Positions 1-64,000 of a stretch of DNA of 64,000 nt are shown here, piece by piece. The translations under genes and the position numbers were made by a program. Every line of letters begins with the position of its first letter. Positions within the stretch are counted from its first letter, which is position 1. This DNA is from Haematococcus lacustris (Eukaryota > Chlorophyta > Chlorophyceae > Chlamydomonadales > Haematococcaceae), in contig JASKMD010000003.1 of the NCBI GenBank assembly GCA_030144725.1, forward strand, positions 62,001 through 126,000. Direction: 5' to 3'. Below the pieces are notes generated by a model. The model did not search any database and was not told where the DNA came from. It saw only the letters and a list, made by a program, of their open reading frames with translations.

Positions 1-459
1 CATCATGCCCGATAGCGTATACACGGTCAGCTGCACCGATGATATGGACGATGAAGTGGATGACCAAAGCGACCACGAGTCAGACATCCCTCCGTTCAAC
101 CCCCTCCGTTCGAGGTCGCGACTGCACGTCTTGCGGCAGCAAGACTAGCAGGTGAGAACATTATGGTAGCCGCGTTGACCATGGTAACCGCGTTGACCAG
201 CATTGGCCTAACTTTGCATCTTGCTCCCACGCAGAATCCCAAGTCGCGCAGCCTAACAATGCAGTTGCAGCGATCGCGGGTACCTCTGCATCCCACAGCT
301 TGGCTGAAGAGGCATCTCTAAGGAGCGTCCCGGGCTGTATCATATTATATGATATAGACTATGTATCATGATAATATCATTATATTTTATTATAAGCCCT
401 GTTTCTGCAGCGCAAGACGCCTGTAGGGACCCTATGGCCCTCGCGCACTAGTCGTAACC
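1..459. other. Intergenic, AT-rich island
   Basis: I see no gene here. Positions 340-405 form an AT-rich island with overlapping palindromes, including TATCATGATA. A similar island lies at 2105-2180, so the two flank the transposase remnant that follows. Confidence 0.4.
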
Positions 460-1319
460 GTGCGCGCTGAGGTTCGGGTGGCAGTTAGGCGGCAGTTGGC
501 GGGCAGTACTGGGTTCTGGGCAGTATGGCTGACGCCGATGAGCCAGAGCAGATGTTTAACCGTGTTATGCTGCCATCAAGCGAGGTGCTCCGCAGACTGC
601 AAAACAGCAAGCACGCTGCCGGTTGGTTGTTCCAGTGCAACAGCCAACAGTGCAAGGCCATGTAGTTGCTGTGTGCTGTGTACGCTGCTCGAAAATTCTC
701 AGCGTGGGCAACATGAGCCAAACGGTGGGCCAAATGCAAAGGTGGCACCGCTGGCGTCGTCTGGGCTTAGACCTCGTATCTGGGCAGGTCCCGTTTGCTT
801 TCGTGAACAATGTCCACCTCCAGTCCATATTCCAACTTCTGGGCGTGGATGTGCTCAAGGAGAAGCACTATCGCACTGAGGTGTTGGACGAGCTGTACAA
901 GGAGGTGAAGCAAGCGACTATGCAGGAGCTCCGTGAGCTTGTCCCTCCCTACCCACCACACCACCACCTCCCAGACCAAAGACCCATCTTCCTCGTGCTG
1001 AAACTTCCTTGTGCTGAAACCTGATAGCGGTATGCTGTTCCTGAGGGTGGTGGACGTGTCTGGCAAGCGCAAGGACGCTGAGGCCATCATGGACCTGCAC
1101 CTGCAAGTGGTAGAGGAGCTACGCAAGGAGCTGGCTGTGGAGAAGGTCACATGCCTTGGCTTCATCATGGACAACACTGCCCCAAACCTGAAGGCCATGC
1201 GCATGCTGCAGCAGCACACTCCTACCGTCATCGCCATTGGCTGCTCTGCTCACGCCTTAAACCTCTTGTGCAAGATTCTGTCCAAGCACGACAAGCTACA
1301 AGCTTTGCAGCAGGTGATG
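460..1319 (+). mobile_element. hAT-type transposase remnant (DUF659-like)
   Basis: Two stretches in different frames read like the DUF659/hAT transposase core. The first (about 700-940) contains FVNNVHLQSIFQLLGVDVL. The second (1011-1319) contains LRVVDVSGKRKDAEAIMDLH, then LGFIMDNTAPNLKAM and IGCSAHALNLLCKIL. In this family the middle segment is part of the RNase-H-like catalytic region (DNTAPN) and the CSAHALNL motif follows it. The two parts are separated by a frame change near 940-1015, which could be an intron (a GTGAGC donor-like site is at about 931) or a break. Nothing downstream resembles the C-terminal dimerisation domain; the frame ends at a stop beside a CTGC microsatellite. I infer an inactive fragment. 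Family assignment is from motif memory. Confidence 0.6.
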
Positions 1320-1321
1320 TA

Positions 1322-1322
1322 G

Positions 1323-1358
<36 letters not shown>

Positions 1359-1535
1359 CCAGCAGCAGGGCAGCAGCAGCAGCGGGCCAGCAGGCCAGCA
1401 GCAGGCCAGCAGCAGGGCAGCAGGGCAGCAACAGCAGGGCAGCAGCAGCAGCAGGGCAGCAGCAACGCAGCAGCAGCAGGGACTGCCTGTCTACCTACCT
1501 GCCTGCCTGCCAACAGTGCAGCAACAGTGCAGCAG
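1322..1535. repeat. CCTG microsatellite and CAG-rich tract
   Basis: About nine CCTG units (1323-1360) are followed by irregular CAG/GGGCAG repeats to about 1480 and a short second CCTG run near 1495-1510. Confidence 0.9.
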
Positions 1536-1717
1536 GCTAGTAGCCAGGTGATTTTGCCTACATGCTATGTTTTGCCTCCACGCTATGCTTTGGAGAAGAT
1601 GGTTTACATTAAGGCCAACATCCCCACGTCAAGGTCTCCAGGGCCATCCCTGCTGCTGGCAGAAGGCTTATAGTAGGGTGTGACGGCAGTAGGATGGCTG
1701 TGTGTCTTGCTGCCGCT

Positions 1718-1930
1718 AGCGTGGGTGTGAGCAGCAGGCTGGCCATGTGTGGCACTGGGCCTAGCAGCCGCCCAGGACTCTTAGTGTGCCATGTGTGGGT
1801 GTGAGCAGCAGGCTGGCCATGTGTGGCACTGGGCCTAGCAGCCACCCAGGACTCTTAGCATGCCGTGTGTGGGTGTGAGTAGCAGGCTGGCCGTGTACGG
1901 CACTGAGCCTAGCACCGCCCAAGACGTGTG
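1718..1930. repeat. Tandem repeat, about 75-bp unit, three copies
   Basis: Three degenerate copies start near 1718, 1793 and 1867. Each begins with GTGTGGGTGTGAGCAGCAGG or a close variant and continues through GGCACTGGGCCTAGCA. Confidence 0.85.
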
Positions 1931-3540
1931 TATATTGTAATGTCTCAGGTTGCAGCGCCTTGTCACTCCCATTGAGAGCGAATGCAGCCCATTCATGGAG
2001 CCTATTCGTGAGTTGCGACCTGTTGCTACGAGCGAGTTGCAACCTGCGAAGACCTTGAGATTCTGCGGTTACCAAGAGTCGAACTAGGGTCGCCAAGATG
2101 ACTTGGGATGTATCATAACTGTATCATGATAATCATGATATGCCTAATAGTCCATATACGCGTATCATGATACATGCCGCTCCCTAGGCATCTCAGCTTG
2201 GTCACGCAAAGTCACGCAAAGTCACGCAAAGTCACGCAAAGTCGAGCCAAACACCGTAATTCAGCTGTCGTAGCAAGTTGAAACTGTCGTTCCGCTGTGG
2301 CGACGATGGAGCTCTCCGCGCTTTGGAGTGTCTCAAGGCTATCCTCCATACAGTAGGCGGATGCTGGGTTTCACCCGATCTCTGCCATTATCTGACTGCC
2401 CCTTGCTGTTGCTATGTGCGGTCTCGCTGTCTACCTACCCTGCCCCTTGCCTAGTTGCCCCTTGCCTCTAGCTGCTGCAGCCTGCTTCATCCCCTAGCTG
2501 TTGCCCATGCCGCATGCTTCACCCTCCACAGCCCCTTGGCTGACCCTGCCACCCCTGGCTACCCCTCCCATTGAACCACCACGTAAGGGACATTTGACGT
2601 TGCGGCGTGCATGGTGAGAGTTGAGTTGTCATTTTTACGCGGAACGCCTTATCATTGCATCGCGCTTGCGCCCGCGCGCCCGAGCTGCTGGCACCCACCG
2701 GCAGTCTGCCAGGCACGCGAACGGTTCCGCTGTGCGCGATGGGCCTTTCAAGTGTTGCCTAACAACACCCACAACGCGGGATGCAGAGTTCTCCGCTGCG
2801 GTACACTTTACGCATGGAGCCCAGTTTTCTCAACATCATCTTACACAGCCTCCCCCTCCGCATGAATCTCCACCCAGCCAGTGCTGGCAGCTGGCGTAGA
2901 CCTCACACAACACGCACAGCTGGCAGCCTGGCCCCCCTGCCGTTTGTAGGGGTGATATTTGGGTGTCGGCATGCTGCAGACATGTGCACACGCCATCTTC
3001 TAAAACACATATTGGCAAATCTCAGCAAGAGTTGAGACTTTGGCAGGGGGTTCACAGTGAGTTCCCTAACCAGTGACGCAAGGCTGGAGAGTTGCAATGA
3101 GTTGCATGGTGGTCAGACTGGCATCAGCAGAGTGGGGCAGCATGGGGGAGGTTTAGGCCACCTCTTGGAGCCGAATTAACAAGGGATTGATGCAGATGCC
3201 ACTGCTATGCTCATGCCGTGGTCTCCTCCTAGTTTCAGAGCCCCTTAGCCTAGTTCCGTCGCCCCAGAGCCAGCGCATGTGGGTTATTATGTTGGACATG
3301 AGGTCGGGCTCCTCGCACATCGCGCACTATTCATCGCGGTAAACAGGGGCTCATTGGTACTGGGTCAACGTACATCAAGTCCGCAGGCTCTGTAGGGTCG
3401 GATACCCGGCAACATGCCCGACCAGCTCAGCGTGTGGCTCAGCGCGGCAGCATTCCGACGCTTCAATCCGCGTGTACATCCGTGCAGAAATGAGTCCGGA
3501 AAAGCCGTTGTCCCTTATCGTTAGGGGGGTTGGTGGTTCA
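1931..3540. other. Intergenic; small decamer repeat
   Basis: No supportable gene. An AT-rich palindromic patch lies at 2105-2180, and four perfect copies of GTCACGCAAA lie at 2201-2240. The rest is unremarkable; short open frames here show no family motifs. Confidence 0.5.
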
Positions 3541-3544
3541 ATGG

Positions 3545-4135
3545 GAGGGGTAGCCCCCTGCCTACTGCCTTTCCCTGCAACCTACTGCACCTCGTTGCCT
3601 AGGGATTATTGCACGTGGCTGTTGCCGGACGCGTCATGTCGCCCTAGCTGCTGCCCATGCCGCATGCTTCTCCCTATGGTGCTGCCTGCCCTCCACAGCA
3701 CCTTGTTGCTGCCTATTGCTGACCTTGCCACCCCTGCCTGTTGCCTTTCCCTGCAACCTACTGCACCTTGTTGCCTGGGAATTATTGCATGTGGCTGCTG
3801 CCAGACGCGTCATGTCGCCCTAGCTGCTGCCCATGCCGCGTGCTACGCCCAGTTGCTGCTGACTGCTGGTGCTGTTACCTCTGGCTGCTGCCCTTCCGTG
3901 CGGCCTACTGCCCCTCATTGCCTAGGTAGTAGTGCATATGGCTGCTGCCGGACGTGTCCAATTGCCATTGCTGCCGCCCATGCCGCGTGCTACGCCCAGC
4001 CTGCTGCTGACTGCTGACGCTGTTACCCCTAGCTGCTGCCCTTCCGTGCGGCCTACTGCCCCTCATTGCCTAGGTGCATGTGGCTTCTACTGGACGCGTC
4101 ATGTAGCTTTGCTGCCGCCCATGCCTCAACATGCT
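3545..4135. repeat. Degenerate long-period tandem repeat
   Basis: Segments such as CTGCTGCCCTTCCGTGCGGC, CTACTGCCCCTCATTGCCTA and CTGCTGCCCATGCCGC recur four times at roughly 140-190-bp spacing. The open frames across it are Cys/Leu/Ala-rich translations of the repeat, so I do not call a gene. Confidence 0.7.
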
Positions 4136-5376
4136 TAGCCCTAGTTGCCCGACCTGCTCCCTATTTGTTTTGCTCGACGGCTATTTGTTTTGCTCGACTG
4201 CTCCGAAGTGGCGTAATGTTGTCGCCAATCGCGTTTTGTGCAGATTGTTACACCTGGACGTAGTATGTTTTTATTTGTGTAAGCAAATAAGTGCGTGTGG
4301 CAGGGTTAGCGCATTGCGTCGTAAGTTGTAGGTGCTAGTGCTGGTCGGTTGTGTGGTGGTCTGTGGTGCACGTTTTGCACTTTCCTGTAAAAGCTGTAAT
4401 TGTGGTAATCAACCCCGTAATAGCCCCTCTCACGTCCCGACGTCTGTATAATGTCAACTTTACGACTATATAACGATTTGTGATTTTCTCGTAATGGAAA
4501 GGGATCGCCGCATCCCTCTACCACACAGGCAAATCAGTGCGGATATTCGTCATCCTAGGGGGGTAATTTTTTGATGCGGTGCGCCTCGGATTGTCCTTGC
4601 GACTCCAACGCCACTTGACGCTTGTTGAAATTCGGAGTATGTGAGCAGTTGGAGAGGTCTACAGTACTGTAGGTCAGATTTGACAAGGTCTCTTGTAAAT
4701 AGGGTACCATGCTGTTCTCCACATTCAAACCACCATTTGCTACCGCGATTGCACCGTCAGTTTTTGCGTGCTATAAATAGTGAGAGGCGTCGAAGCGTAG
4801 GCCCGCAAGCTCGATATGGATATTTGTGCCGAAAGTTGTGTCCACGCAATAAGGTCGCCATAGGGAGCTACATACATACGTGTAAGGTCTAAGGCCGGGG
4901 CCCGTCTCTATCGCAAGCTAGGTCCGTTCTGTCGGTTGTACTGGGTAGCTCGGCTTGCAAGCTCCCGCAAAGCTGTGGATGTTGATGATGCCCCGCAATC
5001 ACAACAACCTCCTGCACCGCACCCTCCCGTGTAATATCGAGTGCGGCGGAGATTGCCCCAAAAGTTGTTTGCGGTTGGCCCTCAACCATCCATAATTACA
5101 TCTAACCTCACATCATTACATCATGACTCTTAGCCTCCATCATTACATCACCACTTGTGTTCCTAACACAAGGGCTAGGCTCAGGGTCGGTAACGAATCC
5201 TAAAGGCTGAGTAGGGCTGGGCAGGGCTGGGCTGGGCTCGGCAACATAGGCACGCTTTGTTGTCAACGCATTTGCATAGCACTGTCGGGATAGCAAACGA
5301 GCTTGGGCTACATTGAGTTATTCCTGCATGGGGGTGAAGGGGGCATGGGGGTTAAGGATGCATGGGGGGAAGGCAG
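4136..5376. other. Intergenic; one isolated 14-bp palindrome
   Basis: No gene recognised. A single copy of CTACAGTACTGTAG lies at 4659-4672, away from the two clusters of the same palindrome further right. Confidence 0.5.
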
Positions 5377-5480
5377 CTACAGTACTGTAGGTGTCTACAG
5401 TACTGTAGACACATACAGTACTGTAGACACCTACAGTACTGTAGACACCTACAGTACTGTAAACATCTACAGTACTGTAG
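5377..5480. repeat. Cluster of six CTACAGTACTGTAG palindromes
   Basis: Six copies of the 14-bp perfect palindrome (or one-base variants) occur with spacers of about 4 bp, such as ACAC, giving a period of about 18 bp. Because 18 is divisible by three, frames across it repeat short peptides such as YSTVDT. Confidence 0.95.
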
Positions 5481-6040
5481 GCAGCAGCAGCATGGGTGGC
5501 AGCAGCAGCAGGGGGGGGGGGCAGCAGCAGCAGTAGGGGGGCAGCAGCAACAGCAGGGGCGCAGCAGCAGCAGCAGTGGCGCAGCAGCAGCAGCAGGGGC
5601 GCAGCAGCAGCAGCAGTAGGGGGGCAGCAGCAGCAGCAGCAGGGGGGCAGCAGCAGCAGCAGCAGCAGGGGCGCAGCAGCAGCAGCAGCAGTAGGGGGGC
5701 AGCAGCAGCAGCAGCAGGGGGGCAGCAGCAGCAGTAGGGGGGCAGCAGCAGCAGCAGTAGGGGGGCAGCAGCAGTAGGGGGGCAGCAATAGGGGGGCAGC
5801 ATCAGCAGTAGGGGGGCAGCAGCAGCAGCAGCAGGGGGGCAGCAGCAGCAGCAGTAGGGGGGCGGCAGCAGCAGCAGCAGGGGGGCAGCAGCAGCAGCAG
5901 GGGGGCAGCAGCAGCAGCAAAGGGCAGCAGCAGCAGCAGCAGCAGCAGGGGGGCAGTAGCAGCAGTAGGGGGGCGGCAGCAGCAGCAGGGGCGCAGCAGC
6001 AGCAGCAGCAGCAGCAGTGGCAGCAGCAGCAGATATAGTA
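5481..6040. repeat. CAG/poly-G compound microsatellite
   Basis: Runs of (GCA)3-8 alternate with G5-G7 blocks, giving an irregular period of about 15-30 bp. Long frames on both strands are low-complexity by-products. Confidence 0.95.
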
Positions 6041-6099
6041 GGGGCACTGTAGCACTTACCTACCTTTTGGCTGCTGAGTGAAGGGGGGGGGAGTGGAAG

Positions 6100-6312
6100 A
6101 GTGAAGGCGGGGAGGGGAGGTAGATGTGGAAGGCGGGAGGTGGGAGGCAGGGAGGCGGGAGACGGGGAGGCGGGAGGCAGGGAGGCGGGAGGTGGGGAGG
6201 CGGGAGGCTCAACCGGGTTGGGCTGGGCGGGGGTGGGTTGGGTTGGGGGCATGGGTTGGGGTGGGTGGGGGCATGGGTGGGGGGCATGGGTTGGGGTGGG
6301 TGGGGGCATGGG
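6100..6312. repeat. GGGAGGC and GGGTTGGG-type G-rich repeats
   Basis: Imperfect repeats of GGGAGGCGGGAGGC, then of GGCATGGGTTGGGGTGGGTG, lead into the hexanucleotide array. Confidence 0.8.
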
Positions 6313-6893
6313 TGGGGGCGGGGGCGGGGGCGGGGGCGGGGGCGGGGGTGGGGGCGGGGGCGGGGGCGGGGGCGGGGGCGGGGGCGGGGGCGGGGGCGGG
6401 GGCGGGGGCGGGGGCGGGGGCGGGGGCGGGGGCGGGGGCGGGGGCGGGGGCGGGGGCGGGGGCGGGGGCGGGGGCGGGGGCGGGGGCGGGGGTGGGGGCG
6501 GGGGCGGGGGTGGGGGCGGGGGAGGGAGCGGGGGCGGGGGCGGGGGCGGGGGCGGGGGCGGGGGCGGGGGCGGGGGCGGGGGCGGGGGCGGGGGCGGGGG
6601 CGGGGGCGGGGGCGGGGGCGGGGGCGGGGGCGGGGGCGGGGGCGGGGGCGGGGGCGGGGGCGGGGGCGGGGGCGGGGGCGGGGGCGGGGGCGGGGGCGGG
6701 GGCGGGGGCGGGGGCGGGGGCGGGGGCGGGGGCGGGGGCGGGGGCGGGGGCGGGGGCGGGGGCGGGGGCGGGGGCGGGGGCGGGGGCGGGGGCGGGGGCG
6801 GGGGCGGGGGCGGGGGCGGGGGCGGGGGCGGGGGTGGGGGCGGGGGCGGGGGCGGGAGCGGGGGCGGGGGCGGGGACGGGGCCGGGGGCGGGG
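6313..6893. repeat. (GGGGGC)n hexanucleotide array, about 97 units
   Basis: Nearly pure GGGGGC on the plus strand, with scattered single T or A substitutions (for example near 6348, 6492, 6510 and 6523-6530). The plus strand should be able to form G-quadruplexes. All six frames are open for long distances simply because the unit is 6 bp. Confidence 0.98.
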
Positions 6894-7510
6894 GAGGATG
6901 AATTGGGAGGGGGTGGTTGTGTAGGGGAAAGGGAAGTGGAAGGGAGGTGCCCACTAGACCTGCAACCAAGGGGCGTGCACGTGCGGTAGGGTGACCAGGC
7001 TGGGCACTGTGTTAGCTATCACCGTGGCCTTACCTTTGTGGTCCTCCTGGCCTCCTACCTGCTCACACCAGGCAACATATCCCATGCGCCAGTGGGTGGG
7101 ACTGCGGTGGGGAGTGTAGGGTGTAGAGAAGGGAAGGTGGGGTGAGGTGGGGGTTGCGATGCCACGTCAATCGAAGGATGGGAGAGGGGAAGAGGAGGCT
7201 TGACAAGTATGGGAGGGGAAAGGGAGGTAGAGGGGGAAGGGAGGGGTGGGAAGAGGAAGGGGAGGTCCATGGGGAGGGCGAGAGAAGTGGGGAGGGCATT
7301 GATAGTCTCAGGTGTAGGCGCACAAGACCGGCGACAATGGTGTGACGATTTGTGTAACGAAGCAAACATTGGACATGGGTACTGGATGCACTCACCATTA
7401 GAGTAGGGAGATGTAGAGCTGGCAGATGGAGGGGCAGGTGTAGCAGCCCTCCATTACAACCCACCTTCCTTTGTCCTCACCTCAGTAGGAAGTGCAGGGT
7501 GGGAGAGTAG
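6894..7510. other. G-rich intergenic sequence
   Basis: Irregular GGGGAAGGGAGG-type sequence with no recognisable gene. Pro/Ser/Leu-rich frames on the minus strand follow base composition. Confidence 0.5.
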
Positions 7511-7970
7511 GGTTGGGTTGGGTTGGGTTGGGTTGGGTTGGGCTGGGCTGGGCTGGGCTGGGCTGGGCTGGGCTGGGCTGGGCTGGGCTGGGCTGGGCTG
7601 GGCTGGGCTGGGCTGGGCTGGGCTGGGCTGGGCTGGGCTGGGCTGGGCTGGGCTGGGCTGGGCTGGGCTGGGCTGGGCTGGGCTGGGCTGGGCTGGGCTG
7701 GGTTGGGCTGGGCTGGGCTGGGCTGGGCTGGGCTGGGCTGGGCTGGGCTGGGCTGGGCTGGGCTGGGCTGGGCTGGGCTGGGCTGGGCTGGGCTGGGCTG
7801 GGCTGGGCTGGGCTGGGCTGGGCTGGGCTGGGCTGGGCTGGGCTGGGCTGGGCTGGGCTGGGCTGGGCTGGGCTGGGCTGGGCTGGGCTGGGCTGGGCTG
7901 GGCTGGGCTGGGCTGGGCTGGGCTGGGCTGGGCTGGGCTGGGCTGGGCTGGGCTGGGCTGGGCTGGGCTG
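7511..7970. repeat. (GGTTG)6 followed by (GGCTG) about 87 pentamer array
   Basis: The array starts as GGTTG (7511-7540) and changes abruptly to GGCTG up to 7970, with one GGTTG unit embedded near 7701. It is otherwise homogeneous. Confidence 0.98.
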
Positions 7971-8016
7971 CAACACAAGGGAGGCAACAGTGGGAACGTT
8001 GTGAGAGGTGATGAAA

Positions 8017-8087
8017 TGGTGGTGGTGGTGATGGTGGTGGTGGTGGTGGTGGTGGTGGTGGTGGTGGTGGTGGTGGTGGTGGTGGTG
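8017..8087. repeat. (GGT)n trinucleotide tract
   Basis: About 23 GGT units with one GAT interruption near the start. Confidence 0.95.
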
Positions 8088-8339
8088 AGGGGGACTGGGA
8101 GGGGGTGGTAATCAGGGGGGTACTAGGCGTGATTGTAAGGCCTGCAGCAACCAGGTGTGGTAGCGGTTAGGCTGGATACTAAGGGCTATGCTGCGCAATG
8201 CTAGCTCCTTCTAAGCTCTTACCTTGGTCCTAAGCTCTTACCATAGTCCGTCTGGCCTCTTCGCTGCTCACAACACGTTGCACCTGCCTTGCGTTGGTGC
8301 ATCAATGCTTGCGCTTCATTGCGGAGAATTGTTGCGAGG

Positions 8340-8452
8340 AAACTGGCCGCGAGGCTAGCTGCGATGTTGGCTGCGAGGCTGGCTGCGAGGCTGGCTGCGA
8401 AACTGGCTGCGAGGCTGGCTGCGAGGAAATTGGCTGCGAGGCTGGCTGCGAG
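8340..8452. repeat. 12-bp GAGGCTGGCTGC tandem repeat
   Basis: Eight to nine imperfect copies of GAGGCTGGCTGC, some with GAAACT or GAGGAAATT variants. Confidence 0.9.
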
Positions 8453-8499
8453 GTGAGATCCTCGCACCGAGCTGCCTCACAGGTATGCTTCTGCGCTGC

Positions 8500-8701
8500 T
8501 GGACCAGCTGTGTGGCCGCGAGGTTGATTGCCGAGTATGTGGCTGCGAGTATGGGCTAGATGTGGCTGCGAGTATGGGTAACCTCGTGCGATGCCATCTG
8601 TGGACCAGCTGTGTGGCCGCGAGGTTGATTGCCGAGTATGTGGCTGCGAGTATGGGCTAGATGCGGCTGCGAGTATGGGTAACCTCGTGCGATGCCATCG
8701 C
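8500..8701. repeat. 101-bp tandem duplication
   Basis: The stretch starting GGACCAGCTGTGTGGCCGCG at 8501 is repeated at 8602 almost without change (TGTGGC to TGCGGC), so the period is 101 bp. Confidence 0.95.
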
Positions 8702-8792
8702 TGCAATACCGGCTACACGATGCTGCGACTAAGTGTTGGACGGATGCCTTGAATGCAAGTGAGATGTTCAGAATTTTTCTGTGTTTAAAGGC

Positions 8793-9301
8793 TATAGTAC
8801 TGTAAATGGTCTCTCGAGGTACCTAGAGGTACCTCGAGGTACTGTAGATGTCTACAGTACTGTAGATGTCTACAGTACTGTAGATGTCTACAGTACTGTA
8901 GATGTCTACAGTACTGTAGATGTCTACAGTACTGTAGGTACCTACAGTACTGTAAATGGTCTCTCGAGGTACCTCGAGGTACCTACAGTACTGTAGATAC
9001 CTACAGTACTGTAAGTGGTCTCATGAGGTACCTCGAGGTACCTACAGTACTGTAGATGTCTACAGTACTGTAGATGTCTACAGTACTGTAGGTGTCTACA
9101 GTACTGTAGATGTCTACAGTACTGTTGATGTCTACAGTACTGTAGGTACCTACAGTACTGTAAGTGGTCTCTCGAGGTACCCCGACAGTACTGTAGACAC
9201 CTACAGTACTGTAGGTGCCTACAGTACTGTAGGTGTCTACAGTACTGTTCGTGTACTCGCGAGGTACCCCGACAGTACTGTAGACACCTACAGTACTGTA
9301 G
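8793..9301. repeat. Second palindrome cluster, about 21 CTACAGTACTGTAG copies
   Basis: About 21 copies of the CAGTACTG core, mostly in full CTACAGTACTGTAG form, are separated by ATGT, ACAC or GGTGT-type spacers (18-bp period). They are interrupted several times by GGTCTCTCGAGGTACC modules, which carry their own XhoI/KpnI-like palindromes CTCGAG and GGTACC. No gene is supported here. Confidence 0.95.
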
Positions 9302-9782
9302 CATGGCCGTATCTCACCAACCGCGCAAAATCACGAATTTTAGTTTCAACCCCCAATCTTACAATGCCTTCATTTGACTATGTACCAAGTCCGAGGCTCC
9401 GAATCTCAAAAATGCTGTTACTAATTTGCCTGAGTGCAGTAACCTTGCCAGCTGGACACTTGGCAAGGGTTGGTGGGCGTCCAGGCCGTGCAAGCCCTTT
9501 GATGCAGTAGGCATATCGGGAAGGCTCGCTGATCAAGGCTGTGTAAGCGCGGCATCAAATGGCTCACGGTACATTTTGCCAAAGAGACCTTGTGGGACCT
9601 GACTCCTGGCATGTCGTGGTGGTGGGGGGGCATGTTCTCCTGGCAACATTCAATGGATGGAATAGACGAGTAAGAGGAGCTTTTGTTTACAACTTGTGTT
9701 CACAACGAAGCAAGAGCATGAACAATAGCTAGGCCACTCAGTTCTATTTCTTGCTATGCTTTGCAGCCAGCTTGTAAAGGTT
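9302..9782. other. Intergenic, nothing recognised
   Basis: Unique sequence between the palindrome cluster and the minisatellite, with no protein motif or RNA gene recognised. Confidence 0.4.
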
Positions 9783-10560
9783 GGGCTTGGGGGGAGGTGG
9801 CAGGTGCCCAAGCTGCCCCCCTGCCAGCAACAGCCCAGCTCCCCTGCCAGCAGCTGCCAGGGCCTGGGGGAGGTGGCAGGTGACCAGGCTGCCCCCCTAC
9901 CAGCAGCCTTTAGGGCCTGGGGGGAGGCGGCAGGCGACCAGGCTGCCCCCCTGCCAGCACCTGCCAGGGCCCGGGGGGATGTGGCAGGTGACCAGGCTGC
10001 CCCCCTGCTTGCAGCTGCCAGGGCCTGGGGGGAGGTGGCAGGTGACCAGGCTGCCCCCCTGCCAGCAGGTGCCAGGGCCTGGGGGGAGGTGGCAGGGGGC
10101 AGCCCACCTCCCTTGCCAGCAGCTGCCAGGGCCTGGGGGGAGGTGGCAGGTGACCAGGCTGCCCCCCTGCCAGCAGGTGCCAGGGCCTGGGGGGAGGTGG
10201 CAGGGGGCAGCCCACCTCCCTTGCCAGCAGCTGCCAGGGCCTGGGGGGAGGTGGCAGGTGACCAGGCTGCCCCCCTGCCAGCAGCTGCCAGGGCCTGGGG
10301 GGAGGTGGCAGGGGGCAGCCCACCTCCCTTGCCAGCAGCTGCCAGGGCCTGGGGGGAGGTGGCAGGTGACCAGGCTGCCCCCCTGCCAGCAGCTGCCAGG
10401 GCCTGGGGGGAGGTGGCAGGGGGCAGCCCACCTCCCTTGCCAGCAGCTGCCAGGGCCTGGGGGGAGGTGGTTGGTGACCAGGCTGCCCCCCTTGCCAGCA
10501 GCTGCCAGGGCCTGGGGGGAGGTGGCAGGGGGCAACCCAACTCCCCTGCCAGCAGCTTCA
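9783..10560. repeat. 54-bp minisatellite, about 14 units in a dimeric pattern
   Basis: Each unit contains GCCAGGGCCTGGGGGGAGGT. It exists in two alternating types: one continues GGCAGGTGACCAGGCTGC, the other GGCAGGGGGCAGCCCACC. From about 10030 to the end the types alternate, giving a 108-bp higher-order unit. The 54-bp length keeps frames open on both strands (18-residue repeats such as ARAWGEVAGDQAAPLPA). I treat those as non-genic. Confidence 0.93.
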
Positions 10561-13500
10561 AGTACAAGCACCTTCAAGCACAACACCTTCAAGCACAAGT
10601 GTATATCGCTGCTTTGTATGGCTGCAGGCTAGCATACACCCAGTGGACATGGGCTAATCCAGGCCTTGTTCCCAGCTGGTCCAGCTCCTCTTCTGCTGGT
10701 GTAGGGTGTGGCTTGCATATAAATCTCTTGATGGTCCATGAAGCTTCACGACGTCTGTAGAATTGAGTCGCGCTGTTTACAATGTCCTGGTCATCGCATT
10801 TGGGTTCTGGGCTCTCAGCGGTCAGCTCTCAGCTGCGTTACGTGCTTTTGTCCCTCCGGCCATCGTCAAGCTGAGCCACTGCGTCGAAGACTTCTGCGGC
10901 CACTGCAATCCGCTTGCCTCAAGTGTTGCTGTTGCTCCTCATACGAACTGGGTGCTGGGTCGCCGGTCTACCCTTCGCCCGCTCTATTTTGTGCTGTAGG
11001 CATTCATGTGCGGCTGCTAACCTCCGCTGACGCGGTTAAAAAACGGTTTTCGGTCCAGGCTGGTCCGGGAGGCTCGACTGGCAAAACAGGTCCGGGGCTG
11101 GTCTGGGAGTGACTAGCAGTGTCTGAATTGTCATGCTAACGCGTGGTTACAACCGCCGATCATGCAGGTCCGAGGAGGGTCGGCTCTTGGTGGCGGAGGG
11201 GCTGCGCGTAACCTCGGGACGCCGACTGCTCTAGGCCTTGCTGCTGCATAGCTGGGCATGCCGGGTGTCGCGCAAGCTAAAGAGTTTCATCCCACCCTGT
11301 GATCGCCCAGATCAGGCCCTATCTGCACCGGGGATGGGTACATATCACGCTGAGATACACTGGACTCGACGGGGCAGTCAGGGCTACAGACACCTGGCGC
11401 GGTACAGTGCGTCCCGCAGCCATACATGATGACCTGAATAAGATGGCCAGGCTTGTCCGTTCTGGGCTGTACTGATGGCAGCTGTGCCAGGCTTGACAGC
11501 CTCACACAGGCAGTGGTTAGTCATAGGGCCCACCAGAGGGAGGGCATCCCAGGGTCATGTGTACAGGGCACCACAGCTTGGGCAGCGTTGCCTTCATGCA
11601 CGCAGCCAGGTCAATGCAAGGGGCAGGTTGAAAAGCCGCTGGGACACAGAGCAGATCTCGTGTTGCTGACAGCGCTATTTATTGCAGTGCACCTCCCTGG
11701 GCATTTCAAGTAGCATGCGTGACATTTGGAAGCATGAACCATGCAGTACGGCTCACTGTGGAGGTCCCAACAGCTGCAATGCTATCCCTCCTATCACCCT
11801 CGTGGCCATTGTGTGGCAGCTGCAGCCATTGTGTGGCAGTTACATGCCAGGAACCATGTGGTGACCTTAGCATGGCACGCATCACCATCCTCGTAATCAT
11901 TTGCTCTTGGCATCACTGCAGTGTTGAATCTTGGCATCACCGCAGTGTGCGTTTACTGCTCATGGGCCAATGGAGGATAAGTGGTGTCCTTAACGTATGT
12001 CAGCCAGTGGTCAGCACAGATGCCCCACCAGTTGCCATGCACAGAGCTGCGACAGATGCAGCCTTGTTGTAACTAAGCCTATAGCTTTCAACTGTTGAAG
12101 CGAGCCATGCTGCCTCCCTGGTGACAAATGCTTCTCTGGTGACAGTGATTGGCCCCCACCAGCTCCTCCCCCCCTTGCCAGCCTGCCGCCTGACCGCAGG
12201 CACTGACATGGTCGTGGAGTCTTGTTTGCGACAAAAAGACATTCCTACATGCTGACGTATCGAGACCTATGGGGAATGGCAGCTTGGCCTCAGCGTATGG
12301 CGCCTGGTCTTGTGCGGATGGAGCCTGGCATCTGCCTCATCATTGGGAGTTGATGACAGCTTTTGTAACAATGTTCGTGGCCTGCAGTGCGTGTGGGTGG
12401 CTCACACTGTAAAGCAGTGCATCCATACACTCCAAAGCTGCAGCGTCACGACCCACGTCTTGATACCGGTCCATGCACCGTGACAAACACTTCTGGTCGC
12501 TGCTGGATAGGCTTGTTCCAGGGCTCGTGATGCACAGTTTAAAGCACTTGTCACGAACGGTCTGCGTGTAAAGCCATCATAACGCGTACCGTTATCGACG
12601 CCCAATCACCAGGCAAATCGTTTGCCATAGGCTTTAAGTACCTGGTAGAACTCTTGCACTATCTGGGCTCGAAGAGTATGCTGGACTTCCTCCATCAACC
12701 GGTTTTCGTCGACTTTCTCGCCCGGCTTCTGGAGGCGCCCATAGTCCATCGCCTAACGAGCTTGATGCTAGGAGCTGTGCACGGGGCGGCGGGGAAGTGT
12801 TGCATGAACTGCTTCATGATACCCTTATCAATGCCGCTTCTTGGTGTCACCGATATGCGACATGATACATGATATGCAGCACCGCCAGCATATATAAAGG
12901 CCAAGCTTAAGAGCACTGATGTAAACTAACTTGATGCAACACCGCCTTGCCTGGCTGTACAAGCATACGCACAGCCTCTCTTATCCACCAATAGCCTTGC
13001 AATTGTGTCTAGAATGGGCAAGGACCCATGCACGACAACTTTTTAACGCGATTCGCCTGACATTAGGACTAGAACAGCCCTCTGTTGAAGGATCCCATGT
13101 GTGAGAGTTGTTGTTTTCTGCCCAATCAGCTGTTGAATGTGCGAATGCGCAGGGTAACTGCAGTCCTGCATATGGGGCACACGGTGAGCTTTTCCCCACA
13201 CCCGCAGCACGTCTGGTGACCTGCAAGCAGCAGGAGGAAGCAGTGCCAGGTTCGCACTAAACATCCCACAGAACAATGACGTACATCATGCATGGGGAGG
13301 GTGTGACTCAGAAGAAAGGCATTGCAGCATGACTATGGACACAATGCACAGTTCAGGGCAGCGCCTGTATCTTTGGCTGTAGTACAGAACCAGCCTGGCT
13401 GCCCCTTCCCCACACCCTCCTTACCACACTGGAACACAAGGTCTCTATGCGCCTCCCAACACACTGGGCACAGGCAATCACGTCCTGCCACTGCCTGCGC

Positions 13501-13900
13501 CAGCAGACCATGGGCAGCTGCCTCAGCGTGTAGCAGGGTGCCTGGGGCTTTTCACACCACACTGAAAGACCTCACGAAACAGCACTCCAGGGCTTGGAGT
13601 GGCAGCAAGGTGCAAGGTATGGGAACGTCACATCCACAAGGATTTGCCCAGCGCACAACACAGCTGGTGCTGCTGTGGCAGTTACTCAGAACCACCTTCT
13701 TTCCAGCCCTGTCACCTAGCACAGGAGAGCCAGCCCAACAAGCTTCAAGGGCCAGGGGGGTGATGGCTTTGGCTGCTGGGGTGCCGATGCCTGACATCGA
13801 CACTATAACTGCCCCTCCAGCAGTTGTACTGGCCCAACAATACATGCCTGTGCCGCATCCTGCACAATCACCTTAACCCTGACATGAGGAGACTGGTCTG
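10561..13900. other. Intergenic, 3.3 kb without a supportable gene
   Basis: Several frames of 60-180 codons exist (for example 10763-10999 and 13322-13876, plus strand), but none shows a motif I recognise or a convincing exon chain. A canonical TATA-like TATATAAAGG lies at 12891-12900 without an evident downstream gene. Confidence 0.4.
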
Positions 13901-14017
13901 ACCATGTGCCCGTCTCTGAGGACATGCAAAAGCACACGTGCCCGTCTCTGAGGACATGCAAAAGCTGGTGTTTGGCACAGTACCCTCCAACTCCCCTCGC
14001 CCTGCGCTCGCCCTCAC

Positions 14018-17000
14018 CTGCAACTGCACCGCCCGGGCTGCTGCAAGCGCCGACTCCAGCCGGGCCACTACCTGTTGCAGCTCCTCTGGCCCCACTGCCC
14101 TCAACGCCTCTGGCTGCCCCTCAAGTAAGGCTACCTGCGCCTCCAACCTGCTCACCTGCGCTGCCTGCAGGCCGACAGCAGCAGCAGCACGGGCACCAGC
14201 AATGGCACGTGATGCTGCCCTCAGGCCTTGAGGGCTCAGATCTCCTGAAGCATGCCAAGCAGCAGTGGTAGGTCGTGAACAGAGTGGGTGGTGTGAGGGG
14301 CAGTGACCTTGCATGCACTCGGGGAGTCTTGGTTGTCTCAGCCTCACCTGCTCAGCCCCTCCTTGGTGGCCCCTTGGCCCTGACTTGCTGGCCTGCTGCT
14401 CCGCATTGCAGCTCTGCCTCAGGGCCTGGGCAAGCTGCATGGCCTCACGAGCTTCCTGGCGGCTGCTGTCCAACTCCGCCTGCAGCGCCGCCACACGCGC
14501 CTCTGCTGCCCGGCTCACTGCCATGGCCTGGGCATGAGACTCTGCTGCCTGCGCCACTGCCACCTCCAGCTCAACACACATGCGGGCCTGGACCAGCTAC
14601 AAGCACACACACAGGGGGCAGTGCAATACAGGGCATACCAGCAGTCATCCACTGGTGTGTACAGGAATGGGCGAACGATGGAGGTGCTCATAGTCACGAA
14701 CAGTTCCCAGGAGCAGCTACCACCCTGGCTGGTGTTCAAGGCAGGATAGCAGGACAGAATAGCTTCAGAGCTACACCAACCCCGTATTGACAAGACCCGT
14801 CTTGGGCTGCGCTACAGCAGAGTTGAGGGGGTGAGTTGGGTTGTTGTTGCCTCTGTGGATGGATCACTGCCTGATGCTCTGTCACCCTTGCCCTACCTGG
14901 CAGCTGTCCAGTTGCATGGTAAGCTCGGCCAGCTGCACAGCCATGCCAGCCCGCATCGCCAGGCATTGTGCCTTGCAGCATGCCTTGCTCTCAGCATCAG
15001 GCTCACGTGTGCACTGCGGCTGTGCGGGGCCCTGACGTCTCTCCCTGGGCTGACCGGGTAGCAGATCTGGGCCCCAGCCACCGAGGCAGAACCCCTGGGC
15101 AGTCTGCTGGCTGCTGCGAGGCGGGGTAAAGGAGGAGGGCAGCCGCACGGACACGCCCTGGTCCTTGGGGCTGGTGTCACCCAGCTGCCCTCGGGGCTGA
15201 GCCTGACTGCTGACTACAGACTCACCCAGTGCGCTAAGGTGCCGCTCCTGCTGCTGCTGCTCCTGGGTTCTGCTGACAAATCCCTGCCCACCGTCATTGC
15301 TGCCCCGCCCTTCCTCCCCTGCCAGCCTTGAGCCTGTCAGCAGGGACGCTGGCAGGTCTCTTGGGTCCTGTGGCCCCACCAGCAGTTGCTGCCAGGCCAA
15401 AGAGGCCCGGTGCAGGGCCGCATGCTGCAGGAGGTTGCGCCAGCAGCGTGCCAGCAGCAGGCCCAGAAGCTGTGCAGCACCGCCCTGCTCCGCCTGTTCC
15501 CGTGCCAAACTCAGCCGCTGCAGCCTCTGACCTGTCTGTGACCAAGTTCCAGGGTGGGCAGCGGGGTAGGAAGTTGTGCAGCGTAGGCAACGGGGAGGGA
15601 AGTGGTGGGGGAAGGGGGACAGAGCAGAGTCCAGGTGGCATTGCCAGCCTAATGCAGATGTTGCGAGGACACGCAGGATAGGCCACGCCATCAAGTGTTG
15701 GGGATGTCCAAGCAGACCACCCAGCAGCATAGCATCACAGCACCCTGGTATGTGTGCATGCTCAATGCGCTCAATGTGTGCATGCTGCAGGCACCCCGTA
15801 CCTGCAGCAGCTGCTGCCGCAGGCTGGGGATGTCTGGCTTGCTGAGCGGCACAGCGTCCCCAAGCTGCACCACCATCCCTGCCTGCACTGCTGTTGGCGC
15901 CCTGAGTTCAGCTGCAGCTTCACCTGGACATCACACAGCACACCAGTGACCAACACAACCTCACTGATCAGCCTGTCTGGTCAAGATGGCGAGTGTTGGC
16001 ACACCTCCCCATCACAGCTAATGCACGAGTGAGGTTGCAGGGCAGTGGCCGACTGCTCGACCTGCCACCTTGGGATGCCCTGCGCCTTAACCATCGCACA
16101 AGGCAGACCCAGCACCCGCCTTGGCTATGCGGCTGCTTCAGGGGTGCCCCTCGCTGCCCCGAGTGCTCACCAACTGCCTCAGTGCTGCGGGTGTGGTGCC
16201 TGGCCTCCAGCTGAGCAGCTGCAGCCGCAGCGCTGACTGCAGCTGCTTCAGCCTCGGCCTCTACCCCGCCCCCCTCTGCCTGCAGGTATGAAGGGGGGAG
16301 GGGGCACCCTAGTGCGCCACAGCTGTCTGTAACCTCCACTCCCATAGCCTGCAGCCAGGCCAGCCAGACAGCAGGCAGCTCTCCAGGCGACCACCAAGCA
16401 AGGCTGTGTGATGAAGAAAAGGAAACCACCTGCTGTTTGACAATCTGATCTGCCATTGTTTGGCAAACTGTACGTGCTGCAGGGGCGTTCCTGGCTGCCA
16501 TCTGATGCAGTGCCGTAGGTTGGAACAAACCCACCAGCATTCAGCAACTGAAAGACTGCCCTTGTGGCAGGGTTGAATAGCAGGCGGTGGAGTAGCAGGT
16601 TGCTGACACACCTGCAGCCTGCGCGACAGCTCTGCCTGATGCCGCTGCAACCGTAGCTCCATAGCTGCCAGATCCTCAGGCCCCGGACAACCGCTGTGCC
16701 CCACACAGCCGGCAAGGCCCTTGGCACCATGAACCTGGCTTCTCTTGCAAAGGCCGGTCAGTGCCTGCAGATGCACAGGCACAAGGGCAGGCAGGCACCA
16801 ACTGCATAGCCCAGGGCGCTGCCTGGGTATGGTGTTGCATGCAAAGCCCAGAAATGCAACCTCAGATCAGGGTATTGGGAAAAGCCCTGGCTGCAGCTCC
16901 CTCAGGGATGTCTGCCAGGTACAGACTGCAGGTAACCCTTCTAGGCCTTGTAAATCAATGACTGTACATCGTGTAATATGGAACAATTGAAAGGCAGTGT

Positions 17001-17610
17001 GAGGGGGAGGTTGAGCTTATCCAAAAGAAACACAGCTGCTAGTGTAGGGACCCTATACCTGTTCCCTTGCATAGGCACTGGGCAAATACGGGAGATGATG
17101 GCATCAGACCATGCTGACTGGCTGTTGCATGGTGGCATGCATCCGCACCTACAGCATTCATCTGACCAGCCATGGCTTCAGCTGCCACTCCCGTAGGCCC
17201 AAATATTGACCCCACCTCAGTCAGAGAATCAGTCAACCCTTGATCGTCTGCCAGGACATCGTCTCGCAGCACCACATGCAGCCCTGGCGCATCTCCTGGC
17301 TGGATCAGAGTGCGCTCTGAGTCCATCACGCTCTCACTAGGAAGCAGGGGGGCAGAGGGGGCCAGCAACTCAAACTGATGCAAGCCCAGCAGCTGACTGG
17401 CAGGCCTGCGGCTTGCTGGCCTGCTGGCAGCAGCAGCAATACCAGTGCCTTGAACTGCTGCATCAAACGTCCTGTTGCCAGACGTGAACAGGTCGAGCTG
17501 CTGACCAGCACAACGGCATCGAGGGCACCCAGCCAAGGCCTTGATATCTTGTGCAAGCTGCAGACATTGCAGTGGGCCACCAAAGATGCAGCCGGCAGTG
17601 CGCCTCATAT
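14018..17610 (-). CDS. Putative multi-exon coiled-coil protein (partial model)
   Basis: Function not recognised. Several minus-strand segments bounded by good splice signals share a frame style rich in Ala, Leu, Gln, Glu and Arg, typical of alpha-helical coiled coil. Best supported exons are 14243-14018 (SRLEAQVALLEGQPEALRA), 14596-14348 (ARVAALQAELDSSRQEA), about 15540-14898 (LAREQAEQGGAAQLLGLLLA, then Gln/Glu-rich sequence) and about 15925-15802 (LSKPDIPSLRQQLLQ, donor GTACGG). Less certain pieces are near 16300-16240, 16720-16612 (ELRLQRHQAELSRRLQ) and 17570-17157. The start, the 3' end and several joins are unresolved, so no length can be given. Centrosomal or flagellar scaffold proteins often look like this, but nothing here proves that. 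A 216-bp part of the large exon (15239-15454) is copied into the carrier gene at 40882-41097. Confidence 0.5.
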
Positions 17611-18820
17611 CAAATCAATACTATGACATAAGAGGAGGGCCACTATACAGCCACAACACACAACAAAGTGCAGGGTTAGTGGGCACTTGCCATCGTTATG
17701 CTTACAGCCAGTGCTGCACGCCTGTCTTGTAAGGGCAGTGATATCAGATACACCAGGCAATCCTGGAAGACAGAGTAGAACATGTAGCACAAGTATCGCT
17801 CAAGTACGAGAACTGTTCACGTCAGCTTTCCAGAGGGGCATGCTAACCTTGGCATGGTGACCTTCAGGCATCAGTGCCCTGTGAAACCCTGTGCTGTGTA
17901 TTTGTCTGAGTCTCTACCGTCTGTGAGGGGGGAAGTGCGGCTTCAGTTTGCTGTGTGTTCAAAATTCATCGTTGCAGAAGCAACATCAAGCTTGGGGCCG
18001 CACCCGTGTTCAATGAGCTTGCGCAATGTTTCAATAAAGCATGTCCTGACACCTCGTGAGCGAATTCCGACAGCTGTTTCGAGACTGCGTATGTGCGCTA
18101 TGCGTAGGCATGCTAGGCACGGTTGCCGGCGGATGGTAATGCATTGTCACGCTCTGCCTTGCAGGTTGATAACTCATTGCGTCAATTCATAGATCAGGTT
18201 CCGTACTAACTCTAGGCTGACTGCAGGCGGTCCTGCACATAATCTAATGGGAGCTCCCAGCGGGCTACCTTTCCTACATTTGTTGTTCCGCTTGATGAGG
18301 CCATTAAGTCAGCCGTTCCCAACATGGGGTTGGTAATCTTCATGCAACTGCAGCCCATCTACTGCATCATTTGATGTAACGTTTGCTGCGTCTGCTGCAA
18401 TGTGATAATGCGCGTTATATGTAAGACTGGAATTGCCATCAGAGTCTTTCGATGCGGGCAGCCACATGTGACCCCGGATGTGTCCCAAGCACAGACCGTG
18501 GTTAGCTACACTGGTAAGCTACGTCCTTCCGTTAGCGATGCACGACATGTCGTCGGCGCACACCACCGAAGTCCGGCAAACATGGCAGCACGAGCTTCCT
18601 GGTTGTGCAGGCCGCTTGGCGAGGATGTGAGGATTCCCTTAAGTGCTGACGGCAGCGCTACATCGCTGTCACGGTGGGCGCCAGGCTAGCAAACCCAGGT
18701 TAGCTTTCTGCCGCCGCCGTCCAAGATGACCCTTACGCGCATCACCAGAACGAAGAAACATAGATAATGGATTTACGCAAGATGATTGGGACCACTCCAA
18801 AGGCACATCAAATGTTGGCT
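17611..18820. other. Intergenic, nothing recognised
   Basis: Unique sequence without a recognisable gene, RNA or repeat. Confidence 0.4.
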
Positions 18821-18961
18821 GCAGGTGTATGATGAGTAAGCACCCCCTTCCACCACCCCCTTCCAGTCCACCTAGCCCTACTCCCCGCCTATCCCCGCCC
18901 ATCTTATCTCTCCAGCCCTCCCCTCCTCCCACCCACTCCCACTCCCTCCCACCCCCTGCAA

Positions 18962-19953
18962 GCCACGGGCAAGAGGCCGAGGAAAGCTCTCCGTGCCCAT
19001 CTGAAGGCGTTAAATAGCTCTCCCCAGGCAGGCCACCGCCACTGCCCTAGTGGTATGAAGGCTGCGGTGGGCAGGGCACAGGCTAAAGTGCAGCGGCTGT
19101 GGGACGTGGAGCAGTCCCTTGTGGGCACCGTGGATGGGTTGCAGGGCGACCTAGACGACCTGCGGGCAGCGCACCAACGCTTGCAGGATGAGCATATGGC
19201 TTTGCAGCAGGTAGCATCCAGAGCGGCAGCTACCAATCACTCCCTACGGGCTGCTCAACGCAGCCTCCAGGGGCAAGTGCATATCTACCGGCACAAACGC
19301 CGCCCCCACCACTCCCCACTCACCTTCAAGCATCCGTGGGCCATATCCCTGCCTTTGAGGGACGTGATTTTGGCCACACAACTGTCGAGGAGGCAATGAA
19401 GATGACAGGGAAACAACTTCAAACATACCTCCAGTTTCACAAGCAGGAGGTTCACACGAGCTGGAGGGTACCCAAGCTACAGAGCCACGTGTGCACCCAC
19501 ATCCGTGGGAAGCTCGCCGCAGCTGCGCCCCCTCAGCAGCAGCTGACACATGCAAGCACCACCCCTGAGCTGGCTGTGCCTGCTGGTGCACCCCCTCAGC
19601 AACAGCTGGCAGCAGCAAGCACGTCACGTAAGCGTGAGGCACCTGCAGCTAACAAGTGGAGGGCAGCAAAGCAAGGTGAGACAACACCACGTACTGCGCC
19701 TAGCACCTTCCTTAAGCGTGGTAGAGCAGCCGGTAATGCACTAGCGCCAGCAGCAGCTCCAAAAGCTAATAGTGGTATCCAGTTGTCACGACTGCCGTCG
19801 TCGCGTCCACATGGCAAAATCAAAATCTGTTCTGACTGCTGCTGCGCGTTGCAGGACCTACTCACAACAGTGTGGCGAAGCGTGTTAGAGCGGCGCGCCT
19901 CGCATGGGACGAAATCGCATGAATTCAAATGTCGATCTTTGGGCAGGCACTGA
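18962..19953 (+). CDS. Possible coiled-coil/SAP-like protein, fragmentary
   Basis: Product not recognised. An open frame from at least 18962 to about 19285 gives a short coiled coil (VEQSLVGTVDGLQGDLDDLR and QRLQDEHMALQQVASRA). A second frame, about 19360-19953, carries MTGKQLQTYLQFHKQEVHT followed by WRVPKLQSHVCTHI. That vaguely resembles a SAP-type helix-turn-helix. An Ala/Pro/Gln-rich tail with basic clusters (SRKREAP, FLKRGRA) ends at the stop at 19951-19953. The two parts need an intron near 19285-19350 to join; donor and acceptor are not clear. It may be host or transposon derived. Confidence 0.3.
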
Positions 19954-20518
19954 GCACCGCTGAGAGCGAGATGGTTTTAGCTGCGTCTACCATCTCGTAG
20001 CTTTGAGTCTTCTCTGTTCAAAGCACTGCTTACCAATATTCCTGACTGAGTGACTGCGGAGATACGGGCTTCCTATCACACGGGGGTGGTTTTCAGGTAG
20101 TCGGGAACGCCTGATCAGCGGTTTAGTTCGTTTAATGTGTTTGTCAGGTGAAGTGCTGCCTTTTACCAAAAGCCTCTTTCTCCTTCAGGTGGGCAATACA
20201 CACTTGGCAGCCACGCCATGATGATGTCAAAGTCTGATATCCCTACCATGTTTGTTGGCAACGAGTAGCGTTGCAGGCAAGCTTCTGCATATACTTTCCC
20301 ACAGCAAGCTACTGCAATAGGCATGTGCTACCTGGTGGATTGAGGTTATCCCCATATGATACGCGCATGCAATACATGCCCAACCCACAAACCCGGCAAC
20401 CCGCTGCAGGCCGCGGCAGCTGCATCGCAGCGCTGAAGTGTACAGCCAGTAGGCACCAAGTTGGTAGTGCAATATACGCTACGGCGGGGCTGCCTCTCCC
20501 ACGCGCGCTCTCATAGAC
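19954..20518. other. Intergenic, probable TIM14 promoter side
   Basis: No gene seen. The right end lies directly upstream of the TIM14 start and should hold its promoter and 5' leader, but I recognise no specific element. Confidence 0.35.
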
Positions 20519-21216
20519 ATGGTGTGCACATTGTCAAGCTGGGGCTTCGTGGCGCGCAATTTGAAGACCAGCCTCAACCCATGTTTATCCTGCAGGCATC
20601 CCCTCTCATGGCAGGCTTGACGGTGGCGGCAGCAGCATATGCAGGCAAGCAGGTTGTGCAGCTGTACCTGCGTATGAAAGCTGCCCCCCCTACTCTCAAA
20701 TCATTCTACAAGGTGAAATGCTTCAGCCATGCAAATGAGCAAGCTCTTGGCAGTTTGCTGTGAATCAATTCAGCTCCCCTTGTGCAACTCCCCTATATCC
20801 CGTCCAACGCAGTGTTTCGCCCTCTGGATGCAGAGATGTTGCAGGCACATATTTTAACATGTTAGCTGGCTGCGCGACTGCTTACTGCATCATCCTAGCC
20901 ATGAGGCACCGCACCGCAGGGGGGGTTCCAGCCTGAGATGACCCGGCGAGAAGCATCGCTCATTCTTGGTCTGCGGGAGTCAGCCCCTGAGGAGAAGATC
21001 AAGGAGGCGCACAGACGCATCATGAGGGCTAACCACCCAGATGGTGGAGGATCAGCCTATCTGGCCACAAAGGTACCGGCTTGCCCTCTCGCTGCTTAAG
21101 CAAGAGCCAGTAGTTGGCCTGATCAACACCCTATCACATTGCCTTGTGCTGTGCAGATCAATGAAGCAAAGGACATGCTCTTAGGCAAAGGGAAAGCCAG
21201 CAGGCCTATGATGTGA
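20519..21216 (+). CDS. TIM14: TIM14/PAM18, mitochondrial import motor J-protein
   Basis: J-domain subunit of the presequence-translocase motor at TIM23. In this family it stimulates matrix Hsp70 ATPase during protein import. Supported exons are 20596-20712, 20920-21072 and 21157-21216, all phase 0 with GT-AG introns. An ATG at 20519-20521 directly followed by a GTGTGC donor may be a start-codon-only first exon, giving MASPLMAGL and 110 residues. If not, the internal ATG at 20608 gives 105. The N-terminus is a short membrane segment ([17 protein letters not shown]), then [21 protein letters not shown] and the J-domain with the catalytic HPD ([13 protein letters not shown]), then [10 protein letters not shown]. 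Length and architecture match TIM14 of plants and fungi. The exact start is inference; the identity is very firm. Confidence 0.93.
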
Positions 21217-22303
21217 CAGCCCAGGCAATCAAGCAAGCCTACAAAGTGCATGGGATGGTTGGGTCGGGCGGGATACAGGTGGTGTGCTAAATCAGACGGT
21301 CGTGTTACAGACAACGTAGCCTCTAGTTGTAGGGGAGGTATGCCCTGCCGTAGTGTTGTGGTGTAATTGACTAGGCCGGAGCCACAGGCCTCTCTGGACA
21401 TGCACTCAGCCAGTGGTAGCCTTAGACTGACAGGCACACTAGACACACACAGACCAGCCGCCCACCACAGCTGTACTACCTTACAAGAAAGTTGGCGCCG
21501 CACCTACTGCCGTCACTTCACAACAGTGCTCCCGGTTAGGGCGTGCCCGGGAACGACGGAGTACAACCTGGTGCTGCTCATCTTACTCGTGGGCGAACTG
21601 TGAATGCCAGACTCTCATGTTGGGGTGAGTCACGGAGGAGAACTATGAATGCCAGACTTACATGTTGGGGGTGGGTCACGGAGGAGTATCCCAGGTCCTC
21701 ACTTTCCTGGCTTGACCTGGAGCTGCCCTGTCACCAAACAGAGAACAACATGTTTGACTGGACTGAGGTGAGCTAGCGAGTTGGACTATGTTCGCTTACA
21801 GTGTGGGACTCGCTACAAAATGTCTTGGTTGCAGACCACCAAGATAGCTCCTGTGTTGCCCCTGTGAGAGAATGTATTCATGGCGTGCTCAGTGTCCCCT
21901 GAACTGCTAGTATAAGTGATGTATAGGAGCATGTTTACGGCATGTCCATCCCATAGCTAACCTAACGCCGACCTAGATCTTTCGACCTTGCAACCCGACC
22001 ACGCGCATCGTACTTACACCAATGGCCTGCTGAGCGATACAAATCCCAGAAACCCCTCCAGCGTAAGGTGTGTGTGAACCAATAAGTGTGGGGCACTCCA
22101 CATAGCTCTCGATCCACCGTGCACCAGGTGTTAATGTACATAGGGATGACATGTTCCAGGCCCTGCGGAGGTATTCACATGAATGACGAGAGCCAGCGGT
22201 CACCACATTCCACCTGCACTCCTGTCACTCCTCTCACTCTCCATGCTTTCTTCCCGCGTCGTCCGCTTTCGCACTCCAAGCAGTTTGCAGACTAAGACTT
22301 ACA
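21217..22303. other. TIM14-VIPP1 intergenic region
   Basis: Contains the TIM14 3' region and probably the VIPP1 promoter. A 45-bp tandem duplication (TGAATGCCAGACT, then GTCACGGAGGAG) lies at about 21601-21690. No gene is seen. Confidence 0.45.
21362..21366 (+). terminator. TGTAA polyadenylation signal for TIM14
   Basis: TGTAA, the usual green-algal poly(A) signal, lies about 146 nt after the TIM14 stop codon. Confidence 0.5.
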
Positions 22304-24691
22304 ATGCAGACATTTACAATGAACACGACAAACTCGTCGGTGGCATCTGGTGCCAGGCGCAGTGCGACCACGTCCAGGGCAAATCTCCCTGTGCTGAGCT
22401 GCAGCGCCTCACCTCCCGGCATGAGTCATGTCATCAGCCGGCCTTCGGGGTTTCTTGGCAAGAAGCTAGTCATCGCCTCGCCAGCTGCCGTGCGAACTTC
22501 TCGTTCACAAACTAGGAGCCGCGCTGTCGCCGTGACAGTGCAGGCTAACCTTTTTGACCGTTTCTTTCGAGTAATTGCGGTAGGGGGGGGCTCCGCGCTG
22601 CTGTGCTAGCCGGTAGTGCTCGCCGGTATGTTGCATCGTCGTTCACCTCGTTCCGCCACTACCCGTGCAGGCATACATCAACCAATCAGTGGGCAGTTTT
22701 GAGGTCAGTGGGTGCAGCAAGTTGCGAACGGGGCCACCTGTCTGCTCAGCCTTCAGCCTGGCACCTACCTGCTGGTGTGGCTTTTGTGAGGTGTAGGACC
22801 CTGAGAAGCTGCTGGACAGACTGGTGGAGGAGATGACGCAGGACTCCATGCGCATGCGCCAGGTGTGAGGCTGGTGATGGTGTTTGTTGTGGCAGGGATG
22901 GTGCGGGGCAGCAGAGGCAGCCACGACATGAGCTGCCGAGTCCGGCTCCTTTGCTGGCTGATGTGCTTTCCTAGAGCATACTGCAGCCCTTCAGCCATAG
23001 CTGCCGGTTACACCACTACCATTGCCAGCTGCCATGCTAAGCATGCTGTGCTGTGCGTTGATGTGTATTTCCTTGGTCTGCTGCTTTTGCAGCCTGGCAG
23101 TGCACCCTGCTGGCTGTGCCTGTTGCCTGCCTGTGCAGGCCAGCGCCCAGGCAACTGCTTCTCAGCGTCAGATGGCGGCGCGCACTGCCAACGCCCAGGC
23201 TGTCGCAGACCAGTGGCTGCGGCGCGCAGAGCTGGCGGTAGCAAGGGGGCAGGATGATCTGGCTAGGGAAGCGCTGACACGGCGCAAGGCGCTGCAGGCC
23301 GAAGCAGGTGTGAAGAGAGCAGGGGCGGTGCTGGGCCAGGCCTTGACTTGAAAGCAATGTGCCTAGCAGTTCTGCAGCCATGATAGCACAGCAGGCATGG
23401 GAGGCTGGCAGGCAAACGCGTTGCACTGGTGCTATACTTGGGTGGTTTGTCCACTGTTGCAGTGCAAACCCACGGCCTACTGCCCATACAATTGGTGCAA
23501 TGTCCTGCAGCGACTGCTGGCCTAGCAGTGTGGGTAGAGGATGAGTCATGGCTGCTGCAAACAGCTTGTGTGCCGTGCTGGCTGCAGATAAGCTGGAGAT
23601 GCAGGCCAAGGCACAGCAGCAGGCTTGCGATCAGCTCAGCGCAAGTGTGCGCATGCTTGAAGGTGTGAAGAATGTAAACATGAGGGTGGTGTGATATTTG
23701 CCGACCAGCATTGCTGTAGCCCACAGCAACAGAGCTGCTTATCGCCCTTGTCAGTGACTGTGCCTCACAACTTCAGTGTGTGCTGCTACAGGCAAGATTA
23801 GTGAGGCACGAAGCAAGAAGGAGACGCTGAAGGCCCGGGCAGCCAGTGCTAAGACCAGTATTGCTATCCAGGAGATGATTGGCAGCCTGCGCTCCACATC
23901 CTCCTCCTCCTTTGCTGTGTTTGACAAGATGGAGGAGAAGGTGGGCATGCCAGCAGCAGCAGCAGCAGCAGCAGCAGTAGCAGTGGCAGGAGCAGGACCA
24001 GCTCATTCACAAAATAGGGGCTGGGGTGGCTTTGTGCAGTGGCTGGTTGCTATCTGGAGCTGGCTGGATTGGATTTGTCATCGTTGAATTGAAGCTGGTG
24101 CTATGGCTTTCTGCCTGCTGCGCTGCCTGCGTCTTTGTCTGCAGGTGATGGCTCTGGAGGCGGAGGCGCAGAGTGCTACTGCTCTGGCCACCCCTGATGC
24201 CCTGGAGGCTCGCTTTGCCATGGTGGGCTACTTGGCCGGGCTATACACACACCCCTTCAAGCTGTCCAGCGCATTGCAGCATGCCCTGTGCACCCACACC
24301 TTCTTGATGCTTTGGGCCCTGCATGGCACTTGTGTGAACCAGCACTGAGGTGCTGGCCTGCTGTGGGGGTGCAGTTGGAAGGTGGCAACAGCGTGGAGGA
24401 GGAGCTGCGGGTACTAAAGTCAGGTGAGGCGGTAGGCACAGCAGGGGCCAAGTTAGTGTAGGGTGCCACCCCTTTGGGCCATGACCTTTGGGCCATGACC
24501 TTTGGGCCATGACCTGACCTTGCCCTGCCTTGCCTGCCTGACCTGGTGGGTGTGCAGGACGGCCTCAAGAAGCGCTGCCTCGGCCCCGTGTAGAGGACTA
24601 CATTAGCCAGCGGCCCTCAGGCGTGGCTGCTGCCACCCGGGACGCCGTGGAGTATGAGCTGGAGCAGCTGCGCCGCCAAGTCAGGTCTTGA
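22304..24691 (+). CDS. VIPP1: VIPP1 (IM30/PspA family) plastid membrane protein
   Basis: ESCRT-III-like membrane-remodelling protein, needed in chloroplasts for thylakoid biogenesis and envelope protection. Nine exons join in phase: 22304-22579, 22671-22703, 22797-22862, 23139-23307, 23588-23662, 23792-23940, 24145-24222, 24375-24423 and 24558-24691; 342 residues. Residues 1-81 are Ser/Ala/Arg-rich, as in a chloroplast transit peptide. The amphipathic helix starts at about residue 82 ([16 protein letters not shown]), followed by [19 protein letters not shown], then [38 protein letters not shown] and [14 protein letters not shown], all VIPP1 landmarks. The C-terminus (EELRVLKSG, then an extension ending [11 protein letters not shown]) replaces the short Ser/Thr tail of plant VIPP1 with a Pro/Arg linker and another helix. 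Intron 6 carries a CAG run and the last intron three 15-bp TTTGGGCCATGACC-type repeats. Confidence 0.95.
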
Positions 24692-25410
24692 GCCTGGTCC
24701 AAGGCCAGGCAGACGGTGGCTGGACAGTTTTGGTACGATTGCAATGTGGCTTATCTCATGGCCTCCCTGATGGCGATGGACATGGCAAATTGACTTTGCT
24801 AGTGGGAGACCACTGCTGCTGGCGGACCATTGATAGTAATGTTGCATCGATATCGGGATCATTGTTAACAATCTGATCAGTCCTGTGGATTTAAAACAGG
24901 TGGCTGGTGGGATTGCCAGTGTTGGGGAAGAGATGTGTGAGGAATACAGTTGTATGGCTCAGCGGTGCAGACTTGTCTGAGCCGTGATGCATTGGGATAC
25001 GAAGTGAGTAGGCTCACCATTGCATTGGGTGATATTGGCAGGAAGGGAAGGTTGGACGACAGTGCAATACGAGTAAGGAATGTGTGGTTAGCGGGCTACC
25101 CTCGTCTATCTGCCTATTACAGCTGTTTGTTTGTGCCTGCACGCGCCCTGCGTGTCTGTGCCTACGAGTGTCCACGTCGCCACTTCGAGGTAAAGCTCAG
25201 CCTTCATTTTCACAAATCCTACTCAATTACCTTACCTGATGCCGAGTTGGCAGGGTTGACAATTGCAATCAAAAGCGCTGCTGCCTCTATCAGTGCTGGT
25301 CCTACACAGCACCTTCCCTGAGGGATTACGAGCGATATGCATGACGTAGGCTAATGCAGCAAACACTGGGAACAAGTATGACTAGTCTTAAACTAGGCAA
25401 CAACAGCTCC
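24692..25410. other. VIPP1 3' region; one unexplained frame
   Basis: Holds the VIPP1 3' untranslated region. A plus-strand frame at 24950-25321 (123 codons, starting MYGSAVQTCLSRDALG) shows no family motif, and I do not call it a gene. Confidence 0.35.
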
Positions 25411-26083
25411 TCGTCCCTCACTAGGGCCTCCATTTGAGTCGGACAGTCGGGACCACTAGGGATCAATAGCGGGACCTATCAGGGCTGTTTGGAGTTATGT
25501 TCCCATGCACATGGCACATGGCTCATGGCACGGGCTGCCTTACCACCTAAACTTACCCCATAGAGCTGTGCCAATGGAAGGAACTTGAGGCTCTGCCCCC
25601 CGTTGGGCAAGGAGTACCAGCAGCGCTATGTCAATGACCGGCTGCCCAAGGGCAGGCAGTGGTTGCACCGGGCTGCAGAGTACCGGCGGGGCATTGATGG
25701 CCGGGCCCGCAACAATGCATAGGCCCTAGTAGTTTTACACAGGCTGTCAGCCTTACAAAAGCATAATGCTGTTAGTTTTGATGAGGAGCCCAGTGGTCTG
25801 TTGGGAAAGTGCCACCTGAGTGGGGTTTGCAGTCATCAAGGGTACGACCGAGGATGCTACAACATGTTTGTAGTAGCTGAGTGAGATTACCCACAGTCCA
25901 ACATGTTGTACCTTGTTGAATGAGTTTTGTTGGCCTGCCTTACCACCTATACCATTGCCTGCCCCTGAGGGCTATGATCTAGATTTGGCATGACCTGCAT
26001 GCATCTATTGTGAGCTGATGACAACTCAAGAGGGGGTGCACACACTTCTGTGCCACAGCAGGCTGCTGCTGCTGCTGCTGGAT
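25411..26083 (-). mobile_element. 3' end of a Fanzor-like element, minus orientation, interrupted
   Basis: Read on the minus strand this is collinear with the tail of the plus-strand copy at about 40265-40547. Both share the CAG run and CCTGCTGTGGCACA that end the protein, then CCCCTCTTGAG, CAGGTCATGCC(or its variant) and CCCTGAGGGCTATAG/ATG, ACCACCTA, CCATGCACATGGCA and the terminal CGTCCCTCACTAGGGCCTCC. Only the last few codons of the protein are left here. The copies differ by many substitutions, so the insertion is old. This copy is split by a further 400-bp insertion listed separately. Confidence 0.8.
25550..25949 (+). mobile_element. Nested 385-bp insertion with 15-bp target-site duplication
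   Basis: CTGCCTTACCACCTA occurs at 25535-25549 and again at 25935-25949, exactly 400 bp apart. The related copy near 40.43 kb has the same site once and uninterrupted, so it shows the empty site. The inserted sequence carries an open frame ending at about 25722 with the peptide EYQQRYVNDRLPKGRQWL and then HRAAEYRRGIDGRARNNA. I recall similar peptides in algal repetitive proteins; this is unverified. Its ends show no clear inverted repeats, so the class is unknown. Confidence 0.75.
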
Positions 26084-26449
26084 GGTGTCATGATTACTCT
26101 TACAGTGTATATGCAACTAGAATCACATTTGAGGATGTAGCTGTTGGCTGGTCTTCAGCTGTTTTGCACTGAGGCTTTCAATTGAAGGGCTCTAACGGGT
26201 TTTGCACAACACTGGTGCGGGCGCAGCTGATCCAGCTGGTACGGCGCTCATGCACGAGCACCACGCGCCCGGGCATCTGCATGCATGCTTCCCGTAGCAT
26301 CTGCTTGACAGCAGCAGCAGCAGCAGCAGCAGCAGCTTATTTGCTAATGGACAATTTACCACCCTTCTAGGACATTCGTCCCACTTGAGTGATCCTGCCA
26401 CAACTACTCCGCCGAACGCTGCTGCATCTGTTGGAGCAAACTACCTGCA
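26084..26449. other. Upstream region of the small heat-shock gene
   Basis: No gene seen apart from a short CAG run at 26310-26336. Promoter and heat-shock elements for the next gene should lie here, but I cannot point to convincing nGAAn arrays. Confidence 0.35.
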
Positions 26450-27646
26450 ATGTTCGGCTTTCCTCCTATGCCCGCAATGCGTCCGATGCCCGGTATGCCT
26501 CCTTTTCCCGAGATGCCCGCGATGCCACCAATGCCGACAATGCCCGACATCCCCAGGCAGCCCGACCTCGTTGAGCACCCAGGTTAGTTAGTCCAGGTCA
26601 CCCAGCTGCTATGCAATTGCATGCCGAGGAAGAGCAGGGCGCAACGATTAGGACAGCAATCACCCTGCACAGCTCTGCTTGACGGCCCTGTCGTCAATAC
26701 ACCGCCTCTTTACCTACTTGCAGATCGATACACCGTCGAGGCCAGTAAGTTTGATCGATGTGCACGATGCAGCTGCGCAGAAGCCATTTGCCCAAGAATA
26801 GGGTTTCACCGATGGTTCCCACGCCCCAGTATGCTGACCCTTGAATGTCGAGCCGCAGGCGCCCCAGAATTCAGCCCTGAAGACGTCCATGTGGAGCTAG
26901 GCGAGGACAATACACTGATGGTGTCCGGTAGCAAAGTGGTGAACACAGGCAAACAAAGCTCGGTGAGAGGCCAGGCTATTAACACACGAACCAGTTACCG
27001 GGATGGCAGCAGCTGCTAATCAGCACGCCAGTGGCGGTGGTCCTGCTACTGCTCCTGCCAGTACCGTTGCTGCTATCATGCACACAAGCCATGCACGTCT
27101 TTAATCCCTTTCTGCCCAGCATGCTTGCATGCTCCGTGAACACCACGCGCCTGGCGCTGTGCCAGCTGCCTCACAAAGCCACTTCCCCAACCGCTGGCTG
27201 TTTGCCTAACTATTGGTTGACTGCTGGCTGTGACACCAATTGTAGGCAAGCAGCTTCAGCCGATCATTTGCGCTGCCTGGAAACATCCGGGCAGACGGCA
27301 TCCGTGCACACCTGGACCTGGGCGTGTTGACAGTGGACATGTAGGTGACCTTCCTGCACTGCCCCTGGTGTGCCCACATGTGCCAGCTGCTGAGACCCTG
27401 GTCAACCCTGCCACCTGCATTGTGGCTGGAACAAGCTTCCTCACCCTCAGCCACCCCCCCCTGAGCTCACGTAAACAACCTCCTGCTGCTGCAAGTTGCA
27501 CATACCCACTCTCCTGACTGCCTGCTGGCTGCAGCCCCAAGGCCATGCCCGGCGTGCTATCTCAGCGGCGCAATATTGTGGTGGAGCGGGGCCATGGCCA
27601 GGCCGCTGCGGACAATGCCCCAGCGGGGGCAGCAGAGACACGCTAA
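26450..27646 (+). CDS. Small heat-shock protein (HSP20/alpha-crystallin)
   Basis: ATP-independent chaperone that binds unfolding proteins and forms large oligomers. Five exons join in phase: 26450-26582, 26724-26744, 26859-26962, 27246-27340 and 27535-27646; 154 residues. Exon 2 is a 21-nt microexon; without it the core strand RYTVEASAPEFSPEDVHVEL is broken. The alpha-crystallin domain runs from about residue 45 to 125 (PEDVHVELGEDNTLMVSGSK, SFSRSFALPGNIRADGI, GVLTVDIPKAMPG). The C-terminal NIVV may serve as the usual I-x-I/V anchor. Residues 1-32 are unusual: nine methionines in a Met-Pro pattern (MFGFPPMPAMRPMPGM). Met-rich amphipathic segments are known from plastid HSP21, but this one is Pro-rich and no transit peptide is obvious, so the compartment is open. 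Confidence 0.93.
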
Positions 27647-28549
27647 GCTGCAAGAGGGCGCCCTGCCCGCCAAGTGAAGCAATTGGAGCTCTGCTGGTCA
27701 GGCAGGCTCGTCTGCAAAGAATGTGGTTTGCTCATGGCGTGCGGCCTGCCCTGCACCACTGGCAGGCAGCTGCCTCTACCTGCCTGCCATGATCACGCCG
27801 GGGGTCTGGCTGCGTGTGCCCATGCTGCGAACCTCAACTGACAGCAGAATGGGTATGGTGTTGTGTGTAGTAGCGGATTATGCATTGGGCCTGGCAACTC
27901 CTGGCCTTGCTTGATTGTTGTGAGGGAGGTTATGATTGCCCCGTCACACAAGACAGTGCACCTTCCCCGTAGTGATTTGTTAATAAAACCCTTGGCTGCT
28001 TGGCTAATCCTGGTTGGTTGGTTGGTTGGTTGGTATGACTGTTTACCTCGGTATGCAACGTAGTTTGTGCAGCATTTACATGGTTAGAAATATTGCCAGT
28101 GTGTAGTACGTGTTGCTCAGCTAGCTTTCCATGGGTTGTGGTGTTGACACTCTCGTAGCAATGCAATATCAGCCTCTGCAGTGTGCCCAACCAACCTGTA
28201 ACACGCACAACGTTGCTAAGGTATTTTGTGCGTTTGAACCATCGTAGGCGTGTGGCGCAAAACATAGTGTGGTTGCATGCAAATGTGCAGTGGGGGAAAC
28301 ATTGGAGCCAACATTGTGTAATCAACTAGCCAGTCTGCGGCTTTACGAGCACCAGCATGTTTTTACCCAAAGCACGCGGGAGACTTTTGCGCACGCGGGA
28401 GCCTTGCACGTGATAGCATTGTCAATGGCATGGGGGGTTGTAATTGAGCAGGAGGGGTTGTATGTGCCCGATAAGGCCCTGTTGCGCAAGTGGCTATGCA
28501 ACTTTAACATCAAACACATCACCTCTCACGAAGGGGATGTGTGAAAGCA
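27647..28549. other. 3' region and intergenic
   Basis: Contains the small heat-shock gene 3' untranslated region, TGTAA motifs near 28197 and 28437, and a short (GGTT)n at about 28013-28032. No gene is recognised. Confidence 0.4.
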
Positions 28550-29390
28550 AGCGGGGCGGGGGCGGGGGCGGGGGCGGGGGCGGGGGCGGGGGCGGGGGCG
28601 GGGGCGGGGGCGGGGGCGGGGGCGGGGGCGGGGGCGGGGGCGGGGGCGGGGGCGGGGGCGGGGGCGGGGGCGGGGGCGGGGGCGGGGGCGGGGGCGGGGG
28701 CGGGGGCGGGGGCGGGGGCGGGGGCGGGGGCGGGGGCGGGGGCGGGGGCGGGGGCGGGGGCGGGGGCGGGGGCGGGGGCGGGGGCGGGGGCGGGGGCGGG
28801 GGCGGGGGCGGGGGCGGGGGCGGGGGCGGGGGCGGGGGCGGGGGCGGGGGCGGGGGCGGGGGCGGGGGCGGGGGCGGGGGCGGGGGCGGGGGCGGGGGCG
28901 GGGGCGGGGGCGGGGGCGGGGGCGGGGGCGGGGGCGGGGGCGGGGGCGGGGGCGGGGGCGGGGGCGGGGGCGGGGGCGGGGGCGGGGGCGGGGGCGGGGG
29001 CGGGGGCGGGGGCGGGGGCGGGGGCGGGGGCGGGGGCGGGGGCGGGGGCGGGGGCGGGGGCGGGGGCGGGGGCGGGGGCGGGGGCGGGGGCGGGGGCGGG
29101 GGCGGGGGCGGGGGCGGGGGCGGGGGCGGGGGCGGGGGCGGGGGCGGGGGCGGGGGCGGGGGCGGGGGCGGGGGCGGGGGCGGGGGCGGGGGCGGGGGCG
29201 GGGGCGGGGGCGGGGGCGGGGGCGGGGGCGGGGGCGGGGGCGGGGGCGGGGGCGGGGGCGGGGGCGGGGGCGGGGGCGGGGGCGGGGGCGGGGGCGGGGG
29301 CGGGGGCGGGGGCGGGGGCGGGGGCGGGGGCGGGGGCGGGGGCGGGGGCGGGGGCGGGGGCGGGGGCGGGGGCGGGGGCGGGGGCGGGGA
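28550..29390. repeat. Uninterrupted (GGGGGC)n array, about 139 units
   Basis: From about 28556 to 29386 the hexamer GGGGGC repeats with no substitution that I can find, on the same strand as the array at 6313-6893. It ends in GGGGAGG variants and a poly-G run (about 29409-29425). It sits about 715 bp upstream of the LEA-like gene start. Confidence 0.98.
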
Positions 29391-29429
29391 GGGGGAGGGG
29401 GGGAGGCGGGGGGGGGGGGGGGGGGTAAA

Positions 29430-30104
29430 CTTTACAAGGGGATGTGTGAGAGCAAGAGCTGTAGGAGCTTGAGCTCATAATGAAGGCATATTCACACCAG
29501 ATGGGCTGAAGTGGGCGTTAGGGCACACTAGCAGAAGCCTTTACATCAATGAGTCTGCAGCCTGTGTTCGATTACCACTCTTGATTGTTATAAAGGAGCA
29601 AGAGAGCTGTAGGGTTCAGAAACTGCAACTTCAGATCTTGCAATGAAACTAGCTAGGCAAAATACTCTAGGGCTGCTCACCCCTGCTGCTGATACCCACT
29701 GGCAGTAGCTGGCAGCCGGTGTTTGATTACTAGGGGTTGGTTTACCGTTAGTTGGAGCCGGCTGAGTAACAGGTGACTGGGGCACCTTGGTCGATTGTGA
29801 AGCCTTGGTTGCCCAGATTGAACCAAAAACCATGCTGAGTCAGCATTGCTGTAGGGTGATGCACAATAAGGCTGCTCAGCCAGGAAGTGCACGCTGGAGC
29901 CTCAATCTGGACCGTCTAATGTCTTCTGTGGCAAATGCAGGCCACATGAAGCTTCCGAGGGCGCGGTTATGCACTGCGGAGACGTGTATCAAAATCTGGT
30001 CATTGCTCGTCACTCCCGGGGAGCGTCATAAGTGCACGCACAGCAAGATCACGTAGCGTGTCATTGTCGAAGCAGTCGTCGTAGCCTACTGCCATCTTGC
30101 AAAC
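29430..30104. other. Upstream region of the LEA-like gene
   Basis: No gene seen. A TATAAAGG-like motif lies at 29590-29597, about 510 bp before the start codon; it could be a core promoter only if there is a long leader or an upstream intron. Confidence 0.35.
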
Positions 30105-33100
30105 ATGCCAACCCTACTCAGCTCCTCCCGTATGCTCTCCGCTTCTGCGCCCCGCCCCACCCTGCGCGCTCCCTGTGCACGGCCCGTGGCAGCACCCTCT
30201 CGCTGCGTTGTGATGCGCGCTGATGTGAGGCCCTGCCGGTCGGCCGTGCGCTGCCCAGTGCTGACCTGGCCTTTGACCCGCTGCCCACCTGACCAGACTC
30301 CGGCGTTTGACCTCCTGGCTGCAGGCGGAGCGCGGCGCTGAGAAGATGAAGGACGGCGCTGGGTAAGTGCGTCCGTGAAGGTTCTGGGGTGGGTGTATGG
30401 TGCCTGGGCACACGGCAGGACCTCCTCCCCAATGCTCTCTCCTCCTGTATGCTGCTTGCAGCACCAGCCAGCGCCTAGCCTTACCCAACTGCGACAGGGT
30501 GCTGCCAGTCAAACCCTGCAATGGGCTGTCTTGCAGCCAGCAGCCTGTGTTTAGGCTGAGCATGCGTGTATGTGTGTGGTGGAATGTAGGGAGATCCTGC
30601 AGGCAGGTAAAGAGGGGCTGCAGCACAAGGCAGACCAAGCTGCCAACGCTTTTGACGACACTGGCCACGACATGAAGGTGCGCTGTATGTGCCCGCCTGT
30701 TAGCCTTCCATTACTGCTGCTTTGCCATGCTCTGCGGTTCCTGGTGCCAGTTGGCCCTTCTTCCTGTGTGTCATGCATTGTATGTGCGCTGCATCTCCCT
30801 GCTTTTCCACATGCATTGACCGCAGTCGTCCACCCACCGCTCTGGCCGGGAGATTGAGCATGGCATGGACAAGGCCCAGGTGTGTGACATCACCCTTCCC
30901 CCTTTCAACCCATGCGCATGCTACCATGTACAGTGTGTGGCCGTATGGGCTGATGGCTAACGGCTCCATGAACGGGCAGCTGATGCTGACACCTGGGTCC
31001 GTGTAAGTGCTGGTGATTGCAAATGTGGGTCCAGCTGTGATCCGGCTGATGGCTTATACCACCAGTGGTGCTGGCGATGTGGTGGTGCAGGGCAAGACCT
31101 CTGGCATCATGTCTGACATGAAGCATGGTGCTCAGGACATGGGCCATGACATGAAGCAGGGCGCACGGGACCTGGGCCATGACATGGAGCATGGCACGCA
31201 CAGGGCTGAGCGGGATATGAAGGTGGGAAGTGACTGGCAGTCAGTTGAGGGGGAGGTGGTGCTTGGGGGTGGCAATGTGGGGTTTGTGAGGGGTGTTGGA
31301 GGGGATTGTCATCAGGCAGCAGGGGTGTAGGCACTGGGCTGTTGTTTCTCCACTGTCTAATTCCCAGCTGCTGTTCAATAACCCCACCTGTGGCTTCCTG
31401 ATCACCTGTATGCTGAGTGCTGGATGGTGGCTGTGCAGCACACCATGCATGAGACTGGACGTGACATGGACCGTGGCATGGACAAGGCGGAGGTGGGTGT
31501 CTGCCCAGGGCTTGCAACCTACCTGCCAGCTATGGCACTGACAGGCCACCCACAGTCTATTGAGCTCCCTCTGCCTCCCTGGTCTTGATCATGGCACCAG
31601 CACCACAGCTGCTGCTTGCCCCAACATCAGTGTCCCACACCCTTTTGCATGAGAGCAGCAAGAGTGGCAGCCGCCTAAACCGTCGTGACCAGTGGGGCTT
31701 CCAGGCCAGCATACTTACCCATCTGTCGAAGCTCATGCATGCCTAACACATTAGGGAGTGGACAGCTGCAGGGCCATGCTCCCCTTGAGACTGGTGTCTG
31801 TGGCATGGTCCTGAATAATCAAGTGGAGCTGAGTGGTCATTACCTTCCAGCCTGGTGTGCTCGCAGGGCAAGACCTCTGGCATCATGTCTGACATGAAGC
31901 ATGGTGCTCAGGACATGGGCCATGACCTGAAGCAGGGCGCACGGGACCTGGGCCATGACATGGAGCATGGCACGCACAGGGCTGAGCGGGATATGAAGGT
32001 GGGAAGTGACTGACAGACGGTTGGCTGGTTGCATGTGGTGAATGCTTGCAATGGCTTGGGAGGAAGGTACAAGGGAATTAGGCAACACATAGGGTCTTGG
32101 GCTAGACTATGCCTTGGCAACTTTGTGGCTTGTAGGTTTTGTTTCCGGGTGGCTGTGTCAGCCACTGAAGCAAGAGGAAGTGTTCCAGTCTCCCATGCTG
32201 CAACCTGCTGCTGCTGGTGCTGGTGCTGTGCAGCACGGAGCGCGAGAGATGGGTGACAACATGGAGCATGCGGGGGACAAGATGCAGGTGTGGACCCTAC
32301 ACTGAAGGGTCGTATCCATTGCATCACAGCAGAAAACCTACCCACCAAACGTGTTTGGGCTGCCTCAAACTCTGCATGTAGCAAGGGATGGGCAGTGATG
32401 GGGCCAACAAGGGCTGACAGTTGTGGTATTGACCTGGCGGTGGAGTTCTGTAAAGGCTGTCCTGTGCTGGTGCTCCCGCCCTCAGGCCCGCATGAAGGAG
32501 GGTGGGGAGCGAGCAGAGGCAGCCACAGCCAAGGCCCACACCACCTCCAGCAACACCATGGACAGGATGGCAGACCGTGTGCAGGTAAGCAGGAGTCCAG
32601 CCCCCCCTCCCACACCCGTCACTCGGACCTCAGCACCACTCAGTAAGGGCCCCCAAGTGCCCCCACCTCACCCTCACGTTTCATCTTTCGTCACCTTTCG
32701 TCACCCAACCTGCTGCCAGGCGCCTGCTGCCAGTAATGCTCCACCACAGCTATGCACATCACTGCACTGCCATGCTGCAGTTCATGGACAGGCCTGAAAT
32801 TCAGCATTGCCTGTGTGTGCAGGGTGGGGCTCATGACATGGGTCGGGACATGGAGCGTGGCATGGACAAGGCCCAGGTGTGCACTGACACCCAGCTGGCT
32901 GACATCTGGCCGCTGCACTGCCACTGCACCACTCGGCATAGCGCAGCTTGCAGTGTCGTGCAGTGCCGCTGAGCCTTGTTGGCAGAGGCTAAGTGCAGGC
33001 CAGCTGCTGCTGCTGGCTGCAGGGCAATGTGTCTGGCCTGGCATCTGATGTGAAGCATGGTGCCCAAGACCTAGGGCACGACATCAAGCATGGCGCACAG

Positions 33101-34062
33101 AGTGTGGGTGCTGATGTGCGGGGCAGCGCCCGCCAGGCTGGCAATGAGCTGAAACATGGAGCGCATGAGGCTCAGGAGGGGGTGGAGCGGGCTGCTGACA
33201 ACGCCGGCAGCACCGCCAGCGTAAGCTTGCCTCACTGACTATCATCTGGACAGCTGAGGGGTCTGCTCAGTGCATATGCCTCTCTCACCCCTGTCTGCCA
33301 CTGGCACTACTGCTGGCTCCTGCTGGCTGGCTGCTGGCACTGCTGCTGCCACTGGCGCTGCTGCGGCTCTGCACACTGCCATGGCCAGTCTGGCACGTTC
33401 CCGGGGTCGCTTGCCACCGCGCAGGAGCTGTTGGATGGTACAAAGCAGGCGCTGGGCTTTGTGGGTGCGGTGGTGCGTGACACCTTGGTGGGCACAGGCG
33501 CCGTGGTGGAGAATGCGTGAGTGGGGGTAGGGGACAGCGGGATGGTAGCTGCGCTAGGTGGGCAGGTGCAGGGCTGGGTGTTAACAACAGCAGTAGGCAA
33601 AGTGCACAGCAGGGTGAAGGTGACCAGGTTGCAGGGGAGGGGGTGTAACAATGCTGGTGGGTGGGTGGAAGGTAGGGTGGGGAAGTTGCATGCTGTGCCT
33701 CAGCCTGTGATTATGTGCTGTTGCTGCAGTGTCGTGGGCACTAAGGAGGTGGTGAAGACAGTCGGCATGGGCGTTGCCGAGGATGCTGCTGATGCCAGGG
33801 ACGCCTTGGGCTCAGCGTGAGTGTTACTTTTTTGTTCATGACGTCATTTTGCACCACTCAAGCCGGTTGTGATTGATTGTATGAGAAGTTGCGTCTGTTT
33901 CCTTGCAGGGCTCGTTCCGCTGGCGATAATGCTTCCAACGCGGCTGAGACCGCGCGCAACAAAAGTGTCGGTGCTGTGGAGGCTGGTGCACGTGGCGTGA
34001 AGGAGACAGCAGCCGACGTGGAAAGTAATGCACGTCAGGCCCGCACTGATAGGCCGCTGTAG
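30105..34062 (+). CDS. LEA-like protein with organelle transit peptide, modular exons
   Basis: Late-embryogenesis-abundant (group 3-like) protein, a hydrophilic alpha-helical family that protects proteins and membranes during drying, salt or cold. Fourteen exons join in phase: 30105-30224, 30325-30362, 30590-30677, 30826-30879, 31091-31222, 31439-31492, 31867-31998, 32234-32287, 32486-32584, 32823-32876, 33023-33220, 33425-33516, 33730-33816 and 33909-34062; 451 residues. Residues 1-40 are Ser/Pro/Arg-rich (MPTLLSSSRMLSASAPRPTL), as in a plastid transit peptide. The body repeats 11-mer-like helical units such as KHGAQDLGHDIKHGAQ and KQGARDLGHDMEHG, unusually rich in His and Met. Exons 4-11 are all phase 0, and five are exactly 54 nt or 132 nt types, so the repeat was built by exon duplication. 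A segment near residue 340-375 (ALGFVGAVVRDTLVGTGAVV) is more hydrophobic. Confidence 0.92.
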
Positions 34063-34190
34063 GGACATGTCATGATAGTATGGATGTTGCACAAGAATGT
34101 AGGAGTGTTGGGCAGGTTTTCCCAACCCATTTTTGAGCAGTACGCTACAGTTTTGTGTTGGAACATAATCGGTGTTGTCGCACTGCATGT

Positions 34191-34195
34191 TGTAA
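34191..34195 (+). terminator. TGTAA polyadenylation signal for the LEA-like gene
   Basis: TGTAA followed by an A-rich stretch, 129 nt after the stop codon. Confidence 0.6.
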
Positions 34196-34849
34196 AACGG
34201 ATTCTTCATTCTATGTAACTAATCGCAGGCGCCCCCACCTAACAGGAAACCTATCCCTGGTAATAGGACAGTTGTAACTTTGCACCCACTGCGCCAGATA
34301 TTATGCTGGATGATTTACAATGTACCCAACTCAGCCAGCTACCTAACTCAGCCAACTACCTTTCACCCGTCCAGAATAGTTATACACTGGGTAGGTCGTG
34401 CACAGCAAAGCGTCAAAGTTCGTTATTTAAATGTGAGCCGTAGCGGAGCATGCAGTCATCGCTTCGACCGCCCGCGTCGCTTAGGCTGCTCTACACGAGT
34501 ATGCGCGTCGACAGCAGCAGTCGGATCGGAACACGATCACGGAAATGTGGCACCGGGCCCACCTCCCCCCCATACCTAGTGGGCAGTGCCACAGCTCGAC
34601 CATTTATCCTTACAGCATGCTACTTACTAGGTTAAGCTTCTCTAAGACAGTGTTACAAACGCTCATACTCAGATAAGCCATAAACTCACTTCGGTCTGTG
34701 ACCGTCAACTCCGATCTTAGGGCCAGGGCCATGCAGTCAGTCACACTCACACAGCTCCACACCAGCTCCTCTAAGAGTTATACTCCCCTACATGCCATCC
34801 ACCTGCGTGCAAAGTTTCATAGCTCAACTGCCACCCCACAGTGGTGCTT
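34196..34849. other. Intergenic, nothing recognised
   Basis: Unique sequence with no motif I can name. Confidence 0.4.
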
Positions 34850-35100
34850 TGGGAGGGGTGGGCTGGGAGGGGTGGGCTAGACGGGGGTGGGCTTGGGGAG
34901 GGGGCGAGGGGAATGGCTGGGAGGGGGTGGGCAGGCTGAATGAGGTGAGGTTGCTGGGAGGAGCTGGGCTGGGAGGGGGTAGGCTGGGAGGGGGTGGGTT
35001 GGGAGGGGTGGTCTAGGCTGGGAGGAAGTGAGCTGGGAGGGGATGGGCTGGGAGGGGTTGGGCTGGGAGGGATCGGGTTGGGAGGGGTGAGCTCCTGCAC
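34850..35100. repeat. GCTGGGAGGGGTGGG-type tandem repeat
   Basis: About 15 imperfect copies of GCTGGGAGGGG(G)TGGG on the plus strand. Confidence 0.85.
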
Positions 35101-35425
35101 TGAGGTGGGCTCCTGCAATGATGGGTGGAGGGGGGGGCGGGCATGGTGGGTCGTTGCATGCCGAAGCCTTGAACTATTATGGTAAACATGATGTAACTTC
35201 AAAGTTGTCAAACTGATTGAGGCCTAGGCTGTGTGATGTGCGATTTGTTTCAATGGGTTCGCCATTGAGTCAAGAACAAACATAGTGTGGCCATTTTCGT
35301 GTGGGTGCAGCGGGTGCAACACAGTGAAGGACATAGTGGAGGAGGGGGGGGTGTAACCCGGTGATACCTTAGTGTGCGCCGACCCAAATGATGTATTCCG
35401 CGGAAGTGAGCACAGATTTCTGTTT

Positions 35426-35750
35426 CAATCACCCCGTCTAGGTGCCCTGCACGCCCGGCAGTCATCGCGTTGGGTGTTGGCCGGACATTCCATTTGTGCA
35501 AAACCAGCACACTACGCTAGGTAGATGGGGTCACAGGGATGTGGCTCACCGTGCCAAGGAGACCCGTCTCGCCGCTGTGATTTGTTCGCGGGCACATGTG
35601 GCAGTACGCGAGCAAAGACTCCAATGGTTAGCGCTGATGGTCAGATTACGCGGACTAAATCAAAGTTGCCAATGTGATAAACGCTATCGATAACGGTGCA
35701 GTATTGAGAGAGTAACTGCATGCATATTACCGACCCCATGTTGGGGGCGC
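35426..35750 (+). repeat. Dispersed repeat copy A, degraded coding sequence
   Basis: About 80 percent similar by eye to 50445-50793. It encodes RWGHRDVAHRAKETRLAAV, then EQRLQWLALMVRLRGL and CQCDKRYR before an early stop. The copy at 50.5 kb stays open further. Probably part of a transposon of unknown class. Confidence 0.75.
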
Positions 35751-37239
35751 CTGAACTAATCGTCACTCCGTCCTTACGAATTGATGACGGATACTCCCCC
35801 TTATGGTCTGAAACGTTTCTCATGCTTAAGCGATCCCACGTTCAACAAGTATATCACACTGGCAGCTTTCTGGTAGGGTGAAAAGCCAACTCCATTGAAT
35901 GATGGGGAATAATATCATTACCCTGCCATTGGTATTGCTAGCCTACCCACACCGTTCTGACAAGGAATGACAACATGCAGGTACATGCCAACCTGCCATG
36001 TTGACAAAACCGTCCATTGTGTTACACCTTCTTGTGCTGATAGCGCAGTTTCCTGAGCTCAGCCACCTGCCTGCCACTGTTGCCCAATGTCCACATCACC
36101 CAACTACAGACCAGGCTCAACGCCAAGGGCAGCAGGGGAACCCACAACAAATGCCACCTGCATACAAAAGTGCAAGCTCATGAAATCAGCAAGACACCAT
36201 CTGATGTTAGTGCCAGCTGGCACACCATGGTGAGACCACCTGCTAACGCACCTGGCGGTCAGGCCCCTGCCCAACAACACATCCAGCCGCCTATGCGCCA
36301 CCAGCCAGAACACAGTGCACGGCAAGCTGGCCAGGCTGCCAAGCGTCAGCAGCAGCCACTGTTGGTAAGGGGCAGGCAAACAGCCCCGGGCAAGCTCCCC
36401 TGCAAGCCGCAAGAGGCAGGGCCAGGCTCAGCAGCCACAGTGCGCCTGAACTTAGCACCATGGCCGGTCATTGCGCATGCCACATGTTTACCTTACAACC
36501 AGCTAGCAAGGCATGTGTGCTCATGCTCTTGCTTCCAGCAGCAGAAGTTAAGAACCTAGGAGAAGGCTGGAAACCTGTTGGGACCAGCTGTGAGGGGCGT
36601 GTGGGCAGGGCTAGGCTGATCGGCGGTGCAGACAGTGTGTGACCAGGGGCTGCTCTGTGGCACTGGGCAGCAAGAGGACGCTGAGGTGGTGGAGGTGCAA
36701 TGTCGGTGCAGCCCAGCAGGTCAGCCTGGCCATCAGGATATCTTGAGGAACGCGCTTGGTCAGACCAGCCCAGGCTTTTCAGATAGCCCCTGGCCCTTGA
36801 GCCTTGCCCCTACAAGCCAACCTTGACACCTGCCCAGCCCCACTCACCACCAAACCCCTTGCAGGGGATGGGGTGGCAGGGCATTGCTGCAGGCCTGCCA
36901 CAAGCTGGTGGGGAGGCCCGGGGGCCGTGACTAGCTGGGGAGCAAGGTGGTGCCGACAAGTGGGTTTCAACCTATCCTGACAAGCTCGGCTGCGAATGGC
37001 CAGCTGTGCAGTGCAGTAGCCATGGTGGAAGCTGCACCGCATCCAGCTTGGGCCTGATGACGAGGTAGCCGCAGCAGACAAAGGTGGACATGCAAGCACC
37101 TGCTGCACTCAGCCTGGAGAACAAGGTGAGGCATGGCAAGCAAGTGCGGGGCCAAACATAGTGCCATGCAGTGCTCCTGAGTCGATAACCCCGACCCCCA
37201 CACAGCCAGGCAACCCCATACCCCATCAGCAGCATCACA
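35751..37239. other. Intergenic with one low-complexity frame
   Basis: A plus-strand frame at 36080-36559 (159 codons; Gln/Pro/Ala-rich, for example GGQAPAQQHIQPPMRHQPEH) has no recognised motif. Minus-strand frames around 36950-37230 may belong to the 3' end of the next gene, but I could not join them confidently. Confidence 0.35.
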
Positions 37240-38346
37240 ACCTAGACCCATGACCCCAGAGCCTGCCCCAGCCTGCCAAGGCCAACAAAGGTAACGCCCC
37301 TGCAGCTCCGCACCCAACAAGTGGCTGGACTGTGACACTGGGCCTCACCTGGGCGCGGCAGCTGGCTAAGCATGCCCCATGCGGTGGCTGCACAGGCCAC
37401 GGCCTGCAGGCCCAGCACCACAGCTGCTGCACTTGCCCCTGGGACCACTGCCTTCAGCTCCCCTGCGACCAGCAGGGGGATCAGGCCGGTGGGGTCCCTG
37501 TGTTTTCCCCACTGGGTCAGAGAAATGATGGGTGAGGGGGAGGCACTGCGCTCCTCGTCACACCCCCTCTCCTCTTGGTGCCTGGTCGCCTCTCATGCTC
37601 CCACACAATAACTCAGTGGTTGCATGAGACTGTGATGCGTGGACCAGCGCACCTGTGTACTGCTGGCCAAATGGGTCAACGCATTGTGACCAGGTGGCCC
37701 AGGCAAAGAAAGCGGAAAGGGCTGTGGCCAATCCACCGAAAATACGCTGCAGCAAGACAGATCAGGCATGGTCTGTGAGCAGCAGCCTGGTATGATGAAG
37801 ACTGACAGACTAACCAGGGTGTTTGGCTTACAAACAATGGTATCTCTGGGGATGGGTGTGAGATGCACTACTGCATGTCCTGCCCCCCCCCCCCCATGGC
37901 GGTGCAATCCACATCAACCCTTCCAATGGTCCACATAATCCCCCCTTCATGTGTCATCGCAGGTACGCAGCCAGCCTGTTGCCATAGGCTACTCAGACTG
38001 ACAGCTATGATGTTTTAAATATGGTTGCTCACTCGATTGCTGCATGCACTGCTGAGCTGCAGCTTCTCGAATTCAAGTAGTACGCGCTCCTGCTCCAGCT
38101 CGCCCAGGGGCAACTGGGACGGGGGATGCAGAGGCCGATGATGAGCTCATGATGAGCTTCAAGCAGCGACAGAGAAGCTGGCACCTTGCTATCGAGCAAA
38201 CGGTCAACCGCCTTCAAGTCCGCTCTCCCGCTGCTAGTTGGAGTGTCGTGTACAACTGTTGTAACTACCGTGCGTGACCGCATACTGACTGGCTTGTGAA
38301 CTCGATTCCGCAAGTGGTAGAAGTCAGAAGCTGCAACTTTATGCAT
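37240..38346 (-). CDS. Putative small organelle membrane protein, 3' end unresolved
   Basis: Product not recognised. Five minus-strand exons join in phase: 38346-38185, 38113-38033, 37746-37653, 37462-37349 and 37299 downwards. The start MHKVAASDFYHLRNRVHKPV is basic and could be a targeting peptide. A charged helix follows (LPLGELEQERVLLEFEKLQL), then one hydrophobic segment (RIFGGLATALSAFFAWATW), DPFGQQYTGELKAVVPGASA, and a second hydrophobic segment (AAAVVLGLQAVACAATAWGM). The last exon starts GALPLLALAGWGRLWG; its end is uncertain. The layout suggests a small protein with two or three membrane spans in plastid or mitochondrion. Every splice site up to exon 5 is GT-AG with consistent phase, which supports a real gene. 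Confidence 0.6.
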
Positions 38347-38578
38347 GCAAGTTCGTGCTGCATGGCGCCCTTTCAAACCCGCCGTCTGTACTGCATTCCG
38401 CTACTAGTCGGAGTCTCTCACTCCTGTTGATAGTGATAGTGATACAAGACGGCCTGTAGTGCATTACTGCATGCCGCCTGCACTTCAACATCCGACATCG
38501 TGGGTCCAACATTTAACATTCATGGGTCCAGATTTTTAGTTAATGCGGGCTGCATGGTGCCTGGCTCACATGCTTGTG
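38347..38578. promoter_or_regulatory. Shared gap between two minus-strand genes
   Basis: The 3' region of the carrier gene and the promoter of the downstream gene must lie within about 400 bp here. No specific element is recognised. Confidence 0.3.
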
Positions 38579-38583
38579 TTACA
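38579..38583 (-). terminator. TGTAA polyadenylation signal for the carrier gene
   Basis: TGTAA on the minus strand, about 165 nt after the carrier stop codon. Confidence 0.55.
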
Positions 38584-38745
38584 GCCTGCTGGCCCCTAAG
38601 CAGGGTCTCGGAGTGTATTGGCGATGCAGCCCCAGCTCGGCAGTGGGCCCCCTGATGGCTGAGTGGTGCTGCCACCTCATCCATACGTCACCCACAGTGG
38701 GGCGTCCTTGCTGGGGACCCTGCCTCAGGACTGTGCCGGCCCGGG

Positions 38746-41700
38746 CTAGTCTAGTGGTGGCGGTGAGTCAGAGGCGTGATGCACTTGTTGCACCCCAAAC
38801 GCCGCCAGGCAGCGCTGAAACATCAGCAGACCGATGGTCTGACCCAGGCCCAGCCGCAGTGCCTTGGGCACAAACCCCTTGTACAGCGCCTGCGCTCCCT
38901 CCTCACTGCGGAACACAGCGACGCAGAGCAGGTGGGTAGTGGAGCCAGGCTCAAGGGAAGCCATGGGCGGCAACGAGGTGTTTGATTGCATGGTTTGGCG
39001 ATCCTGGCATGGTCTGGACAGCTTAGGCATTGGATGACCTGGAGCAAGTGCTTCCACTGCTTAGTGCCGGGCAGGTGATGACAGGGGACCTGCCACTACC
39101 TGACGGAACTGCTGCATTGCACCAGGTGGCAGCTTGTGGAGCTGGTGAAGGGTTTGGAGTACACGTGGCAGCGGGTGGCAGCAGGTTAGGCAGAGCAGGT
39201 GCAGGGTGTGAGCAGGTGGGGTAGGCGGCAGTCCCATGCCCATCAGCAGCTCACCGATAGATCGTGGTGAGGGCCTGCAGCGTGGACGTGTACCTCACCT
39301 CCCCTGGCAGCTGGCTCTGAGTGGCAGGCAGCAGGGCAGCGCAGGGTCAGGGCAGGCTAGGGCAGTGGAGCTCTAGGTGCATGCTGCAGCCAGCACCCTG
39401 GGCGTCGTGCCGCCGCCGCACCCATAGCAACATGCCTTGTGTTGCCTGTGCCCCCCAGGCCTTCCCTTCCCTTCTGCCTGGCACGCCTGGCTCCGGCCTG
39501 ACAGGCCTAGCGTGCCTTCCTGCCTAACCACCTACCTGTCAGTTGGGCTGCTCTGCTAGAAGCGGAAGGGCACCAGCAACCAAAAGCAGGGCCCGGCAAA
39601 TAAATCAAAAGGTGTGTGTCCCTAGCCGAATGCATCACGAGCTCTGTGCTGGGTAAGAACCAGTCGCTCCTGTTGCTTCCATCGCATTGTTCGCCTCAAG
39701 GAGCCTCAACGAGCACCACACCAGCCGGGTCAGCTCAGCAGCGAATGGCCAGCAGCCCTGTGAGGATCAGCTGGACCATGTGCAGCCCACCAGGCCTGCA
39801 GACTGGAAGCCCCCAGCAGGGCAGGTGGAACACCGCCTGCTGCGCCCAGCCTGGAGCCAGCAGAGTGAACAGCCAGTGTGGGGCCTGCTGTGGTGCCCAG
39901 TAGTGGCACCACACCAGCCCCCACAGCCCCCATGCGACAGCCAGTCAGCCACACAGCCAGCAGCCTCAGAGCCTGGGCCCAGCACTCTCCTGTCAGCCAA
40001 GCGCAGCAAGCCCATTAAGACTGAGCAGGCAGCTGAGCCTACCCAGCCCACATTGGGCAAAGGCAAGGCTGCCAAAGACAAGCTGGCACCACAACCATGC
40101 AGGTGGCTTGACAGGGACTGCAATGCAGCGTTGAAACATTCGGCGCATTGCGGAGAGCAAGTGGCGCCTGCTGGAGCTTTGCTGGTGGCCAAAGCAGGCA
40201 GCTCTGCCCGCCAAGGGCAAGGAGTACCCAGGCCTGGGCTACAAGCGGCTGCGAGACAAGCCACCCAAGGCCAAGCATCAGCAGCAGCAGCCTGCTGTGG
40301 CACATTAGTGTGCGCCCCCCCTCTTGAGCTGTCATCGGCTTACAATTAGTGCATTCAGGTCATGCCAACTCTAGACTATAGCCCTCAGGGGTCAGGAAAT
40401 AGTGTAGGTGGTAGGCACTCATGCGCCATATGCCATGTGCATGGGTATACTCCACACAGCCCCTTACCACCATTTGAGTGGTCTTGCTAGTGGTCCTTAG
40501 TGGTCCCTGGTGATCTGACTCAAAAGGAGGCCCTAGTGAGGGACGGGGGGGCTGCTCTGCTGACCACAGTTTGAAACAAAACCGGATGCCCATGACATGG
40601 TCATACGCCTGTCAAGATTCCACCAAACCTATCAATTGCTGCGACTTCCTCTGGGCTAAGATCAGGCTTTGGGGGTCTAGACTTTCGTCTAGCTTTGCTG
40701 CTTACGGGCTGCACACTGTGCGGAGGGTACAGGGCGCTTGCGCTCTTATTCGGAGACACCCCAGGGATCCAGGAAGTCTAGTGACGCAGTGACCTGACCT
40801 GAACTGACCTGAGCTTAGAATCAGAACTATAATGAAAAAGCAGCCAAGCAGGGAGGCTGCAGCCCAGACCACTAGCCCCATGTGCCGCTCCTGCTGCTGC
40901 TGCTCCTGGGTTCTGCTGACAAATCCCTGCCCACCGTCGTTGCTGCCCCGCCTTTCCTCCCCTGCCAGCCTTGAGCCTGTCAGCAGGGACGCTGGCAGGT
41001 CTCTTGGGTCCTGTGGCCCCACCAGCAGTTGCTGCCAGGCCAAAGAGGCCCGGTGCAGGGCCACATGCTGCAGGAGGTTGCGCCAGCAGCGTGCCAGGCA
41101 CCCTGAACATGCATGGGAGTAGGCTGGCCTGATCTGCCGCACCTGAAAGCGGCTCTTGACCACGTCAAAGGGGACGTTGAAGCAGGTGGCCGCCATACCG
41201 ATGACTATGCCCACCATGAAGGACCTGCGAGGGCCAGGTCAGAGCAGGGGCAGCAGTCAAGCATGCCGAAAGACCCTGAGCAGCCAGATCAGGTCTTAAC
41301 GTGCAGGCCAGACAGGGATGAGGGCAGAGGACCTGATGCAGCAGCCATCCGCATACACAAGCTGTGTGCGGTGCGGTGCTGTGCAGCGCATTGCATGCAG
41401 TCCCTTGCCTGGCCAGCTCCAGAGCTGGGTTGTCCAGCTTGTCAAGGTAGTGCGCCTCCACCTGCACCGCACAGAGCACACCTGCTGATGCCAGGGCAGC
41501 CTGTGTGCATGGAAAGTGGTAGAAACAGGTCACTAGTGGACACAGCCATGGCCCCTTGCAGGCCTTCAGCCCGCACTGTTAACCAGACGAAGGGCCAAGC
41601 CCACTGCTGAGAGCACTGCTGGCAGGCGGGGCTGGCTAGGGGCACTCCCTGCTGCTGCTCCCTCAGCTGCTTCCTTTCTGCAGTGCCTGGTCCTAATTCT

Positions 41701-44700
41701 GAACAGTGTTGTAGCTGGGACGGGCTAACCCAGTGTAACTCTGGCAGTGCTGTGGCTGGGACCAGGCGAAGTGGCAAGGCATGGGTACTGCATCAGGGTC
41801 ATGGCACCGGGTGTTCAGGGCACAGCTCCACTTCCTGGCGCACCTCATGAGAGCAGGTGTGGGCACTAGGGGTTGTCGGCTGCTGTCAGGCTGATGCCAG
41901 AGGCCAGTCAAGTATGTGTCTGGTGGCTAGTGACGTGGCAGCACAGGCAACACCTTTCCCTGACTTTGCTTTCCCTTTGTTTTGCTGACTTGGGCTACTG
42001 TCAGGCCCCATGCAAGCATGAGGCGCCTGGCTGACCTGGTGCATGGAGCCGTAGTAGAGTCCGTTCCAGACACAGTTGCGGTACAGGGTAGGCCCTAGGC
42101 CGATGAGTAGGGCTGAGGGTCCCTCAGACCGCAGCACCTGCAGCGCGTCAGCTGACACGTTCAGCCTGCTGTCATGCTGCAGCCATACTGGTGCACAGTG
42201 CAGGCCTACCTGCAGCTGGATACCCTAGGGGGCTAGCAGCAGCAGCGGCAGCGGCAACAGCATCGGCAGCAGTGGAGGCAGCAGCGGCAGCGGCAGCAGC
42301 AGCAATGGAGGCAGCAGCGACAGCGGCAGCGGCAGCATCAGCAGCGGCATCATCAGCAGCGGCAGCATCAGCAGCAGCAGCAGTGGAGGCAGCAGCAGCA
42401 GCATCGGCAAAGGCAGGTGCAGTTTCATGTCAGCAGCACTCCACTGCTGCCAGCCTGCTGCATGAGCCTGCTGTCAGTGGCAGCAGCAGCCATGAGTGCA
42501 GGCAGGGCTCAGGTGCAGCCAGGCCAGCTGCACCTTGACGATGCAATCCCAGGTGTTGTGGTAGCGGCCCAGGTGCTCCTTGGCCATCAGCCGCACCTGC
42601 GGCCACACACCACCAGCACATGCAGCCACTCCTTATAGCACCAGCACACTGCCACCACCAGTGCCACCACCTCTGCAACCGCATCTGTGCATGTGCCTGG
42701 TTGGCTGGGGTAGCAAGCCCCTGTCCCGGTCCCAGTCCCCTTCGTTGCCTCTGCTGTGCCTCAGCTACCGCAGCACCTGTAAGGGTTGGGGCGGGCTGGG
42801 GCGGTTTAGCAGGTCTTGAAGTTTGAGGAGGTTTGAAAGGGTGGCTAGTGGTCGGAGGGTGGGTTGAGGCGGGTGCGGTGTGGCCAGGCAGGGAGGCAGC
42901 TTGCTCCTGACATGCCCACCCCTGCTTCTGCCTGAGGGACCAGGTTATCCCGAGCATCATGACAGTGTGCCCAGCCCTGTTAGCCCGACCCTGTAACCCC
43001 TGCCCTGCCCATGCCCTGGCCCTCTGGGCCACCCCTCCTGATCCACCTACCCCTGCTCCCCTGCCATGCCTGCCATGCCTGCCCTGTCTTCTAGTTTTCT
43101 TTTTACCCTCTCCTGCCTCAATGTGTCTCCTGCTGAACACACCTTGATGACCTGGAAGGGTGAGAACACCACACCCTCCGTCACACCACACAGTGAACCT
43201 GAGGCATATGCATACCTGCGCAGCAACGGAGCAGCATCAAGCGCCATCATCATCAGCAGCAGCAGTAGCAGCTGCAGCAGTGGCAGCAGCGGCAGCAGCA
43301 AAGAAGCCCAGGTTAGGCCTACTGACTGATGCTGGCCGGCTTCTTCACCAGTCGCAGACACCACAGCCAGGTGAGGTAGCAGGCAGTCAGAGGCATCAAG
43401 GCACGCAGTGGCACCAGGCCTGCAAGCAGGTGTGGCTGTGGTGCAGGGTGCGGCAGGACAGTCACTGCTGTGAGCCATAAGGTGGCGGCAGCATCCACCT
43501 ACGGCGCTGTCAGCTGCCCGTCTTTATCCCATGACCTGCAGACAGGCAGGGTGAGGGCCAGTGCATGGCGGGCAGAACAAGTTGTACAGTAGCCATGCAC
43601 AGCAGCAGCAGGCTCGTGGTTCAAGTACAGCTGGCTCCCTGTCCCTGGCTCCCTCGTCCTTGACCCCCGCCCCTAGCCCCCTGCCCCTGGCCATGACCCC
43701 AGCACCTGAACAGCCGCTGGCTGTACTCCAGCGTGGACAGGGCAGCGGTGGCCCGGGGGATGAGGCCTGCGCCAGGGCAGCAGACGAGTGTGGCGGTGGG
43801 TGTGCTGGCGCAGGGCAGCAATGAGGAACCACTGGGCGGCACTGGCTTTGTTCTGCTTGCATCGACTGAAGCAGGCGGACAGGCACAGGTACTGCCCTGC
43901 AAGCTGCAAGACTGACCCTGCGCCTGTGCCCACACGAAGCCCATCAGCCATCCCAGGTTGACGAGCTTTTGCTCTGAGCTGATCTTCCCTAATGCTCCCT
44001 AGTGTAAAGCTCATGAGCGGATGCTCCTCCACAGTGTGGCACTGGAGAAAGAGGAGCTAGCTGCACATCCCTACAGTTGTGGTCCTGTAGTCTGCGATGT
44101 GTGCCTGACTAGGCATGTCCTGACTAGGGTATGCACTCTGAGGCACTGTTCATGGCTGCTGCTTTTGTAGTGCCACAGTCGCCATGGTCATGATCACCAG
44201 CACAACACAACCTGCCGCTATGGCCATGGTGGCAGGGGTGGGTGGCTGGGGTGGAGGGCAGGGGTGGCAATAGGGGGGGTGGCAAAGGTGGTGGTAGGGG
44301 GGAGTGGTAGGGGGGGTGGCAGGGGTGTGTGGCAGGGGAGACGATGACGGGGGAGGGAGATGATGACAGGGTGGGTGATGATGGGTATGGTGCAACAGCC
44401 CACCGGTGATTTCTGGGAGCCCCCCTCGATACAGCTGCCTGAAGCCCCCCTCCCTGCAGCAGCAGCACGTGCAAAACCGTGGCTGCTGGCTTCACAGGCG
44501 CACCCTACACCCCCAGTACCCGGCATGGCACCTCTTGCTGCTCTCCTGCTGCTTCCCCTGCTTAGCTGTGCTGCAGGCACTGAGGCACACCTCAAAATGT
44601 CCCTCAAGGTAGGCATTAGCTGTAGCTTGCTGTGGCTAATCTGCATCCTTGTTTTCAACATCTCCAGTGGCTGCACCGAAACCCCCTCCATAACCCCAGA

Positions 44701-44748
44701 GATGGCTCCAGACAGAAACACAGCAGCGTGTTGGTCAGGAGACGACAT
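38746..44748 (-). CDS. Mitochondrial carrier, 2-oxodicarboxylate carrier-like
   Basis: Inner-membrane exchanger of the SLC25 family; the best match from memory is the 2-oxodicarboxylate group (2-oxoadipate/2-oxoglutarate). Eleven minus-strand exons join in phase: 44748-44591, 44453-44404, 43766-43706, 43535-43503, 43215-43143, 42596-42534, 42137-42036, 41461-41409, 41224-41143, 39316-39255 and 38905-38746; 298 residues, the normal family size. The three-fold repeat shows as SVQPLEMLKTRMQ, FSPFQVIKVRLMAKEHLGRY and VPFDVVKSRFQSQ. Other landmarks are GGFRQLYRGGLPEITG, GLGPTLYRNCVWNGLYYGSM and GAQALYKGFVPKALRLGLGQ. Signature two has Gln where the P-x-[DE]-x-x-[KR] motif normally has an acid, so one salt-bridge partner is lost. 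Exon 8 ends in a GC donor (AG|GCAAGG), a rare GC-AG intron. The 1.8-kb intron 9 holds a transposon remnant and a copied gene fragment. Confidence 0.93.
39690..40547 (+). mobile_element. Fanzor/TnpB-like element remnant in carrier intron 9
   Basis: A plus-strand frame (39690-40349, opposite to the host gene) includes RPADWKPPAGQVEHRLLRPA, a Pro/Lys-rich linker (LGKGKAAKDKLAPQP) and CRWLDRDCNAAL. The last motif matches the (D)RD-x-NAA signature of the OrfB zinc-ribbon/RuvC-III end in IS605 OrfB, TnpB and eukaryotic Fanzor proteins. Just after it the frame shifts. The old frame continues as RRIAESKWRLLELCWWPKQ, then LPAKGKEYPGLGYKRLRDKP and a Gln run to a stop near 40308. The RuvC-I and RuvC-II parts and the first zinc-ribbon cysteines are not found, so this is a dead C-terminal fragment. 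The tail to 40547 matches the copy at 25.4-26.1 kb. I recall closely similar proteins from Haematococcus. Confidence 0.72.
40882..41097 (-). pseudogene. 216-bp copied fragment of the coiled-coil gene
   Basis: Nearly identical (I count about three differences) to 15239-15454, starting GTGCCGCTCCTG and ending CAGCGTGCCAG, in the same orientation. It lies 45 bp downstream (in gene direction) of carrier exon 9, inside the intron. Only exon sequence is copied and the frame stays open, but it has no splice context of its own. Confidence 0.9.
42232..42420. repeat. GGCAGCAGC-type trinucleotide repeat in carrier intron
   Basis: Imperfect GCA/GCG/GGA trinucleotides between carrier exons 6 and 7. Confidence 0.85.
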
Positions 44749-45013
44749 GTCAGGAGGTTATGTTTGAGCAACGGCCTGTACGGCTCTAGAAAGGTTTTTC
44801 CTGTACACTCATCGCTACAATCTGTGCATGCGGTTCTCTGTCGTCTATACCGCCATCTGGCGAGAGCACATGCGGGCCACGAACTGCCGCATTGACTCGC
44901 GTATGCCGTTGACAGTGAAAGGAGATACCGCAGTTGGCGAGCCAGATCTTTTATGCCTGTTGGTGTTGTGTGCACCGGCCCACTTAATTGTCACACTGTT
45001 GGCGATCGTGCCT

Positions 45014-45020
45014 GTCGCGT
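45014..45020 (+). repeat. Left 7-bp target-site duplication GTCGCGT
   Basis: GTCGCGT directly abuts the left end of the foldback element and recurs at its right end (49928-49934). Confidence 0.85.
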
Positions 45021-45334
45021 CAGTTAGGTCTCCCGGTTACACATGGCACGTTTTTGGGTAACTTGAAGAAGACGAAAAAGGGAAACATGTCCCAAGTGAG
45101 CCCCGTCTGTTCCGCGTAGCCCAGCTAGCCATCGCACAGTTGAAGCGGGCTCGCAGCGGCGATTCCGGTGCCGGCCAGGCAGGTGAGCCAGTCTGCTTGG
45201 GCGCACGTCAACGTTAGGCTTATTGCGTAGCTGTTAGCTCTGCGCACGCCAAGCTGGGCCACTTAGTGCAATCGCCGCACAGCCAAGCAGCGGTTGCGGC
45301 AGGCGGTTACAAATGGCTTGCACGCTGCAGGTGC

Positions 45335-45524
45335 AATGTCCGAAAGCGCTAGCTCCGTTATCAGAGGCCGAACCACAGCCAGCGGGGCGCCAGTTTGCCC
45401 AGGAATAGACACGCCAGCACCCAGGACTGGACGGAGACGTAGTGACCAGTCTCCACCGCGCGCGAGAACCCCGACGCAGCGTACCACTAAGCAGAAGGCA
45501 GACGAGCAACAGCCTGACCACTGA
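45335..45524 (+). CDS. Short frame in the left arm, mirrored in the right arm
   Basis: A 62-codon frame (MSESASSVIRGRTTASG, ending KQKADEQQPDH) follows a TGCAG acceptor-like site and stops at 45524. The same frame exists inverted at 49613-49424 with one Ala-to-Val change. Basic, low-complexity, unknown. It may be a leftover of an ancestral element protein or non-coding. Confidence 0.2.
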
Positions 45525-46205
45525 CATTGCAGGGACATGGACAGGCTGTAGTGCATGAGCAACAGAAGCAGCAGCACGCTGTAGTGCACGAGCAGCAGTG
45601 CATGGGCAGCAACAGCAGCAGCAGGCTGTAGGTGTGTGGCAGTGCAGGCTGCAAGTGTTCTGCAGTGCATGAGCAGCAACAGCAGCAGGCTGTAGTGCAC
45701 GAGCAGCAGCAATAGCAGGCTGTGGTGCACGAGCAGCAATGCATGGGCAGCAGCAGGCTATAGGTGTGTGGCAGTGCATGCTGCAAGTAGCAGCAGGCTG
45801 CAGGTGTGTTGCAGTGCATGAGCAGCAGCAATAGGCTGCCTAGCATGTGTTGCAGTGCAGCCCCTCCCCTCCCTGCCCAGCCCTGCCCCACCCCCTCCCA
45901 GCCCTGCCCCACCCATCCCAGCCCGGCCCCACCCCCTCCCAGCCTTGCGTTGCCCCTCCCTCCCTTCCCAGCCCTTCCCCACCCCATCCCAGCCTGGCCC
46001 CACCCCCTCCCAGCCTTGCGTTGCCCCTCCCCTCCCTGCCTAGCCCTGCCCCACCCCCTCCCAGCCTTGCGTTGCCCATCCCCTCCCTGCCCAGCCCTGC
46101 CCCACCCCGTCCCAGCCTGGCCCCACCCCCTCCCAGCCCTGCCCCACCCCCTCCCAGCCCTGCCCCACCCCTCCCAGCCCGGCCCCACCCCCTCCAGCCT
46201 TGCGT

Positions 46206-46800
46206 TGTAGTGCATGAGCAGCAGCAGCAGGCTGCAGTGCATGAACAACAACAGCAGCAGGTTGCAGGTAGCAGCAGGCTGCAATGCATGTGCTACAGTG
46301 CATGAGCAGCAGCAGCAGGCTGCAATGCAGGCTGCAGGTAGCAGCAGGCTGCAGTGCATGTGCTGTAGTGCGTGAGCAGCAGCAGCAGGCTGCAGGTAGC
46401 AGCAGGCTGCAGTGCATGTGCTGTAGTGCGTGACCAGCAGAAACAGGCTGTAGTGCGTGAGCAGCAGCAGCATGCTGCAGTGCGTGAGGAGCAGCAGCAG
46501 GCTGCATTACAGGCTGCAGGTAGCAGCAGGCTGCTGTGCATGAGGAACAGCAGCAACAGCAGGCCGGAGTGCATAAGCAAGTGCACGAGCAAGTGCACGA
46601 GCAAGTAGCAGCAGGCTACGAATGTGTTGCAGTGCAAGTGTGTTGCAGTGCATGAGCAGCAGCAGCAGGCTGCAGTGCAGGTAGCAGCAGGTTGTAGTGC
46701 ATGTGTTGCAGTGCATGAGCAGCAGCAGGCTTTAGGTGTGGAAGTGTAGGCTGCAGATTGCATGTGTGTTGTAGTGCATGAGCAGCAGCAGGTTGCTTAA
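46206..46800. repeat. GCAGTGCATGAGCAGCAGC repeats inside the foldback loop
   Basis: Irregular repeats of TGCAGTGCATGAGCAGCAGC and GGCTGCAGGTAGCAGCAGG. Inverted relatives lie at about 47850-48010 and 48380-48480, so the loop contains smaller inverted repeats of its own. Confidence 0.85.
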
Positions 46801-47212
46801 GTTGTAGGGCAGCTCTAGCAACCATATTGAAGTTTCAATTCGTGGTAGGCATCATGTAAGAGATGTAAGAACGACGTCATGCCCTCACATTAGTGACAAA
46901 GAACAACGAGAACGAGCAGTCTCCTACTATAACTCCATCCTCCTTCTATAACTCCATACATGGTAGTGCATGAGCAGTAGCACAATGCTTCGTCAATCAA
47001 CAAGACCTGCCATCAACTAATCAACCAAGCCTGAAGACATGACCTTCTAAGAAGAATGTTGCATGGTACAAAAGCTATTACAAAGGTTGTCCTGAGCTTC
47101 CATTCAGTTCCATGCCACACAACGTGAATTGTAAGCTGTGAATGGTCAAGATGTAATGAAGAAAACGGTGGTGGTCATTAGCCGTGTATCCTCTTCTCAA
47201 ATGATACCTACG

Positions 47213-47567
47213 CCCCTTGTATGGACAACACCACCACGCGGTGATGCGCTAATGCTGCAAACGTGGTAGCCACCTGCTACATACCCCCTTTGCATGTATG
47301 CATCACGGTCATGCTTAGCAAGTGCAGGCTTGGCAGTGATCCACACCCAATGTGTCACAGCTAGCTGGACTACGGATGGTACCTACAGTGGAGGTTCACC
47401 AGATCCAGCCACATGCTAGGGTGTGGTGCGCCACATGCCCCTTGTATGGACAACACCACCACGCGGTGATGCGCAAATGCTGCAAACGTGGTAGCCACCT
47501 GCTACATACCCCCTTTGCATGTATGCATCACGGCCATGCTTAGCAAGTGCAGGCCTGGCAGTGATCC
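47213..47567. repeat. Direct repeat of about 130 bp, 225 bp apart
   Basis: The sequence starting CCCCTTGTATGGACAACACC at 47213 recurs at 47438 with only about three substitutions, through GGCAGTGATCC. It lies in the unique centre of the foldback element. Confidence 0.9.
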
Positions 47568-49927
47568 GCACCAAATCCAACCATATGGCACCACGCGGTA
47601 TTACATCGACGCTGCAACTGGCACGGTCAAGGACGCTAGGTCTATTGTAGACCTTGATATTCGAGTTGCAATTGCCCATCACCGGGGAAGCCGTCTTACA
47701 CAACCAATGTGGTTTCCATATGCGGCTACACAAGCAATGGCATGGTTGAGAAACCTCAAATTGCATGGAGCTACCAAGACCACCGCAGACCATGCCAGAT
47801 CTATGCCATAGAATGAGCTTGCATGCAATCAGACACATACCGCACATGTTGCTGTCCTTGCACTGCTGGTCACGCATTACAGCCTGTTGCTGCTGCTTCC
47901 CATTCACTGCTGCTCATGCACTACAGCCTGCTGCTGCTGCTGCTCATGCACTGCAACACATGCACTGCAGCCTGCAGCTGCTGCTCATGCACTCCTGCTG
48001 CTACCTGCAGCCTGCACTGCCACACACCTACAGGCAGGGCAGGGCAGGGCAAGGTAGGGCAGGGCTGGGCAGGGCAGGGCAAGGTAGGGCAGGGCTGGGC
48101 AGGGAAGGGCAGGGTAGGGCAGGCAAGGGAGGGGCAACGCAAGGCTGGGAGGGGGTGGGGCAGGGCTGGGATGGGGTGGGGCAGGGCTGGGCAGGGCTGG
48201 GATGGGGTGGGGCAGGGCTGGGCAGGGCTGGGAGGGGCAACGCAAGGCTGGGAGGGGGTGGGGAAGGGCTGGGAGGGGGTGGGGAAGGGCTGGGAGGGGG
48301 TGGGGCAGGGCTGGACAGGGAGGGGCAATGCAAGGCTGGGAGGGGGTGGGGCCGGGCTGGGAGGGCTGGGAGGGGCCCTCACGCACTGCAGCCTGCTGCT
48401 GCTGCTCCTCACGCACTGCAGCCTGCTGCTGCTGCTAATGCACTGCAGTACATGCACCGCAGCCTCCTGTTGCTGCTCACGCACTGGGCAGGGCAGAGGT
48501 CAATGCAGGTGGCTGCTGCTGCTGCTGCTGCAGCCTTGGGCTAGTAAGGAGGGCGGAGGACAAGGTATGGGGCAGCTGCTGCTGTTGCTGCAGCCCTAGG
48601 CTGGTGAACAGGTCAGAGGGCAGGGGAGGGGGTGGTTGCATTGGTGCTTTCTTATACATTGTTCAGGCAGTTTGGTGCTTGGTGCTTATCAGCCTGTGAC
48701 ACATGGGTGGGGCAGGGCTGGAAGGGGGTGGGGCAGAGCTGGGCAGGGAGGGGCACGCAAGGCTGGGAGGGGGTGGGGCAGGGCTAGGCAGGGAGGGGAG
48801 GGGCAACACAAGGCTGGGAGGGGGTGGGGCAGGGCTGGGAGGGGGTGGGGCCAGGCTGGGAAGGGGTGGGGCAGGGCTGGGCAGGGAGGGGATGGGCAAC
48901 GCAAGGCTGGGAGGGGGTGGGGCAGGGCTAGGCAGGGAGGGGGTGGGGCCAGGCTGGGATGGGGTGGGGCAAGGCTGGGCAGGGAGGGGCAACGCAAGGC
49001 TGGGAGGGGGTGGGGCCGGGCTGGGATGGGTGGGGCAGGGCTGGGAGGGGGTGGGGCAGGGCTGGGCAGGGAGGGGAGGGGCTGCACCGCAACACATGCT
49101 AGGCAGCCTATTGCTGCTGCTCATGCACTGCAACACACCTGCAGCCTGCTGCTACTTGCAGCATGCACTGCCACACACCTATAGCCTGCTGCTGCCCATG
49201 CATTGCTGCTCGTGCACCACAGCCTGCTATTGCTGCTGCTCGTGCACTACAGCCTGCTGCTGTTGCTGCTCATGCACTGCAGAACACTTGCAGCCTGCAC
49301 TGCCACACACCTACAGCCTGCTGCTGCTGTTGCTGCTGCTGCCCATGCACTGCTGCTCGTGCACTACAGCGTGCTGCTGCTTCTGTTGCTCATGCACTAC
49401 AGCCTGTCCATGTCCCTGCAATGTCAGTGGTCAGGCTGTTGCTCGTCTGCCTTCTGCTTAGTGGTACGCTGCGTCGGGGTTCTCGCGCGCGGTGGAGACT
49501 GGTCACTACGTCTCCGTCCAGTCCTGGGTGCTGGCGTGTCTATTCCTGGGCAAACTGGCGCCCCGCTGACTGTGGTTCGGCCTCTGATAACGGAGCTAGC
49601 GCTTTCGGACATTGCACCTGCAGCGTGCAAGCCATTTGTAACCGCCTGCCGCAACCGCTGCTTGGCTGTGCGGCGATTGCACTAAGTGGCCCAGCTTGGC
49701 GTGCGCAGAGCTAACAGCTACGCAATGGGCCTAACGTTGACGTGCGCCCAAGCAGACTGGCTCACCTGCCTGGCCGGCACCGGAATCGCCGCTGTGAGCC
49801 CGCTTCAACTGTGCAATGGCTAGCTGGGCTACGCGGAACTGACGGGGCTCACTTGGGACATGTTTCCCTTTTTCGTCTTCTTCAAGTTACCCAAAAACGT
49901 GCCATGTGTAACCGGGAGACCTAACTG

Positions 49928-49934
49928 GTCGCGT
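49928..49934 (+). repeat. Right 7-bp target-site duplication GTCGCGT
   Basis: Matches 45014-45020 exactly and directly abuts the right end of the foldback element. Confidence 0.85.
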
Positions 49935-52157
49935 TGACTTTCATGCCACGCATTGTGGTTCTGACATCCGGCGCATTGAAGCCAGTCTCTTTGGCCATGG
50001 CGGCTATGTTCTCTACACACTGGGAATTGTGGTTCGCTACTAGGGTGAGTCCGCTATTATTAGCTCCGAGCCAAAAATGCCGTAGTAGCTATAGTAGCGC
50101 TACTATTAGCTCATATTAGCTCATAATAGCTCAAGGGACTTCATATTAGCTCAAGCGACAGCCTTGGCGTATGTTTACCAAGAGGTACAGAGCTCAAATC
50201 CTGATAGATGTCAGATTTTCGGCATCTTCCGTGCTTGCCTAGAGATAGCCCTCCGTGTAACAGCAACAACTTGTTACCGCAATCTTACCAGCTGTAGAAG
50301 GCACGTGCGGTGCTGAGAATTGACAAGAACCACATTAACACTCCATGAAATCAGGTGCTCGGTCACTTCGGCACTGAGCCACTCCCATCTGCCCATGTCT
50401 AACGCTGCATCATTCTATTTGTCACCCGGTTCAAGTGCCTTGCAATCACCCCGTCCAGGTGCCTTCACCCCATCCACCCCGTCCATGTGCCTTGCACGCC
50501 CGGCAGGCATTGTGTTGGGTGTTAACCGGACATTCCATTTGTGCACCACCAGCTCACTGCGCTAGCTAGGTGGGGTCACAGGGATGTGGCTCGCCGTCCC
50601 AAGGAGACCCGTCCCGCCGCTGTGATTAAATTGCGGTCACATGGGGTAGCCCGCGAGCAAAGACTGAAATGGCTTGCGTTGATGGTCCGACAACGCGTAC
50701 TGGACTGTGGCTGCCAATGTGATAAGCGCTATTGTAAACGATGCAGTATTGAGAGAGCACTGAGAGACTTGCATGACCCATGTTGGGGCCCCATGAGTCC
50801 AGGAGGCGGCCTCCGACGGCGCATCATCAACCAGGTGCGCAGGGTCGCAACGCCGCCGGGCGCAGCTATCGCGCTAGGAAGCGAACAAAGGCGCGACAAG
50901 GATCGGGAGCTATTATTAGCTAATATGGTTGGCTGGCTAATATAGCTATTGTTATTATTACCTAGGGGGGGGAACCACCCTATTCGCTACCCTCTTGAGA
51001 AGTGAAAGGACAGGCCAAGCTGTTCCTCCGCAGGTTCAGCATCTACTAGTTGCATTGTACTGTACTCTTAGTTTGCATTCCCGAACCTCCCCAACTAGGG
51101 GCCCAAGCTGCAACCAACATACTATTTTGCGCCCCCATCTGAAAGCCTTGTGTCATAACATACTCAGGTACAGCTACACCTTTGGCTTACTATAAACCCA
51201 GTGCCCTATGTGAAGCACATCGGCTCCTCTTATAGCTTGCCATATAGTCACAAGACCACACCGTAATGCCACCTACGGTCCGCTAACTCAGCTCAGAGGC
51301 ATCGGGCCAGCCCAAACGTTACACGCCCACATCCTTCACCTCCGACAAGTACGCACCCTGGGTTCCCAGCCAGCACTGTCCACGCCATGCATGCCATCTG
51401 CCTGGAAACCTACAAAAATGATGTACCACCCTGCACTATGCAGCGTTGTGAAGGCCACGACCAACATGCAAGGAGCCACGACTGCATACAGGTAGACAGC
51501 ACCGAGGTCAGCTGCGCAGCTACATCTAACAGCTGTCCCTCAAGTTGTGACATAAAAAGCACCATGCGCGTGCACACATACGCATAGACCCCACCAAGAC
51601 GAGTCCCTGACAATGTGCAACCCCTACCTTCACTTGCTACATGCTCAGGCCCAAACTCACTACGTCCCAAACACTGTCCATGAGACTGCGAGCCCAACAC
51701 GTGCATGGGTACTAGTCTGGTCTGGCAGGACAGACACTCACGCAGTCACACAGTCACAGCTCAGCCCATGCAACGACTAGCTGTGCTGCAACTGGACAAT
51801 GGTGCTCGCGTGAATGGATTCCGGGCTGAAAGTGCGGTGCATTCATGTGCATGCATGGCAATCTGATGTGCATGCCTGCCCACACACCCCGCAGCAGCCC
51901 CTTCCCGCTCCCAGTCCTTGTCGCACCTAACACAGCCGTCTGAGAGATGCTATTCCCCACAACGTGTCTGCCAGGGTGCTGCATATGGGGCAGGTCCACA
52001 ATGTGTCAAGGTGGTCGGCTGCACCGCTGGCAGCATGCGCCTCATGCATGTTACCAACATGGCGCACACTCCAGAGCACATGCAGCCCCGAGTGCTGTTG
52101 CCATGTGAGGCACTGCAGCAGCCCTTCCAGCCATGCAGTCAGCCCAATAGCCCAGGC
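49935..52157. other. Intergenic with one dispersed repeat
   Basis: Apart from the repeat at 50445-50793 I see no gene. Positions 50080-50150 carry several TATTAGCTCA repeats. Frames at 51387-51587 and 51918-52355 have no motif; the second overlaps a transglutaminase exon on the other strand. Confidence 0.4.
50445..50945 (+). repeat. Dispersed repeat copy B with Cys-rich frame
   Basis: The first 350 bp match 35426-35750. The open frame 50541-50945 encodes RWGHRDVARRPKETRPAAV, EQRLKWLALMVRQRVLDC and a cysteine cluster CQCDKRYCKRCSIERALRD. The spacing could bind zinc. Likely transposon-derived, class unknown. Confidence 0.7.
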
Positions 52158-53882
52158 TCAGCGGTCCAGCACCTGGGCGTCGAGGTAGGCCTGCGTCACG
52201 TCCCAGCCCGGCTGCAGCCAGCCAGGGCTCCACACCAGGGGGTAGGTCACGTAGCCAGGGGTGGGCGCGAAGGAGGCGGCGTAGATGGCGTGGTATCTGC
52301 AGGGTGTCGGCACCCTGTGATGACTAGAGGGGTCAGGGCAATGGTACTGTACTGAATCAGGTCATTAGTACTGAGTCCTTCGGGGATCACCTAGGGGTCA
52401 AGCATTGCCTGCCAGCTCCAGCATTGTGTGTATTTTTTAGGGGTGGCTGTCACAACTCAAAACAGGGCTGGAGTCAGGCAGGGGCGCTGCAGCCTAGACC
52501 AGCAGCCTCATAGCCCACAACCTCATAGCCCCCCCGGCCCACTGGAGCAAGGCAGGGGGGTGGGGGGACAATGAGGCAGGGAAGCCGGGAGGGTCTGGGT
52601 CAAGCCCAGCGGCAGCATGGGCCATTGTGAGCAGTGTGCTTGTGAGGGTGTGGTGACTGGGGTCAGAGGCAGGCACTCACTTGTCCCAGGGGATCTGCTG
52701 CTTGGCTGGGTTGGGGAAGAACCTGCAGCAGCAGGACCAACAGGTGCAGTGCTGCAATGCCGCAGGGGCAGCCAGATTCATGCGCTGCGCTGACTGCCGC
52801 CCCTGCCCCCTACGCCCCTCTTCCACCCCCCTACCAGCATGCCTGCTGTCTCCCTGCCCTCCCCTGCCCTCCCCTGCCCCACCCCCGCACCCTGCTGTCC
52901 CCTACCAGGTGCGGTTCAGGCCCTGAGGGTTGTACTCAGCTGCCCCCATGAAGGACCACGCATCGTCATCCCACACCTCTACCCTGCAGGGGCAGGGGCA
53001 GGGGCAGGGGCAGGGGCAGGGGCAGGGGCAGGGGCAGGGGCAGGGGCAGGGGCAGGGGCAGGGGCAGGGGCAGGGGCTGAGGAGCTGGAACACAAGTGGC
53101 ATGAGGGGCAGGGACAGAGACAGGGATAGGAGGACAAGGGCAGGGTGAGGCAGCAAGGCGGGGGGGCTGCTGGCCCCTCATCCTACCATGTGAGGAGCGG
53201 CAGCCCTCCTCCAGCCTTCCCACCCTTTGCACCTGCCTTTCCATGCCCGCAGCCCTGCCCTTCCTCCCTAGGCACCTACCAGTTGTGGTTGTTGAAGTCA
53301 TGGCCCACGTCCGTACCTAGCGCCGCAAGCTGGGCTGGGCCTTCCTGACCCCCAGCCCCAGCCCTGGCCCCCACCAGCAGCTTCCTGGCAGCTGCTGACC
53401 CCCTCCCGCCAACCAGGTGGACATCTGGGCCCCGACTAGGTAGGGTAGCCGCCCATTCAGGGGTGCCTGTGCAGTCCAGGCCGGGCAGCATGAGGTGGCA
53501 GTAGGGGTGGGGGGTCCAGTGTGCATGCAGTGAACTTGACGACCCAGCCAGGCCAAACACTAACCATGACCTCATGGCTCCACAGGCCTGCCCCCACAAC
53601 TGCCCTCCTGTTGAAGCCTTGTTCCCTTGAGCCTGGTTGGGGCTGCTTGAGCCTGGCAGCTTAGCAGCATGCTTACAGCCTGACATTGTGCCCTGCTCTG
53701 CACCTGCCCAGCCCCACCCCCCTGCCCTGCCCTGCTCACCTGCAACTCGAGCGGGGATGCCCACCGCCCTACACGCCGCCACTAGGATGATTGACAGCCC
53801 AGTGCACGAGGCGTAGCCCGCCGCAATGACCTGGGCCGGACTCATAATGTCAGGGGTTTGGTCAGCCTTGAACCGGATGCCC
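52158..53882 (-). CDS. Transglutaminase-like domain protein, 5' part missing
   Basis: Papain-fold transglutaminase-like protein; such enzymes act on amide bonds, but the substrate of this branch is unknown. Five minus-strand exons join in phase: 53882-53740, 53316-53280, 52983-52906, 52722-52681 and 52296-52158. All three catalytic residues are visible: Cys in AAGYASCTGLSIILVAACRA, His in GHDFNNHNWVEVW and Asp in VWDDDAWSFMGAAEYNPQGL. The C-terminus runs FFPNPAKQQIPWDKYHAIYA to YLDAQVLDR and the stop at 52158-52160. Exon 53882-53740 starts at a CTGCAG acceptor inside a codon, so upstream exons exist. The satellite starts about 95 bp further upstream, so those exons lie beyond the window or were lost. 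Confidence 0.88.
52986..53077. repeat. (GGGGCA)n hexanucleotide tract
   Basis: About 15 units of GGGGCA in the transglutaminase intron directly beside an acceptor site. Confidence 0.95.
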
Positions 53883-53975
53883 CTGCAGTGCCAGCGACAT
53901 CATCGCAGTGCAAAAAGCAGCAGCCCCCCACCCCCAGCCCCCCAGACCCTGACCTCGCCCTCCCGCCCTCCCGCC

Positions 53976-56900
53976 CTCCCTACAGCAGCACCAGCTGCCC
54001 CTCTCTCCCACACGGCCACCAGCCCTCCCTACAGCAGCACCAGCCGCCCCTCTCTCCCACACGGCCACCAGCCCTCCCTACAGCAGCACCAGCTGCCCCT
54101 CTCTCCCACACGGCCACCAGCCCTCCCTACAGCAGCACCAGCTGCCCCTCTCTCCCACACGGCCACCAGCCCTCCCTACAGCAGCACCAGCTGCCCCTCT
54201 TTCCCACACGGCCACCAGGCCTCCCTACAGCAGCACCAGCTGCCCCTCTCTCCCACACGGCCACCAGCCCTCCCTACAGCAGCACCAGCTGCCCCTCTCT
54301 CCCACACGGCCACCAGCCCTCCCTACAGCAGCACCAGCTGCCCCTCTCTCCCACACGGCAACCAGCCCTCCCTACAGCAGCACCAGCTGCCCCTCTCTCC
54401 CACACAGCCACCAGCCCTCCCTACAGCAGCACCAGCTGCCCCTCTCTCCCACACGGCCACCAGCCCTCCCTACAGCAGCACCAGCTGCCCCTCTCTCCCA
54501 CACGGCCACCAGCCCTCCCTACAGCAGCACCAGCTGCCCCTCTCTCCCACACGGCCACCAGCCCTCCCTACAGCAGCACCAGCTGCCCCTCTCTCCCACA
54601 CGGCCACCAGCCCTCCCTACAGCAGCACCAGCTGCCCCTCTCTCCCACACGGCCACCAGCCCTCCCTACAGCAGCACCAGCTGCCCCTCTCTCCCACACG
54701 GCCACCAGCCCTCCCTACAGCAGCACCAGCTGCCCCTCTTTCCCACACGGCCACCAGGCCTCCCTACAGCAGCACCAGCTGCCCCTCTCTCCCACACGGC
54801 CACCAGCCCTCCCTACAGCAGCACCAGCTGCCCCTCTCTCCCACACGGCAACCAGCCCTCCCTACAGCAGCACCAGCTGCCCCTCTCTCCCACACAGCCA
54901 CCAGCCCTCCCTACAGCAGCACCAGCTGCCCCTCTCTCCCACACGGCCACCAGCCCTCCCTACAGCAGCACCAGCTGCCCCTCTCTCCCACACGGCCACC
55001 AGCCCTCCCTAAAGCAGCACCAGCCGCCCCTCTCTCCCACACGGCCACCAGCCCTCCCTACAGCAGCACCAGCCGCCCCTCTCTCCCACACGGCCACCAG
55101 CCCTCCCTACAGCAGCACCAGCTGCCCCTCTCTCCCACACGGCCACCAGCCCTCCCTACAGCAGCACCAGCTGCCCCTCTCTCCCACACGGCCACCAGCC
55201 CTCCCTACAGCAGCACCAGCTGCCCCTCTCTCCCACACGGCCACCAGCCCTCCCTACAGCAGCACCAGCTGCCCCTCTCTCCCACACGGCCACCAGCCCT
55301 CCCTAAAGCAGCACCAGCCGCCCCTCTCTCCCACACGGCCACCAGCCCTCCCTACAGCAGCACCAGCTGCCCCTCTCTCCCACACGGCCACCAGCCCTCC
55401 CTACAGCAGCACCAGCCGCCCCTCTCTCCCACACGGCCACCAGCCCTCCCTACAGCAGCACCAGCTGCCCCTCTCTCCCACACGGCCACCAGCCCTCCCT
55501 ACAGCAGCACCAGCTGCCCCTCTCTCCCACACGGCCACCAGCCCTTCCTACAGCAGCACCAGCTGCCCCTCTCTCCCACACGGCCACCAGCCCTCCCTAC
55601 AGCAGCACCAGCTGCCCCTCTCTCCCACACGGCCACCAGCCCTCCCTACAGCAGCACCAGCCGCCCCTCTCTCCCACACGGCCACCAGCCCTCCCTACAG
55701 CAGCACCAGCCGCCCCTCTCTCCCACACGGCCACCAGCCCTCCCTACAGCAGCACCAGCCGCCCCTCTCTCCCACACGGCCACCAGCCCTCCCTACAGCA
55801 GCACCAGCTGCCCCTCTCTCCCACACGGCCACCAGCCCTCCCTACAGCAGCACCAGCTGCCCCTCTCTCCCACACGGCCACCAGCCCTCCCTACAGCAGC
55901 ACCAGCCGCCCCTCTCTCCCACACGGCCACCAGCCCTCCCTACAGCAGCACCAGCCGCCCCTCTCTCCCACACGGCCACCAGCCCTCCCTACAGCAGCAC
56001 CAGCTGCCCCTCTCTCCCACACGGCCACCAGCCCTCCCTACAGCAGCACCAGCCGCCCCTCTCTCCCACACGGCCACCAGCCCTCCCTACAGCAGCACCA
56101 GCTGCCCCTCTCTCCCACACGGCCACCAGCCCTCCCTACAGCAGCACCAGCTGCCCCTCTCTCCCACACGGCCACCAGCCCTTCCTACAGCAGCACCAGC
56201 TGCCCCTCTCTCCCACACGGCCACCAGCCCTCCCTACAGCAGCACCAGCTGCCCCTCTCTCCCACACGGCCACCAGCCCTCCCTACAGCAGCACCAGCCG
56301 CCCCTCTCTCCCACACGGCCACCAGCCCTCCCTACAGCAGCACCAGCCGCCCCTCTCTCCCACACGGCCACCAGCCCTCCCTACAGCAGCACCAGCCGCC
56401 CCTCTCTCCCACACGGCCACCAGCCCTCCCTACAGCAGCACCAGCTGCCCCTCTCTCCCACACGGCCACCAGCCCTCCCTACAGCAGCACCAGCTGCCCC
56501 TCTCTCCCACACGGCCACCAGCCCTCCCTACAGCAGCACCAGCCGCCCCTCTCTCCCACACGGCCACCAGCCCTCCCTACAGCAGCACCAGCCGCCCCTC
56601 TCTCCCACACGGCCACCTGCCCTCCCTACAGCAGCACCAGCTGCCCCTCTCTCCCACACGGCCACCAGCCCTCCCTACAGCAGCACCAGCCGCCCCTCTC
56701 TCCCACACGGCCACCAGCCCTCCCTACAGCAGCACCAGCTGCCCCTCTCTCCCACACGGCCACCAGCCCTCCCTAAAGCAGCACCAGCCGGCCCTCTCTC
56801 CCACACGGCCACCAGCCCTCCCTAAAGCAGCACCAGCCGGCCCTCTCTCCCACACGGCCACCAGCCCTCCCTAAAGCAGCACCAGCTGCCCCTCTCTCCC

Positions 56901-59900
56901 ACACGGCCACCAGCCCTCCCTACAGCAGCACCAGCTGCCCCTCTCTCCCACACGGCCACCAGCCCTCCCTACAGCAGCACCAGCCGCCCCTCTCTCCCAC
57001 ACAGCCACCAGCCCTCCCTAAAGCAGCACCAGCCGCCCCTCTCTCCCACACGGCCACCAGCCCTCCCTACAGCAGCACCAGCCGCCCCTCTCTCCCACAC
57101 GGCCACCAGCCCTCCCTACAGCAGCACCAGCTGCCCCTCTCTCCCACACGGCCACCAGCCCTCCCTACAGCAGCACCAGCTGCCCCTCTCTCCCACACGG
57201 CTACCAGCCCTCCCTACAGCAGCACCAGCTGCCCCTCTCTCCCACACGGCCACCAGCCCTCCCTACAGCAGCACCAGCTGCCCCTCTCTCCCACACGGCC
57301 ACCAGCCCTCCCTACAGCAGCACCAGCTGCCCCTCTCTCCCACACGGCCACCAGCCCTCCCTACAGCAGCACCAGCTGCCCCTCTCTCCCACACGGCCAC
57401 CAGCCCTCCCTACAGCAGCACCAGCTGCCCCTCTCTCCCACACGGCCACCAGCCCTCCCTACAGCAGCACCAGCTGCCCCTCTCTCCCACACGGCCACCA
57501 GCCCTCCCTACAGCAGCACCAGCCGCCCCTCTCTCCCACACGGCCACCTGCCCTCCCTACAGCAGCACCAGCTGCCCCTCTCTCCCACACGGCCACCAGC
57601 CCTCCCTACAGCAGCACCAGCTGCCCCTCTCTCCCACACGGCCACCAGCCCTCCCTACAGCAGCACCAGCTGCCCCTCTCTCCCACACGGCCACCAGCCC
57701 TCCCTACAGCAGCACCAGCTGCCCCTCTCTCCCACACGGCCACCAGCCCTCCCTACAGCAGCACCAGCTGCCCCTCTCTCCCACACGGCCACCAGCCCTC
57801 CCTACAGCAGCACCAGCCGCCCCTCTCTCCCACACGGCCACCAGCCCTCCCTACAGCAGCACCAGCTGCCCCTCTCTCCCACACGGCCACCAGCCCTCCC
57901 TACAGCAGCACCAGCTGCCCCTCTCTCCCACACGGCCACCAGCCCTCCCTACAGCAGCACCAGCCGCCCCTCTCTCCCACACGGCCACCTGCCCTCCCTA
58001 CAGCAGCACCAGCTGCCCCTCTCTCCCACACGGCCACCAGCCCTCCCTACAGCAGCACCAGCTGCCCCTCTCTCCCACACGGCCACCAGCCCTCCCTACA
58101 GCAGCACCAGCTGCCCCTCTCTCCCACACGGCCACCAGCCCTCCCTACAGCAGCACCAGCTGCCCCTCTCTCCCACACGGCCACCAGCCCTCCCTACAGC
58201 AGCACCAGCCGCCCCTCTCTCCCACACGGCCACCAGCCCTCCCTACAGCAGCACCAGCTGCCCCTCTCTCCCACACGGCCACCAGCCCTCCCTACAGCAG
58301 CACCAGCCGCCCCTCTCTCCCACACGGCCACCAGCCCTCCCTACAGCAGCACCAGCTGCCCCTCTCTCCCACACGGCCACCAGCCCTCCCTACAGCAGCA
58401 CCAGCTGCCCCTCTCTCCCACACGGCCACCAGCCCTCCCTACAGCAGCACCAGCTGCCCCTCTCTCCCACACGGCCACCAGCCCTCCCTACAGCAGCACC
58501 AGCTGCCCCTCTCTCCCACACGGCCACCAGCCCTCCCTACAGCAGCACCAGCTGCCCCTCTCTCCCACACGGCCACCAGCCCTCCCTACAGCAGCACCAG
58601 CTGCCCCTCTCTCCCACACGGCCACCAGCCCTCCCTACAGCAGCACCAGCTGCCCCTCTCTCCCACACGGCCACCAGCCCTCCCTACAGCAGCACCAGCT
58701 GCCCCTCTCTCCCACACGGCCACCAGCCCTCCCTACAGCAGCACCAGCTGCCCCTCTCTCCCACACGGCCACCAGCCCTCCCTACAGCAGCACCAGCTGC
58801 CCCTCTCTCCCACACGGCCACCAGCCCTCCCTACAGCAGCACCAGCTGCCCCTCTCTCCCACACGGCCACCAGCCCTCCCTACAGCAGCACCAGCTGCCC
58901 CTCTCTCCCACACGGCCACCAGCCCTCCCTACAGCAGCACCAGCCGCCCCTCTCTCCCACACGGCCACCAGCCCTCCCTACAGCAGCACCAGCTGCCCCT
59001 CTCTCCCACACGGCCACCAGCCCTCCCTACAGCAGCACCAGCTGCCCCTCTCTCCCACACGGCCACCAGCCCTCCCTACAGCAGCACCAGCCGCCCCTCT
59101 CTCCCACACGGCCACCAGCCCTCCCTACAGCAGCACCAGCTGCCCCTCTCTCCCACACGGCCACCAGCCCTCCCTACAGCAGCACCAGCTGCCCCTCTCT
59201 CCCACACGGCCACCAGCCCTCCCTACAGCAGCACCAGCTGCCCCTCTCTCCCACACGGCCACCAGCCCTCCCTACAGCAGCACCAGCTGCCCCTCTCTCC
59301 CACACGGCCACCAGCCCTCCCTACAGCAGCACCAGCCGCCCCTCTCTCCCACACGGCCACCAGCCCTCCCTACAGCAGCACCAGCTGCCCCTCTCTCCCA
59401 CACGGCCACCAGCCCTCCCTACAGCAGCACCAGCTGCCCCTCTCTCCCACACGGCCACCAGCCCTCCCTACAGCAGCACCAGCTGCCCCTCTCTCCCACA
59501 CGGCCACCAGCCCTCCCTACAGCAGCACCAGCTGCCCCTCTCTCCCACACGGCCACCAGCCCTCCCTACAGCAGCACCAGCTGCCCCTCTCTCCCACACG
59601 GCCACCAGCCCTCCCTACAGCAGCACCAGCTGCCCCTCTCTCCCACACGGCCACCAGCCCTCCCTACAGCAGCACCAGCTGCCCCTCTCTCCCACACGGC
59701 CACCAGCCCTCCCTACAGCAGCACCAGCTGCCCCTCTCTCCCACACGGCCACCAGCCCTCCCTACAGCAGCACCAGCTGCCCCTCTCTCCCACACGGCCA
59801 CCAGCCCTCCCTACAGCAGCACCAGCTGCCCCTCTCTCCCACACGGCCACCAGCCCTCCCTACAGCAGCACCAGCTGCCCCTCTCTCCCACACGGCCACC

Positions 59901-62900
59901 AGCCCTCCCTACAGCAGCACCAGCTGCCCCTCTCTCCCACACGGCCACCAGCCCTCCCTACAGCAGCACCAGCTGCCCCTCTCTCCCACACGGCCACCAG
60001 CCCTCCCTACAGCAGCACCAGCCGCCCCTCTCTCCCACACGGCCACCAGCCCTCCCTACAGCAGCACCAGCTGCCCCTCTCTCCCACACGGCCACCAGCC
60101 CTCCCTACAGCAGCACCAGCTGCCCCTCTCTCCCACACGGCCACCAGCCCTCCCTACAGCAGCACCAGCTGCCCCTCTCTCCCACACGGCCACCAGCCCT
60201 CCCTACAGCAGCACCAGCCGCCCCTCTCTCCCACACGGCCACCTGCCCTCCCTACAGCAGCACCAGCTGCCCCTCTCTCCCACACGGCCACCAGCCCTCC
60301 CTACAGCAGCACCAGCTGCCCCTCTCTCCCACACGGCCACCAGCCCTCCCTACAGCAGCACCAGCTGCCCCTCTCTCCCACACGGCCACCAGCCCTCCCT
60401 ACAGCAGCACCAGCTGCCCCTCTCTCCCACACGGCCACCAGCCCTCCCTACAGCAGCACCAGCTGCCCCTCTCTCCCACACGGCCACCAGCCCTCCCTAC
60501 AGCAGCACCAGCTGCCCCTCTCTCCCACACGGCCACCAGCCCTCCCTACAGCAGCACCAGCTGCCCCTCTCTCCCACACGGCCACCAGCCCTCCCTACAG
60601 CAGCACCAGCTGCCCCTCTCTCCCACACGGCCACCAGCCCTCCCTACAGCAGCACCAGCTGCCCCTCTCTCCCACACGGCCACCAGCCCTCCCTACAGCA
60701 GCACCAGCTGCCCCTCTCTCCCACACGGCCACCAGCCCTCCCTACAGCAGCACCAGCTGCCCCTCTCTCCCACACGGCCACCAGCCCTCCCTACAGCAGC
60801 ACCAGCTGCCCCTCTCTCCCACACGGCCACCAGCCCTCCCTACAGCAGCACCAGCCGCCCCTCTCTCCCACACGGCCACCAGCCCTCCCTACAGCAGCAC
60901 CAGCTGCCCCTCTCTCCCACACGGCCACCAGCCCTCCCTACAGCAGCACCAGCTGCCCCTCTCTCCCACACGGCCACCAGCCCTCCCTACAGCAGCACCA
61001 GCCGCCCCTCTCTCCCACACGGCCACCAGCCCTCCCTACAGCAGCACCAGCTGCCCCTCTCTCCCACACGGCCACCAGCCCTCCCTACAGCAGCACCAGC
61101 TGCCCCTCTCTCCCACACGGCCACCAGCCCTCCCTACAGCAGCACCAGCTGCCCCTCTCTCCCACACGGCCACCAGCCCTCCCTACAGCAGCACCAGCTG
61201 CCCCTCTCTCCCACACGGCCACCAGCCCTCCCTACAGCAGCACCAGCCGCCCCTCTCTCCCACACGGCCACCTGCCCTCCCTACAGCAGCACCAGCTGCC
61301 CCTCTCTCCCACACGGCCACCAGCCCTCCCTACAGCAGCACCAGCTGCCCCTCTCTCCCACACGGCCACCAGCCCTCCCTACAGCAGCACCAGCTGCCCC
61401 TCTCTCCCACACGGCCACCAGCCCTCCCTACAGCAGCACCAGCTGCCCCTCTCTCCCACACGGCCACCAGCCCTCCCTACAGCAGCACCAGCCGCCCCTC
61501 TCTCCCACACGGCCACCTGCCCTCCCTACAGCAGCACCAGCTGCCCCTCTCTCCCACACGGCCACCAGCCCTCCCTACAGCAGCACCAGCTGCCCCTCTC
61601 TCCCACACGGCCACCAGCCCTCCCTACAGCAGCACCAGCTGCCCCTCTCTCCCACACGGCCACCAGCCCTCCCTACAGCAGCACCAGCCGCCCCTCTCTC
61701 CCACACGGCCACCTGCCCTCCCTACAGCAGCACCAGCTGCCCCTCTCTCCCACACGGCCACCAGCCCTCCCTACAGCAGCACCAGCTGCCCCTCTCTCCC
61801 ACACGGCCACCAGCCCTCCCTACAGCAGCACCAGCTGCCCCTCTCTCCCACACGGCCACCAGCCCTCCCTACAGCAGCACCAGCCGCCCCTCTCTCCCAC
61901 ACGGCCACCTGCCCTCCCTACAGCAGCACCAGCTGCCCCTCTCTCCCACACGGCCACCAGCCCTCCCTACAGCAGCACCAGCTGCCCCTCTCTCCCACAC
62001 GGCCACCAGCCCTCCCTACAGCAGCACCAGCTGCCCCTCTCTCCCACACGGCCACCAGCCCTCCCTACAGCAGCACCAGCCGCCCCTCTCTCCCACACGG
62101 CCACCAGCCCTCCCTACAGCAGCACCAGCTGCCCCTCTCTCCCACACGGCCACCAGCCCTCCCTACAGCAGCACCAGCTGCCCCTCTCTCCCACACGGCC
62201 ACCAGCCCTCCCTACAGCAGCACCAGCTGCCCCTCTCTCCCACACGGCCACCAGCCCTCCCTACAGCAGCACCAGCTGCCCCTCTCTCCCACACGGCCAC
62301 CAGCCCTCCCTAAAGCAGCACCAGCTGCCCCTCTCTCCCACACGGCCACCAGCCCTCCCTACAGCAGCACCAGCTGCCCCTCTCTCCCACACGGCCACCA
62401 GCCCTCCCTACAGCAGCACCAGCTGCCCCTCTCTCCCACACGGCAACCAGCCCTCCCTACAGCAGCACCAGCTGCCCCTCTCTCCCACACGGCCACCAGC
62501 CCTCCCTACAGCAGCACCAGCCGCCCCTCTCTCCCACACGGCCACCAGCCCTCCCTACAGCAGCACCAGCTGCCCCTCTCTCCCACACGGCCACCAGCCC
62601 TCCCTACAGCAGCACCAGCTGCCCCTCTCTCCCACACGGCCACCAGCCCTCCCTACAGCAGCACCAGCCGCCCCTCTCTCCCACACGGCCACCTGCCCTC
62701 CCTACAGCAGCACCAGCTGCCCCTCTCTCCCACACGGCCACCAGCCCTCCCTACAGCAGCACCAGCTGCCCCTCTCTCCCACACGGCCACCAGCCCTCCC
62801 TACAGCAGCACCAGCTGCCCCTCTCTCCCACACGGCCACCAGCCCTCCCTACAGCAGCACCAGCTGCCCCTCTCTCCCACACGGCCACCAGCCCTCCCTA

Positions 62901-64000
62901 CAGCAGCACCAGCCGCCCCTCTCTCCCACACGGCCACCTGCCCTCCCTACAGCAGCACCAGCTGCCCCTCTCTCCCACACGGCCACCAGCCCTCCCTACA
63001 GCAGCACCAGCTGCCCCTCTCTCCCACACGGCCACCAGCCCTCCCTACAGCAGCACCAGCTGCCCCTCTCTCCCACACGGCCACCAGCCCTCCCTACAGC
63101 AGCACCAGCCGCCCCTCTCTCCCACACGGCCACCAGCCCTCCCTACAGCAGCACCAGCTGCCCCTCTCTCCCACACGGCCACCAGCCCTCCCTACAGCAG
63201 CACCAGCTGCCCCTCTCTCCCACACGGCCACCAGCCCTCCCTACAGCAGCACCAGCTGCCCCTCTCTCCCACACGGCCACCAGCCCTCCCTACAGCAGCA
63301 CCAGCTGCCCCTCTCTCCCACACGGCCACCAGCCCTCCCTACAGCAGCACCAGCTGCCCCTCTCTCCCACACGGCCACCAGCCCTCCCTACAGCAGCACC
63401 AGCTGCCCCTCTCTCCCACACGGCCACCAGCCCTCCCTACAGCAGCACCAGCTGCCCCTCTCTCCCACACGGCCACCAGCCCTCCCTACAGCAGCACCAG
63501 CCGCCCCTCTCTCCCACACGGCCACCTGCCCTCCCTACAGCAGCACCAGCTGCCCCTCTCTCCCACACGGCCACCAGCCCTCCCTACAGCAGCACCAGCT
63601 GCCCCTCTCTCCCACACGGCCACCAGCCCTCCCTACAGCAGCACCAGCTGCCCCTCTCTCCCACACGGCCACCAGCCCTCCCTACAGCAGCACCAGCCGC
63701 CCCTCTCTCCCACACGGCCACCTGCCCTCCCTACAGCAGCACCAGCTGCCCCTCTCTCCCACACGGCCACCAGCCCTCCCTACAGCAGCACCAGCTGCCC
63801 CTCTCTCCCACACGGCCACCAGCCCTCCCTACAGCAGCACCAGCTGCCCCTCTCTCCCACACGGCCACCAGCCCTCCCTACAGCAGCACCAGCCGCCCCT
63901 CTCTCCCACACGGCCACCAGCCCTCCCTACAGCAGCACCAGCTGCCCCTCTCTCCCACACGGCCACCAGCCCTCCCTACAGCAGCACCAGCTGCCCCTCT
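53976..64000. repeat. 49-bp satellite, about 204 units, reaching the window end
   Basis: The unit begins CCCTCCCTACAGCAGCACC, continues AGCTGCCCCTCTCTCCCAC and ends ACGGCCACCAG. It repeats head to tail without a break. Common variants are CAGCCG for CAGCTG, CTAAAG for CTACAG and ACCTG for ACCAG. Rare variants occur in linked sets (for example 54201/54357/54401 and 54740/54847/54891), showing block duplications of about ten units. Since 49 is not a multiple of three, a 49-residue repeat arises over three units and long frames stay open; I do not consider them genes. Confidence 0.98.

Follow-up and report, generated by a model that had tools for sequence, protein, structure and literature searches.

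A foldback element and its target duplication

The locus considered here raises two questions, namely what kind of mobile element it holds and which enzyme is likely to have moved it. The element occupies positions 45021-49927 of the window (the whole 64,000-nucleotide stretch of Haematococcus lacustris DNA that was analysed) and is 4,907 bp long, with near-identical inverted arms of about 1.16 kb that terminate in CAGTTAGG and CCTAACTG; an exact 7-bp duplication, GTCGCGT, lies on both sides of it (Table 1). A preliminary description had proposed a foldback transposon with inverted arms, clean ends and this duplication. That proposal was borne out: ends and duplication are exact, and among 5,597 inverted pairs (perfect 12-nt matches separated by under 10 kb, within bases 1-53900 of the window) the element ends are the sole pair with identical 7-bp outer flanks. 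By BLAST the arms mirror each other from 45021-46179 to 49927-48761 at 94.8% identity. Aligned in parts, the first 505 bp have 499 identical sites and 6 substitutions without gaps, the next 337 bp have 336 identical sites, 1 substitution and 6 gap positions, and the C-rich part has 287 identical sites, 7 substitutions and 39 gap positions.

The architecture is that of a foldback, with long, internally repetitive inverted arms flanking a transposase-free middle domain. The element contains CAG/CTG minisatellites together with the C/G-rich array in each arm and the smaller inverted repeats in the loop that had been noted earlier. Its middle domain includes two 140-bp direct repeats (47212-47351 and 47437-47576, 96% identical); positions 1-242 and 347-1045 of this domain also occur in arm-family copies, and positions of about 241-1045 occur in other copies, including the sister foldback at C11:4075719-4080394. 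None of six ORFs, four inside the element and two at its left flank, had a Pfam match at E 1, and homologue searches returned nothing for the middle ORF or for residues 101-201 of an arm ORF. The subterminal repeat CGGTTACANATGGC is too weak to count, since 23 of 300 simulations gave a pair of this kind.

Table 1. Coordinates of the element's parts within the window
Feature	Position	Strand	Remark
Left target-site duplication, GTCGCGT	45014-45020	.	Sole match of its kind in the 12-nt inverted-pair scan
Left arm, terminal domain	45021-45525	+	First 17 bp, CAGTTAGGTCTCCCGGT, fit the motif found family-wide
85-aa ORF in left terminal domain	45267-45521	+	Similar to an ORF in longer relative L070
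Left CAG-type minisatellite	45526-45862	+	
Left C-rich array, GC 0.77	45863-46206	+	BLAST arm mirror match stops at 46179
Second CAG-type array, inner	46207-46800	+	Partial mirrors at 47846-48030 and 48377-48482
Middle domain	46801-47845	.	No coding detected
Inner CTG array	47846-48030	-	
Inner G-rich array	48031-48376	-	
Inner CTG array and short stretch 48483-48704	48377-48704	-	
Right G-rich array	48705-49082	-	Mirrors 45863-46206
Right CTG minisatellite	49083-49424	-	
Right arm, terminal domain	49425-49927	-	Terminates in CCTAACTG
Right target-site duplication, GTCGCGT	49928-49934	.	

A family with fixed ends

The element belongs to a multi-copy family with fixed ends, target duplications of 7 or 8 bp and approximately 1000 ends in the genome. 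Arm matches were found at 41 places, 96-100% identical and many in inverted pairs (the arm-copy search gave 242 first-look candidates, of which 40 were scored), and the terminal motif CARTYARGTCTCCCGGT was present at 518 and 517 places compared with 5 and 6 for a control motif. Exact direct duplications flank 28 of the 36 single copies whose flanks were read (7 bp long at 21 copies, 8 bp at 7), a set that includes 19 pairs picked by eye in list order with some passed over, and in which one 7-bp match from those 19 pairs is weak, lying inside an AGCCCT simple repeat. A genuine target duplication is thus supported, and the search for other arm copies with 7-bp duplications that had been suggested for this locus succeeded. 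Copies lacking a flanking duplication were looked for as evidence to the contrary; among the remaining 8 copies the flanks are inverted in 4, show neither arrangement in 2 and adjoin N runs in 2. Left out of the 36 were: (i) C166:15103000, C2:5852000, C476:4445600 and C182:7523950, where the guessed partner ends missed; (ii) two doubles, C166:15028796-15037951 and C476:16780650-16785385; and (iii) L069, L070 and truncated ends at C373 and C30, both with the same flank.

Six random genome stretches (60 kb, 500 N) contained no match to the arm, the middle, the 49-bp satellite or the arrays, and gave only 18-24-bp matches to a CTG-rich inner piece. There was likewise no match for two arm patterns in viral contigs, for one arm pattern in prokaryote contigs, or for arm DNA in phages.

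Longer relatives and the probable source of the arms

Two longer relatives, L069 and L070, have the same ends as the foldback and carry exons of a KDZ (Kyakuja-Dileera-Zisupton) transposase. The earlier remark that no transposase is recognisable holds for the window copy, so far as the ORF searches reach; the two relatives are the kind of coding, same-ended relative that the preliminary description had advised searching for. When five ORF pieces of L070 were scanned against Pfam, one matched PF18804 (CxC3) at E 7.3e-7, over the cut-off, and one matched KDZ at E 2.9e-4, below it. Whole-genome matches to PF18758 (KDZ) over the cut-off lie inside both long relatives (C22:2347263-2347433 and C2:7263020-7263190), and a further one (C2:735502-735654) lies within a CAATCAGG-ended pair at 733610-739255; none of 14 control genomes gave a KDZ match. 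What matches KDZ in the two long relatives is a set of short stretches, from a gene that cannot be read through in a single frame. Neither relative has an exact duplication: L070 has only CATGGC two bases out from its ends, and L069 adjoins another arm fragment.

Arm positions 1-553 are 87.9% identical to the right end of L070 and positions 1-338 are 89.9% identical to its left end, the corresponding values for L069 being 87.5% and 91.0%. Homology to the arm therefore extends over about 550 bp at the right, transposase-start end of the long relatives and over only about 338 bp at the left. Moreover, over 83 of its residues the 85-aa arm ORF shares 65 identities with an early portion of the L070 ORF that leads into CxC3, so the ends and the KDZ gene look like one unit. 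Features of the KDZ superfamily are thus present, with a transposase domain and a CxC cluster in the longer relatives and 7- or 8-bp duplications in the family. Since KDZ exons occur in longer relatives that share its ends, and since the arm best matches their transposase-start end, the element most probably derives from a KDZ-type DNA transposon as a non-autonomous foldback.

A plausible scenario is that a KDZ-type element lost its transposase gene and had its right end copied onto its left, giving the foldback. KDZ transposase from longer copies, the most likely source of mobility, would then recognise the shared terminus of about 17 bp and move the element by cut and paste, and conversion would keep exchanging sequence between the arms. 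Occasionally one end only may be cut or joined, in which case the free 3' end could snap back on the opposite arm and prime synthesis outward through the host flank, which would thereby be duplicated in inverted orientation.

Possible other sources of the transposase

The KDZ gene might instead be a chance passenger of the long relatives, through capture or nesting, with another enzyme such as that of hAT7 moving the family. hAT7 elements likewise give 7-bp duplications (PMC12730594). Moreover, when 13 KDZ matches on C1, C2, C11 and part of C22, the contigs with listed ends, were compared by eye with the shared-end pairs whose ends are exact, 3 fell inside a pair and 10 outside. None of the strongest matches (E ~1e-20) was placed inside a shared-end pair in this comparison. 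However, the arm itself is homologous to coding sequence that runs into the CxC3 domain, and KDZ matches occur within CAGTTAGG-ended as well as CAATCAGG-ended pairs. We regard a chance association as improbable.

An element of the P superfamily, of the Galileo type with its long, internally repetitive arms, 7-8-bp duplications and CA ends, is another candidate. Galileo has 7-bp, rarely 8-bp, duplications, and its arms reach 1.26 kb and contain tandem repeats (PMC4168063, PMC3573991), an arm anatomy closely like that of the window element. It is a decidedly improbable reading, as the long relatives carry KDZ and CxC3 domains, the Pfam scan detected no P domain among the five L070 ORF pieces, and the Galileo duplication consensus, GTANTAC, is palindromic whereas GTCGCGT and the other duplications read are, by eye, not.

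More doubtful again is a foldback of Mutator type (FB, Tm1, Tetris or a MULE, for example). Most foldbacks are assigned to Mutator in current thinking (PMC4079207), and Mutator-like and foldback elements had been named at the outset as the nearest ideas for this locus; the foldback half of that suggestion stands, and the Mutator half is not supported, given KDZ in the longer relatives and duplications of 7-8 bp. None of the 28 exact duplications exceeds 8 bp, as against the 8-10 bp given for Tm1 and Tetris, where the family's 8-bp duplications are at the low edge, and the 9-11 bp given for MULEs in PMC3310237. The Mutator/MULE pattern of 8-11 bp, mostly 9, is accordingly not that of the family, and the scan of the five L070 ORF pieces found no MULE transposase.

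Probable arm conversion and inverted host flanks

High arm identity had earlier been taken as a sign of ongoing conversion. Among four elements, arms of the same element differ at 6, 1, 1 and 2 sites per 500 bp, compared with 4-11 between elements; the 6 differences belong to the window copy and fall within the between-element range, making conversion less clear there. At C11:7098526 the terminal arms differ at 1 site in 500 (9 in 976 over a longer alignment), while the flank copies are identical at 780 of 815 aligned sites, differing at 35, with 16 gap positions. This disparity suggests ongoing conversion between the arms at C11.

The C11:7098526 flanks are one of four cases, among the 36 single copies, in which the flanks mirror each other over 328-826 bp (328, 505, 532 and about 820 bp). 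At C64 the inverted copy matches at 328 of 328 positions and is followed by a T and then by CTTTTCGC, the same 8 bp that end the left flank, so that a duplication lies one base past the inverted copy. A duplication in this position was seen at 1 of the 4 loci (C64), with none at C49 or C11:7098526; at C11:1448091 there is no more than a match of 6 bp, 5 bases out, to a 6-mer that occurs 5 times in 2.1 kb, and a second family end lies 618 bp out in its left flank. One-ended cutting or joining followed by snap-back synthesis would explain the C64 junction, the one clear case. We propose more tentatively that one-ended transposition faults lead to fold-back priming and joining to the other target end, and that small host palindromes might be a regular by-product of KDZ foldbacks; we hold this as possible and somewhat doubtful, because the direction of copying is established at C64 alone. 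Such faults would be expected to give inverted flank copies a few hundred bases long, in the best case next to a target duplication that survives; the four inverted-flank loci among the 36 copies fit this, and C64 retains its duplication.

Inverted flanks that are identical (C64 and C11:1448091) or differ at 1 of 505 sites (C49), as well as N runs directly at an end in 2 of 19 pairs, speak for an assembly artefact in which chimeric, folded reads made the inverted repeat or the inverted flanks, but this is scarcely credible given the asymmetric loop, the non-identical arms, the direct duplications at most copies and the divergence of the C11:7098526 flank copies.

Comparison with known systems

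If our reading is correct, KDZ joins the lineages with foldbacks, and the inverted flanks would document, in the sequence itself, both one-ended transposition and the way in which foldbacks make palindromes. Transposase-free copies and coding relatives stand side by side in one genome, which makes the origin of the arms readable. Among the literature matches listed (titles and abstract starts, with subscription journals mostly uncovered) there was no KDZ foldback and no such Haematococcus family.

There is precedent for several of the features described here. Zisupton and Kyakuja are known from Chlamydomonas and relatives (PMC8226300), and PMC12730594 gives 8-bp duplications for Zisupton and, for two Laccaria Kyakuja families, 7-bp duplications and 5'-CA..TG-3' ends. 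Our family resembles these KDZ transposons in the KDZ and CxC3 domains of its longer same-ended relatives, in its 7- or 8-bp duplications and in its Kyakuja-style CA..TG ends. It differs in its long, minisatellite-bearing arms and transposase-free copies; Laccaria Kyakuja, as described there, is without inverted repeats, whereas the foldback family has long ones. Tm1 and Tetris, foldbacks assigned to Mutator, share the tandem-repeat arms and, in Tetris, a non-coding middle domain, and are set apart by their 8-10-bp duplications and, for Tm1, by a different transposase. Galileo of Drosophila is unlike our family in its transposase superfamily and its palindromic duplication consensus, and is like it in having tandem repeats inside arms that reach about 1.2 kb, 7- or 8-bp duplications, a terminus conserved across subfamilies, two-arm copies free of transposase and a proposed exchange between arms by repair.

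Results

The preliminary description had claimed a foldback transposon with long inverted arms and an intact 7-bp target duplication, and this was borne out; the arms pair over approximately 1.16 kb (BLAST) and the duplication is exact on both sides. The arms differ at 6 sites in their first 505 bp; the next 337 bp hold a single differing site and a 6-bp indel, and the match is looser in the C-rich part (287 identical positions, 7 substitutions, 39 gap positions). Among 5,597 inverted pairs from window bases 1-53900 (perfect 12-nt pairs less than 10 kb apart), this element was the sole pair with identical 7-bp flanks. Its interior holds CAG/CTG minisatellites and C/G-rich arrays, together with further diverged inverted copies of both types.

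Elements, longer relatives and inverted flank copies
Feature	Location	Length	Characteristics
Foldback element	window 45021-49927	4,907 bp	flanked by exact 7-bp duplication GTCGCGT
Element middle		1,045 bp	contains two 140-bp direct repeats
L069, longer relative	C22:2341698-2349470		ends CAGTTAGG; carries ORFs
L070, longer relative	C2:7258052-7264732		ends CAGTTAGG; carries ORFs
C64, inverted flank copy			328/328 identical
C49, inverted flank copy			504/505 identical
Inverted flank copy	C11:7098526		780 of 815 aligned identical
Inverted flank copy	C11:1448091		532/532 identical

Elsewhere in the window, a transglutaminase-like ORF (53276-53896) has its nearest proteins in Haematococcus lacustris, and protein P0001 is 92-100% identical to exon pieces between 52161 and 53893. 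Adjoining the exons of this gene is a 49-bp satellite (53973-64000; about 205 copies, 98% match) that continues past the window end and whose translation is matched by a stretch of the H. lacustris gene model P0002. Long, nearly pure arrays of GGGCGG, GGGCT and GGGGCG occupy 6298-6894, 7510-7970 and 28553-29425, and an exon-like ORF at 23758-24084 matches Vipp1/PspA structures.

The foldback elements form a real, large family. The window corresponds to C175:62001-126000 in an assembly of 597 contigs and 307,914,905 bases, and in this genome the terminal arm had at least 41 matches at 96-100% identity, a lower bound as 40 of 242 first-look candidates were scored, and many were arranged as inverted pairs. 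There were 518 forward and 517 reverse occurrences of the terminal motif CARTYARGTCTCCCGGT (up to 1 mismatch), compared with 5 and 6 of its reversed control; provided that most ends are paired, the family would number roughly 500 elements. The search for further arm ends proposed at the outset found other copies. Both flanks were inspected for 36 single copies, comprising 16 arm-family members (window copy included), one sister element and 19 pairs chosen by eye going down the end-motif list. Exact direct duplications flanked 28 of these (7 bp in 21, 8 bp in 7), one of them within a simple repeat; the remaining 8 had inverted flanks (4), an N run at the flank (2) or neither (2). In the sister element (C11:4075719-4080394) the arrays are of the same kinds and the middle is related, but the arm-terminal domain is largely different; about 17 terminal bases, corresponding to the motif above, are in common with the family.

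Two loci contain more than one element. At C166:15028796-15037951 two 4,575-bp elements lie in mirror orientation with GCCTCA between them, GCCTCAA on the outer left side and, after one G, on the outer right; this is either a double insertion or an inverted duplication at one target. A TTGAGGC target and right flank are common to C312:5456784-5461353 (one element) and C476:16780650-16785385 (two abutting elements), perhaps reflecting a duplicated region and a further insertion.

Discussion

We consider it most likely that the family is driven by a KDZ transposase. The preliminary description had suggested looking for a relative with a transposase and the same ends, and longer relatives with these ends and transposase exons exist: KDZ matches over the cut-off sit within L069 and L070, and another lies within a CAATCAGG-ended pair (C2:733610-739255). 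The KDZ family search gave 76 matches in this genome and none in 14 control genomes. When five L070 ORF pieces were scanned, CxC3 was matched over the cut-off by one (E 7.3e-7) and KDZ below it by another (E 2.9e-4); two had no domain match, and a weak CtIP_N match in the fifth (E 0.011, below cut-off) was regarded as chance. On contigs with listed ends, 10 of 13 KDZ matches fell outside the listed end pairs and the strongest matches were assigned to none (both compared by eye), so the genome has either other KDZ elements as well or ends that escaped detection. L070 also carries a 466-aa ORF opposite the KDZ gene (452-1849, + strand; no Pfam match), and L069 has a 47-bp tandem duplication at its left terminus and adjoins a piece of another arm at its right end.

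The foldback arm aligns with both the right (553 bp, 87.9%) and left (338 bp, 89.9%) ends of L070, and of the 83 residues of its putative 85-aa ORF that align with an early stretch of the L070 ORF leading into CxC3, 65 are identical. Most simply, the transposase-start end would have been copied onto the other end and the transposase gene lost, leaving a foldback.

At four loci (C64, C49, C11:7098526 and C11:1448091) the flanks are inverted copies of one another beginning directly at the element. At C64, C49 and C11:7098526 the left flanks did not match one another; in that of C11:1448091 a second family end lies 618 bp out. On the right side of C64, a single base separates the inverted copy from CTTTTCGC, an 8-bp sequence that also closes the left flank. 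The original right duplication therefore seems to have been kept, with the inverted copy lodged between it and the element. Integration or cutting at one end only, followed by one arm snapping back on the other and priming synthesis, and then by end joining, would yield exactly this arrangement. We infer this mechanism from C64, the one clear case and the one where the copied flank could be told; past the inverted copy, the other three loci yielded no such duplication or a weak 6-bp match.

Ongoing conversion between arms, offered earlier as one of two possible reasons for the high arm identity, found support at C11:7098526 and was less clear for the window copy. Arms within four elements differed at 6, 1, 1 and 2 per 500 sites and arms between elements at 4-11 (24 comparisons); these ranges overlap, the window copy's own 6 lying inside the latter. 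The case for conversion is clearest at C11:7098526. Its inverted flank copies show 35 differences in 815 sites (16 gap positions), compared with a single difference in 500 for the terminal arms; a longer arm alignment, minisatellite included, shows 9 in 976 (11 gap positions). This pattern is difficult to account for without a levelling of the arms later than the copying of the flank.

The authors of the work on Galileo, a P-superfamily foldback element of Drosophila, suggested similar arm extension through repair (PMC3573991). The family's 7- or 8-bp duplications compare with 7 bp in two Laccaria Kyakuja families, whose ends are CA..TG, and 8 bp in Zisupton, according to PMC12730594. Zisupton and Kyakuja were already known from Chlamydomonas and its relatives, as stated in PMC8226300.
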